From Maribacter sp. (lineage in GTDB: Bacteria > Bacteroidota > Bacteroidia > Flavobacteriales > Flavobacteriaceae): DNA of 64,000 nt. How positions within the stretch are numbered: position 1 is the stretch's first letter; each line of letters begins with the position of its first letter. The notes below the pieces were generated by a model. The model saw only the letters and a list, made by a program, of their open reading frames with translations, did no database searches and had not been told where the DNA came from. The stretch lies in assembly GCA_002749285.1 (NCBI GenBank), contig PDPR01000013.1, positions 89,623-153,622 on the forward strand, written 5' to 3'. Shown here one piece after another: positions 1 to 64,000 of the stretch. The translations under genes and the position numbers were made by a program.

Positions 1-1442
1 TTTTCCTTTTTTGCGGCCTCTATGATCTTTTCCGGAGGAACCATTACCCCTAAATCGATAATCTCATAATTGTTACAGGCCAGAACAACACTCACTATAT
101 TTTTTCCAATATCGTGCACATCGCCCTTAACAGTCGCCATAAGGATCTTCCCTGCCGATCCCCCGGAAATCGCATCCGGATTGTTCTTCTTTTCCTCTTC
201 AATATATGGCAAAAGATAGGCCACTGCTTTTTTCATGACCCGGGCCGATTTCACAACCTGTGGCAAGAACATTTTCCCGCTTCCGAAAAGGTCGCCAACT
301 ACATTCATACCTGTCATCAAATGGCCTTCGATAACCTCTATGGGCTTGTCGACACTTTTTCTGGCAGTTTCCACATCCTCTACGATATATTGGTCAATAC
401 CTTTTACCAAGGCACGGGTAATCCTATTCTGCAATGGTTCCTCGCGCCAAGATAGATCGATCTTGTTTTCTTTGGCTTTCCCTACCACAGATTCCGCAAA
501 ATCGAGCAACCGCTCTGTGGCATCGTCCCTTCGGTCAAGAATCACGTCCTCTACATGTTCCAACAAATCTTTTGGAATATCATCATAGACCTCCAACATG
601 GTAGGGTTCACGATTCCCATATTCATTCCTGCCCTTATCGCATGGTACAGGAAAACCGAATGCATAGCCTCCCTAACGGGGTTATTTCCCCGAAAGCTAA
701 AGGAAACATTGCTTATTCCCCCACTGACATTGCTATAAGGCAGATTTTCCCTTACCCATTTGGTAGCCTCGATAAAATCGATCGCATTCCGCCTATGTTC
801 TTCCATTCCCGTTGCCACGGGGAATACATTCAAATCGAAAATAATATCCTCAGGGGCGAAACCCACTTCATTGACCAAAATATCATAAGATCGTTTGGCA
901 ATTTCGATCCTTCGGTCATAATTATCGGCCTGTCCCACTTCATCAAAGGCCATGACGATAACGGCGGCGCCATAACGTCTTATCAGTTTCGCATGCTGTA
1001 CAAATTGTTCCTTTCCTTCTTTAAGGCTTATGGAATTCACAACCGATTTTCCCTGAACGACCTGTAGCCCTGCCTCGATGATCTCCCATTTGGAGCTGTC
1101 GATCATAATGGGCACACGTGCAATATCGGGTTCTGCCATTAAAAGGTTCAGGAACTTTACCATGGCCTCCTTGCCCTCGATCAAACCATCGTCCATGTTT
1201 ATATCGATGACCTGGGCCCCACCTTCAACTTGATGACGGGCAACATCCAATGCCTCCTCGAATTCCCCCTCTTTGATAAGACGAAGGAACTTCCTTGACC
1301 CGGCCACATTGGTACGTTCCCCTACATTGATGAAATTACTTTCAGGAGTAACTATCAGGGGTTCAAGACCACTAAGTTTCAGACATCTGTCCCCTTGATG
1401 ACCGCCGACCCTTGATCGTGTGTTGGCCTCTTCATTCATCAT
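1..1442 (-). CDS. metH: Methionine synthase, pterin-binding/B12-binding part (C-terminal half of split MetH), truncated at window edge
   Basis: Minus-strand reading frame open from ATG at ~1442 to the edge; manual translation [14 protein letters not shown]...[52 protein letters not shown]...[43 protein letters not shown], typical of MetH DHPS-like and cobalamin-binding domains. Confidence 0.93.
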
Positions 1443-1608
1443 CGGATATTATTTTATGCTAATTGATAAATTCATTTTGCGATTTATTGCCCTCTACCCT
1501 CTTTTCCCTAAGGATTTAAAACCTTTCTTATTCAAATATTCAAACAATCCTGATACCCGGATATTCTTGGCCTATCCCCCCTATCTCCCCAGACCTTACA
1601 TAACCCAA

Positions 1609-2607
1609 CTATATACCCCCGAACTTCCTAGGTCTATAGTCCTTCACCAATGCTTCCATGGCCGAAATATGTTCTGGGGTTGTCCCACAACAACCACCCA
1701 CAATATTCACCAGACCCTTTTCCATATATTCCCTTATCTGGGAAGCCATTTGTTCTGCAGTTTCAACATACTCCCCAAAGGCATTTGGCAGACCTGCATT
1801 TGGGTGTGCGGAAACCGCAAAATCGGTTTTTGATGACAAGACTTCCAAATGGGGCACTAATTGACTCGCCCCCAATGCACAATTAAAGCCTACCGAAAGA
1901 AGGGGCATATGCGATATGGAAATTAAAAATGCCTCCGCGGTTTGTCCGGACAAGGTCCTTCCCGAAGCATCGGTAATAGTACCGCTCACCATAACCGGAA
2001 TATCGACATTCCGTTTTTCTTTCACCTCCTCTATGGCAAAAAGTGCCGCTTTTGCATTTAAGGTGTCAAAAACAGTCTCAACAAGAAACAAATCAACACC
2101 CCCGTCTATCAAAGCCTCTATTTGTTGCCTGTAAGCCAATCGCAGATCATTGAAGGAAACGGCCCTGTACCCAGGATCGTTAACATCGGGGGACATACTT
2201 GCCGTTTTATTCGTAGGGCCGATACTACCTGCGACAAACCTAGGCTTATCAGGTTCTTCCGCCGTGAATCCATCTGCCACTTTTCTTGCAATTCGGGCAG
2301 CCTCATAGTTGAGTTCATATACCAGGTCCTCCATATGGTAATCGGCCATGGCTATGCTCGTACATGAAAAGGTATTTGTCTCGATAATATCGGCACCGGC
2401 CTCAAGGTATTTTGCGTGGATAGTGGCAATGGCCTCTGGCTGTGTCAGGGATAAAAGGTCGTTATTACCCTGCAAGGGACTAGGCCAATCCTTGAATCGC
2501 TCCCCACGAAAATCAGCCTCGGTGAATTTATAACGCTGTAGCATGGTACCCATGGCACCGTCCAGAACCAAGATCCGATCCTTCAATATTTCCTTTATGT
2601 CTCCCAT
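1609..2607 (-). CDS. metH: Homocysteine S-methyltransferase domain protein (N-terminal half of split MetH)
   Basis: [35 protein letters not shown]...[11 protein letters not shown]; Zn-binding Cys motifs of the Hcy-methyltransferase domain; the ORF-track start at 2622 is a TTG, with ATG at 2607. Confidence 0.93.
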
Positions 2608-2834
2608 GCGTTCAGTTTGCAAAAATATACTGTATTGTTTTTATCCTTATCTGCGTTGTCCCTTTTGACTGCCCCTACTGGACCCTAGGGCAACAATCCG
2701 CGGTGTCGTCATCCTTTTCCGGATTTCCAAGGTCTTGAAACCTTATGGCCGTTGTCCAAAAGGCACAGCGGAAAACCCGACCATCCACATAATAGGAACA
2801 GTAGCACACTATTTTTGTCTATCGACCAAGAAAA

Positions 2835-2978
2835 GGTGTAGGACGGATGTCTTTTATAGGATATCTTTATCGCCTTAGCTGTGATAAATTTAGCCCTTTT
2901 TTCCGGTTTATGTACTAGGGAAAGGGTCGCCAAGGTTTCATTGGATCTAGTCCCCCCTGCCTTTCTTGATGGCTTCAT
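2835..2978 (-). ncRNA. SAM-I (S-box) riboswitch upstream of metH
   Basis: Minus strand ATCAAGAAAGGCAGGGGGGACTAGATCCAATGAAACCTTGGCGACCC...AAGGGCTAAATTTATCAC...GATAAA matches the SAM-I core (AUCAAGA, GAUGAAACC-like, GGC-ACC, GCUAAAUU). Confidence 0.82.
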
Positions 2979-3273
2979 CAACACACTAAAGAACTCCTTG
3001 CAAATAAACGGTACTGTTTACTCAAAAACAAGGAATAACCTTAGTTTTAGGCCATTGCCTGCCAATCATCCTTTTTGTCGACAGAAGGTTTTTGGCACTT
3101 CGTTTATTCTCTCGCCTTTTTATTCAAAATCCTACTTTGGTATATTCCAAAAAGCATTCAAGTTGAGTACCATTTGGTTTATGTCTTCCAGAATGACTTT
3201 CCCAAAAGACCGCTGTTGGTTAAAATGACAATCCCCTCTATTATGCCTTATGGCAGGACCTGCTTGAAAAAAA

Positions 3274-4521
3274 TCAATTGATGAAACCCGCACCTACCGT
3301 ATTGTTCGATTGTGTGTCTATTATAATAAAGGAGCCATTTGTCCTATGATCCTTAAAGGCATCAAAGAAAATGGGCCTGTTCAACTTAAAGGATACTTTG
3401 GCAATATCATTGATCTTAAGGGAGTCGACCCCTTCGTCGATACCTGAATAATCCGGATCGATCTTATGATGAATATTATCCACTTTGGCCAAGACCTTAT
3501 TCACACCATGTTGTATGATATACTTACCGCCCACATTCAGGTTCTTGGAATCCATCCAGGAAATAGTTGCCGTAAATCGCTTATCTATCTTCGGCATATC
3601 ACCGACCTTCACCAACATATCACCCCGGCTTACATTAATCTCGTCCTCCAGGGTTATGGTTACCGATGAACGCCTAGATGCTGTTTGGTATTTTCTGTCA
3701 TGGAAATAGATTTCCTTGATCTTGGACCTGGTTTGGGAAGGCAATGCCACAACCTCATCGCCCACACTCAGCTCACCTCCGTACACCTTGCCCGCAAACC
3801 CCCTGAAATCATGGAACTCATCGGTTTTTGGCCGAATAACGTATTGCACAGGGAATCTAGGAGTACCTGTATTAAATACATCCTTCCTGTCCAATTGCTC
3901 TAAATGATCCAACAGCGTCTGCCCCTTATACCAAGGCAAGTTGTCAGTCTTATGAACCACGTTGTCCCCCTTAAGGGCGCTTATGGGAATAAAGGTTATT
4001 TTTTGTTCCTTATAATCCCGCTTATCCATTAAGGCCTTGAAATCGTTTTTTATGGCATTGTAGGTTTCTTCGGAATAATCGACCAGGTCCATTTTATTTA
4101 TGGCAACAATGACATCTTTGATCCGTAACAGGTTGTTGATGAAAAAATGACGGTTTGTCTGTTCAATAACCCCTTTCCTTGCATCGATCAGAATAATTGC
4201 CGCTTGGGACGTTGAAGCCCCCGTAACCATATTCCTGGTATACTCCACATGGCCTGGGGTATCTGCTATGATATAGCTTTTATTGGGTGTTGAAAAATAG
4301 ATATGGGCCACATCGATAGTTATCCCCTGTTCACGCTCCGCCACAAGTCCGTCCGTGGCCAAGGAGAAATCCAAATAATCATACCCTTTTTGTCTGCTGG
4401 TTTTCTCAATGGCCTCCAACTTGTCCGTGGTCAATGATTTGGTATCGTACAGGATTCTTCCTATCAAGGTGCTTTTACCATCATCCACACTACCTGCCGT
4501 TGCAATTTTCAATACTTCCAT
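3274..4521 (-). CDS. cysN: Sulfate adenylyltransferase large (GTPase) subunit CysN
   Basis: GTPase motifs ATAGSVDDGKSTLIGRIL, DTPGHVEYTRNM, NKMDLVDY; 415 aa, no C-terminal APS kinase domain. Confidence 0.95.
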   Translation of the reverse strand: MEVLKIATAGSVDDGKSTLIGRILYDTKSLTTDKLEAIEKTSRQKGYDYLDFSLATDGLVAEREQGITIDVAHIYFSTPNKSYIIADTPGHVEYTRNMVTGASTSQAAIILIDARKGVIEQTNRHFFINNLLRIKDVIVAINKMDLVDYSEETYNAIKNDFKALMDKRDYKEQKITFIPISALKGDNVVHKTDNLPWYKGQTLLDHLEQLDRKDVFNTGTPRFPVQYVIRPKTDEFHDFRGFAGKVYGGELSVGDEVVALPSQTRSKIKEIYFHDRKYQTASRRSSVTITLEDEINVSRGDMLVKVGDMPKIDKRFTATISWMDSKNLNVGGKYIIQHGVNKVLAKVDNIHHKIDPDYSGIDEGVDSLKINDIAKVSFKLNRPIFFDAFKDHRTNGSFIIIDTQSNNTVGAGFIN

Positions 4522-4626
4522 CCTATTTTAACTATTAGCCTTTGACTGTTTACCCTCTGGCTTTATTACTTAATCGTTTTACGCTCATGGCCTATCGCCA
4601 TAAACCAAATACTTAATTAGGCAATC

Positions 4627-5535
4627 CTAGAAATATCCTTGTTGCTTTCTTTTTTCCATGGCCGCTTCTGACCGTTTATCATCTATTCGCGCACCTCTTT
4701 CGGAGATGGTGGACTCCCGGATTTCCTGAACTACACTTGTAATATCCGAAGCTTCTGAAAAAACCGCTGCCGTACAGCTCATATCCCCTACTGTCCTAAA
4801 ACGGACCAGTTCTTCCAACACCTCTTCATCTTCTTCTTGATATACATAATCGGAATGTGACCAGATCATCCCATCTCTTAGGAAAACCTTTCTCTTATGG
4901 GCAAAATAGATGGATGGGATCTCAATACCCTCTTTTTCGATATAGGACCACACATCCAATTCCGTCCAGTTACTGATAGGGAATACACGTACGTTTTGAC
5001 CTAGATCGATCTGCCCGTTCAACATATCGAATAATTCGGGCCTTTGGTTTTTTTCATCCCACTGGCCAAAATCGTCCCTCACGGAAAAAATACGTTCCTT
5101 GGCCCTAGCCTTTTCCTCATCACGTCTTGCTCCACCGATACAGGCATCGAACTTGAATTCCTCTATAGCGTCCAAAAGCGTGGTGGTCTGAAGGGCGTTT
5201 CTACTGGAATATCGTCCAGTCTCTTCCTTGACCCTTCCTTGGTCTATGGAATCCTGTACATTCCTTATAATCAATTCCAAACCGAGTTCTTTCACCAATC
5301 TATCCCGGAATTCGATGGTTTCCGGAAAATTATGCCCCGTGTCGATATGCATTAACGGAAACGGGATCTTTGCTGGGTAGAAGGCTTTTTGCGCCAATCG
5401 CACCAAGGTTATGGAATCCTTTCCGCCAGAGAACAATAGAACAGGCCTCTCAAACTGCGCCGCCACTTCCCGAATAATGTAAATGGCCTCGTTCTCCAAT
5501 GGGTTAATGTGCGATGTATCTTTAATCAATGTCAT
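4627..5535 (-). CDS. cysD: Sulfate adenylyltransferase small subunit CysD
   Basis: LLFSGGKDSITLVRLAQKAF PP-loop; ARAKERIFS...; start placed at MTLIKDTSHINPLENEAIYIIREV (5535) instead of the ORF-track start. Confidence 0.94.
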   Translation of the reverse strand: MTLIKDTSHINPLENEAIYIIREVAAQFERPVLLFSGGKDSITLVRLAQKAFYPAKIPFPLMHIDTGHNFPETIEFRDRLVKELGLELIIRNVQDSIDQGRVKEETGRYSSRNALQTTTLLDAIEEFKFDACIGGARRDEEKARAKERIFSVRDDFGQWDEKNQRPELFDMLNGQIDLGQNVRVFPISNWTELDVWSYIEKEGIEIPSIYFAHKRKVFLRDGMIWSHSDYVYQEEDEEVLEELVRFRTVGDMSCTAAVFSEASDITSVVQEIRESTISERGARIDDKRSEAAMEKRKQQGYF

Positions 5536-5554
5536 GCTGTTACTCTTTTTTCCA

Positions 5555-6178
5555 TTAAATGTGCAATCCACACTCACGGTTCCCAAGCACCTTGGTGGGG
5601 TCAAAATATGTATGTTCATTCGGTAGGTTTCCCTCCTCCAGATACGTATCCAATTGTTCATCTGCCCAGTAATAGAACGGACTAACTTTCAAAACCCCAT
5701 CCTTGCCAAGACTAAAAATGTCCAAGGTATCCCTAAGGGCTGTCTGGCCTTTCCTCAAATTTGTAAACCAAACATCAGGTTCTATCTCTGCCATGGCCCT
5801 TCTAAAGGGTTCCAATTTCACTTGTTCGGTGAACTCGGCATGTCTTGGGTCATTTATATCGGGAATACCCATAACAACATCGCGATGTGCGGCGGTTTGT
5901 TTGGGAACATATAATTTTATGTTCAAATTCAAAGTGGTAATCAATTCCTCGGCATGGGCATAGGTTTGGGGGGTATTGTATCCCGTGTCACACCATACTA
6001 TGGGAATATTCCTAGCCACTTGGGTAACCGCTTTGAGAATAGCAACCTCATAAGGCCTAAAATTCGTGGTGACCACGGGATTCCTCGAATGCGAAATGGC
6101 CCACAGGATTATCTCCTCTGGTTGGGCCTCCTTAAATTGGATATTGTATTTTTTGATATTGTCCTCGGTAAAATCCAT
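5555..6178 (-). CDS. cysH: Phosphoadenylyl-sulfate reductase (CysH)
   Basis: PAPS-reductase fold motifs (IVWCDTGYNTPQTY, WFTNLRKGQTALRD) and C-terminal ECGLH; only two Cys, so no 4Fe-4S motif. Confidence 0.88.
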   Translation of the reverse strand: MDFTEDNIKKYNIQFKEAQPEEIILWAISHSRNPVVTTNFRPYEVAILKAVTQVARNIPIVWCDTGYNTPQTYAHAEELITTLNLNIKLYVPKQTAAHRDVVMGIPDINDPRHAEFTEQVKLEPFRRAMAEIEPDVWFTNLRKGQTALRDTLDIFSLGKDGVLKVSPFYYWADEQLDTYLEEGNLPNEHTYFDPTKVLGNRECGLHI

Positions 6179-6204
6179 TGCTCAATTTTTTTAAAATCTG
6201 TATT

Positions 6205-6471
6205 TCACTTTTTACCCCAAGCAACAAGATTCCATGCCCTTTCGTGAAAAAAGTATAAAATCATCTTGGTCACAAAATCAATTGAAGCTATAGAGGCCGC
6301 TATGGCAATCTCACCTGTCAAAAGGTAAGATACCAATAACGTATCCAACGTCCCAACCATCCTCCAGCTCAACGCTTTTACTATACTGCGGACCGGACTT
6401 TCGGATTTCCTGTCGGTACCAAAATCACTTTTGGTCGTTTTTTTGTTCAAAATCAATTGATCCGTAATCAT
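6205..6471 (-). CDS. DUF2061 small membrane protein
   Basis: SIVKALSWRMVGTLDTLLVSYLLTGEIAIAASIASIDFVTKMILYFFHERAWNLV is typical DUF2061; ATG at 6471. Confidence 0.85.
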   Translation of the reverse strand: MITDQLILNKKTTKSDFGTDRKSESPVRSIVKALSWRMVGTLDTLLVSYLLTGEIAIAASIASIDFVTKMILYFFHERAWNLVAWGKK

Positions 6472-6485
6472 AAAACCCAATTTAT

Positions 6486-6508
6486 TACCCTACCAATCTG
6501 GTAGGGTA
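6486..6508. promoter_or_regulatory. Candidate operator: perfect 10-bp inverted repeat TACCCTACCA-atc-TGGTAGGGTA in front of the cys operon
   Basis: Direct reading; lies just downstream of a flavobacterial -7-like TAAATTTG element on the minus strand. Confidence 0.6.
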
Positions 6509-6681
6509 TGCAAATTTAGGATTATATATGAAAAAACATATCTTATAAATAAATAAATAGCATATATACCCTATTGATTTATAGGTTGCTTATTTCCAAG
6601 ACCATTGTCCACCAGCAACCACAGTCATCGGGAATTTTTCAAAATATTCGGGAAATGTTGTATTTATTGGATTGACGGGAT

Positions 6682-7092
6682 TTACTTTATCAAATCTGCC
6701 AAGGTATTGTTACGATACACGGCCAATGCACTATCCCTAACCTGAAGCATTAATTTATACACGGAACAACTGGCCTCATCTGGACAATCCCTACATTTCT
6801 CATAAAAATTGAGACTTACACAGGGGACCATGGCTATGGGGCCTTCTAGAATACGGATTACGTCGGTCATTACGATATCATTGGGACCCTTAATGAGGTA
6901 ATACCCACCTCCCTTGCCTTTTTTGGAACCTAAAAAACCCGACTTGCGAAGGGTCAAAAGAATACTTTCGAGAAATTTTTGGGAAATATTCTCATGCCTA
7001 GCAATCTCGGCTATCTGAACCGGTCTACTTTCTTCCAATGAAGCTAGGAAACTCAAAGCCTTTAAACCGTATTTTGTTTTCTTGGAAAGCAT
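6682..7092 (-). CDS. Rrf2 family transcriptional regulator
   Basis: MLSKKTKYGLKALSFLASLEESRPVQIAEIARHENISQKFLESILLTLRKSGFLGSKKGKGGGYYL winged helix; Cys-rich CVSLNFYEKCRDCPDEASC. Confidence 0.92.
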   Translation of the reverse strand: MLSKKTKYGLKALSFLASLEESRPVQIAEIARHENISQKFLESILLTLRKSGFLGSKKGKGGGYYLIKGPNDIVMTDVIRILEGPIAMVPCVSLNFYEKCRDCPDEASCSVYKLMLQVRDSALAVYRNNTLADLIK

Positions 7093-7284
7093 TTAGCGAA
7101 TATATACAAAATCTTATACCCATTTCACCTATAGCAACAAAACTGATCCAAGACCTGCGCACAACATATTAAAACATTCCCTGAACCTACTGGCCAACCC
7201 GGACCGTTATTGATAATGGATGTATGATGATACTTTTATCAGCACCGAACTCTATAAGTTGTTGCGAATGGTTTTTTTATACGA

Positions 7285-10200
7285 TCATCCTTTTTCCGCA
7301 ATTCGCAAAATATCGCCAAACACCCCTCTAGCGGTAACAGCGGATCCTGCCCCTGCCCCTTGTATGACCAATGGACTCTCACCATAGGATTCCGTATAGA
7401 TCTCGATAATGGAGTCCGAACCCTTAACTTGGCCCAGAGCGCTTTCCTTCGGCACTGAAATCAATTTAACATCCAAGATTCCCTTTTCCCTTCTTAAATC
7501 ACCATGCAAATCCCCGACATAACGTAGTACATGATTGGGTTTTTGGTTTTTCTTCAGTTCATTAAAGGTATCGTTGAGTACATCCAAATTGCCCAAAAAC
7601 CGATCAACTGACCCACTTTGTAGATTTTCAGGTATCAAATTCTGGATCTGTATATCCGAGAACTCATTGCTTAGGCCCAACTCACGGGCAAGGATCAATA
7701 GTTTACGCCCTACATCATTACCAGAAAGGTCTTCCCTGGGATCCGGCTCGGTAAAACCCTTGTCCATGGCGTCTTCCAGTATACTCGAAAAAGGGGTGTC
7801 CACTTCTGAAAACGTATTGAACATATAACTCAATGAACCCGAAAAAACACCTTTGATACGTGTGATGTTCTCTCCGGAAAGATGCAGCAACTTTATGGTG
7901 TCTATCAAAGGTAATCCGGCACCTACATTGGTCTCATATAAGTATTGTTTCTGGTTTTTATCCAATTCCCCGCGCAATAATCGGTAATAATCAAAACCAA
8001 GGGTGTTGGCTATCTTATTGGACGACACCAAATCGAATCCGTTTTCGATGAAATCAAAATAATTGGCCACAAAATCCTCACTGGCCGTATTGTCGACCGC
8101 GATCAAGTTTTCAAAATGGTTCTTTTTGGCATAATCGAAAATATCCTGTATTTGATAGGCTATACCATACTCCTTAATGGCCGAACGCCAATTTTTAGGT
8201 ATTCCTTTGGAGTCGAAGAGTACTTTTCTTGAATTTGCCACCGCAAATATATTCAAATCGATTCCTTTTCTTTTCTCTATCGTCCTTGAGGATCTCAAGA
8301 TTTGGTCCACCAAGGTCCCCCCTACATTGCCATGGCCAAAAACAACCACGTTCACCTTCTTACTTATCCCGAAAACCTGTCCGTGCATAACATTCAATGC
8401 TTTATGCAGATCGGACTTCCTAACGACCATACTCACATTCTTACCCGTAACCGTATTATTAAAAAGCAGGGGTACGATCTGGTTTTTTATCAAGGAGTTG
8501 TAAGGTTTGTGAAACGTACTCAGATCCTGACCCACAATGGATATGACCGAAACATCGTTCACTACGCTTATCCGATTGATGTCCTTGGATTCAAAGTCAT
8601 GTGCGAATTCCTGTTGCAGGGCAATCTTGGCCTTTTCTGCCTTATCGGCATTCACTACCAAACCAATACCACGTTCCGAAGAGCCTTGGGAAACAATACT
8701 TACACTTATGTCATTATCCCTAAGCGACCTGAATATCCTAGCATCCACACCGACCTTGCCCAACAATCCCCTACCTTCGAGATTGACCATAGCGACATTC
8801 TCTATGACCGATAATGATTTTATGCCTTCCTTATTCGACTTCGCACTTATAAGGGTCCCTTCATTATCACTATTGAAGGTGTTCAATATCCGCAAGGGGA
8901 TATTCTTCTCGATCAATGGAATAATGGTCTTGGCGTGCAATATGGTTGCCCCGAAATTCGCCAACTCATTGGCCTCACTGTAAGAAAGTTCCGAAATTCG
9001 CTTGGCATCGGACACATAATCAGGGTTCGCAGTAAAAATACCATCAACATGGGTGTAGTTCTGAAGCTCTTCCGCATCCAAATAATTGGCCATCATTGCC
9101 GCAGAGTAGTTGCTTCCATTCCTACCCAATGTGGTTGTCTCCCCTTCTATGGTAGAAGCGATGAACCCGGTTATCACCGGAACGGTATCATGACTCAATT
9201 TGGAGAATTCCCTCAATATGTTTTCCTTGGATATAGTCTCTATCACATGCGCACTACCAAAGGTATTATCGGTCTTGATCAATTTTCGGGAATCCATCAA
9301 TATAGCCTTGATTCCTTTACCAATCAATAGTTTGGTAACCAGTTTGGCCGAAACAACCTCACCATAGGACAGAACCTGGTCCCTGATTTTCGGACTGTAA
9401 TCCCCTAAGAGCGACACCCCTTCGAGTAATTTGAACAATGCCTCATATTCCTTGGAAAGGTCAACATTATTGAACGTATGGGTCTGATATTTTTCAAAAG
9501 CCATGAAATCCCTTGAATAATCCTCCCCATGGGCCGCTTTTTCGAGCATGGCCTCCAATTGGTCTGTCGATTTCCCACGCGCCGAAAGCACAACGGCTAT
9601 ATTTTCACCATTGCCCACCTTGTTGGTGATGATATCCAAAACATGGCCCAAACCCTCTCCATTGCCCAGTGACCTGCCCCCAAACTTCAATATCTTGATT
9701 CGATCGGATTTCCCGTCCTTGTTGAAAATCCCATTGAGAAGTTTCTGCATTTGTCCAAACTCGATCAAAAAAGCATCATGCCCATGCAACGACTGTACTT
9801 CACCGTAGGTAACATTGCTCTTTGCCTGTGCCAATTGCTTAAAGGTCTCCTTATTCTCCTTGGCCGTAAAGAACAGATCGGAATCAACCCCGATAATATG
9901 GATATTGGTATCGCTGTTCTGAAGGTCATCAAAAGCAGTTTCCCCATTACGGGTAATATCGATAGTCTTCAGTAATTGGTTCATCAATTTATAAGCCGAC
10001 ACCTGAAAACGGTTCTTTAGTTTTTCTCCATGGTGCATCAACCAACTTTCCACATTGAAAACCTGCAATTCCTCATTGGTGCTTCTTCTAAACCTTTGTT
10101 TGAACGACTCTGGTGTCCTATAGCACAACATGGCATGCATACGGGCGTCATGTACCGGTTGCTTGGAGTTGACCAGGAACTGCTCCTGTATCTGGCAATT

Positions 10201-10671
10201 TGCAATGAGCCAATCGGTAGATTTCCAATCTGAGGCAACTGGAATCAAATGTGTGGCCAGATTAGGGTCCAGGGCAGCCATTTCCCAAGCAATGCCCCCT
10301 CCCAATGAGCCCCCCAACAAAGCAAAGAGCTTTTCTATCTTCAACATCTTCAATCCCATCAAAAAAATACGGGCAATATCACCTGCCACAAAATCCTTGT
10401 AGTTTTCTATGATAAAACCATCATACCCATTACCTGGTATGTTGAATGCCATTATGGTATACTTGTCGATGTCAATACATTTCCCCTCCCCAATAAGGGC
10501 GGACCACCAGCCCTCGGGGCCCGTGACGTTCGAATTTCCCGTAAGGGCATGATTGACCAATACGATAGGTGCCTCATGAAGTGGTTTCCCGAAAAGTTGA
10601 TAGGAAAGTGAAATATCCTGGGATACACCACTTATGGTCCTGAAATCTTTTATTTCTAATTGATGCAACAT
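7285..10671 (-). CDS. Trifunctional fusion: homoserine O-acetyltransferase-like (MetX) + aspartate kinase + homoserine dehydrogenase
   Basis: N-terminal alpha/beta hydrolase (NHALTGNSNVTG, LLGGSLGGG, GVDSDLFF, LHGHDAFL), then KILKFGGRSLGNGEG aspartokinase with ACT domains, then VVVFGHGNVGGTLVDQI NAD(P)-binding HSD domain. Confidence 0.92.
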   Translation of the reverse strand: MLHQLEIKDFRTISGVSQDISLSYQLFGKPLHEAPIVLVNHALTGNSNVTGPEGWWSALIGEGKCIDIDKYTIMAFNIPGNGYDGFIIENYKDFVAGDIARIFLMGLKMLKIEKLFALLGGSLGGGIAWEMAALDPNLATHLIPVASDWKSTDWLIANCQIQEQFLVNSKQPVHDARMHAMLCYRTPESFKQRFRRSTNEELQVFNVESWLMHHGEKLKNRFQVSAYKLMNQLLKTIDITRNGETAFDDLQNSDTNIHIIGVDSDLFFTAKENKETFKQLAQAKSNVTYGEVQSLHGHDAFLIEFGQMQKLLNGIFNKDGKSDRIKILKFGGRSLGNGEGLGHVLDIITNKVGNGENIAVVLSARGKSTDQLEAMLEKAAHGEDYSRDFMAFEKYQTHTFNNVDLSKEYEALFKLLEGVSLLGDYSPKIRDQVLSYGEVVSAKLVTKLLIGKGIKAILMDSRKLIKTDNTFGSAHVIETISKENILREFSKLSHDTVPVITGFIASTIEGETTTLGRNGSNYSAAMMANYLDAEELQNYTHVDGIFTANPDYVSDAKRISELSYSEANELANFGATILHAKTIIPLIEKNIPLRILNTFNSDNEGTLISAKSNKEGIKSLSVIENVAMVNLEGRGLLGKVGVDARIFRSLRDNDISVSIVSQGSSERGIGLVVNADKAEKAKIALQQEFAHDFESKDINRISVVNDVSVISIVGQDLSTFHKPYNSLIKNQIVPLLFNNTVTGKNVSMVVRKSDLHKALNVMHGQVFGISKKVNVVVFGHGNVGGTLVDQILRSSRTIEKRKGIDLNIFAVANSRKVLFDSKGIPKNWRSAIKEYGIAYQIQDIFDYAKKNHFENLIAVDNTASEDFVANYFDFIENGFDLVSSNKIANTLGFDYYRLLRGELDKNQKQYLYETNVGAGLPLIDTIKLLHLSGENITRIKGVFSGSLSYMFNTFSEVDTPFSSILEDAMDKGFTEPDPREDLSGNDVGRKLLILARELGLSNEFSDIQIQNLIPENLQSGSVDRFLGNLDVLNDTFNELKKNQKPNHVLRYVGDLHGDLRREKGILDVKLISVPKESALGQVKGSDSIIEIYTESYGESPLVIQGAGAGSAVTARGVFGDILRIAEKG

Positions 10672-10749
10672 TCTTAAAATTCTGTATTATTCTGAACACT
10701 CCCTAGCCAAAATGGATAAAAAATGTATTCAACCCAAGTTAAGACCTGA

Positions 10750-12027
10750 TTATCCAATAGCCGAAAAGGCCTGCTCTAAATCCGCCTTAAGATCTTCCAG
10801 ATCCTCTAGACCGACAGATAAACGAATCAAATCCTGACCAACACCTGCCGCATCTTGTTGCTCTACCGTCAATTGTTGGTGTGTCGTACTTGCCGGATGG
10901 ATTATCAAGGATTTCGTATCACCTATATTTGCCAATAAAGAGAATATCCTAGTCGCATCGGTAACTTTCTTAGCTGCCTCAAAGCCGCCCTTTACACCAA
11001 ATGTGACCAATCCACTTTGTCCTTTTGGCAAATATTCCTGTGCCAGATCGTAGTATTCGCTACTCTTCAAACCTGGGTAATTCACCCATTCTACCTCTTC
11101 CCTACTTTCCAACCAAGTGGCCAGGGCCAAGGCATTCGCACTATGCTGTCTTATTCGTACCGATAATGTTTCCAGACCTTGAATAATCTGGAATGCATTA
11201 AACGGACTTAGCGCCCCGCCAAAATCACGCAACCCTTCCAAAATCAATTTAAACGTAAATGCTGCCGCACCCAATGCCTCGCTATAGACCAAACCATGGT
11301 AACCATCGGAAGGCTCTGTAAATTCGGGGAATTTTCCATTTGCCCAATCAAAGGTACCCGCATCGATAACGGCTCCACCCAATGAAGTCCCCTGGCCACC
11401 GATATATTTTGTAAGTGAATGGATGACCAAATTAGCCCCATGCCCAATAGGGTTCAACAAGGCCGGTGAAGCAACTGTATTGTCGACGATAAATGGCACT
11501 TGTGCCGTTTTGGCCTGTTTTGAGATTGCCTTTAGATCCAACACATCCAATTTTGGGTTACCCAACGACTCCACAAAAAATGCCCTGGTATTTTCTTGTA
11601 CCGCTTTTCCAAAATTCCCTGGATCGGAAGCATCTACAAACGTAGTGGTTATACCCAATCTTGGCAAAGTAACATTCAATAAGTTAAAAGTCCCCCCATA
11701 TAAACTACTCGAAGCCACGATATGGTCCCCTGCCTTCAATAGTGTCAGTAAACTTGTAGAGATAGCGGAGGTGCCCGAAGCAAAGACCACGGCCCCTACA
11801 CCACCTTCCATGGCTGCCAACCTATTTTGTAGGATCTCATTTGTAGGATTGTTCAACCGTGTATAAATGAAACCCAACTCAGCCAACGAAAACAGGTTGG
11901 CCGCATGATCCGTATTATCGAATACGTATGATGAGGTTTGATAAATAGGCACTGCCCGTGTTCCGTTTGTTTTCGTTGTGTCGTGACCGGCATGTAATGC
12001 GTTTGTGGAAAATTTTTGATTACCCAT
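10750..12027 (-). CDS. metY: O-acetylhomoserine sulfhydrylase (PLP-dependent)
   Basis: KFSTNALHAGHD...SSLYGGTFNLL...VIHSLTKYIGGQGTSLGG; ATG (MGNQKFS) at 12027. Confidence 0.93.
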   Translation of the reverse strand: MGNQKFSTNALHAGHDTTKTNGTRAVPIYQTSSYVFDNTDHAANLFSLAELGFIYTRLNNPTNEILQNRLAAMEGGVGAVVFASGTSAISTSLLTLLKAGDHIVASSSLYGGTFNLLNVTLPRLGITTTFVDASDPGNFGKAVQENTRAFFVESLGNPKLDVLDLKAISKQAKTAQVPFIVDNTVASPALLNPIGHGANLVIHSLTKYIGGQGTSLGGAVIDAGTFDWANGKFPEFTEPSDGYHGLVYSEALGAAAFTFKLILEGLRDFGGALSPFNAFQIIQGLETLSVRIRQHSANALALATWLESREEVEWVNYPGLKSSEYYDLAQEYLPKGQSGLVTFGVKGGFEAAKKVTDATRIFSLLANIGDTKSLIIHPASTTHQQLTVEQQDAAGVGQDLIRLSVGLEDLEDLKADLEQAFSAIG

Positions 12028-12168
12028 GATTTTAATTTGTTTTTGTTGTTGATAAAATAAATAAAAACACCGCTCCCCCAATCGCTGTTTACAACTAGGG
12101 ATAATCAAAAGGTTAAAAAGAAAGAGACAATTACAAAAATGCAATTCGTTTCGTTATCTATTCTCGCC

Positions 12169-12288
12169 TATATCAAAGGATGCCGGGAAACCCAGCTTCA
12201 AGATAGAATTTAGCACCTTCTCCGCTCTGGGGGCAAAGGGTTGCCAAGGCTTCACAGGGTCCATTCCCTCCACCTTTCTTGATAACAA
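12169..12288 (-). ncRNA. SAM-I (S-box) riboswitch upstream of metY-metX/thrA
   Basis: Minus strand TTATCAAGAAAGGTGGAGGGAATGGACCCTGTGAAGCCTTGGCAACC...GGTGCTAAATTCTATCTTGAAGCTGGGTTTCCCGGCATCCTTTGATA; P1 TATCAA/TTGATA and P4 GCTGGG/CCCGGC pair. Confidence 0.93.
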
Positions 12289-12364
12289 TTCAATATGTGT
12301 TTGAACTTTTGAATGGCTAATATAAGACCATACGTTTGTTTTTTCCTAATTTTTTTTAGATAAA

Positions 12365-13621
12365 TCAAATTTTAAAAGCAGCCTTTACAGCGTCCACCAC
12401 ATCCAATTTTTCCCAAGTGAACAATTCCACTTCCTTCTCGATCCTACCATTGTAGGGGGATTCGAAAACCTTCGTAATCACTTTGGGTTCCTTTCCCATA
12501 TGGCCGTAGGCAGCGGTTTCCAAATAAATAGGATTGCGCAATTTCAATCGTTCCTCAATGGCAAAGGGCCGCATATCGAACAATTGTGAAATTATTTTGG
12601 CGATTTCACCATCTGAGTACGGAATCTTCGCAGTACCATAGGTATTCACGAAAATCGAAGTAGGCTCCACCACTCCAATAGCATAACTGACCTGAACCAA
12701 AATCTCATCAGAAACCCCTGCAGCCACTAAATTTTTCGCAATATGCCGGGCAGCATAAGCTGCGCTCCGGTCCACCTTACTGGGGTCCTTACCGCTAAAG
12801 GCACCACCACCATGGGCACCTTTGCCTCCATAGGTGTCCACAATGATCTTTCTACCTGTAAGCCCTGTGTCGCCATGTGGGCCACCAATCACGAACTTTC
12901 CAGTAGGGTTGATGTGGTATTTTATCTGGTCATCGAACAACCTTTGATCACTTTGGGGCAATTCCCTGATTACCCTTGGCATCAAAATCGAAATAATATC
13001 TTCCTTGATTTTTGCCAGCATTTTATCATCATCGGCATCAAATGCATCATGTTGTGTGGACACAACGATCGTATCGATCCGCTGTGGCACATTATCATCC
13101 GAATATTCAATCGTTACCTGGGATTTGGCATCCGGCCTTAAATAGGAGATCTCGGTACCTTCCCTTCTTATGGCCGCAAGGGTCTGTAAGATCCTATGTG
13201 AAATATCCAATGCCAAAGGCATATAGTTTTCCGTTTCCTTGGTTGCATAACCGAACATCATTCCTTGGTCCCCTGCTCCCTGTTTTTCCTTTTCCCCGCG
13301 GTCAACACCTTGATTGATATCCTGGGACTGTTCGTGTATCAAGGAAATGACCCCACATGAATCACCACTGAATTGGTATTCCCCTTTGGTATAACCAATT
13401 TTATTAACAACGTCCCTTGCGATATTCTGGACATCCAGATAGGTGCCGCTTTTTACCTCCCCGGCCAGGATTACCTGGCCCGTGGTGACCAAAGTCTCAC
13501 AAGCTACTTTGCTTTCCGGGTCAAAAGCCAAAAAACTATCCAATAATGCATCACTGATCTGATCGGCTACTTTGTCCGGGTGTCCTTCGCTAACAGATTC
13601 CGAAGTAAATAAATATGCCAT
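12365..13621 (-). CDS. metK: S-adenosylmethionine synthetase
   Basis: [59 protein letters not shown]. Confidence 0.97.
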
Positions 13622-13684
13622 TTTTACAAAAAATAAAATAGGAGGAAACAAAAAAGATCGCGAAAAGGGAAAATGAAACCAGCT

Positions 13685-13800
13685 GTTACCGTTTTAGCAT
13701 TTTTTCCGGTACTGAACTTGGCTCGATATCCAGTACCCTTGGGAACTAGATGCCAAAGTGAATCCAGGGCCAGGAAGTTGCAATCAGTCAAATCTTCCCT
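13685..13800 (-). ncRNA. SAM-II-like riboswitch with extended loop upstream of metK
   Basis: Minus strand GGAAGATTTGACTGATTGCAACTTCC (P1 GGAAG/CTTCC) ... AATGCTAAAACGGTAAC; ACTG/CGGT pseudoknot pairing possible; extra hairpin GGTACTG...CAGTACC in the long linker. Confidence 0.72.
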
Positions 13801-13918
13801 CTTAAGGTTGAGGACAAAAGTATAAAAAATGTTTTTCTTATAATAAGATAATCCGATTGTAATTTCCCGAACAATGTTAAAATGACCTTAATGTATTCCG
13901 CCTTAGCCCCTCTTCGCC

Positions 13919-14224
13919 CTAAATGTCGTACTTGGCCGGGAACAGAACATACCTCGGCCGCACAAAATAAGATTGTGTAGAGAAATAAAGTTCATTTGTG
14001 CCGTCCCTGTTGAACGTAGTGGTATTCAACAGGTTGGTTCCCTTGACACCGAACTCCCACCGACCATCCTTTTGTTGATATGTTAGATTCGATTCCAAGA
14101 AGCTATACTTATTGCCAATCGTATTCCCTTTATCGGTATAGTTGTAATAATCATAGTCAAGCGTTAAGACAAGGGTTTCCAAAAATGCCATATCAAACCT
14201 TTTTTGTATAGGAGGCATTGTCAA
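13919..14224 (-). pseudogene. C-terminal remnant of an outer-membrane beta-barrel (TonB-dependent receptor-like)
   Basis: LTLDYDYYNYTDKGNTIGNKYSFLESNLTYQQKDGRWEFGVKGTNLLNTTTFNRD...FVRPRYVLFPAKYDI resembles the last strands of a receptor barrel; in-frame stop at ~14231 and no upstream barrel or plug. Confidence 0.6.
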
Positions 14225-14423
14225 AAATATTCAAATCGGTTATTATACGACCAAGACTATATTAAACGTATTAGGTTTAATGTGTAATTAAAAAAACAAG
14301 ATGCCACTTGTCTGTTTTTTTTCCCAATATTGATGTAAAGGTTTTTACTTCCTATAGTTATCTTGTATATTGTACCCTCTATAAACTCAAAGAAAAGACA
14401 CTAACCACAAATCATAAGACCTT

Positions 14424-15038
14424 ATGCATATTGCCGTTGCAGGAAATATTGGCGCAGGAAAGACCACACTGACAAAACTTTTGGCAAAACATTTCAAGTG
14501 GGAACCCCATTTTGAAGATGTTGTCGACAATCCTTATCTGGATGATTTTTATAACCAGATGGAGCGATGGAGCTTTAACCTTCAAATTTATTTCCTAAAC
14601 CATCGATACCGCCAAGTCCTTAGTTTCAGAAAAAGCGGAAAGGACATTATTCAGGATAGGACCATTTATGAGGATGCCTATATCTTCGCCCCCAACCTAC
14701 ATGCGATGGGCTTGATGACCAATAGGGACTTCAAGAACTATTCGAGTCTTTTCGAATTAATGGAGAGCCTAGTGCAACCCCCAGACCTTCTTATCTATTT
14801 AAGGAGTACCATCCCCAATTTGGTAAAGCAGATACACAAACGCGGGCGTGACTATGAAAATACTATATCAATCGATTACCTAAGTCGATTGAACGAGCGC
14901 TACGAGGCTTGGATATATGGTTATGACAAAGGCAAACTCTTGATCATTGATGTGGATAAGCTCAATTTTGTGGATAACGCCGAGGACCTTGGGGAAATAT
15001 TGAACAGGATAGACGCTGAGATCAATGGTTTATTCTAA
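14424..15038 (+). CDS. Deoxynucleoside kinase
   Basis: MHIAVAGNIGAGKTTLTKLLAKHF P-loop, DRTIYEDAYIFA, dNK family. Confidence 0.93.
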   Translation: MHIAVAGNIGAGKTTLTKLLAKHFKWEPHFEDVVDNPYLDDFYNQMERWSFNLQIYFLNHRYRQVLSFRKSGKDIIQDRTIYEDAYIFAPNLHAMGLMTNRDFKNYSSLFELMESLVQPPDLLIYLRSTIPNLVKQIHKRGRDYENTISIDYLSRLNERYEAWIYGYDKGKLLIIDVDKLNFVDNAEDLGEILNRIDAEINGLF

Positions 15039-15050
15039 GAACCTCTAGAT

Positions 15051-15767
15051 ATGACCAATTGCCTACTTGCAAGTACATCGACGATATTCGGAGGAAATTA
15101 TCTAGACTATTTGTTCGATGAGTTAGGGGAATTATACCAAGATACCGAAGAGGTCATATTCATCCCTTTTGCCAGGCCGGGTGGCATTTCACATGATGCC
15201 TATAGCAAAATAGCCACTACGGCATTTCAACATATAGGCAAAAAAATAATAGGCCTACATACATTTGATGAACCTGGGGCCGCCCTAAAAACAGCAAAGG
15301 GCATCTTTACGGGAGGTGGAAATTCCTTTGTGCTCGTCGACAGTCTTTATCGTCATCAATTAATGGCCCCTCTTAGGCAAGTTGTTTTGGATGGAACCCC
15401 TTATTTGGGTACTAGTGCCGGCAGCAATATTGCCGGGCCCTCGATCAAGACCACCAATGACATGCCCATAGTCTACCCTTCAAGTTACGATACCTTGGGT
15501 ATCACCCCTATCAACATCAACCCACACTACCTCGATCCCGATCCGAACTCAACCCATAAAGGGGAAACACGGGAGACACGAATCAAGGAATTCCATGAAT
15601 TCAACACCACAGCTGTGATAGGACTTCGAGAGGGAAGTTGGATCAGGGTACAAGACAAAAAAACAACACTCCAAGGAGGGCGACTTAGTGCCCGCATATT
15701 CGAAAAAGGAAAAGATGCCTACGAAATACCCGCAGGTGCCTCATTGGATTTTCTGAAAAACGGATAA
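15051..15767 (+). CDS. pepE: Dipeptidase E (peptidase S51)
   Basis: FTGGGNSFVLVDSLY, LGTSAGSNIAGPSI nucleophile Ser motif, NINPHYLD. Confidence 0.9.
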   Translation: MTNCLLASTSTIFGGNYLDYLFDELGELYQDTEEVIFIPFARPGGISHDAYSKIATTAFQHIGKKIIGLHTFDEPGAALKTAKGIFTGGGNSFVLVDSLYRHQLMAPLRQVVLDGTPYLGTSAGSNIAGPSIKTTNDMPIVYPSSYDTLGITPININPHYLDPDPNSTHKGETRETRIKEFHEFNTTAVIGLREGSWIRVQDKKTTLQGGRLSARIFEKGKDAYEIPAGASLDFLKNG

Positions 15768-16031
15768 CCCTCCATTGTTTTGCCCCCTTATTCCCCAATC
15801 GGACCACTCCTCTAGAATACCAGCCTTCCCCAAAGAACCGTTTCACTCGTTGGGAACCCCCTTTCACTCATTGTCGATTTCGGGCAAACAAATTAGATTG
15901 TAGATTCATTCAAACATTCAACAAGCCCAAAACCAACTATATCAATTCCGGATACCGGTATAGTGCATGGAAGACTTGTGAGTATATGATTGTATAACCC
16001 TGCCTTTCCCAAGAATGGCGAAAAATATTGA

Positions 16032-16742
16032 ATGATGAAACCAAAAAAACACCCTGAAAAGGATTTAAACAAGAATAGTGGATTTTATTTTATGATCGGA
16101 TTGGTTCTGGTCATGGCATTTACCTATATGGCTTTTGAGTGGAAAACCTATAATCAGCCAAATTATTACAGTGAAACCATTAACATGCCCGATGATCCAA
16201 CCGAAGAATTACCGCCCGTTATAACCCTTCATATACCACCACCCCCTCCTACACCGGTTATACCCGATATAATAGAGGTCGTGAAAAACGAAGATCCAAT
16301 TATTGAGACAGATGTTGCATCTTTGGAAAGCGATCCTGACAAGGAGATATTGGAAGCCAAGGACATTGATTTTATCGATGAGCCTGTAGACTTGCCCCCC
16401 ATACCCTTTTCGGTCATAGAGGAGGTTCCTGTTTTTCCGGGATGTGAAAAGGCAACCGATAAACGAGCCTGTTTTCAAGATCAGATGAACAAACATATAA
16501 GAAAGAACTTCAGGTATCCTGAAATCCCTTTGGAAATGGGCATACAGGGCAAGGTCTATATACAGTTCATGATCGAGACCGATGGAAGCATAGGGCATAT
16601 TCAAAAACGAGGGCCAGACAAACATTTGGAGGCCGAGGCCACACGTATAATCAAACTACTCCCCAAGATGCAGCCGGGAAAGCAACGTGGTACCCCGGTC
16701 AAGGTTCCTTTTAGCATCCCTATTTCTTTTAAACTTAAATAA
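16032..16742 (+). CDS. TonB family energy transducer protein
   Basis: N-terminal TM, Pro-rich PPPPPTPVIPDI, C-terminal TonB domain (GIQGKVYIQFMIETDGSIGHIQ). Confidence 0.88.
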   Translation: MMKPKKHPEKDLNKNSGFYFMIGLVLVMAFTYMAFEWKTYNQPNYYSETINMPDDPTEELPPVITLHIPPPPPTPVIPDIIEVVKNEDPIIETDVASLESDPDKEILEAKDIDFIDEPVDLPPIPFSVIEEVPVFPGCEKATDKRACFQDQMNKHIRKNFRYPEIPLEMGIQGKVYIQFMIETDGSIGHIQKRGPDKHLEAEATRIIKLLPKMQPGKQRGTPVKVPFSIPISFKLK

Positions 16743-16762
16743 TCAAGGCAACATAGGTTCAT

Positions 16763-16800
16763 AGGAAAAGCCCTGACCAGATGGTCAGGGCTTTTCCTAT
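16763..16800 (+). terminator. Rho-independent terminator
   Basis: AGGAAAAGCCCTGACC-agat-GGTCAGGGCTTTTCCT inverted repeat between convergent genes. Confidence 0.75.
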
Positions 16801-16822
16801 ATGGGTCTGTGAAAATCCATCC

Positions 16823-19195
16823 TTATTCGATAACCTTCCCTGTATCTACACTGGAAGCACCACCCTTATGAGTTGTAGTTTTGGCGGCCATATCTTTTCC
16901 TGATTCCGACAAAACCGTTCCATCAACTGTCTTTTCATTGTTATCGGTTATCGTGATAGTCACTATTGCACCTTCATTTTTTGCCATCCCGATCCCAATT
17001 TCCTTTTGGGTTTCCCGGACTATCAATTCGGCACTTGCCTTTTGCCCATTATAGGCCGTTAAAGTATCTGTTGACAATGCAATACTCGGTGCGATCACCA
17101 AGGCAACGACCGACATTAATTTTAATAATATATTCAATGAAGGGCCTGATGTGTCCTTAAACGGATCACCAACGGTATCACCTACCACTGCTGCCTTATG
17201 GGCATCTGTACCCTTTCTTCCATCCGATTCTATCATTTTTTTGGCATTATCCCAGGCACCACCGGCATTTGATTGGAAAATCGCCATTAGCACACCACAG
17301 GTTGTTACCCCTGCAAGTAGTCCTCCCAACATTTCCGCCCCTCCAATAAAACCAACAGTAACTGGAACGACGATTGCCAATAAACCTGGCAATACCATTT
17401 CCTTAATCGATGCTTGCGTAGAGATAGCCACACATTTATCATATTCGGCCAATCCATCCGCTTCATCAAAAATCGCCCTTTGTTCAGGAGTTGCCTTTGT
17501 CATATCGGAATCGACAGCCCTCATTACTGCCAATGCGGCTTTCAATTGCGGGATATCCCTAAATTGACGCCTAACCTCCTCGATCATGGCCATAGCGGCG
17601 CGTCCAACGGCATTCATCGATAAGGCCGAAAACACAAATGGCAGCATACCCCCTACCAGAAGTCCGGCCATTATGGTTGGTTTGGAAACATCTATAGAAT
17701 CAACTTTCGCGACTTTCATAAAAGCAGCAAACAAAGCCAAGGCAGTCAATGCCGCTGAGGCTATTGCAAAACCTTTTCCAATGGCCGCGGTTGTATTACC
17801 CACGGCATCCAACTTATCTGTACGCTCCCGAACCTCACTTGGCAATTCTGCCATTTCAGCAATACCCCCGGCATTATCAGAAATCGGCCCGTAAGCATCA
17901 ACTGCCAATTGGATTCCTGTATTTGCCAACATTCCTACAGCGGCAATGGCTATACCATATAGGCCGGCAAAATGATGTGATACCAAAATAGCGGCAGCGA
18001 TCAATAATATAGGAACCATGGTTGACATCATACCAACCCCTAATCCGGCAATAATATTAGTTGCCGCCCCAGTCTCTGATTGACGAACAATGGAAGATAC
18101 TGGCTTTGTTCCTGTCCCTGTATAATATTCCGTGATTTTACCAACACCCAACCCGGCGACCAAACCTGCCAAGGTTGCCCAAAAAATCCCCATAGCACCA
18201 TGGGGAAGACCATCAACCGATTCGGGAATCATTGTCGTGATTATAAAATAAGATGCGACAACCATTAAGCCTGCAGAACCGAATTCACCGATATTAAGTG
18301 CGGTCTGTGGGTTTCCACCATCCTTGACCTTTACAAAAAACGTTCCGATGATAGACATTATTATACCGACCGCAGCTAAGACCAAAGGCAGATAAACAGC
18401 ACCCAAACCAGCAAAATCCGGAGTGATGATAAAAGCCCCCAACACCATAGTACCAATTATAGAGCCCACATAGGACTCGAACAAATCAGCTCCCATACCT
18501 GCAACGTCCCCAACATTATCACCGACATTATCGGCAATAGTAGCGGGGTTCAATGGGTGGTCTTCAGGGATTCCTGCCTCAACCTTACCCACCAGGTCGG
18601 CACCAACATCGGCTGCTTTGGTATAGATACCACCGCCAACTCTGGCAAACAAGGCTATTGATGATGCCCCCAATGAAAATCCTGACAGCACATTCAATAC
18701 CAATGTCAGGTTATCGGCACCTGGCCAAATATCCTGATAAATCGCAAAAAGCCCACTAAGTCCCAACACCCCAAGTCCGACAACGCCAAGTCCCATTACG
18801 GCACCACCGGCAAAAGCAACCTCAAGGGCCTTGCCCAATGAATTCCTAGCTGCCTGTGTCGTTCTTACATTTGCTTTTGTGGCCACTTTCATTCCGACAA
18901 ATCCAGCCAAGGCAGAACAGATAGCCCCGACGATAAAGGAAACGGCAACCATACCGTGGGACCCATCCTCGTTACTTCCTTTAAGGTAGAGAAGAATCGC
19001 TACTGCGATTACGAAAATTGCCAATATTTTATACTCTGCTTTTAGAAACGACATTGCCCCATCGGCAATATTCTTGGCGATTCTTGCCATTTTTGCATCA
19101 CCAACCTCTTGTTTGGTGACCCACATATTCTTAATCAACACAAATATCAGGGCCAGAACACCAAAGGCTGGTAAGAATTTTACGATTAAATCCAT
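16823..19195 (-). CDS. hppA: Membrane-bound ion-translocating pyrophosphatase (K+-dependent type)
   Basis: [67 protein letters not shown]; Ala in GNTTAA fits the K+-dependent class. Confidence 0.95.
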
Positions 19196-19249
19196 TTTTA
19201 GTTGTTTAAATTTTTTTTAACATTTGCTAAAGTAGTAAAATCAAATAGA

Positions 19250-19293
19250 TAAAAAAAGTGGTTTTCGATATTGAAAAACCACTTTTTTTATCC
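19250..19293 (-). terminator. Terminator-like hairpin between ppa and hppA
   Basis: AAAAAAAGTGGTTTTcgatattgAAAAACCACTTTTTTTA. Confidence 0.65.
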
Positions 19294-19467
19294 TTATATC
19301 AAGATTTACGGACGTACCCCCATAACGGATGTTCAAAACAAGTAAGTAACTGAAAAACAGTGATTTAAAAGTTTTTTTTGAGATGAATTCCAAAACTGGG
19401 ATATATCTAATTGACGATCAGTGGTATAAACACTAGATCTATCCATTACAGGGATAGGTGCCAAGAT

Positions 19468-19995
19468 TCAAATAGTGAACGTACGTTTTTTCTTATGGTC
19501 ACTGTTCTCATAACGTTCCACGCACTCATTGTATATTCGAATTGCTTCTTTGGAATCGCCCCATCCACCTACATCAACTTTTTTCTCCTCTAAATCCTTA
19601 TATACTTGAAAGAAGTGTTCTATTTCTTTCAGTCTATGCGGATTTACATCCATAATATCATTTCTCTTACTCCATATTGGATCCGAAATAGGCACACAGA
19701 TGATTTTCTCATCCGGCCCTTTTTCATCGGTCATATGAAAAACCCCGATAGGTTTTACCTCTACCACCACCATTGGGAATGTAGGTTCCGTACATAAGAC
19801 CAAAACATCCAGGGGATCCTTATCCAAGGCCAAAGTCTCGGGAATAAATCCGTAATCTCCAGGGTACATCATCGATGAGAACAATGTACGGTCAAACCGG
19901 ATTTTATGTAAGGTAAAATCGTATTCGTACTTATTCCTACTTCCTTTGGGAATCTCAACAAGCACATCAAAGGTGACACTTGACTTTTTACTCAT
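19468..19995 (-). CDS. ppa: Soluble inorganic pyrophosphatase (family I)
   Basis: EIPKGSRNKYEYD, MMYPGDYGFIPETLALDKDPLDVLVL. Confidence 0.96.
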   Translation of the reverse strand: MSKKSSVTFDVLVEIPKGSRNKYEYDFTLHKIRFDRTLFSSMMYPGDYGFIPETLALDKDPLDVLVLCTEPTFPMVVVEVKPIGVFHMTDEKGPDEKIICVPISDPIWSKRNDIMDVNPHRLKEIEHFFQVYKDLEEKKVDVGGWGDSKEAIRIYNECVERYENSDHKKKRTFTI

Positions 19996-20071
19996 AATTA
20001 TTTTTTTTCTGCCACAAAGGTATTGGAAAAGATTGGATTGGCTTTTCTACATTGCCGAAAATACCTTAAAA

Positions 20072-22567
20072 TCAAAAATGGAATCCGAATTCCCCAGTTA
20101 CGCTAAAACGTCTTGCATCCGGGTTATCCAAGTAATTGCCCCGAAAATTAAAATCTACCCTGAAGAATTTCAGGATATTACCCACTCCCAGAGAGTATTC
20201 CCAATATATTTTATCATTAGGGGCTTGTAACGGTATATTCGTTGGGGCACTTAAGGCCATATTCCCTGGGGACAATTCCCCCCAAACCCCTCTTAGGCCG
20301 ATAAACTCCCTCAAATTCCATTTTCGGACCAAAGGAATCCTTGAAAACAGACGGCCATTGAAATTATGCTCTAGATTCACCGAGGCATAGGTGTCCGTGA
20401 CAAATTCGTAAAAATCGAGATTGGGGAAGGTATTATATATAACGAATAAAGTCTGGTTACCGGGTACCACGTTCAAAAGACTCAAAGGCACCTCTCCAAA
20501 AGTCTTACCTACCTCCACCGTGCTCATAAGTCGGCCAACCCCCCCTAACTGCCATGGCTGACTATATGAAAACTGCAATTTGCTATAATTGAAATCACTT
20601 TCAAGAAACCCTTCAAAACCTCTGGTATAATTCAACAGCAAGGTACTATAGGTATCATTGATATCCCTTCGTTCAACCCCGTGGCCAATGGTTCTTTTAC
20701 CTGGGGTGTAAATAACCATGGCATTCACATCAAATTGTCTCACTTTGGACGATACACCCGAAAGTGATTCTGGATCTACATAATCCAGGTTAAACACATC
20801 TGGCAAAGCCGAACTCAAGGTTCTTAATGAGCTCCCGACCCGTACCCTGAAATTCGTTATTGGTTCTATCTCCAGATTAAAGGTACTTAGGTTAATATTG
20901 GTCAGCCTATCATTAGACCCTACCGTAAGGATTGAGGAAGATGCCACACTCCTGCCAAGCACGTCATTGGTAGACGTAAGGCTAAGACCCAATTGCTCTA
21001 CATCGCGCCGATTACCCCCCGATATGATCAAACGGCTTTTTTTATCGAGTAGCCATTTGGCAGAAAACCCATGTTTTACCTTTTTATCCATAAGACCATA
21101 GGCCATATACCCTTCCAACCGCCATGGATCGTTCTGGCCAAAATATGTTCTTGCCCCGCCCCGAAGTCGAACACCCTCTGCATCGTTATAACCGAACATA
21201 CTATAGACATTACCGATGTCGACATTCCATTTGTCAATTTCGACATAACCAGAAGCCAAAATGCTGACGATATTATAAAACGACTTAAACTTGGGGACGG
21301 TCTTTAATGTATCCAACAATTGGTAGACCCCCTTTTCATCTTTGTTCAATGCCTCAAGCCGGTTGTTACGCCAAAAAACACTATCCCTATTTAAGACCAA
21401 GGGATTATACTCATTACCCTTCGTCTTATAGAACTCCCTAGGCTTTGCCCTATCGAATTCATAATCATCGTAAACAGTGGTACGCTTACCGTATACCCCT
21501 TTGGACCCCTCCTTTTTCCTTAAACTGAAATCGGTCAACATATAGTCCCTTTTCAATAGGAAAACGGAATCGTTGACAACCTGAAAGTCCTGTTCAATAT
21601 AAATTTCATTTATCCAATTGATATTCGCACTCTTAGCCGCCTCAAGGTTTATATTCTTGATGGCATAAGTGGAATCATTCACCCAAAAATCACCCTTAAA
21701 GGTCAGTTCATTCCCACGCCGGGGATAATATACGATGTTGTAACACCATCTATTATCTATAAAAGCGCTGTCCCGTAGAATGTAATTATAAGTATCTATA
21801 CCCGTTTTTGAAAGTGGGCTGGTAAAACTCTTATCGAAGAATTTGAGGTAGTTGTCATAAACGTCATAGTCTTGGTAAAGATCTTCAACAAATGCTATTA
21901 TGGCTTGATTGTTCTCAAAACCCGAATTCTTATTCCCAAGCATATCCTCTTTCTCAACGTTAATGGCATTGTCACCATATACTTTTGAAAACGTCTCATT
22001 TAGGAAAATAGGGAGATACGTTTTTCCCGTTATTCGCGAGGTATCCAGATCTTGAAAGACAAACTCCATCCCCTTGAAGATCTTTTTCTTCATTAAAGCA
22101 CTATCAATCGTATTCAAATCAAACTCGACCTTTTCATATTTATCATATTGGTATTGTTCGAATTGACGTAGGCCATTTATCCTCTTTTTAGCCCAGATTC
22201 TTCTTAGGATATCAATTGCCGGATTATTCTTTTTCGATTGCTTGCCCCCAAAAACAAACACTTCGTTCAGCTGTTCGCTAGATTCCGACAACTCAATGCT
22301 CATATTGTAATTTACCTTGGAGGGCAACACCACTTCCTTGGCCTCGAAACCCATAAAGGAAACGACCAAGGTATTGTATGTAATATCGGATTCTATATAA
22401 AAATTACCATTATCGTCGGTAATCGTACCTTCTGTGGAGTTTTTTAAAATGACATTGGCAAAGGGGATAGGCTCGCCCATTTCATCGACCACTTTGCCTC
22501 CGGCCTTTGTCTGGGCCATGGCCACCAAAGTAAATAACATAAAAAAAGGCAGAAGACATTTATTCAT
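20072..22567 (-). CDS. DUF5686 / carboxypeptidase-like regulatory domain outer-membrane protein
   Basis: Signal peptide, GGKVVDEMGEPIPFANVILKNSTEGTITDDNGNF domain, AIDILRRIWAKKRIN...QYQYDKYEKVEFDL, C-terminal beta-barrel. Confidence 0.87.
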   Translation of the reverse strand: MNKCLLPFFMLFTLVAMAQTKAGGKVVDEMGEPIPFANVILKNSTEGTITDDNGNFYIESDITYNTLVVSFMGFEAKEVVLPSKVNYNMSIELSESSEQLNEVFVFGGKQSKKNNPAIDILRRIWAKKRINGLRQFEQYQYDKYEKVEFDLNTIDSALMKKKIFKGMEFVFQDLDTSRITGKTYLPIFLNETFSKVYGDNAINVEKEDMLGNKNSGFENNQAIIAFVEDLYQDYDVYDNYLKFFDKSFTSPLSKTGIDTYNYILRDSAFIDNRWCYNIVYYPRRGNELTFKGDFWVNDSTYAIKNINLEAAKSANINWINEIYIEQDFQVVNDSVFLLKRDYMLTDFSLRKKEGSKGVYGKRTTVYDDYEFDRAKPREFYKTKGNEYNPLVLNRDSVFWRNNRLEALNKDEKGVYQLLDTLKTVPKFKSFYNIVSILASGYVEIDKWNVDIGNVYSMFGYNDAEGVRLRGGARTYFGQNDPWRLEGYMAYGLMDKKVKHGFSAKWLLDKKSRLIISGGNRRDVEQLGLSLTSTNDVLGRSVASSSILTVGSNDRLTNINLSTFNLEIEPITNFRVRVGSSLRTLSSALPDVFNLDYVDPESLSGVSSKVRQFDVNAMVIYTPGKRTIGHGVERRDINDTYSTLLLNYTRGFEGFLESDFNYSKLQFSYSQPWQLGGVGRLMSTVEVGKTFGEVPLSLLNVVPGNQTLFVIYNTFPNLDFYEFVTDTYASVNLEHNFNGRLFSRIPLVRKWNLREFIGLRGVWGELSPGNMALSAPTNIPLQAPNDKIYWEYSLGVGNILKFFRVDFNFRGNYLDNPDARRFSVTGEFGFHF

Positions 22568-22664
22568 TTACAATGGTATTCAAAAACAACTTTACAATAC
22601 ATAAAGCAAGATCGGGAAAACCCCGCCAACAATTGGTCAGGGGAAGCTGAACTTGCTTATGGTT

Positions 22665-23648
22665 TTATACCTTTTTATATAGCACTTTTTTAACCGCATT
22701 GATAACATCCTCATGATTTGGCAACCATTCATCCAATAGGACAGGTGAATATGGCGCTGGGGTGTCAGCTGTATTTATTTTTTGGATAGGGGCATCCAAA
22801 TAATCGAATGCATTATTCTGTACATGGAAAGCAATTTCAGTAGCAACGTTACCAAAAGGCCAAGCCTCCTCTAGAACGACCAAACGATTCGTTTTTTTCA
22901 CTGAATTCAGAATCGCGTCATAATCCAACGGCTTAACCGTACGCAAATCGATAACCTCGCAATCGATACCTTCTTTCGCCAGTTCATCGGCAGCTTTGTA
23001 CGCTTCCTTGATAATCTTACCAAAGGAAACTATGGTCACATCAGAACCTTCCCTCTTAATATCGGCAACCCCTAAAGGAATCGTATATTCCCTTTCAGGC
23101 ACTTCACCCTTATCCCCATACATCTGCTCGGACTCCATAAAAATAACAGGGTCGTTATCACGTATTGAGGATTTAAGCAACCCCTTTGCGTCTGCGGGAT
23201 TGGATGGTACCACCACTTTTAAACCAGGGCAATTGGCATACCAACTTTCAAATGCCTGGGAATGTGTCGCGGCCAACTGACCTGCAGAAGCTGTAGGTCC
23301 TCGGAAAACAATAGGGCAACTGAACTGCCCTCCTGACATTTGCCTGATTTTGGCGGCATTGTTTATTATCTGATCGATACCGACCAACGAAAAGTTAAAG
23401 GTCATGAATTCGATAATAGGCCTATTCCCTGTCAATGTAGAACCTACACCAACACCTGCAAAGCCCAATTCGGAAATCGGCGTATCGATTACACGCTCAG
23501 GGCCAAATTCGTCCAACATCCCTTTTGAAGCTTTATAAGCGCCATTGTATTCCGCTACTTCCTCCCCCATTAGATAAATGGATTCATCTCTTCTCATTTC
23601 CTCTGACATGGCCTCCGCTATGGCTTGCCTAAACTGTAATGTCTTCAT
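22665..23648 (-). CDS. pdhB: Pyruvate dehydrogenase E1 component, beta subunit
   Basis: MKTLQFRQAIAEAMSEEMRRDESIYLMGEEVAEYNGAYKASKGM; TPISELGFAGVGVG. Confidence 0.94.
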   Translation of the reverse strand: MKTLQFRQAIAEAMSEEMRRDESIYLMGEEVAEYNGAYKASKGMLDEFGPERVIDTPISELGFAGVGVGSTLTGNRPIIEFMTFNFSLVGIDQIINNAAKIRQMSGGQFSCPIVFRGPTASAGQLAATHSQAFESWYANCPGLKVVVPSNPADAKGLLKSSIRDNDPVIFMESEQMYGDKGEVPEREYTIPLGVADIKREGSDVTIVSFGKIIKEAYKAADELAKEGIDCEVIDLRTVKPLDYDAILNSVKKTNRLVVLEEAWPFGNVATEIAFHVQNNAFDYLDAPIQKINTADTPAPYSPVLLDEWLPNHEDVINAVKKVLYKKV

Positions 23649-23753
23649 TTGAACTTGTATTAATGGTTATCCATCATGGACAAAAACGAAAGCAAAAATA
23701 GGAAATTATACGTTCATTTCCGGATTCATGTAATTAAAAAAACAACAATTTTT

Positions 23754-23771
23754 TACTATGCATGCATAGTA
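23754..23771. promoter_or_regulatory. 18-bp perfect palindrome TACTATGCATGCATAGTA in the divergent pdhB/etfB intergenic region
   Basis: Direct reading; 62 bp upstream of the etfB start. Confidence 0.55.
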
Positions 23772-23832
23772 TTTTTAAAAAAGATTACCTAACTTAGCTC
23801 AATTGTTTTATATACCTGAAAATATTACGTTT

Positions 23833-24579
23833 ATGAAGATATTAGTTTGTATAAGTAACGTACCCGATACTACATCGAAGATTAATTTCACTGATGGTGA
23901 TACCAAATTTGACACTAACGGCGTACAATTTGTGATAAATCCGAATGATGAGTTCGGACTCACCCGTGCCATGTGGCTGAAAGAAAAACAAGGCGCAACC
24001 GTACACGTAGCATCTGTAGGCGGTTCAAATACGGAACCCACAATACGAAAGGCTTTGGCCATTGGCGCCGATGAGGCCATTCGTGTGGACGCAGAACCTA
24101 AAGATGGTTTTTTTGTTGCCCAACAATTGGCGGAAGTAGCAAAAAATGGTGCTTATGACCTGATTATTGCCGGAAGGGAATCCATTGACTATAATGGTGG
24201 AATGGTCCCTGGCATGCTAGCGACCCTTTTGGACATCAATTTCGTGAATACCTGCATAAGTATAGAGGTTGACGGGAACAATGTCAAGGCAATGCGGGAA
24301 ATCGATGGTGGAAAAGAAAAGATAGAGACCACCTTACCATTGGTTATCGGAGGGCAGAAAGGCCTGGTAGAGGAAAGCGACTTGCGCATACCGAACATGA
24401 GAGGCATAATGATGGCCAGGAAAAAGACATTGAATGTCGTCTCCCCCATTGATGCCACTGTTGCTACTACCGATATAAAATTCGAACGACCAGCCCCTAA
24501 AGGATCTGTGAAATTGGTTGATGCCGATAACGTAGGGGAATTGGTAGATCTTTTGCATAACGAGGCCAAAGTAATCTAA
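23833..24579 (+). CDS. etfB: Electron transfer flavoprotein beta subunit
   Basis: MKILVCISNVPDTTSKINF...NPNDEFGLTRAMWLKE; ETF-beta. Confidence 0.95.
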   Translation: MKILVCISNVPDTTSKINFTDGDTKFDTNGVQFVINPNDEFGLTRAMWLKEKQGATVHVASVGGSNTEPTIRKALAIGADEAIRVDAEPKDGFFVAQQLAEVAKNGAYDLIIAGRESIDYNGGMVPGMLATLLDINFVNTCISIEVDGNNVKAMREIDGGKEKIETTLPLVIGGQKGLVEESDLRIPNMRGIMMARKKTLNVVSPIDATVATTDIKFERPAPKGSVKLVDADNVGELVDLLHNEAKVI

Positions 24580-24673
24580 ACCTTGCCACCGATTGTTTTG
24601 AAAAAGTTTCAACACTCTTAATCCAACAATATGTTCCTGCCCTATATCAGGACAATAAACCAAAGAAAACCAT

Positions 24674-25642
24674 ATGTCAGTCTTAGTATATACAGAATCA
24701 GAAAACGGCAAATTCAAGAAAAATGCTTTTGAAGTTGCCTCCTATGCCAGCGCAGTGGCCCAACAATTGGGTACCACGGCAACGGCCGTTTCCATCAATG
24801 CCGATGAGAATGAAAGCCTTGCCAATTACGGCATTACCAAAGTATTGAATGTCTCAAATGACAAATTAGACACCTTCAATGCCAAGGCATACGGCAATAC
24901 CATAGCGGAAGCCGCCAAAAAAGAAGAATCCAAGGTAATTGTGGTCAGCTCAAGTTCCGACACGAAATTCCTTGCCCCTATATTGGCCACCAAATTAGAG
25001 GCCGGTATGGTTTCCAATGTGGTAGCGACACCAGAGAGCACAAGTCCTTTCATAGTAAAGCGCACTGTTTATAGCAATAAAGGTTTCGCCCATACACAGA
25101 TCAATACCGAGATCAAATTGGTAGCGGTCTCAAACAATTCATTTGGTTTGGTCGAGAACACTACCTCAGCCACGGTTGAGGAATTTTCCCCAAACCTAAA
25201 CGACTCTGACTTCTCAACAAAATCCACAGATATCGACAAGGTCGTTGGCAAAGCAACCATAGCAGATGCCGATATCGTTGTTTCTGGTGGCCGAGGTCTT
25301 AAAGGCCCTGAGAACTGGGGCCTAATAGAGGAATTGGCCGACACTCTTGGTGCTGCCATGGCCTGCTCCAAACCTGTATCGGATATGGGATGGAGACCGC
25401 ATAGCGAACACGTAGGGCAAACAGGCAAACCCGTAGCAAGCAATCTTTACATTGCCATAGGTATTTCGGGAGCCATTCAGCATTTGGCCGGTGTAAGTGC
25501 CTCAAAAACAAAAGTAGTCATCAATACCGACCCAGAAGCCCCGTTTTTTAAAGCGGCCGATTACGGAATTGTAGGCGATGCTTTTGAAGTAGTACCTAAG
25601 CTCATCGAAAAATTAAAGGAATTTAAAGCCCAAAACGCTTAA
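24674..25642 (+). CDS. etfA: Electron transfer flavoprotein alpha subunit
   Basis: VVSGGRGLKGPENWGLIEELADTLGAAMACSKPVSDMGWRPHSEHVGQTGKPV...NTDPEAPFFKAADYGIVGD FAD domain. Confidence 0.96.
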   Translation: MSVLVYTESENGKFKKNAFEVASYASAVAQQLGTTATAVSINADENESLANYGITKVLNVSNDKLDTFNAKAYGNTIAEAAKKEESKVIVVSSSSDTKFLAPILATKLEAGMVSNVVATPESTSPFIVKRTVYSNKGFAHTQINTEIKLVAVSNNSFGLVENTTSATVEEFSPNLNDSDFSTKSTDIDKVVGKATIADADIVVSGGRGLKGPENWGLIEELADTLGAAMACSKPVSDMGWRPHSEHVGQTGKPVASNLYIAIGISGAIQHLAGVSASKTKVVINTDPEAPFFKAADYGIVGDAFEVVPKLIEKLKEFKAQNA

Positions 25643-25670
25643 TTTTTGTTAATTTGCGCCTCTAAGTCTA

Positions 25671-25721
25671 AGGGGCTGTTCAATTAATCGGCCATGCCTT
25701 TTCATTTGAACAGCCCTTTTT
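25671..25721 (+). terminator. Terminator downstream of etfA
   Basis: GGGGCTGTTCAA ... TTGAACAGCCCTTTTTG. Confidence 0.65.
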
Positions 25722-25738
25722 GATTTATTACAGCGCCT

Positions 25739-26368
25739 ATGAGTTTAGTACGATTGAAAATCAAAGGGATTTCCTATAGCCAAACCCAAAATGGTGCCTA
25801 TGCCCTTATATTGAACGAAGTGGACGGTGACCGCAAACTTCCCATTGTCATTGGTGCATTTGAGGCACAATCGATTGCCATTGCACTTGAAAAGGAAATT
25901 AAACCACCGAGACCATTGACACATGATCTTTTCAAGGGTTTTGCAGATCGTTTCGATATTGTGATAAAGCAGGTCATCATCCATAAATTGGTAGACGGGG
26001 TATTCTACTCAAGCATTATTTGCGAAAGGGGTCAGGTCGAGGAAATAATCGATGCGAGGACCAGCGATGCAATCGCCTTGGCCCTCCGTTTCAATGCCCC
26101 AATATTTACTTACAGGACTATTCTTGACAAAGCTGGCATATTCTTGAAATTCACCTCCGATGAAAATGAAAAAGATGGAAATGACGATAGTATCATGGTC
26201 GATGAAATATTACAGGAAGGGGAAACCGTAGAGATTGACCAAGGGACAAACGACACCTTCACCGAATTGACGATCGACGAACTGAACAAAGAACTCGAAA
26301 AAGCCGTAGCCAACGAAAACTATGAAAAAGCGGCAAAATTAAGGGATGAGATTTCCAAGCGCAACTAA
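25739..26368 (+). CDS. Bifunctional nuclease family protein (DUF151) with C-terminal UVR motif
   Basis: LPIVIGAFEAQSIAIALE...RPLTHDLFKGF...DARTSDAIALALRF; NKELEKAVANENYEKAAKLRDEI UVR motif. Confidence 0.9.
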   Translation: MSLVRLKIKGISYSQTQNGAYALILNEVDGDRKLPIVIGAFEAQSIAIALEKEIKPPRPLTHDLFKGFADRFDIVIKQVIIHKLVDGVFYSSIICERGQVEEIIDARTSDAIALALRFNAPIFTYRTILDKAGIFLKFTSDENEKDGNDDSIMVDEILQEGETVEIDQGTNDTFTELTIDELNKELEKAVANENYEKAAKLRDEISKRN

Positions 26369-26388
26369 ACCAAAAATGCATTCTGTCT

Positions 26389-27849
26389 ATGAAGATTAAT
26401 TATTGGATGCCCATTTTAGCTTTCTTGTTTTCCTTATCCTCCATTGCCCAAGCCCCTATCGCACAGGATACTGCGATTGCGGCTACAGAGTCTGCCATGC
26501 TTACGGCCCCGCACACACACCATACCGATTTAATCCCCAATGCTGGATTTTCGATCCAAAGTTTGGGAAGGGGTATCCTAGGTATGTTCACCCTTATCCT
26601 GATCTCATTTTTATTCAGTGCCAATAGAAAAGCCATAAATTGGAGAACCGTAGGTATTGGGCTAAGCATTCAATTATTATTGGCCATTGGTGTACTACAA
26701 GTGGATTTTATTCGTAGGATTTTTGAGTTTTTGGGAATGATCTTCAATGAATTATTGAATTTCACTTTGGCAGGAAGCGAATTCGTGTTAGGAAACCTCC
26801 TCAACCTGGACAACCCGAACATCGGTTATATATTTGCCTTTCAAATACTCCCGACAATCATCTTTTTTTCAGCATTGACCTCGGTTTTGTTCTATTTGGG
26901 GATCATACAAAAAATAGTCAAAGGCCTAGCTTGGTTATTGACAAAATCCTTGGGCATTTCAGGTCCGGAAAGTCTTTCGGTGGCAGGCAACATATTCTTG
27001 GGACAGACCGAATCCCCACTCATGATCAAGGCCTATCTGGAAAAAATGAACAAGTCGGAAATCTTGCTGGTCATGATTGGTGGTATGGCTACGGTAGCAG
27101 GTGGTGTTTTGGCTGCCTACATAGGATTTTTGGGGGGGAATGACCAACAATTACGTCTGGAGTTCGCAAGACACCTGATTGCCGCATCAGTCATGGCGGC
27201 CCCTGGTGCCATTGTGATTTCAAAGATACTTTACCCACAAACCGAACCCGTCAATACCGATGTTTCCGTTTCCTCGGAAAAAATAGGGGCCAATATCCTT
27301 GATGCCATTGCCAATGGCACTACAGAAGGACTTAAATTGGCCGCCAACGTAGGTGCCATGCTTTTGGTCTTCGTAGCCTTTATCGCCATGATAAATGGTA
27401 TTTTGGGATGGGTAGGCGACATTACCCCGCTCAACGATTGGCTTGCCGCCAATACCTTTTACGAGCGATTCTCATTGGGGTCTGTCCTAGGAACGATATT
27501 CGCCCCATTAATGTGGCTTACGGGCGTACAGACCGAGGATATAATGCCTATGGGGCAATTGTTGGGCATTAAATTGGCAGCCAGTGAATTTGTTGGGTAT
27601 ATCCAATTGGCCGAACTTAAGGACACTGCCAATGCAACACATCTAACCTATAACAAATCGGTGATCATGGCAACCTATATGCTGTGTGGATTCGCCAATT
27701 TCGCTTCGATAGGCATACAGATCGGAGGTATCGGGTCATTGGCCCCAGGACAACGAAAAACCCTTTCCGAATTTGGTATGCGCGCTGTACTTGGCGGATC
27801 TATAGCATCCTTGCTCTCTGCCACTATTGCCGGAATGATTTTGGGATAA
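26389..27849 (+). CDS. Concentrative nucleoside transporter (NupC/CNT family)
   Basis: SVAGNIFLGQTESPLMIKAYL...MTRG-like GGMATVAGGVLAAYIGFLG; CGFANFASIGIQIGGIGSLAPGQR. Confidence 0.93.
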   Translation: MKINYWMPILAFLFSLSSIAQAPIAQDTAIAATESAMLTAPHTHHTDLIPNAGFSIQSLGRGILGMFTLILISFLFSANRKAINWRTVGIGLSIQLLLAIGVLQVDFIRRIFEFLGMIFNELLNFTLAGSEFVLGNLLNLDNPNIGYIFAFQILPTIIFFSALTSVLFYLGIIQKIVKGLAWLLTKSLGISGPESLSVAGNIFLGQTESPLMIKAYLEKMNKSEILLVMIGGMATVAGGVLAAYIGFLGGNDQQLRLEFARHLIAASVMAAPGAIVISKILYPQTEPVNTDVSVSSEKIGANILDAIANGTTEGLKLAANVGAMLLVFVAFIAMINGILGWVGDITPLNDWLAANTFYERFSLGSVLGTIFAPLMWLTGVQTEDIMPMGQLLGIKLAASEFVGYIQLAELKDTANATHLTYNKSVIMATYMLCGFANFASIGIQIGGIGSLAPGQRKTLSEFGMRAVLGGSIASLLSATIAGMILG

Positions 27850-27980
27850 GGTTCCTATCGTTGATAAAATCTCATAAGAATAATCAAGGAGTCCGAAAAA
27901 TCGATTGCCATTTCATTATTTTTATCCCATAAAATTGGAATGGCAACTTTTGAAAGCCCACAATCGGGATAGTACTTTAT

Positions 27981-28805
27981 ATGAAACAATACCACGATTT
28001 ATTAAAACAGGTTTTGGAAAACGGTAGCCAAAAAGGAGACCGAACAGGAACAGGCACCCTTAGTGTCTTTGGACATCAGATGCGTTTTGACCTCAGTGAG
28101 GGGTTCCCAATGGTAACTACCAAGAAATTGCACCTAAAGTCAATTATACATGAACTCCTATGGTTTCTCAAAGGAGATACCAATATTGCCTACCTACAGG
28201 AAAATGGTGTACGTATATGGAATGAATGGGCCGATGATAATGGAGACCTAGGCCCTGTATATGGCCACCAATGGCGTAATTGGAACAGTGAGGAGATCGA
28301 CCAGATCAAAGAGGTGGTCCAAAGTTTGAAACACAATCCGAACAGCAGAAGGATGTTGGTATCGGCCTGGAACCCCAGTGTACTCCCAGATACCTCAAAA
28401 TCCTTTGCGGAGAATGTTGCCAACGGAAAGGCAGCACTACCCCCATGCCATGCCTTCTTTCAATTTTACGTGGCTGACGGCAAGTTGTCGTGCCAGTTGT
28501 ACCAACGCAGTGCGGATATTTTCTTAGGTGTGCCCTTTAATATCGCCTCCTACGCATTACTTACTTTGATGACGGCACAAATCTGTGGGTATCAACCTGG
28601 GGAATTCATCCACACCTTCGGGGATGCCCATATTTATAATAACCATATGGAACAGGTAGAGCTTCAACTGAGTCGTGAACCAAGACCCCTACCTAAAATG
28701 ATCATCAATCCTAAGGTCAAGGACATCCTTGATTTTAAATTTGAGGATTTCACCCTAACCGACTATGATCCACACCCCCATATAAAAGGAGCCGTAGCCA
28801 TATAA
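27981..28805 (+). CDS. thyA: Thymidylate synthase
   Basis: [56 protein letters not shown]. Confidence 0.98.
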
Positions 28806-28953
28806 GTCAATATCCCACAGGGGCGAACATACCATACCACATTGTTGTCAACTGGTTTTTACAGGGGTTTTGTCCAGACAAGCTACTTGGCTCAAACAAC
28901 CATAGTTAACTTCTATAATCGATAGCGGCACTTGAACCCAATCCCGTATATAA

Positions 28954-28991
28954 CGATAAAGGCCCGGGACCATGGTCCCGGGCCTTTATCG
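28954..28991. terminator. Bidirectional terminator: 38-bp perfect palindrome CGATAAAGGCCCGGGACCATGGTCCCGGGCCTTTATCG
   Basis: Direct reading; between convergent thyA and the E-set gene. Confidence 0.75.
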
Positions 28992-29008
28992 GTTCTCGAT
29001 TTATTTTC

Positions 29009-29305
29009 TTAAATATCCAGAACTGCATTTTCAGCCCCAGCATACTCATTCCATTGGTAACGATCCGCTTCCGTTTCGTTCACGAAGTCCCCATCCACCA
29101 AATACCTAAACTCATAGGCATTTCCTTTGGGGAGATCAAACGTTCCTTTAAAAGTTCCGTTCTTTAATTTTTTCAGGGCACTTCCTTTTGGGTCCCAATT
29201 ATTGAAATCACCAACAACGGCCACTTCTTTGGCTTCCTTGGCAGGCACTGTAAAGGATACTTTACATATCGGCTTGCTTTTTAAATATTTTTTCGCAATT
29301 CCCAT
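29009..29305 (-). CDS. Isoamylase early-set / glycogen-binding (CBM48-like) domain protein
   Basis: KVSFTVPAKEAKEVAVVGDFNNWDPKGSALKKLKNGTFKGTFDLPKGNAYEFRYLVDG. Confidence 0.88.
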   Translation of the reverse strand: MGIAKKYLKSKPICKVSFTVPAKEAKEVAVVGDFNNWDPKGSALKKLKNGTFKGTFDLPKGNAYEFRYLVDGDFVNETEADRYQWNEYAGAENAVLDI

Positions 29306-29583
29306 AACACAAACAATTTAAATTCGGTGCAAATTAAAGTATTAGATTGCCCATTCCCAATGATTGATGGCATTATTTATGATTCCGCCAACACGAGACC
29401 CTCTTTCAAATTTTAATTGTCCCCGTAAAAAACCATTCCCGATTACCATATAAACAAAACCTATCCCCATTTTTTGACAATAACCCCAATAACACCCTAT
29501 ATCCCATGCTATATCATGAAAAACGAAAATTGAACCCTATGGGGCAAATACTTTATCTTTGCAATCAAATACAACCATTCGTT

Positions 29584-29967
29584 ATGTTCAAAAAAGACAA
29601 AAAACAAGCGGAATTAAACTTGGAGCAACATGAACTGCTTGAATCTGCCCAAACACGTATAAGGCAGAAAAAACGGTTATACGAACATTTTGTCATTTTC
29701 TTGATTGGCAGTGTCTTCCTTGTTATTATCAATAAGGTCCTGAAATTCAGGGCTGAGTACGATTGGTTTATATGGGCCATTACCTTTTGGGTCTTTTTAT
29801 TCACAATACATGCTTTCAATGTTTTTGTTACACAGAAGTTCATGGGGAAGGATTGGGAAAGGCGACAGCGTGAAAAATTGGTCATAAAACAGAAAGAGAA
29901 AATAGCCGGACTACAGAAAGAAATCGAAACGGATTTCCCGATTTCCAAAATCAACAAAAAGGAATGA
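29584..29967 (+). CDS. 2TM domain-containing protein
   Basis: RIRQKKRLYEHFVIFLIGSVFLVIINKV...WFIWAITFWVFLFTIHAFNVF...FMGKDWERRQ. Confidence 0.83.
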   Translation: MFKKDKKQAELNLEQHELLESAQTRIRQKKRLYEHFVIFLIGSVFLVIINKVLKFRAEYDWFIWAITFWVFLFTIHAFNVFVTQKFMGKDWERRQREKLVIKQKEKIAGLQKEIETDFPISKINKKE

Positions 29968-30084
29968 CACAAAGAACAAGGTTAGGCATCCAATCACCTC
30001 AACAAGACAGTGTATACGCCATCAATATATTGATCGGCCTACTTTTTGTACCTTACATACCGAATTTACACTAAAAATATTATT

Positions 30085-30579
30085 GTGCAAAACATTACCA
30101 TGATAGCTGCCGTAGGCGAAAACAACGCATTGGGGAAGGACAATGACCTTCTTTGGCACCTTCCGGACGACTTTAAACGTTTTAAAAAGTTGACAACAGG
30201 GCATTTCATTATCATGGGAAGAAAGACTTTTGAAAGTTTCCCCAAACCACTTCCAGACAGGACCCATATTATAATCACAAGGGACAAAAACTATAAAGTT
30301 GCCCACGAAGACTGCATTGTCGTACATTCCTTGGAAGACGCTATAAAACTGACACATGGCGATGGGCAGCCTTTTATTATTGGAGGTGGGGAGATCTATG
30401 TGCAAGGGGAGAAATTCGCCCAGGTATTGGAGATCACAAAGGTACATTCCGATTTTCATGCCGATACCTTCTTTCCTGAAATCGATGGGACCATTTGGCA
30501 ATTGACAAGTTCCGTACATCATCCCAAGGATGAAAAACACAAATATGATTTCACATATTTAACGTTTCACAGGAAATAG
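30085..30579 (+). CDS. folA: Dihydrofolate reductase
   Basis: ITMIAAVGENNALGKDNDLLWHLPDDFKRFKKLTTGHFIIMGRKTFESFPKPLPDRTHIIITRD; probable GTG start at 30085 (ATG at 30100 is the alternative). Confidence 0.94.
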   Translation: MQNITMIAAVGENNALGKDNDLLWHLPDDFKRFKKLTTGHFIIMGRKTFESFPKPLPDRTHIIITRDKNYKVAHEDCIVVHSLEDAIKLTHGDGQPFIIGGGEIYVQGEKFAQVLEITKVHSDFHADTFFPEIDGTIWQLTSSVHHPKDEKHKYDFTYLTFHRK

Positions 30580-30583
30580 TATT

Positions 30584-31372
30584 TTAGAAATCCCTATACC
30601 CTATTTCCAAGGAAACACCACCATCTTCAAAAAAACCCTTTAGCACTTCAACATCCGCATTTGTAATAAAGTGATGCGCTGTTTTATCCATGGAGTTCGA
30701 CAGCAATCCATTCCTCATCAATACTGCCTTGGTCTGTCGTGCCACTGCTTCACCCGAGTCGATGATTTTTATATGGGCAGGCAATATTTTCTTCAGTAAA
30801 GGAATTAAATAGGGATAATGGGTACAGCCCAACACCAAACAATCGATTCCGGCCGAGACCATTGGGTCAAGATATTCCTCCAACAAGGCTCTTGTTTCGG
30901 GCGAACTTGCCTTCCCACTTTCGATCAATGGCACCAAACCCGTTCCAACTTGTTCAAAAATGCGTATTCCTTCGGCATGGTTCCCTGCCGTACTATGAAA
31001 AAGAAGACTGGACAAGGTCCCCTTTGTAGCCAACACCCCTATTTTTCTTGATTTTGATTGCAAAGCTGCCGGTTTTATCGCTGGTTCTATTCCTATAAAG
31101 GGTACCTGGTAATGGCTGCGCAAATAATCTATGCCATTGGTAGTTGCCGTATTGCAGGCCACCACGATCAGCTTACAGCCCTCACCCAATAAAATCTCCG
31201 TATTTTTTATAGATAGTTGGACTATTTCCTCTTTCGTACGGTCCCCATAGGGGGCATTCTTGCTGTCGGCCAGATAAATGGTACTCTCGTGGGGGAGCAA
31301 CGCATTTATTTCCTTCCATATGGATGTACCACCCACGCCAGAATCAAAAATACCAATGGGGTGATCGGCCAT
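30584..31372 (-). CDS. murI: Glutamate racemase
   Basis: IGIFDSGVGGTSIWKEI; VACNTATTNGIDYLR; LGCTHYPYL. Confidence 0.96.
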   Translation of the reverse strand: MADHPIGIFDSGVGGTSIWKEINALLPHESTIYLADSKNAPYGDRTKEEIVQLSIKNTEILLGEGCKLIVVACNTATTNGIDYLRSHYQVPFIGIEPAIKPAALQSKSRKIGVLATKGTLSSLLFHSTAGNHAEGIRIFEQVGTGLVPLIESGKASSPETRALLEEYLDPMVSAGIDCLVLGCTHYPYLIPLLKKILPAHIKIIDSGEAVARQTKAVLMRNGLLSNSMDKTAHHFITNADVEVLKGFFEDGGVSLEIGYRDF

Positions 31373-31384
31373 ATTATTATCTAT

Positions 31385-33067
31385 TTATTCGATAACCTTG
31401 GTTATGGGTACGCCTATATTCCCACTAGGAAAAGCAATTCCCAATAATGCTGATATGGTCGGGGCTATATCTGAAATTTCAGTATGTTCCGTGGTACTCC
31501 CTTTTTGAATGCCACGACCATAAAAAAGCAATGGCACATGGGTGTCATAAACCTGTGGGGAACCGTGGGTGGAACCAGTAACGGAATAATTTGCAACCCC
31601 AGGCCTCAGAACAATGAGGATATCCCCTGAGCGTTTTAAGTTGTAACCATTCTGCAAAATATAAGGAATACCCTGTGTATAATCATTTTCCCACATTTGT
31701 TGGCCCGTATAGACCCTGTCGATATTTTCATATGTCATTAATTCCCTTGCGATTTCCTCCTCAACATCCCCCAATTTCAAATCAAGGTTCCTGACAATAT
31801 CATGGTCGAGGAATATTTGACTGTTTGAACTATTCTCCACTATGTCAGTAGTACCATATTTATATTTCAGGAATTCATTGAATTTTATTTCCTGTTCCTC
31901 CCCTTTTACATAACCCGCAGGCACACGGTGATCCTTCAAATACGCTGGTACATGTATCGCCGCATGGTCCGCGGTCAAGAAAAGGGTATAGTTGTCTTTA
32001 CCTACTTTTTTGTCCAAGGCCTTGAACAATCTGGCCAAATCCCTATCCAACCTTATGTAGGTATCCTGGATCTCCTTCGAATTCACACCGAATTTATGGC
32101 CCACATAATCCGTACTTGAAAAACTCACCGCCAAAAAATCAGTTATTTTATCGGCCCCCAGATTCTCACCATCCAATGCGGCAATAGCAAAATCCGTGGT
32201 AATACTGTTACCATATGGTGTTGCCTTGATCATGTCGAAACCTCCATTGGAGTCCCATAGATTTGGCAGGTCATGAGGAAAAACCGGTGCAACCTCCCCC
32301 TCGAACAACCCTTCGTATCCGTTATTGTCCGAACCACTCTCCAAATAGGTGTTTATATCCTTTAAGGTTACCCATGGTCTTTTATAACCCTCGGCAACAT
32401 TGGAGGCATTGAAATCAATGACCCACTTCGGCAATGCATCCATATAAAATGAACTTGTTATCCAATTGCCCTCATTTTCTCCATAAAACCAAAAAGCCCC
32501 ATTGGCAATATGCCCCCCAGGCAGTACAGAAGCCCTGTCCTTCAGGGCTATGGCAATTGTCTTCCCCCTCATTTGCGTGTGCAAGCGTAATTGATCGGCC
32601 ACAGTAGTCACCATCATTCTATGGGGCGACATCTTACCTGCATCGGAAGCCGTTCCCACAGAATTGTAGGCTTCATCAGCTGCACAATACACCGATACAC
32701 CCAATTCCCTGTCATACCAATTATTGGCTATAATACCATGTGAGGCAGGTGTCGTACCCGTGTATACCGATGCATGTCCCGGACCAGTGTAAGTGGGCGC
32801 ATAATTAAAATGATTGTTCTTACAGTTGAAACCCCCATTGACCAACCTTTTAAAGCCATCATCCCCATAATGGTCCCAAAAACGGGTCAGGTAATCATAA
32901 CGCATTTGATCTACGACTATACCCACGACCAACCTGGGCATAACCCGTAAATGGTCCGAATTCCCAACCTTATCCTCTTTTCCGGACTTTCTTTGACCTA
33001 CGGAATCGAACGTATTAAAAATTAGTGAGATTAGCACTAAAGTAAGGGTAAATCTATTCTTGCTCAT
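31385..33067 (-). CDS. Alkaline phosphatase family protein (PafA-like nucleotide pyrophosphatase/phosphodiesterase fold)
   Basis: VVGIVVDQMRYDYLTRFWDHYGDDGFKRLVNGGFNCKNNHFNYAPTYTGPGHASVYTGTTPASHGI; LTADHAA. Confidence 0.9.
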   Translation of the reverse strand: MSKNRFTLTLVLISLIFNTFDSVGQRKSGKEDKVGNSDHLRVMPRLVVGIVVDQMRYDYLTRFWDHYGDDGFKRLVNGGFNCKNNHFNYAPTYTGPGHASVYTGTTPASHGIIANNWYDRELGVSVYCAADEAYNSVGTASDAGKMSPHRMMVTTVADQLRLHTQMRGKTIAIALKDRASVLPGGHIANGAFWFYGENEGNWITSSFYMDALPKWVIDFNASNVAEGYKRPWVTLKDINTYLESGSDNNGYEGLFEGEVAPVFPHDLPNLWDSNGGFDMIKATPYGNSITTDFAIAALDGENLGADKITDFLAVSFSSTDYVGHKFGVNSKEIQDTYIRLDRDLARLFKALDKKVGKDNYTLFLTADHAAIHVPAYLKDHRVPAGYVKGEEQEIKFNEFLKYKYGTTDIVENSSNSQIFLDHDIVRNLDLKLGDVEEEIARELMTYENIDRVYTGQQMWENDYTQGIPYILQNGYNLKRSGDILIVLRPGVANYSVTGSTHGSPQVYDTHVPLLFYGRGIQKGSTTEHTEISDIAPTISALLGIAFPSGNIGVPITKVIE

Positions 33068-33183
33068 CATTTTATGAAATATTGATACTGCAAAAATATA
33101 TAAATAAACCCTTAAAAGATTAAATGAATGCCAAAAGACATCCATAATTCCTATTTTTACAATTACTAAGTTTATCCCATTCT

Positions 33184-33924
33184 ATGAATTACCTAGCATC
33201 AATCGGTAGTTATGCAATAATGATCAAGGAGGTTTTCAAAAAACCTACGAAATGGCGTATAATGAAGTCTTTGATCCTCAAGGAAATAGACGAACTCATC
33301 TATGGTTCATTGGGCATTTTGATATTCCTCTCCTTTTTTATTGGCGGTGTTGTCGCCATACAAACAGCATTGAACATTACCAGTGAGCTCATTCCCAAAA
33401 AATTAGTGGGTTTTGCTACCCGGCAATCCATTATTCTGGAATTCGCCCCAACTTTCTGCTCGATTATCATGGCTGGCAAGGTAGGTTCCTATATTACCAG
33501 TAGTATCGGTACCATGAGGGTCACCGAACAAATCGATGCCTTGGAGGTCATGGGTATAAATGCCTTGAACTATCTGGTATTCCCAAAGATAATCGCCTTA
33601 TTGCTCTACCCTTTCACCATTGCCATAGCCATGTATGTCGGTGTTTTCGGTGGATGGACCGCAGGTGTTTTCGGGGGTTTCAGTACAAGTGCCGATTTTA
33701 TCGAAGGGGTACAGTTGGATTTTATCCCTTTTCATGTCACCTATGCTTTTATTAAAACCTTGATATTCGCATTTGTTTTGGCAACCATTCCTTCTTATCA
33801 TGGTTTTTATATGAAAGGCGGGGCACTTGAGGTTGGAAAGGCCTCCACAACTTCCTTTGTATGGACAAGTGTGGTCATCATTATCTTAAATTATATTCTA
33901 ACACAACTTTTATTGGGCCAATGA
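33184..33924 (+). CDS. MlaE-family ABC transporter permease
   Basis: SFFIGGVVAIQTALN...FAPTFCSIIMAGKVGSYITSSIGTMRVTEQIDALEVMGINALNYLVFPKIIALL. Confidence 0.93.
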   Translation: MNYLASIGSYAIMIKEVFKKPTKWRIMKSLILKEIDELIYGSLGILIFLSFFIGGVVAIQTALNITSELIPKKLVGFATRQSIILEFAPTFCSIIMAGKVGSYITSSIGTMRVTEQIDALEVMGINALNYLVFPKIIALLLYPFTIAIAMYVGVFGGWTAGVFGGFSTSADFIEGVQLDFIPFHVTYAFIKTLIFAFVLATIPSYHGFYMKGGALEVGKASTTSFVWTSVVIIILNYILTQLLLGQ

Positions 33925-34691
33925 TCGAAGTAAAGGACATATATAAATCTTTTGATGGGACCACCCAAATATTAAGGGGTATCAGCACTGTCTTTGACAA
34001 AGGCAAGACCAACTTGATCATTGGACAAAGCGGCTCGGGAAAGACCGTATTCCTTAAATGCCTTTTGGGGCTCTTTAGCCCGGACAAGGGATCCATTAGC
34101 CATGATGGTAGAATTTACTCAAAACTGTCGCCTCGCGAACAACGAGACCTTAGACAGGACATGGGAATGGTATTCCAAGGAAGTGCACTTTTCGACTCGA
34201 TGACCGTAGAGGGCAATGTGATGTTTCCGTTGGAGATGTTCACGAACCAATCCCAATCGGAAATGCAAGATCGTGCCGATTTTGTACTAAAAAGGGTAAA
34301 CCTTGGCAATGCCCACAAAAAATATCCCTCTGAAATATCGGGCGGAATGCAAAAACGGGTAGCCATTGCCAGGGCCATTGTCATGAACCCCAAATATCTT
34401 TTCTGCGACGAGCCCAATTCTGGATTAGACCCAAGAACGGCCATAGTAATCGACAACCTCATTCACGAAATCACCTTGGAATACGATATCACCACGGTCA
34501 TAAACACCCATGACATGAACTCCGTCATGGAAATCGGCGAAAAAATAATCTTCCTGAAAAATGGAATCAAGGAGTGGGAAGGCACCAAGGAAGACTTCTT
34601 CAAAACGGATAATGAGGCAGTGATCAATTTTGCGTATTCCTCCGAACTGTTCAAAAAAGTACGGCAAATGTATATCGAAGAGCGTAATTAA
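33921..34691 (+). CDS. MlaF-like ABC transporter ATP-binding protein
   Basis: MIEVKDIYKSFDGTTQILRGISTVF; Walker A GQSGSGKTVFLK; SGGMQKRVAIARAI; ATGA overlap with the permease. Confidence 0.94.
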   Translation: MIEVKDIYKSFDGTTQILRGISTVFDKGKTNLIIGQSGSGKTVFLKCLLGLFSPDKGSISHDGRIYSKLSPREQRDLRQDMGMVFQGSALFDSMTVEGNVMFPLEMFTNQSQSEMQDRADFVLKRVNLGNAHKKYPSEISGGMQKRVAIARAIVMNPKYLFCDEPNSGLDPRTAIVIDNLIHEITLEYDITTVINTHDMNSVMEIGEKIIFLKNGIKEWEGTKEDFFKTDNEAVINFAYSSELFKKVRQMYIEERN

Positions 34692-36154
34692 TCCTGAACG
34701 ATCTCTTTGATCTGGATCCTATTGTCCTTTAACCTTAATTTCAGCCAGGCATGTAATTTTTTAGTATCCTCAACGGCCTGGGCCCTCTTGGCATCCCTTT
34801 TCCATTTCACTTCAAAGATAGGTATGGTATCCATCTTATTGAAATCGGTCTGGATGGTAGGTGAAAAACCAAGCGATTCCAAATTCGTATAATTCGTTTT
34901 CGCCTCGGCACTCACATCGGCAAAAGGGATGGACAGTCGAACCAATTTCCCCAGTTCCTCTTCCAGCAACCTAATACGGGTATCTTTATCCTCCAGCTCG
35001 ATTTTCTGGGTCTCATACAATTGATCCACGTATTTGAGCTGGTCCAATTGCTCATTTTTTGCACCTTGTATTATATGCAGTTCTGTATCTTTCAACCTGT
35101 CAAAACTATCTTCGTCCTCTTTTTGCTTGTTCCAAGTGGCAATGACATTATCGGGTATGGTCTCGTTCCCCATGAACACCAATTCAATATACGGGTTTTC
35201 ACCCCTATTGAATTCAATATCCGTAAAGTCGTCCATAAACCGTCCCGAACCCTTAAATTGGTATGGTGCCACTTTTTCCTCGACGAAACGTTGTGCCTGT
35301 TTTCTGAACAAGGATTCCTGAAGGGCATCCCAGAAGGCAATCCCTGCCGGTACCATTACCAAGAGCGCGAAAAGGGAAGCTACCCTGCCGATAAGCCTTC
35401 GCCTTTTGGAATTGACATAACGCACCATCGGGAAACGCAATAGTTTCAGTACCAAAAAGGTTGCCAAAGCGATAAAAATGGTATTGATACTGAATAAGTA
35501 CATTGCTCCCCTGGCATATTCATAATTACCAATAGCCAAACCAAAACCTACTGTGCACAGAGGTGGCATTAATGCCGTCGCAATAGCCACACCGAAGATG
35601 ACAGAGGCTATGGTTCCTTTCTTCGCCCTGGCAATAACAAGGGCAAGCCCCCCAAAAAAGGCAATCAGGACATCACGGATATCAGGGGCCGTCCGTGCCA
35701 AAAGCTCCGAAGATTCATCACGCAATGGGAATATGGCAAAAAACAAATAGGCCGTCAACACGCTCAATACGACCATAACGGCAAAATTCTTTAAAGACCT
35801 ACGCAAGGTATCCACGTCATTTACCGCCAATGAAAGACCAATACCCAATATGGGACCCATTAAGGGGGATATCAACATGGCACCAATAACAACAGCTGTT
35901 GAATTGGCATTAAGTCCTATCGAAGCGATAAAGATGGAACAGATCAAAATCCATGAGGTATGCCCCTTAAAAGGGATATCGGCAATAATAGCTTCCTTGG
36001 TAGCCTCCTGATCGGTATTGCCGCGAATATCCAAAAGTTCAGAAAGGAACTTTCTCGTACTCCCGAACAAACCTTGAATATCCTTTTTTACCTCCTCCCC
36101 ACTATCGGTCTGATTAGGGGGGGTATTTTTGTCCTCATTTAAATTTTCAACCAT
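34688..36154 (-). CDS. DUF389 domain-containing membrane protein
   Basis: GANSTAVVIGAMLISPLMGPILGIGLSLAVND; multiple TMs followed by a cytosolic C-terminal region. Confidence 0.9.
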   Translation of the reverse strand: MVENLNEDKNTPPNQTDSGEEVKKDIQGLFGSTRKFLSELLDIRGNTDQEATKEAIIADIPFKGHTSWILICSIFIASIGLNANSTAVVIGAMLISPLMGPILGIGLSLAVNDVDTLRRSLKNFAVMVVLSVLTAYLFFAIFPLRDESSELLARTAPDIRDVLIAFFGGLALVIARAKKGTIASVIFGVAIATALMPPLCTVGFGLAIGNYEYARGAMYLFSINTIFIALATFLVLKLLRFPMVRYVNSKRRRLIGRVASLFALLVMVPAGIAFWDALQESLFRKQAQRFVEEKVAPYQFKGSGRFMDDFTDIEFNRGENPYIELVFMGNETIPDNVIATWNKQKEDEDSFDRLKDTELHIIQGAKNEQLDQLKYVDQLYETQKIELEDKDTRIRLLEEELGKLVRLSIPFADVSAEAKTNYTNLESLGFSPTIQTDFNKMDTIPIFEVKWKRDAKRAQAVEDTKKLHAWLKLRLKDNRIQIKEIVQD

Positions 36155-36156
36155 AA

Positions 36157-37236
36157 TCAAGCATACTTGTCACCAAACTTTTCCTTGACCTTTGTCAATA
36201 CCTGTTTTATATCCTGTTCTTTGGACCTTGGATAGATCAATAGCACTTCCTCCTTGTCGACAATAATGTAATCCTCGAGTCCATCGACGACTACAATCTT
36301 GTCCTTTGGGGAACGGATCATATTGCCATGGGCATCCTGACCCAGCAATTTACTATTGACCACGGCATTTTCATCAACATCCTTATCCAACTTATCGTAT
36401 AAGGAACCCCAAGTCCCTAGATCGTTCCAATCAAAAGTGGCAGGCCGAACATAGATTGACTTGGACTGTTCCAATATAGCATAATCTATAGATATATTTT
36501 CGGCCTTTGGGTAATTCTCTTTTATAAATTCCTTTTCACTTGGTGTGTTATAATCGGCTATCCCGGATCTGAACAATCCATATTGTTTCGGCTGATGGTT
36601 TTGAAAGGCCTTCACTATACTACTGACGCTCCACATGAATATACCCGCATTCCATAGGAAGTTCCCCTGTGCCAAAAACCCCTTGGCAGTCTCATAGTCC
36701 GGTTTTTCCCTAAATTGATGGACCTTTTTAAGGTTGGAAGTATCTTTTCCCTCAAATTCAATATACCCAAAGCCGGTATTGGGAAATGTGGGTACGATTC
36801 CCAAAGCACAAAGGACTTCCTCTTTTTCGCACTTATCAAAACACTCAATAACATCATTCGCAAAAGCATCCTCATCTTCGATCCAATGATCACTGGGTGC
36901 CACGACCATAACACCATTCGGGTTCATTTTTTGAATCTTCATAGCAGCATATAAAATACAGGGTGCCGTATTGCGCATTGCCGGTTCCAGAACAACCTGT
37001 TCCTGTTTTACCATGGGTAGTTGCTCCAAGACCAGACCGTTATACCGCTCATTGGTCAGGATCAGGATATTCCCTGTTGGTATAAATCTATTTAGACGTT
37101 GAAAAGTCTTCTGTATAAGGGTCTGCCCAGTACCCAGCATATCGTGGAACTGTTTGGGGTCCTCAGTGGTACTTATCGGCCAAAAACGGGAACCTACCCC
37201 TCCTGCCATTAAAACCGCATAATAATTCTTGTTCAT
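36157..37236 (-). CDS. Mannose-1-phosphate guanylyltransferase
   Basis: NYYAVLMAGGVGSRFWPISTTEDPKQFHDMLG; VVAPSDHWIEDEDAF; NTGFGYIEF. Confidence 0.94.
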   Translation of the reverse strand: MNKNYYAVLMAGGVGSRFWPISTTEDPKQFHDMLGTGQTLIQKTFQRLNRFIPTGNILILTNERYNGLVLEQLPMVKQEQVVLEPAMRNTAPCILYAAMKIQKMNPNGVMVVAPSDHWIEDEDAFANDVIECFDKCEKEEVLCALGIVPTFPNTGFGYIEFEGKDTSNLKKVHQFREKPDYETAKGFLAQGNFLWNAGIFMWSVSSIVKAFQNHQPKQYGLFRSGIADYNTPSEKEFIKENYPKAENISIDYAILEQSKSIYVRPATFDWNDLGTWGSLYDKLDKDVDENAVVNSKLLGQDAHGNMIRSPKDKIVVVDGLEDYIIVDKEEVLLIYPRSKEQDIKQVLTKVKEKFGDKYA

Positions 37237-37247
37237 GTTCCAATCTT

Positions 37248-37847
37248 TTATTTTATTAATTCTACTTCGGCATTAGGCTGGAACAGATAAACCTTCCCCG
37301 ATGCCACCTCGATACATTCGTAGCGTTTAACCCTCTTATTCCCTTTTTTGAAAATTTTATCGTTATATGTACGAAAAACACCACCCAAAGGCAATTCGAA
37401 AATATAGGTTTTATCAGAATGTTGTGGGTCATATTGTTTTAAGGCCAATGACAAAATAGCGTCAGTATCACTACTTGCCTTGGGGTTCTTAAAATGTCTT
37501 GCCAAAATAGGTAGAAGTTTTGAGGGAAAGACCTCGGGCCTAATAAAGGGCAACATGAGATATTGAAAAGTTTTTTTCCACTCCGATCCGTGGGGCTTGA
37601 TATTCCTTCCGTATTGCTCAAAAGCGGTCAAATGGGCTATTTCATGTATCAATGTAATCAAGAAACGATATTTGTTCAAAGTTGAATTGATCGTAATCTG
37701 ATGCAGTCCATTTGGTAATCGACGATAATCCCCATGACGTGTGACCCTTGTATTTACGATCTTGAGATTTACCCCAGAGGCCTTTATCAATTCCAAACAT
37801 GGTGCTACCGCCCTTTCCGGCAAATATTTTAGAAGAATACCATCCAT
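37248..37847 (-). CDS. SprT-like domain protein
   Basis: ITLIHEIAHLTAFEQYGRNIKPHGSEWKKTFQYLM HExxH; ATG at 37847. Confidence 0.87.
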   Translation of the reverse strand: MDGILLKYLPERAVAPCLELIKASGVNLKIVNTRVTRHGDYRRLPNGLHQITINSTLNKYRFLITLIHEIAHLTAFEQYGRNIKPHGSEWKKTFQYLMLPFIRPEVFPSKLLPILARHFKNPKASSDTDAILSLALKQYDPQHSDKTYIFELPLGGVFRTYNDKIFKKGNKRVKRYECIEVASGKVYLFQPNAEVELIK

Positions 37848-37954
37848 TGTCACAAAAATAAGGTTTTTAGGGATTTATTGATATTGCCCAAAGACATTTG
37901 CCAAAACATAACACAAAATATAGTACTTTGGCCTGTTCGAATATTCCTATTGAT

Positions 37955-38305
37955 ATGTCCAAACCCATTTATCGTGTTTATGTCATAGAATTGTCAAAAA
38001 GGGTCTTCACTGAAAATGCAAGGTTCAGGGCAGCCAATCCCCAGTTCAATGGAGTGCTGCAATGCCTTTATGTGGGCATGAGCAGCAAGACCCCGAAAGA
38101 ACGTTTTGAACAACACAAAACGGGGTTTAGAAATAAAAAAGGCCATAAACTCTCTTCCAATATCGTTGAAAAATACGGCATGTACCTACGGCCTAGCCTC
38201 TATAATCACTTAGCTCCCCTAAACTCCAGGGACGAGGTCCTTAAACTGGAGGAGGCCCTAGCCTTGGAACTACGTAGGAAACATTATGCGGTATGGTATA
38301 ATTAA
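37955..38305 (+). CDS. GIY-YIG-like small protein
   Basis: YRVYVIELSKRVF...LQCLYVGMSSKTPKERFEQHKTGFRNKKG...LEEALALELRRKHYAVWYN. Confidence 0.72.
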   Translation: MSKPIYRVYVIELSKRVFTENARFRAANPQFNGVLQCLYVGMSSKTPKERFEQHKTGFRNKKGHKLSSNIVEKYGMYLRPSLYNHLAPLNSRDEVLKLEEALALELRRKHYAVWYN

Positions 38306-38340
38306 CTGGGAAAGTGTTCGTTTTGTTTGCCTGTCCGAAC

Positions 38341-39021
38341 CTAAGGCGTACTATTACTTACCTGTAGCAATTTGCCATTGAACATTTTATGTCCGTTCAA
38401 GGCAAAGTCCTTAATATATTTACCCATTTCCGATGCTGTGACCGGGGCCTCATACCCTGGAAAGGCCTCTTCCAACATTTCTGTCTGTACGGCCCCTAAG
38501 GCCAATACATTGAAAGACGGACCTGTTTCCTTGAACTCCTCGGCCCATAGTTCGGTCAACGTAATCACGGCTCCTTTACTTGAACTGTATGCCGACAATC
38601 CTGGGAACTTCATGCTGCCTTGCACCCCTCCCATCGAACTTATGGTAACCACATGTCCGTTTTTTGACATCTTGGGCACAACCAACTTGGTAAGGTTGGC
38701 AACCCCAAAGACATTTACCCGGTACACGGACTCAAATTCCGAGGCACTGGTTTCCAAAAAAGGTTTATTAAGCAAGCTGCCCGCATTGTTGACCAAGACA
38801 TCGACCGTTTTCCAATGGGATTCCAAATATGCCCCAACCTTTTTCAAATCCTCTTCCTCTGTAATATCAAAAGGAAATGAGTCGATATTCTTATGCTTCA
38901 ACCGGGAAACTATCTCCCCGTTCCGGGATAAGGCCAATACATTATGCCCCTCATTGGCAAAAAGCTGTACCATTTCAAAACCTATACCCCTACTAGTGCC
39001 GGTAACGATTATGTTTGCCAT
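38341..39021 (-). CDS. SDR family NAD(P)-dependent oxidoreductase
   Basis: NIIVTGTSRGIGFEMVQLF; VLVNNAGSLL; YSSSKGAV. Confidence 0.93.
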   Translation of the reverse strand: MANIIVTGTSRGIGFEMVQLFANEGHNVLALSRNGEIVSRLKHKNIDSFPFDITEEEDLKKVGAYLESHWKTVDVLVNNAGSLLNKPFLETSASEFESVYRVNVFGVANLTKLVVPKMSKNGHVVTISSMGGVQGSMKFPGLSAYSSSKGAVITLTELWAEEFKETGPSFNVLALGAVQTEMLEEAFPGYEAPVTASEMGKYIKDFALNGHKMFNGKLLQVSNSTP

Positions 39022-40073
39022 CAGTTGTATTTTATTTCCTGTTCAGTTGCATTGGCTATACCTTCCACAACAGGAATGAATGTGTTTATCAAAATAGCCA
39101 TATGGTCAAAATCCATTTCGGAAACCTCATCACCTACTTTATGATAATGGTCGAAATTGGTGAAGTCAAAAGTCGAGAACGTTTGGGAAGGAACATTGAA
39201 CTCCTTATGAAAAGGGAAATTATCCGATCGCATGAATAGATTGAACTCCTTGGCAGAAGGCAGGAACCCAACTGCATTACCATGGGCATACCTATTACAG
39301 ACCTCGGCCATATTGGATTCCTGATAGCCTGTTACATAGGCCAAATAACCCTTTCCTTTCATTGGCACTCCCACCATTTCAAAATTCAACATCGTATAAA
39401 GGTTGAAATCCTTTTCTTTTAACCGCTTGGCCAAATGGCCGGAGCCCAACAATCCTTTTTCCTCTGCGGTAAAAAAGGCAAAGACCAGACTTCTTTTATT
39501 TGTCCCAGCTTTCCCAAAATAACGCAGCATTTCCAATACCGTAGTGGTTCCCGAGGCATTGTCATTGGCCCCATTTGCTATAGCATCGCCATTAACAGGG
39601 GTTGATGTGCCGATATGATCGTAATGGGCACCGACCAACACAAATTCATCTTTCAAGTCCGGGTCAGTGCCTTCCAAGACCCCGACAATATTATAAGTGG
39701 GTTCGCCAAAACTGTCAAGGGTATCCCGAAAGGTACTAAACAAGGGCTGTATACCATTCTTTGTTAAAACACCTTCGATATATTGTGCGGCTTTTTCAAT
39801 ACCGGGACTGCCCGGTTCCCTTCCGTTCAGTTCATCAGATGCCAAAAAGCCCATGATCTTACCCACTTTTTTCTTGTTTGAGAATTCTAGACCAGGGAAA
39901 GTGGCTTGGGAATCCACAGCCTCCCCCCCATTAGCGGACACCCCATCATTTGCAATGCTCCCTTTTACACCGGATGGCCCATTGGGCCCCTCTGGGTATC
40001 CATTCGATTTTGATTGTGTGGCACCACAACCAACAAGTAGCAATAAAAAGACAAACAAAATATTTTTTTTCAT
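39021..40073 (-). CDS. M28 family metallopeptidase, predicted lipoprotein
   Basis: LLLLVGCG lipobox; FVLVGAHYDHIG; NGANDNASGTTTVLEMLRYF; FFTAEEKGLLGS. Confidence 0.92.
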   Translation of the reverse strand: MKKNILFVFLLLLVGCGATQSKSNGYPEGPNGPSGVKGSIANDGVSANGGEAVDSQATFPGLEFSNKKKVGKIMGFLASDELNGREPGSPGIEKAAQYIEGVLTKNGIQPLFSTFRDTLDSFGEPTYNIVGVLEGTDPDLKDEFVLVGAHYDHIGTSTPVNGDAIANGANDNASGTTTVLEMLRYFGKAGTNKRSLVFAFFTAEEKGLLGSGHLAKRLKEKDFNLYTMLNFEMVGVPMKGKGYLAYVTGYQESNMAEVCNRYAHGNAVGFLPSAKEFNLFMRSDNFPFHKEFNVPSQTFSTFDFTNFDHYHKVGDEVSEMDFDHMAILINTFIPVVEGIANATEQEIKYN

Positions 40074-40103
40074 GGAACACGGATTATGCCTTAAAGATAA
40101 AAA

Positions 40104-40124
40104 AACATCCGCCGATGGCGGATG
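40104..40124 (-). terminator. Terminator downstream of the E2 gene
   Basis: GCATCCGCC-ATC-GGCGGATG followed by TTTTTTT on the minus strand. Confidence 0.7.
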
Positions 40125-40155
40125 CTAAAATCTTATAAAATTTTGAAATGTTCGA

Positions 40156-41799
40156 TTATGCGAGCATCGTCACAGGATTCTCAAGGAAAGCCTTTAGTGT
40201 CTGCAGGAATTGCGCCCCTGTGGCACCATCAACAGTCCTATGGTCACATGCCAACGAAAGTATCATTGTATTCCCAACCACAATCTGTCCATTTTTAACA
40301 ACAGGTTTTTCAACAATCGCCCCAACGGACAAAATCGCTGAATTGGGTTGATTGATAATGGAGGTGAATTCCAAAATACCGAACATTCCCAAATTGGAGA
40401 CCGTAAAGGTGCTTCCTTCCATTTCGGCCTGTGTCAATTTCCTGTTTCTGGCCCTTCCCGCAAGATCCTTGACAGATGCACCAATCTGTGTTAAGTTCAT
40501 TTGATCGGCGAACTTGAGTACCGGCACTACCAAACCATCCTCAACGGCAACGGCAACACCAACATGGATATGGTGGTTATACTTTGTAGTATCCCCTTCC
40601 CAAGATGTATTCACTTGGGGGTGTTTCTTAAGTGCCATGGCACAAGCCTTTACCACCATATCATTGAACGACACCTTGGTATCTGGCAAATTATTGATCT
40701 GCGCACGGGAAGCCTTTGCATTATCCATATCGACCTCAATGGTCAAGTAGTAATGTGGCGCCGTGAATTTGGACTCGGACAACCTTTTCGCAATGGCCTT
40801 GCGCATTTTGGAATTCCTGACCTCCTCTGTCCCCTCCTCCCCTACGGGCAAGGCTACTGGGGCAATTGCCGAAGACACTGGGGGTTTTTCCTGCGGAGTT
40901 GCAATAGGTTCCGCAGGTACAAAACCCTCTATATCCTTCTTTACGATCCTACCATGTTCACCAGTACCTTTAACGTCTTTTAGATCAATACCTTTTTCCT
41001 TGGCGATCTTCTTGGCCAATGGAGAAGCAAAGATCCGTTTCCCATCTTTGGCAGTACCAGCTTCTTGACTTGGTTCAACCACTTTTTCCTCTTTTGGTTC
41101 TTTCTTCACTTCTTCTTTTGCAACTTCATTGCCTTTACCTGTAGATGGTCTTACATTCAATGCAGCATCAACATCGGTGCCTTCTGGCCCAATTACCGCA
41201 AGAACAGTATCCACAGGAGACGAATCACCTTCTTGGACACCTATGTACAAAAGGGTTCCTGCATAAAACGACTCAAATTCCATAGTTGCCTTATCGGTCT
41301 CTATTTCCGCTAGGATATCCCCTTCCCCAACTTTATCACCAACTTGTTTAAGCCATTTTGCCACGGTACCTTCCTCCATGGTATCGCTCAAACGAGGCAT
41401 TTTCACAATTTCAACACCTTTGGGAAGATCCACTGAACCAGGTTCATTGGAACCACTAGTAACGGCTGCCTCTGTGGTATTATCCACAACGGGATCTTCT
41501 TTCGTATCATTAGAGGTATCGGTAGCCGCCCCTGCATTGATCAAGCTCGAAATATCCTCGCCTTCCCTACCTATGATGGCCAAAAGAGAATCTACCGGAG
41601 CCCCTTCACCTTCAGCAACACCTACGTACAATAGAGTACCTTCGTAAAAGGACTCGAATTCCATGGTTGCCTTATCAGTTTCAATTTCTGCTAGGATATC
41701 TCCTTCCCCAACTTTATCACCAACTTGTTTAAGCCATTTTGCCACGGTACCTTCTTCCATGGTATCGCTCAAACGAGGCATATTAATCACTTCTGCCAT
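40156..41799 (-). CDS. Pyruvate dehydrogenase E2 (dihydrolipoamide acetyltransferase) with two lipoyl domains
   Basis: Two EIETDKATMEFESFY lipoyl motifs; E3-binding domain (FASPLAKKIAKEKGIDLKDVKGTGEHGRIVKKDI); catalytic DHRTVDGATGAQFL. Confidence 0.95.
   Translation of the reverse strand: MAEVINMPRLSDTMEEGTVAKWLKQVGDKVGEGDILAEIETDKATMEFESFYEGTLLYVGVAEGEGAPVDSLLAIIGREGEDISSLINAGAATDTSNDTKEDPVVDNTTEAAVTSGSNEPGSVDLPKGVEIVKMPRLSDTMEEGTVAKWLKQVGDKVGEGDILAEIETDKATMEFESFYAGTLLYIGVQEGDSSPVDTVLAVIGPEGTDVDAALNVRPSTGKGNEVAKEEVKKEPKEEKVVEPSQEAGTAKDGKRIFASPLAKKIAKEKGIDLKDVKGTGEHGRIVKKDIEGFVPAEPIATPQEKPPVSSAIAPVALPVGEEGTEEVRNSKMRKAIAKRLSESKFTAPHYYLTIEVDMDNAKASRAQINNLPDTKVSFNDMVVKACAMALKKHPQVNTSWEGDTTKYNHHIHVGVAVAVEDGLVVPVLKFADQMNLTQIGASVKDLAGRARNRKLTQAEMEGSTFTVSNLGMFGILEFTSIINQPNSAILSVGAIVEKPVVKNGQIVVGNTMILSLACDHRTVDGATGAQFLQTLKAFLENPVTMLA
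41310..41781. repeat. Intragenic tandem lipoyl-domain duplication (41310..41400 and 41691..41781, 2 mismatches in 91 bp)
   Basis: Direct comparison of the two DNA copies; offset 381 bp = 127 codons. Confidence 0.9.
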
Positions 41800-41806
41800 T
41801 TAAATA

Positions 41807-42802
41807 TTATTTATGTTGTACAAATGGGTAATCCTCTTGGTCATAGACCACGTCATATAATTGATTCAATGGAGGGTAATCGGATTCATCTGCAAATTTC
41901 TCACATTCAGAGACCCGTTTTTTAACATCCTCATCAATTATTTTTATCTCTTCCTCTGTTGCGTATTTTTTAGTTAAGATCACTTCCTTAACCTGTGAAA
42001 TAGGGTCGATCTTCTTATACTCCTCCACCTCTTCCTTGGTTCTGTATTTCTGGGCATCTGACATGGAATGGCCCCTATAGCGATAGGTCTTCATTTCCAG
42101 GAAAGTAGGCCCACCACCACTACGGGCACGCTCAATCGCCTTGCTCATTTCCTTGGCAACAGTAACCGGGTCCATACCATCAACTGGCCCACAGGGCATT
42201 TCATAACCCAATCCCAGTTTCCATATATCGGTGGAATGCGAGGTTCTCGCTACCGAGGTCCCCATGGCATAACCATTATTCTCACAGACAAAAACCACAG
42301 GTAATTGCCAGAGCATGGCCAAATTGAAGCTTTCGTGCAACGAGCCTTGGCGTACCGCACCATCACCCATATAACACAAGGTCACTGAATCCCTTTTGAA
42401 ATATTTATCGGCAAATGCCAGACCGGCACCCAAGGGAATCTGACCCCCAACAATACCGTGCCCCCCATAGAAACGATGTTCCTTGGAGAATATGTGCATA
42501 GAACCCCCCATACCTTTGGAAGTGCCCGTGACCTTGCCATAAAGCTCAGCCATAACCTTTTTGGGGTCGACCCCCATACCTATGGGTTGAACGTGGTTCC
42601 TATAAGCGGTCAACATTCTATCCTTCGTTAAATCCATAGCGTGCAGTGCACCTGCCAGAACAGCTTCTTGACCATTGTATAAATGAAGGAACCCCCTAAC
42701 TTTTTGTTGTATATATACCGCTGCCAACTTGTCCTCGAACTTCCTCCAGAACAACATATCCTCGTACCACTTCAGATAGGTCTCTTTGGTGATTTTTTCC
42801 AT
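41807..42802 (-). CDS. pdhA: Pyruvate dehydrogenase E1 component, alpha subunit
   Basis: LHLYNGQEAVLAG; MGGSMHIFSKEHRFYGGHGIVGGQIPLGAGLAFA; YMGDGAVRQGSLHESFNLA. Confidence 0.95.
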   Translation of the reverse strand: MEKITKETYLKWYEDMLFWRKFEDKLAAVYIQQKVRGFLHLYNGQEAVLAGALHAMDLTKDRMLTAYRNHVQPIGMGVDPKKVMAELYGKVTGTSKGMGGSMHIFSKEHRFYGGHGIVGGQIPLGAGLAFADKYFKRDSVTLCYMGDGAVRQGSLHESFNLAMLWQLPVVFVCENNGYAMGTSVARTSHSTDIWKLGLGYEMPCGPVDGMDPVTVAKEMSKAIERARSGGGPTFLEMKTYRYRGHSMSDAQKYRTKEEVEEYKKIDPISQVKEVILTKKYATEEEIKIIDEDVKKRVSECEKFADESDYPPLNQLYDVVYDQEDYPFVQHK

Positions 42803-43020
42803 CAATCTTGATTTAATTAAAAGTTATTACTTCATGAAGCCATTGGAACCAAGACTTTATGACCCCGAAAAATAGCAAAACAAAAATACACATATTAATC
42901 AATCAGTAAAAAAATAAAATTAAAAGCTTGTCATAAAAATTTCTGGCTACCTGCCAGAATAACAAGATCGGCAAAAATAACATTTTGAACCAGACAGGAG
43001 CTATTAACTTTTTTACGGGG

Positions 43021-43503
43021 TCACAGATAGGCATTGCTAAAACCCAAGGGAAGAATATCCGACAGGGAACTACATTTAATGACCTCCCCTTTCTCTCCCG
43101 TCATAAGTATGGAAATAGGTTCTTTTTGCCTGAGCTCGTACTCTGAAATAGCCTGGCGACAATTACCACATGGTGCCGCGGGCGAACCCACCACATGGTT
43201 TTGCGACATTGAGGCGATAGCAATCGATTTTATCGCAACTCCCGGATATTTGGCCCCAGCCTGGAACACCGCCACCCGTTCCGCACATAAACCTGATGGA
43301 TAAGAGGCATTTTCCTGATTATTGCCAATGACCACAACACCATTCCGCAACAATGCCGCGGCCCCGACATTGAATTTGGAATATGGTGCATAGGCATCCT
43401 TTCTTGCTTCAATGGCCAACTGTAACAGTTCCCTGTCCCCTGAATCCAATTCATCCATAGTATCAAAGACCTGTAGTTCAAAGGAAATCGTTCTTTTTTT
43501 CAT
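43021..43503 (-). CDS. cdd: Cytidine deaminase
   Basis: APYSKFNVGAAALL; YPSGLCAERVAVF; SPAAPCGNCRQAISEY. Confidence 0.95.
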   Translation of the reverse strand: MKKRTISFELQVFDTMDELDSGDRELLQLAIEARKDAYAPYSKFNVGAAALLRNGVVVIGNNQENASYPSGLCAERVAVFQAGAKYPGVAIKSIAIASMSQNHVVGSPAAPCGNCRQAISEYELRQKEPISILMTGEKGEVIKCSSLSDILPLGFSNAYL

Positions 43504-43534
43504 CTTATCAAAACATTTCGTAGATGCCTAAATT

Positions 43535-43564
43535 AACAAAACCTGCTCAAAGGCAGGTTTTGTT
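43535..43564 (-). terminator. Terminator downstream of porV
   Basis: AACAAAACCTGC tcaaag GCAGGTTTTGTT. Confidence 0.6.
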
Positions 43565-43582
43565 CCATGATATATTTTTTAT

Positions 43583-44749
43583 TTAGTCGTTATAAAACTC
43601 CTCCCCCAAATTAAAGGTCAGGGAAAAACGCAATGTGTTCTCCAACGGATTCTTGACCTGGGAAGTAGAGAACAAATAGGAAAGATCGATCTGGGCTGCC
43701 TTGTATTTAAAACCAGGGCCTATCGCGAAGAATTTCCTTGAGCCTTTTTCCTCGCTCTCGTTAAAGTATCCGGCACGAACCATAAAAGCACCTTGATAGG
43801 CGTATTCCATCCCCAAAGCCCATGTGAACTCCTTCAGTTCCTCGCCAAAGCCATCCGGGGCATCACCAAAGGACTTGAAGACCCCACTTAAAAAACCAAT
43901 TTGTTGGTACTCGTCGTTATCGGTTCCGTCCACTACACCATCATCATTGAAATCCTTGGGTGTCGGCACCAATAATTTGTTGAATTCGGAGGTTATACCA
44001 ATAGTATTATCCTGATCTAAAATAAAATCGAACCCAACACCGAACTTTAAATTAGTTGGCAGAAAGTTTTCCTGTCCCCTTTCATCATAGGACATCTTCC
44101 CCCCAAGATTGGAAATATTGAAACCGGCCCTCCATCTACCATCGAAATTGTCATAGGCAATTTCCCTTGAACGATAAAAACCGGCAATATCAACAGAAAA
44201 TGTGCTAGCCGCTTTCGAATCCACGTTCCCATTCTGTGGCAATTTCAAATTAGACCTTATGAACCTACCCCCAACACCCATTGAAAAAGTTGGGCTTAAC
44301 TTTAATGAGTACGACCCATCCAAAGCCAGTTCATTGGGTTTGGCCAAAGTTCCCGGATCATTCGCAAACTGCCTGAGTTCGATTTCCCCCAGTGTAAAAT
44401 AACGTACGCTAAGGGCAAAAGTACTTTGCCCGTCTATTTTATTAAAGAAACTCGCATTCAATAGCGATATATCGGTAATCAGGCTTTCCAGATAAGGCGT
44501 ATAACTCACCCCTATACCCATTTTTCTTTCGGCAAAAGCAAACTTTGCTGGATTCCATTGCTGTGAAAAGGCATCTGTGGAAGTTGCCACGCCTATATCC
44601 CCCATACCCGCAGCCCTAGCATCGGCCGCAATGGCCAAGAAAGGTACGGCGGTAGTTATGACCCTATCCTCTTGGGCCGATACCTGGGCAACAAAGGCCA
44701 ACAATATCAATAATGGGATTTTCTTCATCAGCATTGGTCTTATTTTCAT
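43583..44749 (-). CDS. porV: Type IX secretion system outer membrane channel protein PorV
   Basis: ITTAVPFLAIAADARAAGMGDIGVATSTDAFSQQWNPAKFAFAERKMGIGVSYTPYL...barrel; start placed at MKIRPMLMKK. Confidence 0.9.
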   Translation of the reverse strand: MKIRPMLMKKIPLLILLAFVAQVSAQEDRVITTAVPFLAIAADARAAGMGDIGVATSTDAFSQQWNPAKFAFAERKMGIGVSYTPYLESLITDISLLNASFFNKIDGQSTFALSVRYFTLGEIELRQFANDPGTLAKPNELALDGSYSLKLSPTFSMGVGGRFIRSNLKLPQNGNVDSKAASTFSVDIAGFYRSREIAYDNFDGRWRAGFNISNLGGKMSYDERGQENFLPTNLKFGVGFDFILDQDNTIGITSEFNKLLVPTPKDFNDDGVVDGTDNDEYQQIGFLSGVFKSFGDAPDGFGEELKEFTWALGMEYAYQGAFMVRAGYFNESEEKGSRKFFAIGPGFKYKAAQIDLSYLFSTSQVKNPLENTLRFSLTFNLGEEFYND

Positions 44750-45172
44750 TATAGAATAAATAGAAATGTTTAGTAGTTTCCCCAAAAAACCAGGACTATT
44801 GTATTGGTAAACGAAGTTTTTGAAAATATCTTATACCTTTCATCGAAAATATACAAATTATCGATGGTGGTTCCGGCTTGGCCGCCACCCTTTCACATGG
44901 TGGCCCGATCCTTTTGGCCTATGCACCCATACCGATATACCTAGCGCATAAAAGAAATATTCAAATCCATACTATAATAACAATTACACCGTTATCTTTT
45001 TTATACGCACACTTTCGCACCATTTAAAATGACAAATACGGAAATAATTTTTGAGTGATAAAATATTATGCCCAAAACATCGTTTAATATGCCGAAAGTG
45101 ACACCAAATTAAATTTAAGAATTCAAAACTACATAGAAAGGTAGTTTAAATATTTGAACTCAAGTCCTAATT

Positions 45173-46840
45173 ATGAAAAAACAGTTTATCAAAATTGTAC
45201 TTTCTTGTGCAGTAATAGCGGGAGGTTGCACTGTTACAAGCTGTAGCAGGAAATCCTCGTCTTCCAAAAATGTATCGAGAGCTACAGGTTGGAAAATAAA
45301 TGCCAAGGAAGGTGGTTTCCAATACAACACAGACTTTAAAGAGCAAGAAACCGCTCCCGGTCTTGTTTTTGTGGAAGGTGGCACATTCACCAAAGGCAAG
45401 GTACAAGATGATGTTATGCACGATTGGAACAACACACCTACTTCGCAGCACGTACAATCCTTTTACATGGATGAAACTGAGGTCACCAACGTAATGTACC
45501 TGGAATATCTGGATTACCTGAAGAGTGTATACCCTCCGGAAAACCCTAAATATGCAAATATTTACAAAGGTGCCCTACCCGACACATTGGTTTGGAGAAA
45601 CCGATTGGGGTTCAATGAGACCATGACCAACAATTACCTAAGGCATCCTGCCTATGCAGAATACCCCGTAGTTGGTGTAAACTGGATACAGGCCACACAG
45701 TTTGCCGAATGGAGGACAGACCGTGTAAACGAGGTGATGTTGGAAAGGGAAGGTTATTTGGCCAAAAATGCCAAATACCAAGCAGCTACTGGTGAGGTTG
45801 CGGGTACGTTCAGCACAGAAGCCTACCTTAACAGACCTGAATCCGTCTATAATGGGCAAATAGATTCCCTACAAGGAAAAAAGAAAAAAGACAGCATAAA
45901 CACATTTGCAAAAAGGAGTAGTGGCATAATTATGCCCGAATATCGGTTACCTACGGAAACCGAATGGGAATATGCCGCACAGGCACAGGTTGGCTCAAGG
46001 GAATACAACAACTATAGAGGCAGGAAAAAATACCCTTGGGACGGTGAGTACACAAGAAATGGCCAACGTGTTGGCCGAGGCGACCAACTAGCGAACTTTA
46101 AACAGGGAAAAGGCGACTATGGCGGAATCGCAGGTTGGTCAGATGATGGTGCCGATATCACAGCACAGGTAATGTCCTACAAGCCAAACGACCTAGGGCT
46201 TTACGACATGGCCGGCAATGTTGCCGAATGGGTGGCGGATGTTTACCGGCCAATAGTGGACGACGAGATCAGTGACTTTAACTACTACAGGGGAAATATT
46301 TATTTGAAAACCGCAATCGGTGAGGATGGCAAAGTGAATATATTGAGTGATTCCGTGGTATACGACACCCTTCCTACAGGTAAAATCGTAGCGGTAAACC
46401 TACCTGGCGAAATAAAAATGGTTCCTGTAGGCGAGGAAGAAACCTATTTAAGAACCAATTTCTCCTCTAGTGACAATAGAGGTTACAGGGACGGGGACCC
46501 AAGTTCTTCAAGATTCTTCGACAGATTCGGTAATGAGGAGGGTGAAAATACCAAGGAAATGTACAATTCCCCCAAACACAAGGTAAAAAGGGATTCGTTA
46601 GGAAACTTGATCCGTCAATATGACCACTCCAACAACAGGACTACATTGATCAATAATGAAGTAAGGGTGTACAAAGGAGGTTCCTGGAGGGACAGGGCTT
46701 ATTGGTTAGATCCCGCACAACGCAGATACCTGCCACAGTACATGGCTACGGATTATATCGGTTTCCGATGTGCGATGTCCAGGGTAGGCTCAAAATCAAA
46801 ATCAAAGAACAAAACAGTAAGAAGCAAAAAAGTCAAATAA
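45173..46840 (+). CDS. gldJ: Gliding motility lipoprotein GldJ (FGE-sulfatase-like domain)
   Basis: Lipoprotein signal (TVTSCSRK); FVEGGTFTKGKVQDDVMHDWNNTPTSQHVQSFYMDETEVTNVMYLEYLDYL; RVYKGGSWRDRAYWLDPAQRRYL. Confidence 0.93.
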   Translation: MKKQFIKIVLSCAVIAGGCTVTSCSRKSSSSKNVSRATGWKINAKEGGFQYNTDFKEQETAPGLVFVEGGTFTKGKVQDDVMHDWNNTPTSQHVQSFYMDETEVTNVMYLEYLDYLKSVYPPENPKYANIYKGALPDTLVWRNRLGFNETMTNNYLRHPAYAEYPVVGVNWIQATQFAEWRTDRVNEVMLEREGYLAKNAKYQAATGEVAGTFSTEAYLNRPESVYNGQIDSLQGKKKKDSINTFAKRSSGIIMPEYRLPTETEWEYAAQAQVGSREYNNYRGRKKYPWDGEYTRNGQRVGRGDQLANFKQGKGDYGGIAGWSDDGADITAQVMSYKPNDLGLYDMAGNVAEWVADVYRPIVDDEISDFNYYRGNIYLKTAIGEDGKVNILSDSVVYDTLPTGKIVAVNLPGEIKMVPVGEEETYLRTNFSSSDNRGYRDGDPSSSRFFDRFGNEEGENTKEMYNSPKHKVKRDSLGNLIRQYDHSNNRTTLINNEVRVYKGGSWRDRAYWLDPAQRRYLPQYMATDYIGFRCAMSRVGSKSKSKNKTVRSKKVK

Positions 46841-46860
46841 CTTTACTGGAAAGTTATATA

Positions 46861-46891
46861 GAAAGCCCTGATATTCCATCAGGGCTTTTTT
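46861..46891 (+). terminator. Terminator downstream of gldJ
   Basis: AAAGCCCTGATattccATCAGGGCTTTTTTT. Confidence 0.8.
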
Positions 46892-46903
46892 TATCTTTGA
46901 CTT

Positions 46904-48181
46904 ATGAACATAACCGCACTTCACCAGATTTTCCTACAGTTCCCCACTGTTTGTACCGATACTCGAAAAATCACGGACAATTGTATATTCTTCGCCCTAA
47001 AAGGTGACAACTTCAATGGCAACGACTATGTAGGATCCGCCTTACGGAAAGGAGCCGCCTATGCCGTATCCGATGACAAAGAATATACTAATCTCGACAA
47101 GGTGCTCATTGTTGATGATGTTCTGGGAACACTCCAGGAACTGGCCAAATACCACAGAAACCACTGTTCTGCCAGAATCATTGCCCTAACAGGCAGCAAT
47201 GGCAAGACGACCACCAAGGAGCTTATCCTTTCGGTCCTTTCACAGAAATACAAGACCGTGGCAACCGTTGGAAACCTCAACAACCACATAGGCGTACCCC
47301 TTACCCTCTTGTCGATCAAGGAGGATACCGAAATCGCCATCGTCGAAATGGGCGCCAACCACTTAAAGGAAATCGAATTCCTTTGCACCATTGCCCTACC
47401 TGATTTTGGATACATCACAAATTTCGGAAAGGCCCATTTGGAAGGCTTTGGAGGTGTAGATGGTGTAATAGAGGGCAAAAGTGAGCTTTATTCCTTTATA
47501 ACAAACCATAATGGAATAGCTTTCCTAAATGCGGATGATCCTGTCCAATTGGGGAAATTGGGAACCTATATTCAAAAATATGGCTTTTCAAAAACCAAAA
47601 AGGAATACTATACAATCGAATTCCTAAAGGCCGACCCCTATGTTTCCTTACGGGTCGAGGACACAACCATTCAATCCCAGCTTATAGGAAGCTACAACTT
47701 TGAAAATTGTTGTGCGGCCATTATCATGGGCAAATATTTCAATATCCCCCTAGATGCCATCAAAATTGCCATCGAGGGCTATATGCCACAGAACAACAGA
47801 TCCCAGATTATCAACAAAAACGGTAGGCAGATCATCCTTGATGCCTATAATGCAAACCCTTCGAGCATGAAGGTTGCCTTGGAAAACTTCAACAACCTGG
47901 AAGGTGGGCCAAAAATGGCCTTTTTGGGCGATATGTTCGAATTGGGTGAATCCTCCCCGATCGAACACCAGAACATCACCGATATATTAGTGCAACTCGA
48001 TATTGAAAAAGTTTTCTTACTAGGGGAGAATTTCAACAAGACAGAATGTCCCTTTACAAAATTCAAGGACTTTGATGAATTTAAATCGAATTTCAAGGAT
48101 TTAGATCTGGTCGAAAACGGAAAAACCCTTATCAAGGGTTCAAGGGGCATGGCCTTGGAACGTATACTCGACCTACTCTAG
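46904..48181 (+). CDS. murF: UDP-N-acetylmuramoyl-tripeptide--D-alanyl-D-alanine ligase
   Basis: TDTRKITDNCIFFALKGDNFNGNDY; LTGSNGKTTTKELI; EMGANHLKEIEFLC. Confidence 0.95.
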   Translation: MNITALHQIFLQFPTVCTDTRKITDNCIFFALKGDNFNGNDYVGSALRKGAAYAVSDDKEYTNLDKVLIVDDVLGTLQELAKYHRNHCSARIIALTGSNGKTTTKELILSVLSQKYKTVATVGNLNNHIGVPLTLLSIKEDTEIAIVEMGANHLKEIEFLCTIALPDFGYITNFGKAHLEGFGGVDGVIEGKSELYSFITNHNGIAFLNADDPVQLGKLGTYIQKYGFSKTKKEYYTIEFLKADPYVSLRVEDTTIQSQLIGSYNFENCCAAIIMGKYFNIPLDAIKIAIEGYMPQNNRSQIINKNGRQIILDAYNANPSSMKVALENFNNLEGGPKMAFLGDMFELGESSPIEHQNITDILVQLDIEKVFLLGENFNKTECPFTKFKDFDEFKSNFKDLDLVENGKTLIKGSRGMALERILDLL

Positions 48182-48209
48182 TTGAACTTGGCCGGCAAAA
48201 GGAAAGAAG

Positions 48210-48284
48210 TGGGATATACTGGATTCGAACCAGTGACCTCTGCCCTGTCAAGGCAGCGCTCTAAACCAACTGAGCTAATATCCC
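48210..48284 (-). tRNA. tRNA-Val (anticodon GAC)
   Basis: GGGATATTAGCTCAGTTGGTTTAGAGCGCTGCCTTGACAGGGCAGAGGTCACTGGTTCGAATCCAGTATATCCCA; cloverleaf stems pair; no encoded CCA. Confidence 0.95.
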
Positions 48285-48503
48285 GATAAAATTTGAAAGT
48301 GCTAAGGTATGACTAATTTTTTATTCCCAAAACTTACCCGCCGAGAATGATCGGCAAATCGCTAAAATATTTTTGAGTTTTGGGCGCGTTGGGGGAAAAC
48401 CAATATCCCCCATCAATATAATTTACTCTTGGGCATGGTTTTGTTTTGGTCGCACACCCCTATCCTATAAGCAAACGCCCCGGCTTTTCGGAGCTTACCA
48501 CAT

Positions 48504-48788
48504 TTATTCGTTTTCCGCCTTTATACTATCCATTTCCTTCCTGAACCTTAGGATCATAAAGCTATCGAATTGTTGCTCAATACTGTCACGCATGAACCTC
48601 CAGTTCGAGGATGTCATTCTCAGGTTAAAATCCCTGATTTTATTGAACCGTGCCATATTGAACCGATTGGCACGCCAAGCCGCCTCTGTACTTTCCTTAT
48701 GTTTCAGGTCCTGAAGATATATCCCTATACCAAAACTTAGTACAACAACAACCAACACGGTTATCCAAAATTTCGAATTTGTCTTCAT
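48504..48788 (-). CDS. Hypothetical protein with N-terminal TM and coiled-coil-like C-terminus
   Basis: MKTNSKFWITVLVVVVLSFGIGIYLQDLKHKES...; 94 aa, coding-like composition. Confidence 0.55.
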   Translation of the reverse strand: MKTNSKFWITVLVVVVLSFGIGIYLQDLKHKESTEAAWRANRFNMARFNKIRDFNLRMTSSNWRFMRDSIEQQFDSFMILRFRKEMDSIKAENE

Positions 48789-48888
48789 AACATCCTTGGT
48801 GATTTAGGGCATTGAATGGCAATGTATAAATACAGAAATCCATTACAATCTATAATAAAGTTAAAGCATTGCCGCATAACGACAAAAT

Positions 48889-49671
48889 ACATCTACGATT
48901 GATTTACAAATATGACACCAACGGCAACATGGTATCCATGCCAACAAGGGCATAAAAGGTGCGACACCAACGGAAAAGGGCATTGCGTACAACCTGCCCG
49001 GATAAAAACAAACGATGGGGGGGAACAACGGTACGGTTTCGTATATTTACGATGCTACCGGGGCAAGACCCCGGAAGAACGTTCTTGAAAATGGTGTTGG
49101 CACTTTTACCGATTATGCCGGTAATTACATATATGAGAACGGCACATTGCAGTTCTTCAACCATCCGGAAGGATACGTTGAACCGGACGGTTCAGGGGGA
49201 TACGACTATGTATACCAATATAGAGATGTTTGGGGCAATGTGAGGCTAAGCTACGCCGATATTAATAGCGACGGTTCCGTTGACCAAGCGGAGATACTCC
49301 AAGAGAGGAACTACTATCCATTTGGGCTGCAGCACAAGGGTTACAATGGAAATATCCAAGGAGTAGAGAATAACCATTTCACCTATCAGGGACAGGAACT
49401 TACAGAGGACCTGGGTCTTAACGTACATGAATGGAGATACAGGATGAGCGACCCTGCGATTGGTAGGTTCTGGCAAGTTGACCCATTGGCGGAGGACTTC
49501 ATGTATAACTCAACCTATGCTTTTCAAGAGAACAAGCTGGGCATTGGTGTAGAATTGGAAGGCTTAGAAGTTAGCAGGCATGAATGGTTAGATGAAAATG
49601 GTCAGAACAATATAAGGTATGACGCCCAAATAAAGTTTTCAATAATTCCAGCGCATCAATTGACCAAGTAA
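48889..49671 (+). pseudogene. RHS repeat-associated core remnant (multiple frameshifts)
   Basis: LIYKYDTNGNM..., KGIAYNLP in another frame, then GGNNGTVSYIYDATGARPRKN...VWGNVRLSYAD...ERNYYPFGLQHKGYNG...GQELTEDLGLNVHEWRYRMSDPAIGRFWQVDPLAEDFMYNSTYAFQENK. Confidence 0.85.
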
Positions 49672-50231
49672 TAGACTATGCGAACAACATAGCGGGTCAA
49701 ATTGAAAATGATTTTAGTGGAGTTGATAGCGATGGTAATATTGTAAGTACCTCTGTCACTCTTGAATTTGTTGCGGAAGTAGATACCGAAAATGATTTCT
49801 TTATTGAATTTACTGATAAAATTCAAGGGTCCAAGGCTGGTGCGGAAGGCAGAGCAGATGAAATTGGAGATACCGAAGTAAACAGAATGCAAATCTTAAT
49901 TCCCGGTAAAGCGGGGTCTAGTGTAGGTGAGCCAGTTACTGAAGATAGATTGCCTTACAATGGTGCCCATGAGTATGGACATACAGCAGGTCTAAACCAC
50001 CAAGAGCCTGGTTCAAACATAACTATAAATGGGATTACCCTAGGGCGAACCAATCTAATGAGAAGTTCTACCCAAGAAGGTAGGCAGAGAGGCGGAGTTA
50101 ACGGAGAACAATTGTCCGTATTACAGAATACTGTTAATACACCGTTTATGGTGAATTTTAGACAACAAATGAGGCAGTCACAACAGAAATTTGAAAAAAA
50201 CATGAACAGAATATTAAACCCTAAATTATGA
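49623..50231 (+). CDS. C-terminal metzincin-like metallopeptidase (candidate toxin) domain, out of frame with the RHS core by one nucleotide
   Basis: Frame-3 translation VFNNSSASIDQVIDYANNIAGQIENDFSGVDSDGNIVSTSVTLEFVAEV...; HEYGHTAGLNH (HExxHxxGxxH) at 49968-50000 followed by TNLMRSS Met-turn-like. Confidence 0.75.
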   Translation, partial: RPNKVFNNSSASIDQVIDYANNIAGQIENDFSGVDSDGNIVSTSVTLEFVAEVDTENDFFIEFTDKIQGSKAGAEGRADEIGDTEVNRMQILIPGKAGSSVGEPVTEDRLPYNGAHEYGHTAGLNHQEPGSNITINGITLGRTNLMRSSTQEGRQRGGVNGEQLSVLQNTVNTPFMVNFRQQMRQSQQKFEKNMNRILNPKL

Positions 50232-50689
50232 CTATTTTAAAAGCAGGTCTGAAAAAGAGTCTTTTGGTTTTAGGTGTAGCAATCACATTCGTTTGCTGCA
50301 AGGAAAAAAAGGAAACTGCTAAAGAATCTATAGCAAAAGATTCTATTGAATCGGTGGTTTATGAGTTAGAAATCGAAAAGTTGAATTGCACGGAGAACAA
50401 AAAGGATGTAGCCGCTTTGTTTTTTGAAGGAGGTTTCAGTGATGATTCCGTTCAGGTATTTGTTAATAATAAAAAGGTATTTGCCGATAAGATTACAACC
50501 GATAGGTCGCTTGGAGCTGCTATGGAGGTTGAATTGGGTAAGTTATCAATGATTACCGACTTAACCATTAGAATCAATAATTCTCAAAAAATGGATATTC
50601 TCAACAAGACGTGCAGCTTCACTTTTGTAAATTTTATTGATGACAGAGTCACGGTAAAATATGATAGTATATTCGTGCCGTACAATTAA
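50228..50689 (+). CDS. Small predicted lipoprotein, candidate immunity protein
   Basis: MTILKAGLKKSLLVLGVAITFVCCKEKKETAKES... signal peptide with lipobox-like Cys; ATGA overlap with the metzincin ORF. Confidence 0.65.
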   Translation: MTILKAGLKKSLLVLGVAITFVCCKEKKETAKESIAKDSIESVVYELEIEKLNCTENKKDVAALFFEGGFSDDSVQVFVNNKKVFADKITTDRSLGAAMEVELGKLSMITDLTIRINNSQKMDILNKTCSFTFVNFIDDRVTVKYDSIFVPYN

Positions 50690-50702
50690 AGGGGTAATTT
50701 TA

Positions 50703-50745
50703 AGGATATAAGAAAACCGCCCAAGTGGCGGTTTTCTTATATCCT
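50703..50745. terminator. Long hairpin terminator (19-bp perfect arms)
   Basis: AGGATATAAGAAAACCGCC-caagt-GGCGGTTTTCTTATATCCT. Confidence 0.75.
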
Positions 50746-51014
50746 AAAGCGAAGCAACATTTTTATCAAAGAAATCCTTGAACTTCTTTTTGGTAAACAT
50801 GGTATCAATGATTTTAAGAATCCCCATCTCCGACTAGTCTGTGACTAGTGGCGGGTATGGGTGGGTTTATAGGTGTTTTTTTTGTAATTTACCCACTCTG
50901 TGAAGTTTTGGTTTTTATGGCATTATGGTACAAGTACGGCAATCGGACACCATCCCTATCAAGGCCTTTATAAAGGCAATCCCCAAAGCCCATGGGATAT
51001 GGGAATAACGCAAT

Positions 51015-51046
51015 AAAAAAAGGCTATCTAAAATTTAGATAGCCTT
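51015..51046 (-). terminator. Terminator downstream of tRNA-Val(TAC)
   Basis: AAAGGCTATCTAAATTTTAGATAGCCTTTTTT on the minus strand. Confidence 0.75.
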
Positions 51047-51048
51047 TG

Positions 51049-51123
51049 TGGGCCCTACTGGATTCGAACCAGTGACCCCCTGCTTGTAAGGCAGGTGCTC
51101 TGAACCAACTGAGCTAAGAGCCC
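51049..51123 (-). tRNA. tRNA-Val (anticodon TAC)
   Basis: GGGCTCTTAGCTCAGTTGGTTCAGAGCACCTGCCTTACAAGCAGGGGGTCACTGGTTCGAATCCAGTAGGGCCCA; cloverleaf pairs. Confidence 0.95.
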
Positions 51124-51180
51124 TAACGGGGTGCAAATATAGAATAGTTTTCGTTCCCCCAAAAGAAAAAATCAAAAAAA

Positions 51181-52392
51181 TCAAACAACTTCCGCTACGG
51201 TAAAAGTACTCCCGCCAATAAATATAAGGTCCTTCTTTCCTGCCTTCTTTTTAGCGGCATTAAAAGCCTTGTCCACAGAGTCATAAGCCCCGCCCATCAA
51301 TCCTTGTCCGTTTGCCTTCTCGACCAAGGTAGCGACATCCAGGCCACGCATTATATTTGGACAACAAAAATAATACTGGCCGTTTTTGGGGAAAAGAGGC
51401 AATATATGATCTAAATCCTTCCCCTGTACAAAGCCAAGAACCATATGCAAGGTTTTGAACTCTTGCTGTGCCAACTGCTCGACCACATAGGCAAGCCCTT
51501 CCTTATTATGTGCCGTATCACAAACAACCAATGGTTTTTTACCCAAAACCTGCCATCGACCCAATAATCCGGTATTCCCTACCACACGCATCAATCCCCG
51601 TTCGATATGTTTCTTTTTGACCTTAAGCCCCTTGAGTTCACCCAAGACGGCAAGTACCCCTTTTACGTTCCTGGATTGGTAATTCCCCAACAGGGATGTC
51701 TTGAACGTTTTATGTACAGCATGGTCCGCAAAAACAATCTTCGCATGTTTCGATGCTGCAATGTTCGTAAATACCTCTGCGATCTCCTCTTGATATTCAC
51801 TAACAACAACCGGGGTGTCCATTTTAATGATACCCGCTTTCTCCATTGCGATTTCCGAAAGGGTATCCCCAAGCATGTCCAAATGGTCCATCCCTATATT
51901 GGTTATCAATGCCACCTCGGGGTCAAGGATATTGGTAGAATCCAACCGTCCTCCCAGGCCTACCTCAACCACAGCTATATCAACTTGCTTATGGGCAAAG
52001 TAATCAAAAGCCATCCCTACGGTCATTTCAAAGAACGATAATTGGTTCTCCTCCAAAAAGACCTTATTCCTTTCAATAAACCGTACTACTTCCTTTTTTC
52101 GAATGGTCTTCCCATCGATCTTGATACGCTCCCTAAAATCCTTTAAATGTGGGGAGGTATAGAGCCCTACCCTATACCCTGCCTCTTGGAGTATCGAGGC
52201 CAGCATATGGCTACTGGAACCTTTTCCGTTGGTACCAGCCACATGTATGCTTTTGAATTTTGTTTCGGGATGTCCTAGAAAAGTCGAAAAAGCGAGGATA
52301 TTATCCATCTTGCCATTATATGCGACTTTTCCTTTTTGCTGATAGGCGGGAAGTTGGGAAAACATCCATGCCAAGGTTTCTTTATAGGCCAC
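51181..52392 (-). CDS. folC: Folylpolyglutamate synthase / dihydrofolate synthase
   Basis: IHVAGTNGKGSSSHMLASILQEAGYRVGLYTSPHLKDFRERI; VEVGLGGRLDSTNI. Confidence 0.95.
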   Translation of the reverse strand: MAYKETLAWMFSQLPAYQQKGKVAYNGKMDNILAFSTFLGHPETKFKSIHVAGTNGKGSSSHMLASILQEAGYRVGLYTSPHLKDFRERIKIDGKTIRKKEVVRFIERNKVFLEENQLSFFEMTVGMAFDYFAHKQVDIAVVEVGLGGRLDSTNILDPEVALITNIGMDHLDMLGDTLSEIAMEKAGIIKMDTPVVVSEYQEEIAEVFTNIAASKHAKIVFADHAVHKTFKTSLLGNYQSRNVKGVLAVLGELKGLKVKKKHIERGLMRVVGNTGLLGRWQVLGKKPLVVCDTAHNKEGLAYVVEQLAQQEFKTLHMVLGFVQGKDLDHILPLFPKNGQYYFCCPNIMRGLDVATLVEKANGQGLMGGAYDSVDKAFNAAKKKAGKKDLIFIGGSTFTVAEVV

Positions 52393-53295
52393 TTATCCAC
52401 CCAATTTAAAATTGACCACCACAAAACCAATTTGTTGGCTGGGTGCATTGGAATCCAGGTTCCACTTGTGCTTAAAGGCCGTTTTTTTCGCTGGTTCCAA
52501 CAAACAAGGTGCGTTATTGGTCGTACCCTTGACCCCTGGTGTAGCGCTGATCACCTTTCCTGTGCGATCTACCACTATTTTTACGACGACCCTTCCTTCT
52601 TGGTTGCATTCTTGCCTTACCTTGCCCTTACTGACCAAGGAGCGGCCGTTTAGGCCATACCCGCCTGTTCCGCCACTTCCAGAACCCGGGCTACCGTAAT
52701 AACTTGTCGCATAGGGGTCTCCATTCGGCTTCCCCTTGTCACCGGGTCGATTACCATCCCCTTCACTACCCGAGGCCGTACCGTCGGATTTATTGAGCCC
52801 GCCCATGAGCTTGTCCAACTCGGCTTTTTTCGCTTCCTGTTCTTTTCTTTTCCTTTCTTCGGCCTCCCTTTTTTCACGTGCGATCTTATCCGCTTCCGCC
52901 TTGGCTTTCTTGGCTGCCGCATCTGCCTTTCGTTTGGCCTCTTGCTGTTGTCTGATCTTGATGCTTTCCTCGCTTTCCCGGGTAAGCAACTTTTCTGTCG
53001 GCTGTTCCTGCCCTGCTTTTTCTTCCTCTACCTCTTCAGGCACTGCCTCCTGCACTTGTTCTTCCTGTACATTTGGGGGCTTGGGGATATCCAAGGGTTC
53101 CGATCTGATCTTCTCTTTGGGCTGGTTGTTGCCCATACCTATGTCCATAGTTCCGAAATGCACCGAAATACCGTTCTCGATGGGCGGATCCATATAAGTC
53201 AGACCTACATAAAAAAGCAATAGCAGTAGTATACCCAACAAGGTTGTCGTGAGTATGAATGATTTTCTCTTGTGTCTCGTATCTAAAAACGACAT
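52393..53295 (-). CDS. TonB-like energy transducer
   Basis: Single TM, long K/E/A-rich coiled coil, C-terminal GRVVVKIVVDRTGKVISATPGVKGTTN; adjacent to exbD/exbB. Confidence 0.88.
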   Translation of the reverse strand: MSFLDTRHKRKSFILTTTLLGILLLLLFYVGLTYMDPPIENGISVHFGTMDIGMGNNQPKEKIRSEPLDIPKPPNVQEEQVQEAVPEEVEEEKAGQEQPTEKLLTRESEESIKIRQQQEAKRKADAAAKKAKAEADKIAREKREAEERKRKEQEAKKAELDKLMGGLNKSDGTASGSEGDGNRPGDKGKPNGDPYATSYYGSPGSGSGGTGGYGLNGRSLVSKGKVRQECNQEGRVVVKIVVDRTGKVISATPGVKGTTNNAPCLLEPAKKTAFKHKWNLDSNAPSQQIGFVVVNFKLGG

Positions 53296-53681
53296 TAATC
53301 AGGTCGCACGGCCAGAATAACCTTATAATCGTTCCTATTGGCAATATCCATAACGTTTACCGCCTCTTTTATGGCAACGCTCTCCTCTGCCCTTAGGATT
53401 ATTGTTGGTTTATCCTGCCCTTTCAGTGCCTTTTTTAATTCAATTTCGATGTATTCCCCGTTTATTCTCTGGTTGTTCACAAAATATTCCAAGTTCTTGT
53501 TTATACTGACCGAGACATTCTGTGTATTTGTGGATTTCCCTTTCGCCTTCGGCAATAGCAGGTCCAATGCATTGGGTGAATTTGCCGTTAACATAAAGAA
53601 TACCAACAACAAGAAAACAATATCTGTCATAGACGACATACTGAAATCCGGGCTTACCTTATTCCTTCCTTTTAGTTTCAT
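53295..53681 (-). CDS. exbD: Biopolymer transporter ExbD
   Basis: FSMSSMTDIVFLLLVFFMLTA; ExbD/TolR. Confidence 0.93.
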   Translation of the reverse strand: MKLKGRNKVSPDFSMSSMTDIVFLLLVFFMLTANSPNALDLLLPKAKGKSTNTQNVSVSINKNLEYFVNNQRINGEYIEIELKKALKGQDKPTIILRAEESVAIKEAVNVMDIANRNDYKVILAVRPD

Positions 53682-53690
53682 CTTCGTCTA

Positions 53691-54386
53691 CTACAGTGGT
53701 TCGTTCAACAAATCGAGGAACTCAACAGCATTCGCCTCCATTTTATGGACCACCTTATCTGTTCTATTGACCAAGTGGTTATACCCGATATAAGCAATGA
53801 TCCCGACAATAAGACCTGCAACGGTAGTAGTCATCGCTGTATAAATACCTGATGCCAAAGAGCCCATTTCCGCTTGTCCCCCACTGGTGGCCATTTCATG
53901 GAATGCCAAAATCATACCAATAACGGTCCCCAAGAAACCAATCATCGGGGCTGCACCGGCCACAGTGGCCAAAACACTTACGTTCCTTTCCAGTTTGTAC
54001 ACTTCCAACGTACCGGCATTCTCAATGGCCGTATTAATATCATCCAAGGGTTTTCCTATTCTGGAGACCCCTTTCTCGGTCAAACGTGCCACAGGCGAAT
54101 CGGTCTGGGCGCACAATAATTTTGCCGCCTCCAATTTCCCGTTGGTCACATGATCCCGAATCTGGTTCATAAAGTCCTTATCTATTTTTGAAGCCGCCTT
54201 AATAGCGAAAATGCGTTCAAAATAGATATAAAGGGCCACGAACAGCAACACAAATAAGATTGCGATTATGATGATACTGCCCATACCGCCACTAAGGATC
54301 AAATCTATGATCGAAAGTGTCTTTTCTTCGGGTAGGGCTTCCCCAACAACTGTTGGGTCCTGTGCAAGATCTTGTAATATTGACAT
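53691..54386 (-). CDS. exbB: MotA/TolQ/ExbB proton channel family protein
   Basis: AGAAPMIGFLGTVIGMILAFHEMA; AMTTTVAGLIVGIIAYIGYN. Confidence 0.93.
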   Translation of the reverse strand: MSILQDLAQDPTVVGEALPEEKTLSIIDLILSGGMGSIIIIAILFVLLFVALYIYFERIFAIKAASKIDKDFMNQIRDHVTNGKLEAAKLLCAQTDSPVARLTEKGVSRIGKPLDDINTAIENAGTLEVYKLERNVSVLATVAGAAPMIGFLGTVIGMILAFHEMATSGGQAEMGSLASGIYTAMTTTVAGLIVGIIAYIGYNHLVNRTDKVVHKMEANAVEFLDLLNEPL

Positions 54387-54436
54387 ATAGTTTCTATTCT
54401 TTAAGTTGCCTTAATAACGGTGTTTGATCGATAAAA

Positions 54437-55774
54437 TTATGCGTTTAACACAAAATCCCTCAGTAAAATAAAGGTTCCTGCCCCGGCCAAAAAACCAATC
54501 AAGGCGAGCCATGCGATCTTTTTAAGATACCAAAAGAAATCTATTTTCTCCATTCCCATGGCCACAACACCCGCAGCGGAACCAATAATCAACATACTCC
54601 CCCCTGTTCCTGCCGAATAGGCGATAAAATGCCATAAAGGATCATCCAACCCTTCCGAGAACATACCCATACTTGCAGCTACCAACGGAACATTGTCTAT
54701 TATAGCGGAACCTACCCCAAAGAGCATTACCACAATATCGGTATTTGGTACGGCCGCATTTAAACTAGCTGCCGCATGAAAGAGTATCCCCAGTGATTCC
54801 AGTGCCGCAACAGCCAATAGAATCCCCAAAAAGAACAAGATACTGGGCAATTCTATTTTCGACAATGAATAATGGACAGGGCTGTGATTGCCGACATGGC
54901 CATTATCATTCCCATCTACATTTGAGATATTGAACTTTGATTTACTGTATATTTCCGCAAATACGGCCACAACCGCCAAAGAAAGCATCATTCCCACATA
55001 AGGGGGCAAATGGGTTACACTCTTGAATATAGGGACAAATACAATCGCGGACAATCCCAAATACAACATGACAGGCCCAAATTTGGATTTCGGGGCCTCA
55101 TCCGCACTCATGTCCCTTTCAATCTCTCCTTTAAAAGCTGCATTCCTACTAGCCAAAAGTACCGGCACGACCATACAGACGATAGACGGGATCAATACAT
55201 GCTCTATCAATTGCAAGGCACTTACCTTATGTGCTATCCACAACATAGTCGTGGTTACATCGCCTATAGGTGACCAAGCCCCTCCTGCATTGGCCGCAAT
55301 AACAATCAGACCCGAAAACCACAAACGGGTGTTCCTGTCAACGATTACCTTCTGTAAAATGGTGATCAATACGATTGTTGCCGTAAGGTTATCAATGATT
55401 GCGGAAAGAATAAAGGCCAATATGGAAAACAACCAAAGTAACCTCCTTTTACTCTTGGTTTTTATAAAGCCCTTTATTGCCGCAAAACCATCAAAATAAT
55501 CTATAATCTCAACAATGGTCATGGCCCCAAGCAGGAAAAACAATATTTCCGCTGTCTTTCCTAAATGGTGCAATAATATCTCATCCATATGGGTGGCCTC
55601 CAACTCCCTTAGTTCCGCATTGACTTCAAAAACCGGCATATGGGCCAAGGCAATAACGGCCCAAAGCAAGGCCATCATGGCCAAGGCTGGGATCAGTTTG
55701 TCGATTTTCAGATTGTGTTCGAGGGTAATAGCAAGATAACCTGCTAAAAAAATGGCGATAACAATGGTTTCCAT
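54437..55774 (-). CDS. nhaD: NhaD-type Na+/H+ antiporter
   Basis: AITLEHNLKIDKLIPALAMMALLW; SAIIDNLTATIVLITIL; ANAGGAWSPIGDVTTTMLWI; SAIIDNVPLVAASMGMF. Confidence 0.93.
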   Translation of the reverse strand: METIVIAIFLAGYLAITLEHNLKIDKLIPALAMMALLWAVIALAHMPVFEVNAELRELEATHMDEILLHHLGKTAEILFFLLGAMTIVEIIDYFDGFAAIKGFIKTKSKRRLLWLFSILAFILSAIIDNLTATIVLITILQKVIVDRNTRLWFSGLIVIAANAGGAWSPIGDVTTTMLWIAHKVSALQLIEHVLIPSIVCMVVPVLLASRNAAFKGEIERDMSADEAPKSKFGPVMLYLGLSAIVFVPIFKSVTHLPPYVGMMLSLAVVAVFAEIYSKSKFNISNVDGNDNGHVGNHSPVHYSLSKIELPSILFFLGILLAVAALESLGILFHAAASLNAAVPNTDIVVMLFGVGSAIIDNVPLVAASMGMFSEGLDDPLWHFIAYSAGTGGSMLIIGSAAGVVAMGMEKIDFFWYLKKIAWLALIGFLAGAGTFILLRDFVLNA

Positions 55775-56283
55775 ATAATATGTAATTTATTCAACTGATT
55801 ACTTTGATCCTGTTTTGGTTGGTCTTGCCTAAAGGTATTTAAAATTGCTTTTCCGGCAACATCCTAAGCACCTTTTAAATATCGATCTGTCATCCACACT
55901 CCCTATTCTCTCCGAAAATAGGCAAAAACCCCCACCATTCCTTAATTTCAAATAAAATCGGGAATTGAACCTACCTTTTCATTGTCATATTTCATATTTG
56001 TCCCAAGGGGATTTCCCTTTCCTTTCAAGGTTATGTGACCTTAATTTCATTTCCACATCCCTCATCCAACCAAAACGCCCCCCAAACAAAGGGCGGCATA
56101 ATCCCATGATCCTTTTTCAAATCAGTTCGAAGATTTCTGTCGACAAATATAAAATACATAAATTAAAAAATGGCTTTTCCTTCTTTTAAACTTAAATTCC
56201 ATATTTCCAGAACATCTTCCCAATACGTGCGGAATTATACAACATAACTGTATATTTGTTAACAATAACCTAAACCCAACATA

Positions 56284-57426
56284 ATGGATTTCACTCTAAC
56301 TGAAGAGCACCTAATGATCAAGGAGGCTGCTCGGGAATTTGCCCAAAATGAATTATTGCCCGGTGTTATCGAACGTGATGAAACCCAGAAATTCCCGACT
56401 GAACAAGTGAATAGAATGGGCGAACTCGGCTTCATGGGCATGATGGTCGACCCTAAATATAAAGGAAGTGGCCTAGACACCCTTTCCTATGTCTTGGTCA
56501 TGGAGGAATTATCAAAAATAGACGCTTCATCATCCGTAATAGTATCTGTCAATAATTCATTGGTGTGCTACGGTCTTGAAACCTATGGCACCGAAGAGCA
56601 AAAACAGGATTACTTGACCCGGTTGGCCAACGGGGAAGTCATAGGGGCGTTTTGCCTTTCCGAACCAGAAGCCGGGAGCGATGCCACTTCACAGAAAACA
56701 ACTGCCTTGGACAAAGGGGACCACTATATCCTTAATGGTACCAAAAACTGGATCACAAACGGCAGTTCCGCCTCGGTATATATAGTAATCGCACAAACGG
56801 ACAAGGAAAAGGCACATAAGGGTATCAATGCCTTGATCGTGGAAAAGGGAATGCCCGGTTTTGAGATCGGCCCAAAAGAGAACAAGCTTGGTATTAGGGG
56901 AAGTGACACACATTCCTTGATATTCAACGATGTCAGGGTTCCTAAGAAAAATAGGATCGGTGATGACGGGTTTGGATTCAAATACGCCATGAAGACCTTG
57001 GCGGGAGGTAGGATCGGTATCGCGGCACAAGCTCTGGGAATAGCAGCGGGAGCCTACGAATTGGCAAAGAAATACGCTAAGGAACGTAAGGCCTTTGGCA
57101 CCGAGATCGTCAACCACCAAGCCATTGCATTTAAATTGGCCGACATGCACACCCAGATTGAGGCAGCAAGACTTTTGGTCTACAAAGCGGCCAAGGATAA
57201 GGATATGGGGCTAAATTATGATCTTTCGGGCGCTATGGCAAAATTATATGCCTCACAGGTAGCCATGGAAACCACCATAGAGGCTGTCCAGATACATGGC
57301 GGAAACGGTTATGTAAAGGACTATCATGTTGAGCGATTAATGCGGGATGCCAAAATAACACAAATCTACGAGGGCACTTCCGAAATACAGAAAATCGTTA
57401 TTTCACGAAGTATTACAAGGGACTAG
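56284..57426 (+). CDS. Acyl-CoA dehydrogenase (short-chain/butyryl type)
   Basis: MDFTLTEEHLMIKEAAREFAQNELLPGVIERD; GAFCLSEPEAGSDA; QIYEGTSEIQKIVISR. Confidence 0.95.
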   Translation: MDFTLTEEHLMIKEAAREFAQNELLPGVIERDETQKFPTEQVNRMGELGFMGMMVDPKYKGSGLDTLSYVLVMEELSKIDASSSVIVSVNNSLVCYGLETYGTEEQKQDYLTRLANGEVIGAFCLSEPEAGSDATSQKTTALDKGDHYILNGTKNWITNGSSASVYIVIAQTDKEKAHKGINALIVEKGMPGFEIGPKENKLGIRGSDTHSLIFNDVRVPKKNRIGDDGFGFKYAMKTLAGGRIGIAAQALGIAAGAYELAKKYAKERKAFGTEIVNHQAIAFKLADMHTQIEAARLLVYKAAKDKDMGLNYDLSGAMAKLYASQVAMETTIEAVQIHGGNGYVKDYHVERLMRDAKITQIYEGTSEIQKIVISRSITRD

Positions 57427-57472
57427 TCCATTCTAAATCCTATTGTGGTTCCAAGACTTTGGTAAACATATA

Positions 57473-57503
57473 AAAAACCACCCTTTTAACCGGGTGGTTT
57501 TAC
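57473..57503 (+). terminator. Terminator downstream of the acyl-CoA dehydrogenase
   Basis: AAACCACCCttttaaccGGGTGGTTTTACTTT. Confidence 0.7.
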
Positions 57504-57715
57504 TTTCTGAGACACCATGATCTGAAAATATCCTTTTTTTGAGCAGGCTTTGCCCCTATAGGCATTTGTGAAATTCTCAATAAACACTTTAAAAAAATTC
57601 GATTTTGAAGTTTTTTTATCTATTATTTAAAAACGTTGGTTTTTTTTGTGATAAAAAAGCATAATGATGAGGATAATTCATGGAATATGATATTTTTGTC
57701 AAAATACCATAATCT

Positions 57716-60700
57716 ATGAAATTGACTGAACAAGGGTTGTACCTACCAGAATTTGAACATGATAATTGTGGCGCGGGCTTCATTTGTAGTCTTAAAGGGG
57801 AAAAATCCAATGACATTATCCACAAGGCATTGGAGATCTTGGACAAACTGGAACATCGTGGTGCGGTAAGTGCCGATGGAAAGACCGGTGATGGGGCCGG
57901 TATCCTTATAGATATCCCACATGATTTCTTCATCGATGTATGTGATCTTGAATTACCTGCTGCCGGGGAATATGCGGTCGGTAACATTTTCCTGCCACAA
58001 AAGGAAAACCAAAGAAATTTCTGTATAGAGGAATTCGAAAAGAACATTGAGGCACAGGGACTAGGACTTCTTGGTTGGCGAAATGTTCCTGTAAACAGGT
58101 CTATTCCTGGCCGTATCGCCATGGAAACGGAGCCTTTTGTAAAACAGGTCTTTATTGCCAAAGAAAATACCGAACAGGATTCCCTTCAGTTCAACTTGAA
58201 ATTGTTCGTTGCCAGAAAGATTACCGAGCATGCGATATTGAATTCGAAATTATCTGAAAGCAAATTCTTCTACGTCCCTAGTTTATCAACTAAGATAATC
58301 ATCTTCAAAGGGCTTTTAATGCCTAAGGACATTAGCCTTTATTATACCGATCTAATGGATCCCAGGGTGGTCACAAGACTTTCTTTGGTGCACCAACGTT
58401 TCTCGACCAACACCTTTCCCACTTGGGACCTAGCGCAACCCTTTAGGTACATGTGCCATAATGGGGAGATAAATACTTTGAGAGGCAATGTGTCCCGTAT
58501 GAGATCAAGGGAGGAATTGCTAGAAAGCGAATGGTTCGGGGAGAACATCAAAAAAATACTGCCGGTCATACTCCCAGGGAAATCGGATTCCGCCACTATG
58601 GATATGGTTGTGGAATTACTTCTAATGACAGGTCGTTCACTCCCTGAGGCAATGATGATGATGGTACCAGAGGCCTGGGAAAAGAATACCGGAATGTCCG
58701 AGGCAAAACGTGCTTTCTACGAATACAATTCCTGCAGTATGGAACCTTGGGACGGGCCAGCCTCAATACCTTTTACCGACGGCAACTATATTGGTGCACT
58801 TCTAGATAGAAATGGTTTGCGCCCCTCGCGATACACCGTAACCAAAAATGGCAATGTCATCATGTCCTCGGAAACCGGGGTCGTTGACATAGAGCCCGAA
58901 GATGTTGAATTTCACGGTAGACTCGAACCTGGCAAAATGTTCTTGGTGAACATGGAGGAAGGAAGGATCGTCAATGATGGGGAAATAAAGGAAGGGATAG
59001 CACAAAGGCATCCCTACAAAAAATGGTTGGATGAAAACCTTGTCCATCTTAAGGACATACCCTATAATGATTGTCCCCTATTCTTGGGGGAAGCCCCCTT
59101 GGAAAAACGAAAAGCCGTTTTCGGATATACCTTGGAGGACATCTACACCCTTATTCTTCCTATGGGGAAAACAGCCAAAGAACCTATAGGGTCGATGGGG
59201 TCGGATACCCCGATAGCCGTCCTTTCCGAACGTCCACAGCATATCTATAATTACTTTAAACAACTATTTGCACAAGTTACGAACCCACCCTTGGACGGTA
59301 TACGTGAGGAGTTGATAACCGATATCAGCCTTACTTTGGGGAATGACCATAATCTTTTTACAATCACTGACAAACATTGCAGGAAACTAAAGATCCAAAA
59401 CCCCGTTATCTCCAAAGAGGATCTGGATAAAATAAAAAATTACGATGCCAGTCCCGACTATAAGGTCGTTTCCATTCCTATGTTGTACGAGATCGCAAAA
59501 GGCCTAAACGGATTGGAAGACGCCCTTGAATCGGTATTAAAACAATCCTCCAATGCAATCAATGATGGTGCGAACATAATTATACTATCGGATAGGAACA
59601 CCAATGAGGAGATGGCCCCCATACCCGCCCTATTGGCCTGCTCCTATGTGAACAGTGGGCTTCAGGGAAATGGCAACCGCTCCAAGCTAAGCATAATCAT
59701 TGAATCGGCCGAACCCCGTGAGGTCCATCATTTTGCACTTTTATTTGGATTTGGCGCCAGTGCGATAAACCCGTATTTGGTGAATGAAATTATCGCAGAG
59801 CAGATAAAGGAAAATGATATTACGGAAATTTCATTTGAAGAAGCCATAAAGAATTATAATAAGGCTATTGGCAAAGGTATACTCAAGGTCATGAACAAAA
59901 TCGGTATTTCCACCTTGAATTCATATCGTGGCTCCCAGTTGTTCGAATGTATCGGGATCAACACCAAGGTCGTCGATAAATATTTCCCGAATACCCCTAC
60001 CCGAATCCAGGGAATCGGACTCTATGAGATAGAAAAGGAAATCGCAAAAAGACACCACAAGGCCTATAACAAAAATGGTATAAACGCAAACCTCGATTTG
60101 GAAATCGGTGGGGAATACAGATGGAGGAGGAATGGGGAAAAACATATGTTCAACCCCCTATCGGTCGCTAAGCTCCAAAAAGCTGTCCGAGGCAATGAAC
60201 CGGACACGTATAAGGAGTTCGCCGCAATGGTGAATGAACAATCCAAAAACCTAATGACCATTCGTGGATTATTTGAATTTTCCAATTTCGACCCTATTCC
60301 CTTGGATGAGGTTGAGCCTTGGACCGATATTGTAAAGCGATTCAAGACAGGGGCCATGTCCTATGGATCCATCAGTAAGGAAGCACATGAAAACCTGGCC
60401 ATTGCCATGAACCGTATTGGCGGCAAGAGCAATTCTGGTGAAGGTGGCGAGGACCCCAAGCGTTTTTATAAGAACGAAACCGGTGAATGGAGAAACAGTG
60501 CCATTAAGCAAGTTGCATCCGGTAGGTTTGGGGTCACTTCGAATTACCTGACGAATGCCCAAGAAATTCAAATAAAAATGGCACAGGGGGCCAAACCTGG
60601 TGAAGGAGGGCAGTTACCAGGCCCTAAAGTGGGTCCGGCCATTGCGAAAACCAGGAATTCAACCCCATATGTAGGATTGATATCCCCTCCACCACATCAT

Positions 60701-62224
60701 GATATTTATTCCATCGAGGATCTTTCCCAATTGATATTCGACCTTAAATCTGCCAATAGAAAAGCCCGTATCAATGTTAAATTGGTATCTGAAGTGGGAG
60801 TAGGCACCATTGCCGCCGGGGTTTCCAAAGCCAAGGCAGACGTTGTACTTATTTCCGGTTTTGATGGTGGAACAGGGGCATCACCCCTAACATCATTGAA
60901 ACACGCTGGACTCCCTTGGGAATTAGGCATCGCGGAGGCCCAACAAACACTTGTCATGAACGACCTTAGGAATAGGATCGTTCTAGAATGTGATGGACAG
61001 TTGAAAACAGGGCGCGATGTAGCCATTGCATGCCTTTTGGGTGCTGAGGAATTCGGTTTTGCAACCGCCCCATTGGTTGCCTCTGGTTGTATCGTAATGC
61101 GCGTATGCCATCTAAATACCTGTCCGGTCGGTATTGCCACCCAGAGCCCTGAATTGCGTAAAAAATTCAAGGGCAAACCCGAACATGTTGTGAACTACAT
61201 GTATTTCGTAGCCCAAGAACTTCGTGAGATCATGGCGCAACTAGGGTTTAGGACAATCAATGAGATGGTCGGCCAGGTCCAAAAACTGGATCGTAAAAAA
61301 GCAATTGACCATTATAAGGCCAACGGAATAGATTTATCACCTATCCTTCACAAGATAGATGTCCCTAAGGGCACTAAATTCCACAATACCGAGAAGCAAC
61401 AGCACGATGTTCACAAATCCATCGAATTCAAGATCCTGGAAAAAGCCCGACCCGCTTTGTTCAGAAAGGAAAAAATATCATTGGACTTCCCTATAAAAAA
61501 TACGGATAGGGCCGTTGGGGCAATAATAAGTAATGAAATATCAAAGGTCTATGGAGCGGAAGGGCTGCCGACAAATACCATAAAATTGAATTTTACAGGT
61601 TCTGCCGGACAAAGTTTCGGAGCCTTCGCAACATCTGGCCTTACCATGATCGTAAATGGTAATACCAATGATTATCTAGGCAAGGGACTTTCCGGTGCCA
61701 AATTGATCATAAAGGTACCTGAAAAATCAACCATAGTACCCGAAGACAATGTCATTACGGGCAACGTTACCCTTTATGGTGCAACCGCAGGGGAAGCCTA
61801 TGTAAATGGAAAGGCTGGCGAACGTTTTTGTGTTCGAAACTCTGGGGCAAAAACCGTGGTGGAAGGCATTGGTGACCATGGTTGTGAGTATATGACCGGA
61901 GGGGTATCCGTCATTCTTGGGGAAGTAGGCCGGAATTTCGGCGCTGGAATGAGTGGTGGCATTGCCTATATTTATGACAAGAACGGAACATTCGAAAAAA
62001 ATTGCAACAAAGAGGCACTTAACCTATTAGCTGTTGATGAAGCCCAAGATATTGAACAACTAAAGGAACTTATCGAAAACCATAACAACCATACAATGAG
62101 TCCTTTGGCACAACGTATTCTTGAGAATTGGGAAGAATCCCTCCCAAGTTTCGTCAAGGTTTTCCCCGAGGAGTACAAACAGGCATTAATCCGCTTAGAA
62201 AAAGAAAGATTACAAACAACTTAA
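57716..62224 (+). CDS. gltB: Glutamate synthase large subunit
   Basis: DNCGAGFICSLKGEKSNDIIHKALEILDKLEHRGA; GEGGEDPKRF; GGTGASPLTSLKHAGLPWELGIAEAQQTL; HLNTCPVGIATQ. Confidence 0.97.
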   Translation: MKLTEQGLYLPEFEHDNCGAGFICSLKGEKSNDIIHKALEILDKLEHRGAVSADGKTGDGAGILIDIPHDFFIDVCDLELPAAGEYAVGNIFLPQKENQRNFCIEEFEKNIEAQGLGLLGWRNVPVNRSIPGRIAMETEPFVKQVFIAKENTEQDSLQFNLKLFVARKITEHAILNSKLSESKFFYVPSLSTKIIIFKGLLMPKDISLYYTDLMDPRVVTRLSLVHQRFSTNTFPTWDLAQPFRYMCHNGEINTLRGNVSRMRSREELLESEWFGENIKKILPVILPGKSDSATMDMVVELLLMTGRSLPEAMMMMVPEAWEKNTGMSEAKRAFYEYNSCSMEPWDGPASIPFTDGNYIGALLDRNGLRPSRYTVTKNGNVIMSSETGVVDIEPEDVEFHGRLEPGKMFLVNMEEGRIVNDGEIKEGIAQRHPYKKWLDENLVHLKDIPYNDCPLFLGEAPLEKRKAVFGYTLEDIYTLILPMGKTAKEPIGSMGSDTPIAVLSERPQHIYNYFKQLFAQVTNPPLDGIREELITDISLTLGNDHNLFTITDKHCRKLKIQNPVISKEDLDKIKNYDASPDYKVVSIPMLYEIAKGLNGLEDALESVLKQSSNAINDGANIIILSDRNTNEEMAPIPALLACSYVNSGLQGNGNRSKLSIIIESAEPREVHHFALLFGFGASAINPYLVNEIIAEQIKENDITEISFEEAIKNYNKAIGKGILKVMNKIGISTLNSYRGSQLFECIGINTKVVDKYFPNTPTRIQGIGLYEIEKEIAKRHHKAYNKNGINANLDLEIGGEYRWRRNGEKHMFNPLSVAKLQKAVRGNEPDTYKEFAAMVNEQSKNLMTIRGLFEFSNFDPIPLDEVEPWTDIVKRFKTGAMSYGSISKEAHENLAIAMNRIGGKSNSGEGGEDPKRFYKNETGEWRNSAIKQVASGRFGVTSNYLTNAQEIQIKMAQGAKPGEGGQLPGPKVGPAIAKTRNSTPYVGLISPPPHHDIYSIEDLSQLIFDLKSANRKARINVKLVSEVGVGTIAAGVSKAKADVVLISGFDGGTGASPLTSLKHAGLPWELGIAEAQQTLVMNDLRNRIVLECDGQLKTGRDVAIACLLGAEEFGFATAPLVASGCIVMRVCHLNTCPVGIATQSPELRKKFKGKPEHVVNYMYFVAQELREIMAQLGFRTINEMVGQVQKLDRKKAIDHYKANGIDLSPILHKIDVPKGTKFHNTEKQQHDVHKSIEFKILEKARPALFRKEKISLDFPIKNTDRAVGAIISNEISKVYGAEGLPTNTIKLNFTGSAGQSFGAFATSGLTMIVNGNTNDYLGKGLSGAKLIIKVPEKSTIVPEDNVITGNVTLYGATAGEAYVNGKAGERFCVRNSGAKTVVEGIGDHGCEYMTGGVSVILGEVGRNFGAGMSGGIAYIYDKNGTFEKNCNKEALNLLAVDEAQDIEQLKELIENHNNHTMSPLAQRILENWEESLPSFVKVFPEEYKQALIRLEKERLQTT

Positions 62225-62232
62225 ATCGAAAC

Positions 62233-63699
62233 ATGGGAAAGATTACAGGATTTTTGGAATTCGATAGAAAAATAGAGGAATACGCCCCAGTAGGGACACG
62301 TATAAAAAACTATAAGGAATTTACCATTCCATTGAAAGAATCGGTACTTAAAAACCAAGGGGCCCGATGTATGGATTGTGGTATCCCTTTTTGCCATAGT
62401 GGCTGTCCATTGGGCAATTTTATACCTGATTTCAACGATGCCGTATACCGTGGCAAATGGGAAAAAGCCACAAGAATATTACATGCCACCAATAACTATC
62501 CGGAATTTACAGGTAGGTTATGTCCTGCCCCTTGTGAAGAAGCATGTGTGCTAGGAATCAATGAAGACCCGGTTACAATCGAGAACATTGAGAAGAACAT
62601 TGTTGAAACCGCATTCAAAAATGGTTGGATAAAACCCCAACCCCCTAAGGAGCGGACAGGGAAAAAAATAGCCATCATTGGTTCTGGACCTTCTGGATTG
62701 GCGGCTGCACAACAACTGAATCGTGCCGGACACCTAGTCACCGTCTACGAAAGGGATGAAAAGCCGGGCGGACTTCTACGCTATGGCATTCCAGATTTCA
62801 AAATGGAGAAAAGCGTTATCGATAGAAGGTTGGAAATACTAAAGGCAGAAGGTATTGATTTCCAATGTGGGGTCCATATCGGGGTCGATATAAAAGCAGA
62901 TCGGTTAAAGGATGGATTTGATGCATTGGTCTTATGTGGTGGAGCCACTGTCAGGCGAAATCTCCCCATAAAAGGTGCAGACCTTAAAGGCGTGGTCCAA
63001 GCTATGGATTTCCTAGAACAGAATAACCGAAGGGTCGATGGTATAAAGGATTTGGGGGAAGAAATTTTAGCCACCGACAAAAATGTAATCGTCATTGGAG
63101 GAGGTGATACCGGTTCCGATTGTATCGGTACTTCTATTAGACAAAATGCAAGCTCAGTAACCAATTTTGAAATTATGTCCAAAGGCACACCTGAACGCCC
63201 TGAAGGACAACCATGGCCATTTTGGCCCATGCGCCTACGCCCAAGTTCTTCCCACGAAGAAGGTGCTGAACGCTATTTCAGTATTTCGACCAAAGAATTT
63301 ATCGGGGATAAGGACGGAAAACTCACTGGACTGGTCACTACCGAGGTCGAATGGATAAAAAGACCAGGAAAACGTCCCATATTAAAAGAAATAGAAGGCA
63401 CTGATAAAGAGTGGAAATGCGAACTGGCCCTTTTGGCCCTTGGCTTTACAGGATCTGAAATGACCATTGCAGGGCAATTAGGCCTAGATGCAGACCCAAG
63501 AACCAATATCAAGGCCTCTGACAAGGATTATATGAGCAATATACCAGGGGTATTCGTTGCAGGAGATCAACGCAGGGGACAATCTTTGATTGTCTGGGCC
63601 ATTTCCGAAGGTAGACAAGCTGCCTACCATGTAGACACTTACTTAATGGGCAAATCCGAACTACCCCTAAAAGGGCCAGGGGATTTACCAAGGGTATAG
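62233..63699 (+). CDS. gltD: Glutamate synthase small subunit
   Basis: MGKITGFLEFDRKIEEYAPVGTRIKNYKEF; CMDCGIPFCHSGCPLGN; IIGSGPSGLAAAQQLNRAGHLVTVYERDEKPGGLLRYGIPDFKMEK. Confidence 0.97.
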   Translation: MGKITGFLEFDRKIEEYAPVGTRIKNYKEFTIPLKESVLKNQGARCMDCGIPFCHSGCPLGNFIPDFNDAVYRGKWEKATRILHATNNYPEFTGRLCPAPCEEACVLGINEDPVTIENIEKNIVETAFKNGWIKPQPPKERTGKKIAIIGSGPSGLAAAQQLNRAGHLVTVYERDEKPGGLLRYGIPDFKMEKSVIDRRLEILKAEGIDFQCGVHIGVDIKADRLKDGFDALVLCGGATVRRNLPIKGADLKGVVQAMDFLEQNNRRVDGIKDLGEEILATDKNVIVIGGGDTGSDCIGTSIRQNASSVTNFEIMSKGTPERPEGQPWPFWPMRLRPSSSHEEGAERYFSISTKEFIGDKDGKLTGLVTTEVEWIKRPGKRPILKEIEGTDKEWKCELALLALGFTGSEMTIAGQLGLDADPRTNIKASDKDYMSNIPGVFVAGDQRRGQSLIVWAISEGRQAAYHVDTYLMGKSELPLKGPGDLPRV

Positions 63700-63723
63700 A
63701 CAATCCAATATTATTGACATTAC

Positions 63724-63758
63724 AAAAAGGCTGCCTTTAAATTAAAGGCAGCCTTTTT
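63724..63758 (+). terminator. Terminator downstream of gltD
   Basis: AAAAAGGCTGCCTTTAAATTAAAGGCAGCCTTTTT. Confidence 0.8.
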
Positions 63759-63910
63759 GCATCCCTATTTCCCGTATTTATCCCTTCAGCCATATTCACT
63801 TGATTGACCGCAAGGATGAATACATCCATATTGATTTAGAAAATAAAAATAGTGTCATACCTCTTTTTTTATTGATTAAACTTATCAATCCCAATTGAGG
63901 TTATCCCATA

Positions 63911-63940
63911 AAAAAAGGCCCTCCACGCTGTGGAGGGCCT
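63911..63940 (-). terminator. rRNA operon terminator
   Basis: AGGCCCTCCACAGCGTGGAGGGCCTTTTTTT on the minus strand, just past the 5S 3' end. Confidence 0.8.
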
Positions 63941-63947
63941 TCAAGAA

Positions 63948-64000
63948 AGGCGGCGACCTACTCTCCCACCTGGTGTGGCAGTACCATCGGCGCGGACGGG
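63948..64000 (-). rRNA. rrf: 5S rRNA, 3' end (truncated by window edge)
   Basis: Minus strand CCCGTCCGCGCCGATGGTACTGCCACACCAGGTGGGAGAGTAGGTCGCCGCC. Confidence 0.9.

Follow-up and report, generated by a model that had tools for sequence, protein, structure and literature searches.

A divergent, long-linked SAM-II long-loop riboswitch upstream of metK in a Maribacter genome, with linker hairpins and a candidate anti-aptamer strand

The definition of the SAM-II long-loop motif (Rfam RF01726) dates from 2010 and covers Bacteroidetes and marine sequences (Weinberg et al. 2010, PMC2864571), and SAM-V riboswitches have been reported in marine alpha-proteobacteria and Bacteroidetes (PMC6061858). On the distribution of the SAM classes, it was stated in 2007 that no species had been found with both SAM-I and SAM-II (PMC2258182). 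A second described system touches this locus: CGTC-tagged REPs are short palindromes carrying a TGTC/CGTC tag and often arranged as head-to-head dimers, and their superfamily takes in Bacteroidetes and G. forsetii (PMC3733652).

Identity of the metK leader element

We analysed a 64-kb stretch of Maribacter sp. DNA (the window). A covariance-model search with 4227 Rfam families matched RF01726, 'SAM-II riboswitch aptamer (SAM-II long loop)', to positions 13807-13684 of the minus strand with 34.9 bits and an E-value of 3.3e-5, and metK lies directly downstream. An earlier note on this DNA had proposed a SAM-II-like riboswitch with a long loop before metK, which this match bears out, and the extended-loop relatives that it mentioned for Bacteroidetes are RF01726, listed for that group in PMC2864571. 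Between the two covariance models it had named, the long-loop model matched and that of classical SAM-II (RF00521) did not; neither RF00521 nor the SAM-V models gave a match in the window even at E-values up to 10. The window copy scores below the curated gathering score of 44 bits, which is an annotation threshold and no structural feature, and its homology to RF01726 is drawn from the E-value and the anatomy (Table 1) despite the sub-cut-off score. It is the only RF01726 copy in its genome and has the lowest score among the matches listed for family genomes and congeners. The low score has two sources: the long linker lowers it (scores are 47-56 bits for congeners whose linker is equally long and 55-64 bits for those with a shorter one), and changes in the window's own core lower it further.

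Table 1. Features of the metK leader in the window
Feature	Positions	Strand	Basis and remarks
metK (S-adenosylmethionine synthetase), ATG at 13621	12365..13621	-	ORF; identity of the translated region to Flavobacteriia relatives reaches 87%
Candidate anti-aptamer	13642..13661	-	GCGAUC (13661-13656) can pair with GAUUGC; UUUCCUC (13648-13642) can pair with GAGGGAA
SAM-II long-loop aptamer, including 75-nt linker	13684..13807	-	RF01726 match
P2 pseudoknot 3' strand CGGU (CAGU in most relatives)	13688..13691	-	one U-G pair in the window
Invariant GCUAAA, SAM-II core	13693..13698	-	RF01726 match; nearly invariant in 192 leaders
Linker hairpin H3	13709..13729	-	mismatches in the window; homologous G306 hairpin holds the exact dispersed-repeat unit CTGAAACAAGTTCAG
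Linker hairpin H2, CUAGUUCC CAAG GGUACUGG	13730..13749	-	kept in the window with one mismatch
Linker hairpin H1	13750..13770	-	intact in congeners G301-G304; partly broken or mostly lost in the window; homologous columns 38-58 of alignment A2
P1 3' arm CUUC (CCUC in relatives)	13774..13777	-	one G-U pair in the window
P2 pseudoknot 5' strand ACUG, inside P1 loop	13785..13788	-	alignment
P1 5' arm GAGG	13798..13801	-	RF01726 alignment and compensatory changes in the family
Promoter -7 element TACTTTTG (Bacteroidetes TAnnTTTG)	13815..13822	-	read directly

Upstream of metK, the minus strand carries GAGGGAAGAUUUGACUGAUUGCAACUUC (13801-13774), the 75-nt linker and then AAAAAAUGCUAAAACGGU, whose last base is 13688. 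The P1 helix of the class, in which GAGG and CCUC close a GAUUUG..AUUGCAA loop, is formed by four GAGG/CUUC pairs of which one is G-U, and the pseudoknot of the loop ACUG with the strand after GCUAAA is formed by four ACUG/CGGU pairs of which one is U-G; the downstream gene, metK, belongs to SAM/methionine metabolism. The sequences quoted in the earlier note are all found on the minus strand (GGAAG at 13798-13794, ATTTGACTGATTGCAA at 13793-13778, CTTCC at 13777-13773, GGTACTG at 13737-13731, CAGTACC at 13714-13708 and GCTAAAACGGTAAC at 13698-13685). However, its pairing of GGAAG with CTTCC as P1 is an alternative in a shifted register, which would use up the G of GAUUU, a conserved base; the P1 of the family corresponds here to GAGG/CUUC.

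For most of the leaders retrieved from relatives, a position upstream of metK could be established. Those in which both the aptamer and the metK start were placed numbered 192, and were reduced to 175, mostly one leader per genus. P1 across this set is GAGG/CCUC, with compensatory changes such as AGGG/CCCU also present; at the two outer pairs, A-U is replaced by G-C in 8 leaders and G-C by A-U in 7. P2 is almost always CUG/CAG. Homologous metK leaders thus provide the covariance support on which the earlier note had made its reading depend, in the compensatory changes of P1 and in linker hairpins that are conserved within the genus. The class is ordinary in the family, as it is present in 285 of 301 same-family genomes, nearly always in one copy and with spans of about 56 to 160 nt. 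The window's genus has two span classes, of 71-81 nt and 120-124 nt, and the window belongs to the long one with G301-G304 and G306. The motif TAnnTTTG, which is the flavobacterial sigma-A consensus (PMC9723704), precedes P1 by 9-21 nt in 173 of the 175 leaders (8.7 expected), a position from which the transcription start is expected a few bases before P1.

The window copy has singleton changes in three places: P1, the bases next to P1 and the 3' core. These changes at conserved positions, together with the lowest score among the listed family matches, the large loss of H1 and the mismatches in H3, would be expected if the copy were a decaying, weakly functional or non-functional relic of a riboswitch that works in its relatives, with P1 and P2 eroded and the linker hairpins breaking. 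The shifted GGAAG/CUUCC helix may also compete with P1, and a second SAM-I match in the window, upstream of metH, is likewise weak at 30.9 bits. We nevertheless consider decay unlikely, given that the changes in P1 and P2 preserve pairing as G-U wobbles, that GAUUUGACUGAUUGCAA and GCUAAA are intact, and that the promoter element is intact. The folding stability of the window leader as a whole is unremarkable (z -0.96). We conclude that the element genuinely belongs to RF01726, a class that is already known, and is a divergent member with a long linker. Judged from its sequence, it very probably senses SAM and represses metK.

The only gathering-level Rfam matches in the 64-kb window are two tRNAs and a SAM-I (S-box) riboswitch. 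The latter, at 12151-12288 of the minus strand (69 bits), lies between metK and a PLP-dependent sulfhydrylase/metY-like gene, 1.4 kb from the SAM-II long loop. SAM-I is present in 48 of 61 family genomes and RF01726 in nearly all, and this coexistence in most family genomes updates the 2007 statement. The second, sub-cut-off SAM-I match lies at 2858-2975 of the minus strand, about 240 nt upstream of a metH N-terminal-like gene; among the SAM-I matches listed for relatives, nearly all reach at least 58 bits. With ORFs assigned by reading rather than by family search, the minus strand from 1609 to 13621 forms one sulfate-assimilation and methionine cluster, comprising metK, a metY-like gene, a fused metX/aspartokinase-homoserine dehydrogenase ORF (1128 aa), an Rrf2-type regulator, cysH/cysD/cysN-like genes and the N-terminal part of metH. 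The closest named relatives of the window's metK are from Euzebyella, Flagellimonas and other Flavobacteriia.

Linker hairpins and dispersed repeats

The linkers of congeners G301-G304 fold as three tandem, adjacent hairpins. Across these four sequences and the window, 95% of the named hairpin pairs are formed, compared with at most 46% when the pairs are slid by one to three columns; a column-shuffle control gave no significance, with only five close sequences to draw on. Family-wide, hairpin number tracks linker length and ranges from 0 to 3, and linkers fold better than their dinucleotide shuffles (mean z about -3.3, n=127 linkers). By comparison of leaders, the stretch from the P1 3' arm to the A-rich strand before GCUAAA tolerates 0-3 hairpins, with three in the window's subclade. 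The GGTACTG/CAGTACC hairpin, which the earlier note had taken as an element of the linker, turned out to be specific to the window and absent from its closest relatives. It was rejected as a conserved linker element, the best fold that contains it reaching -20.2 kcal/mol against a linker minimum of -25.2 kcal/mol.

CTGAAACAAGTTCAG or CTGAACTTGTTTCAG is found in many of the linkers, and at least 17 of 125 match the 15-nt repeat unit at 13 or more positions, where 0.03 would be expected from dinucleotide or structure-preserving shuffles. The unit is also dispersed in the same genomes, with up to 29 copies per genome compared with 0-1 for a reversed control pattern, and the riboswitch positions are themselves among the dispersed copies in G071, G132, G159, G177, G291 and G306. 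The G301 linker is 88% identical to that of G306 over 38 query bases, and the G306 linker aligns with the window-type linker. A search for copies of a congener's linker in its own genome (68% complete) found none.

These hairpins could instead be ordinary spacer stems, selected to join the two aptamer halves and unrelated to mobile repeats. Most linkers do match the repeat unit poorly, those of the window and of G301 type match at 10-11 of 15 positions, which is near chance, and dispersed copies are few in the window's genus. Set against this are the 17 linkers that match at 13 or more of 15 positions even against structure-preserving shuffles, the dispersal of the unit relative to its reversed pattern, and the exact unit in a G306 linker that can be aligned to the window's own. 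We regard spacer stems as a possibility of some weight, although not the favoured one. These sequence comparisons support the view that some linker hairpins in the family, at the least, are copies of a palindromic repeat dispersed in the genomes. Descent of the window linker from the repeat, an indirect link through its alignment with the G306 linker, appears likely, and the window insert is probably an old, decayed copy.

In two other genera (L339, 340-660; L340, 309-626), RNase P RNA also carries copies of CTGAAACAAGTTCAG at its 5' end and a related hairpin near its 3' end, which apparently form variable helices of that RNA. The Rfam scan was blank on short fragments of these loci and matched RNase P RNA when longer context was supplied.

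A strand complementary to the aptamer

Downstream of the pseudoknot and ahead of the start codon, nearly all leaders contain a strand whose sequence is complementary to that of the aptamer. For the duplex of the 5' part of the aptamer with this strand, the mean z across the family is -2.62 and 67% of leaders fall below -2, while the same test gave mean z values of -0.09 for upstream and +0.13 for CDS controls. The commonest form of the strand is CGTCAAATC(T/C), complementary to (A/G)GATTTGAC, and GTCAAATC is present in 63 of 175 leaders (0.35 expected). Covariation links the base preceding GATTTG with its partner in the strand (A-T 38, G-C 17, G-T 11, A-C 2; Fisher p 5e-7), and a leader's pairing with its own aptamer is stronger than with a foreign one by 1.86 kcal/mol (difference -1.86 kcal/mol, p 3e-18); these p-values overstate the support, as related sequences do not count as independent. 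The target differs in the window's genus, where it is GATTGC and GAGGGAA, and the window duplex is modestly favoured (-16.6 versus -13.4 for shuffled sequences, z -1.4).

A purine-rich aptamer and a pyrimidine-rich leader might yield such complementarity as a by-product of composition, with no switching strand. The leader strand is indeed pyrimidine-rich, and the window's z is only -1.4. Nevertheless, composition was controlled by the dinucleotide shuffles, and it accounts for neither the number of leaders with exact GTCAAATC nor the covariation of the base 5' of GATTTG, so we judge this explanation very improbable. A family-wide, covarying strand between the aptamer and the start codon, complementary to the aptamer, is hence supported at the level of sequence. 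In several short-linker leaders (L003, L006-L009, L011-L015, L017 and L018), a stem of 7-9 bp (e.g. GUUGCUUUU/AAAAGCAAC) is closed immediately ahead of the metK start and encloses the anti-aptamer in its loop.

The best-supported reading is that pairing within the aptamer and pairing of the aptamer with the anti-aptamer would be mutually exclusive. Sequence comparison supports a transcription start just before P1 and an aptamer formed by the P1 hairpin, with its loop ACUG paired to CGGU after GCUAAA. Without SAM, the anti-aptamer would pair with the aptamer and open it, and metK would be expressed. With SAM, P1 and P2 would be stabilised and the aptamer locked, freeing the anti-aptamer strand, and expression would fall. 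By the general logic of metK riboswitches, SAM is expected to turn metK down. The unlocked state is predicted to be 12.9 kcal/mol lower on average, a value that leaves out the energies of the pseudoknot and the ligand.

Rho-dependent termination, ribosome loading and mRNA decay are candidate routes by which the freed strand might lower expression. A search of the window leader yielded no intrinsic terminator. Hiding of the start codon by the freed anti-aptamer found no support, as openness of the start region in aptamer-locked leaders is predicted at 0.543 for real and 0.527 for shuffled leaders; the predicted drop from 0.592 in the free to 0.547 in the locked state is unspecific, because locked shuffled leaders are no more open than real ones. 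With neither a terminator in the window leader nor a predicted occlusion of the start region, the output step is left unsupported.

Overall, we think it likely that the element is best explained as a predicted SAM-sensing, metK-repressing RF01726 member with a linker of hairpin and repeat origin and anti-aptamer switching. The wider proposal, that RF01726 in Flavobacteriaceae combines dedicated anti-aptamer switching before the metK start with a linker that has repeatedly been a REP landing site and keeps the palindromes as structural hairpins, is to us evenly poised.

Comparison with known systems

Neither an anti-aptamer in the RF01726 class nor repeats in its linker is described in the searchable papers, which take in no subscription journals or supplements and so do not prove that a description is absent. 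The group to which Flavobacteriaceae belong does not rely on Shine-Dalgarno sequences. Although the riboswitch class is known, its control of genes in such a group is likewise not described in those papers, and the near-universal, covarying anti-aptamer makes the mode of control directly testable. If repeats are kept inside a ligand-binding pseudoknot, they would clearly exemplify how mobile palindromes can become RNA parts. The features that merit following up are the anti-aptamer seen across the family and the linkers built from repeats.

For CGTC-type REP dimers we looked for a CGTC/TGTC tag, a stem of 8-9 bp, a loop of 4-5 nt and multiple genomic copies. Genomic copies of the linker repeat such as L303 consist of two head-to-head hairpins with TGTC...GACG ends. 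They resemble CGTC-REPs in these ends and in the head-to-head pairing, a likeness of description rather than of consensus, and the linker repeat is apparently of that published type (PMC3733652). The insert in the window is too decayed for assignment, whereas the repeat's identity is clear in the linkers of other genera.

With SAM-V, the window element shares a SAM-II-like pseudoknot, yet it gave no SAM-V match. With classical SAM-II (RF00521) of alpha-proteobacteria it has in common the logic of an H-type pseudoknot and the GAUUU, UUGCA and GCUAAA segments; it differs in three extra bases between P1 and GAUUU, in its long linker and in having no terminator that we could find. From RF01726 as described it departs in a 75-nt linker of the three-hairpin type, derived changes in the core and a score below the threshold, while it shares with that class the core GAUUUGACUGAUUGCAA ... 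GCUAAA, P1, the pseudoknot, a Bacteroidetes host and metK downstream.
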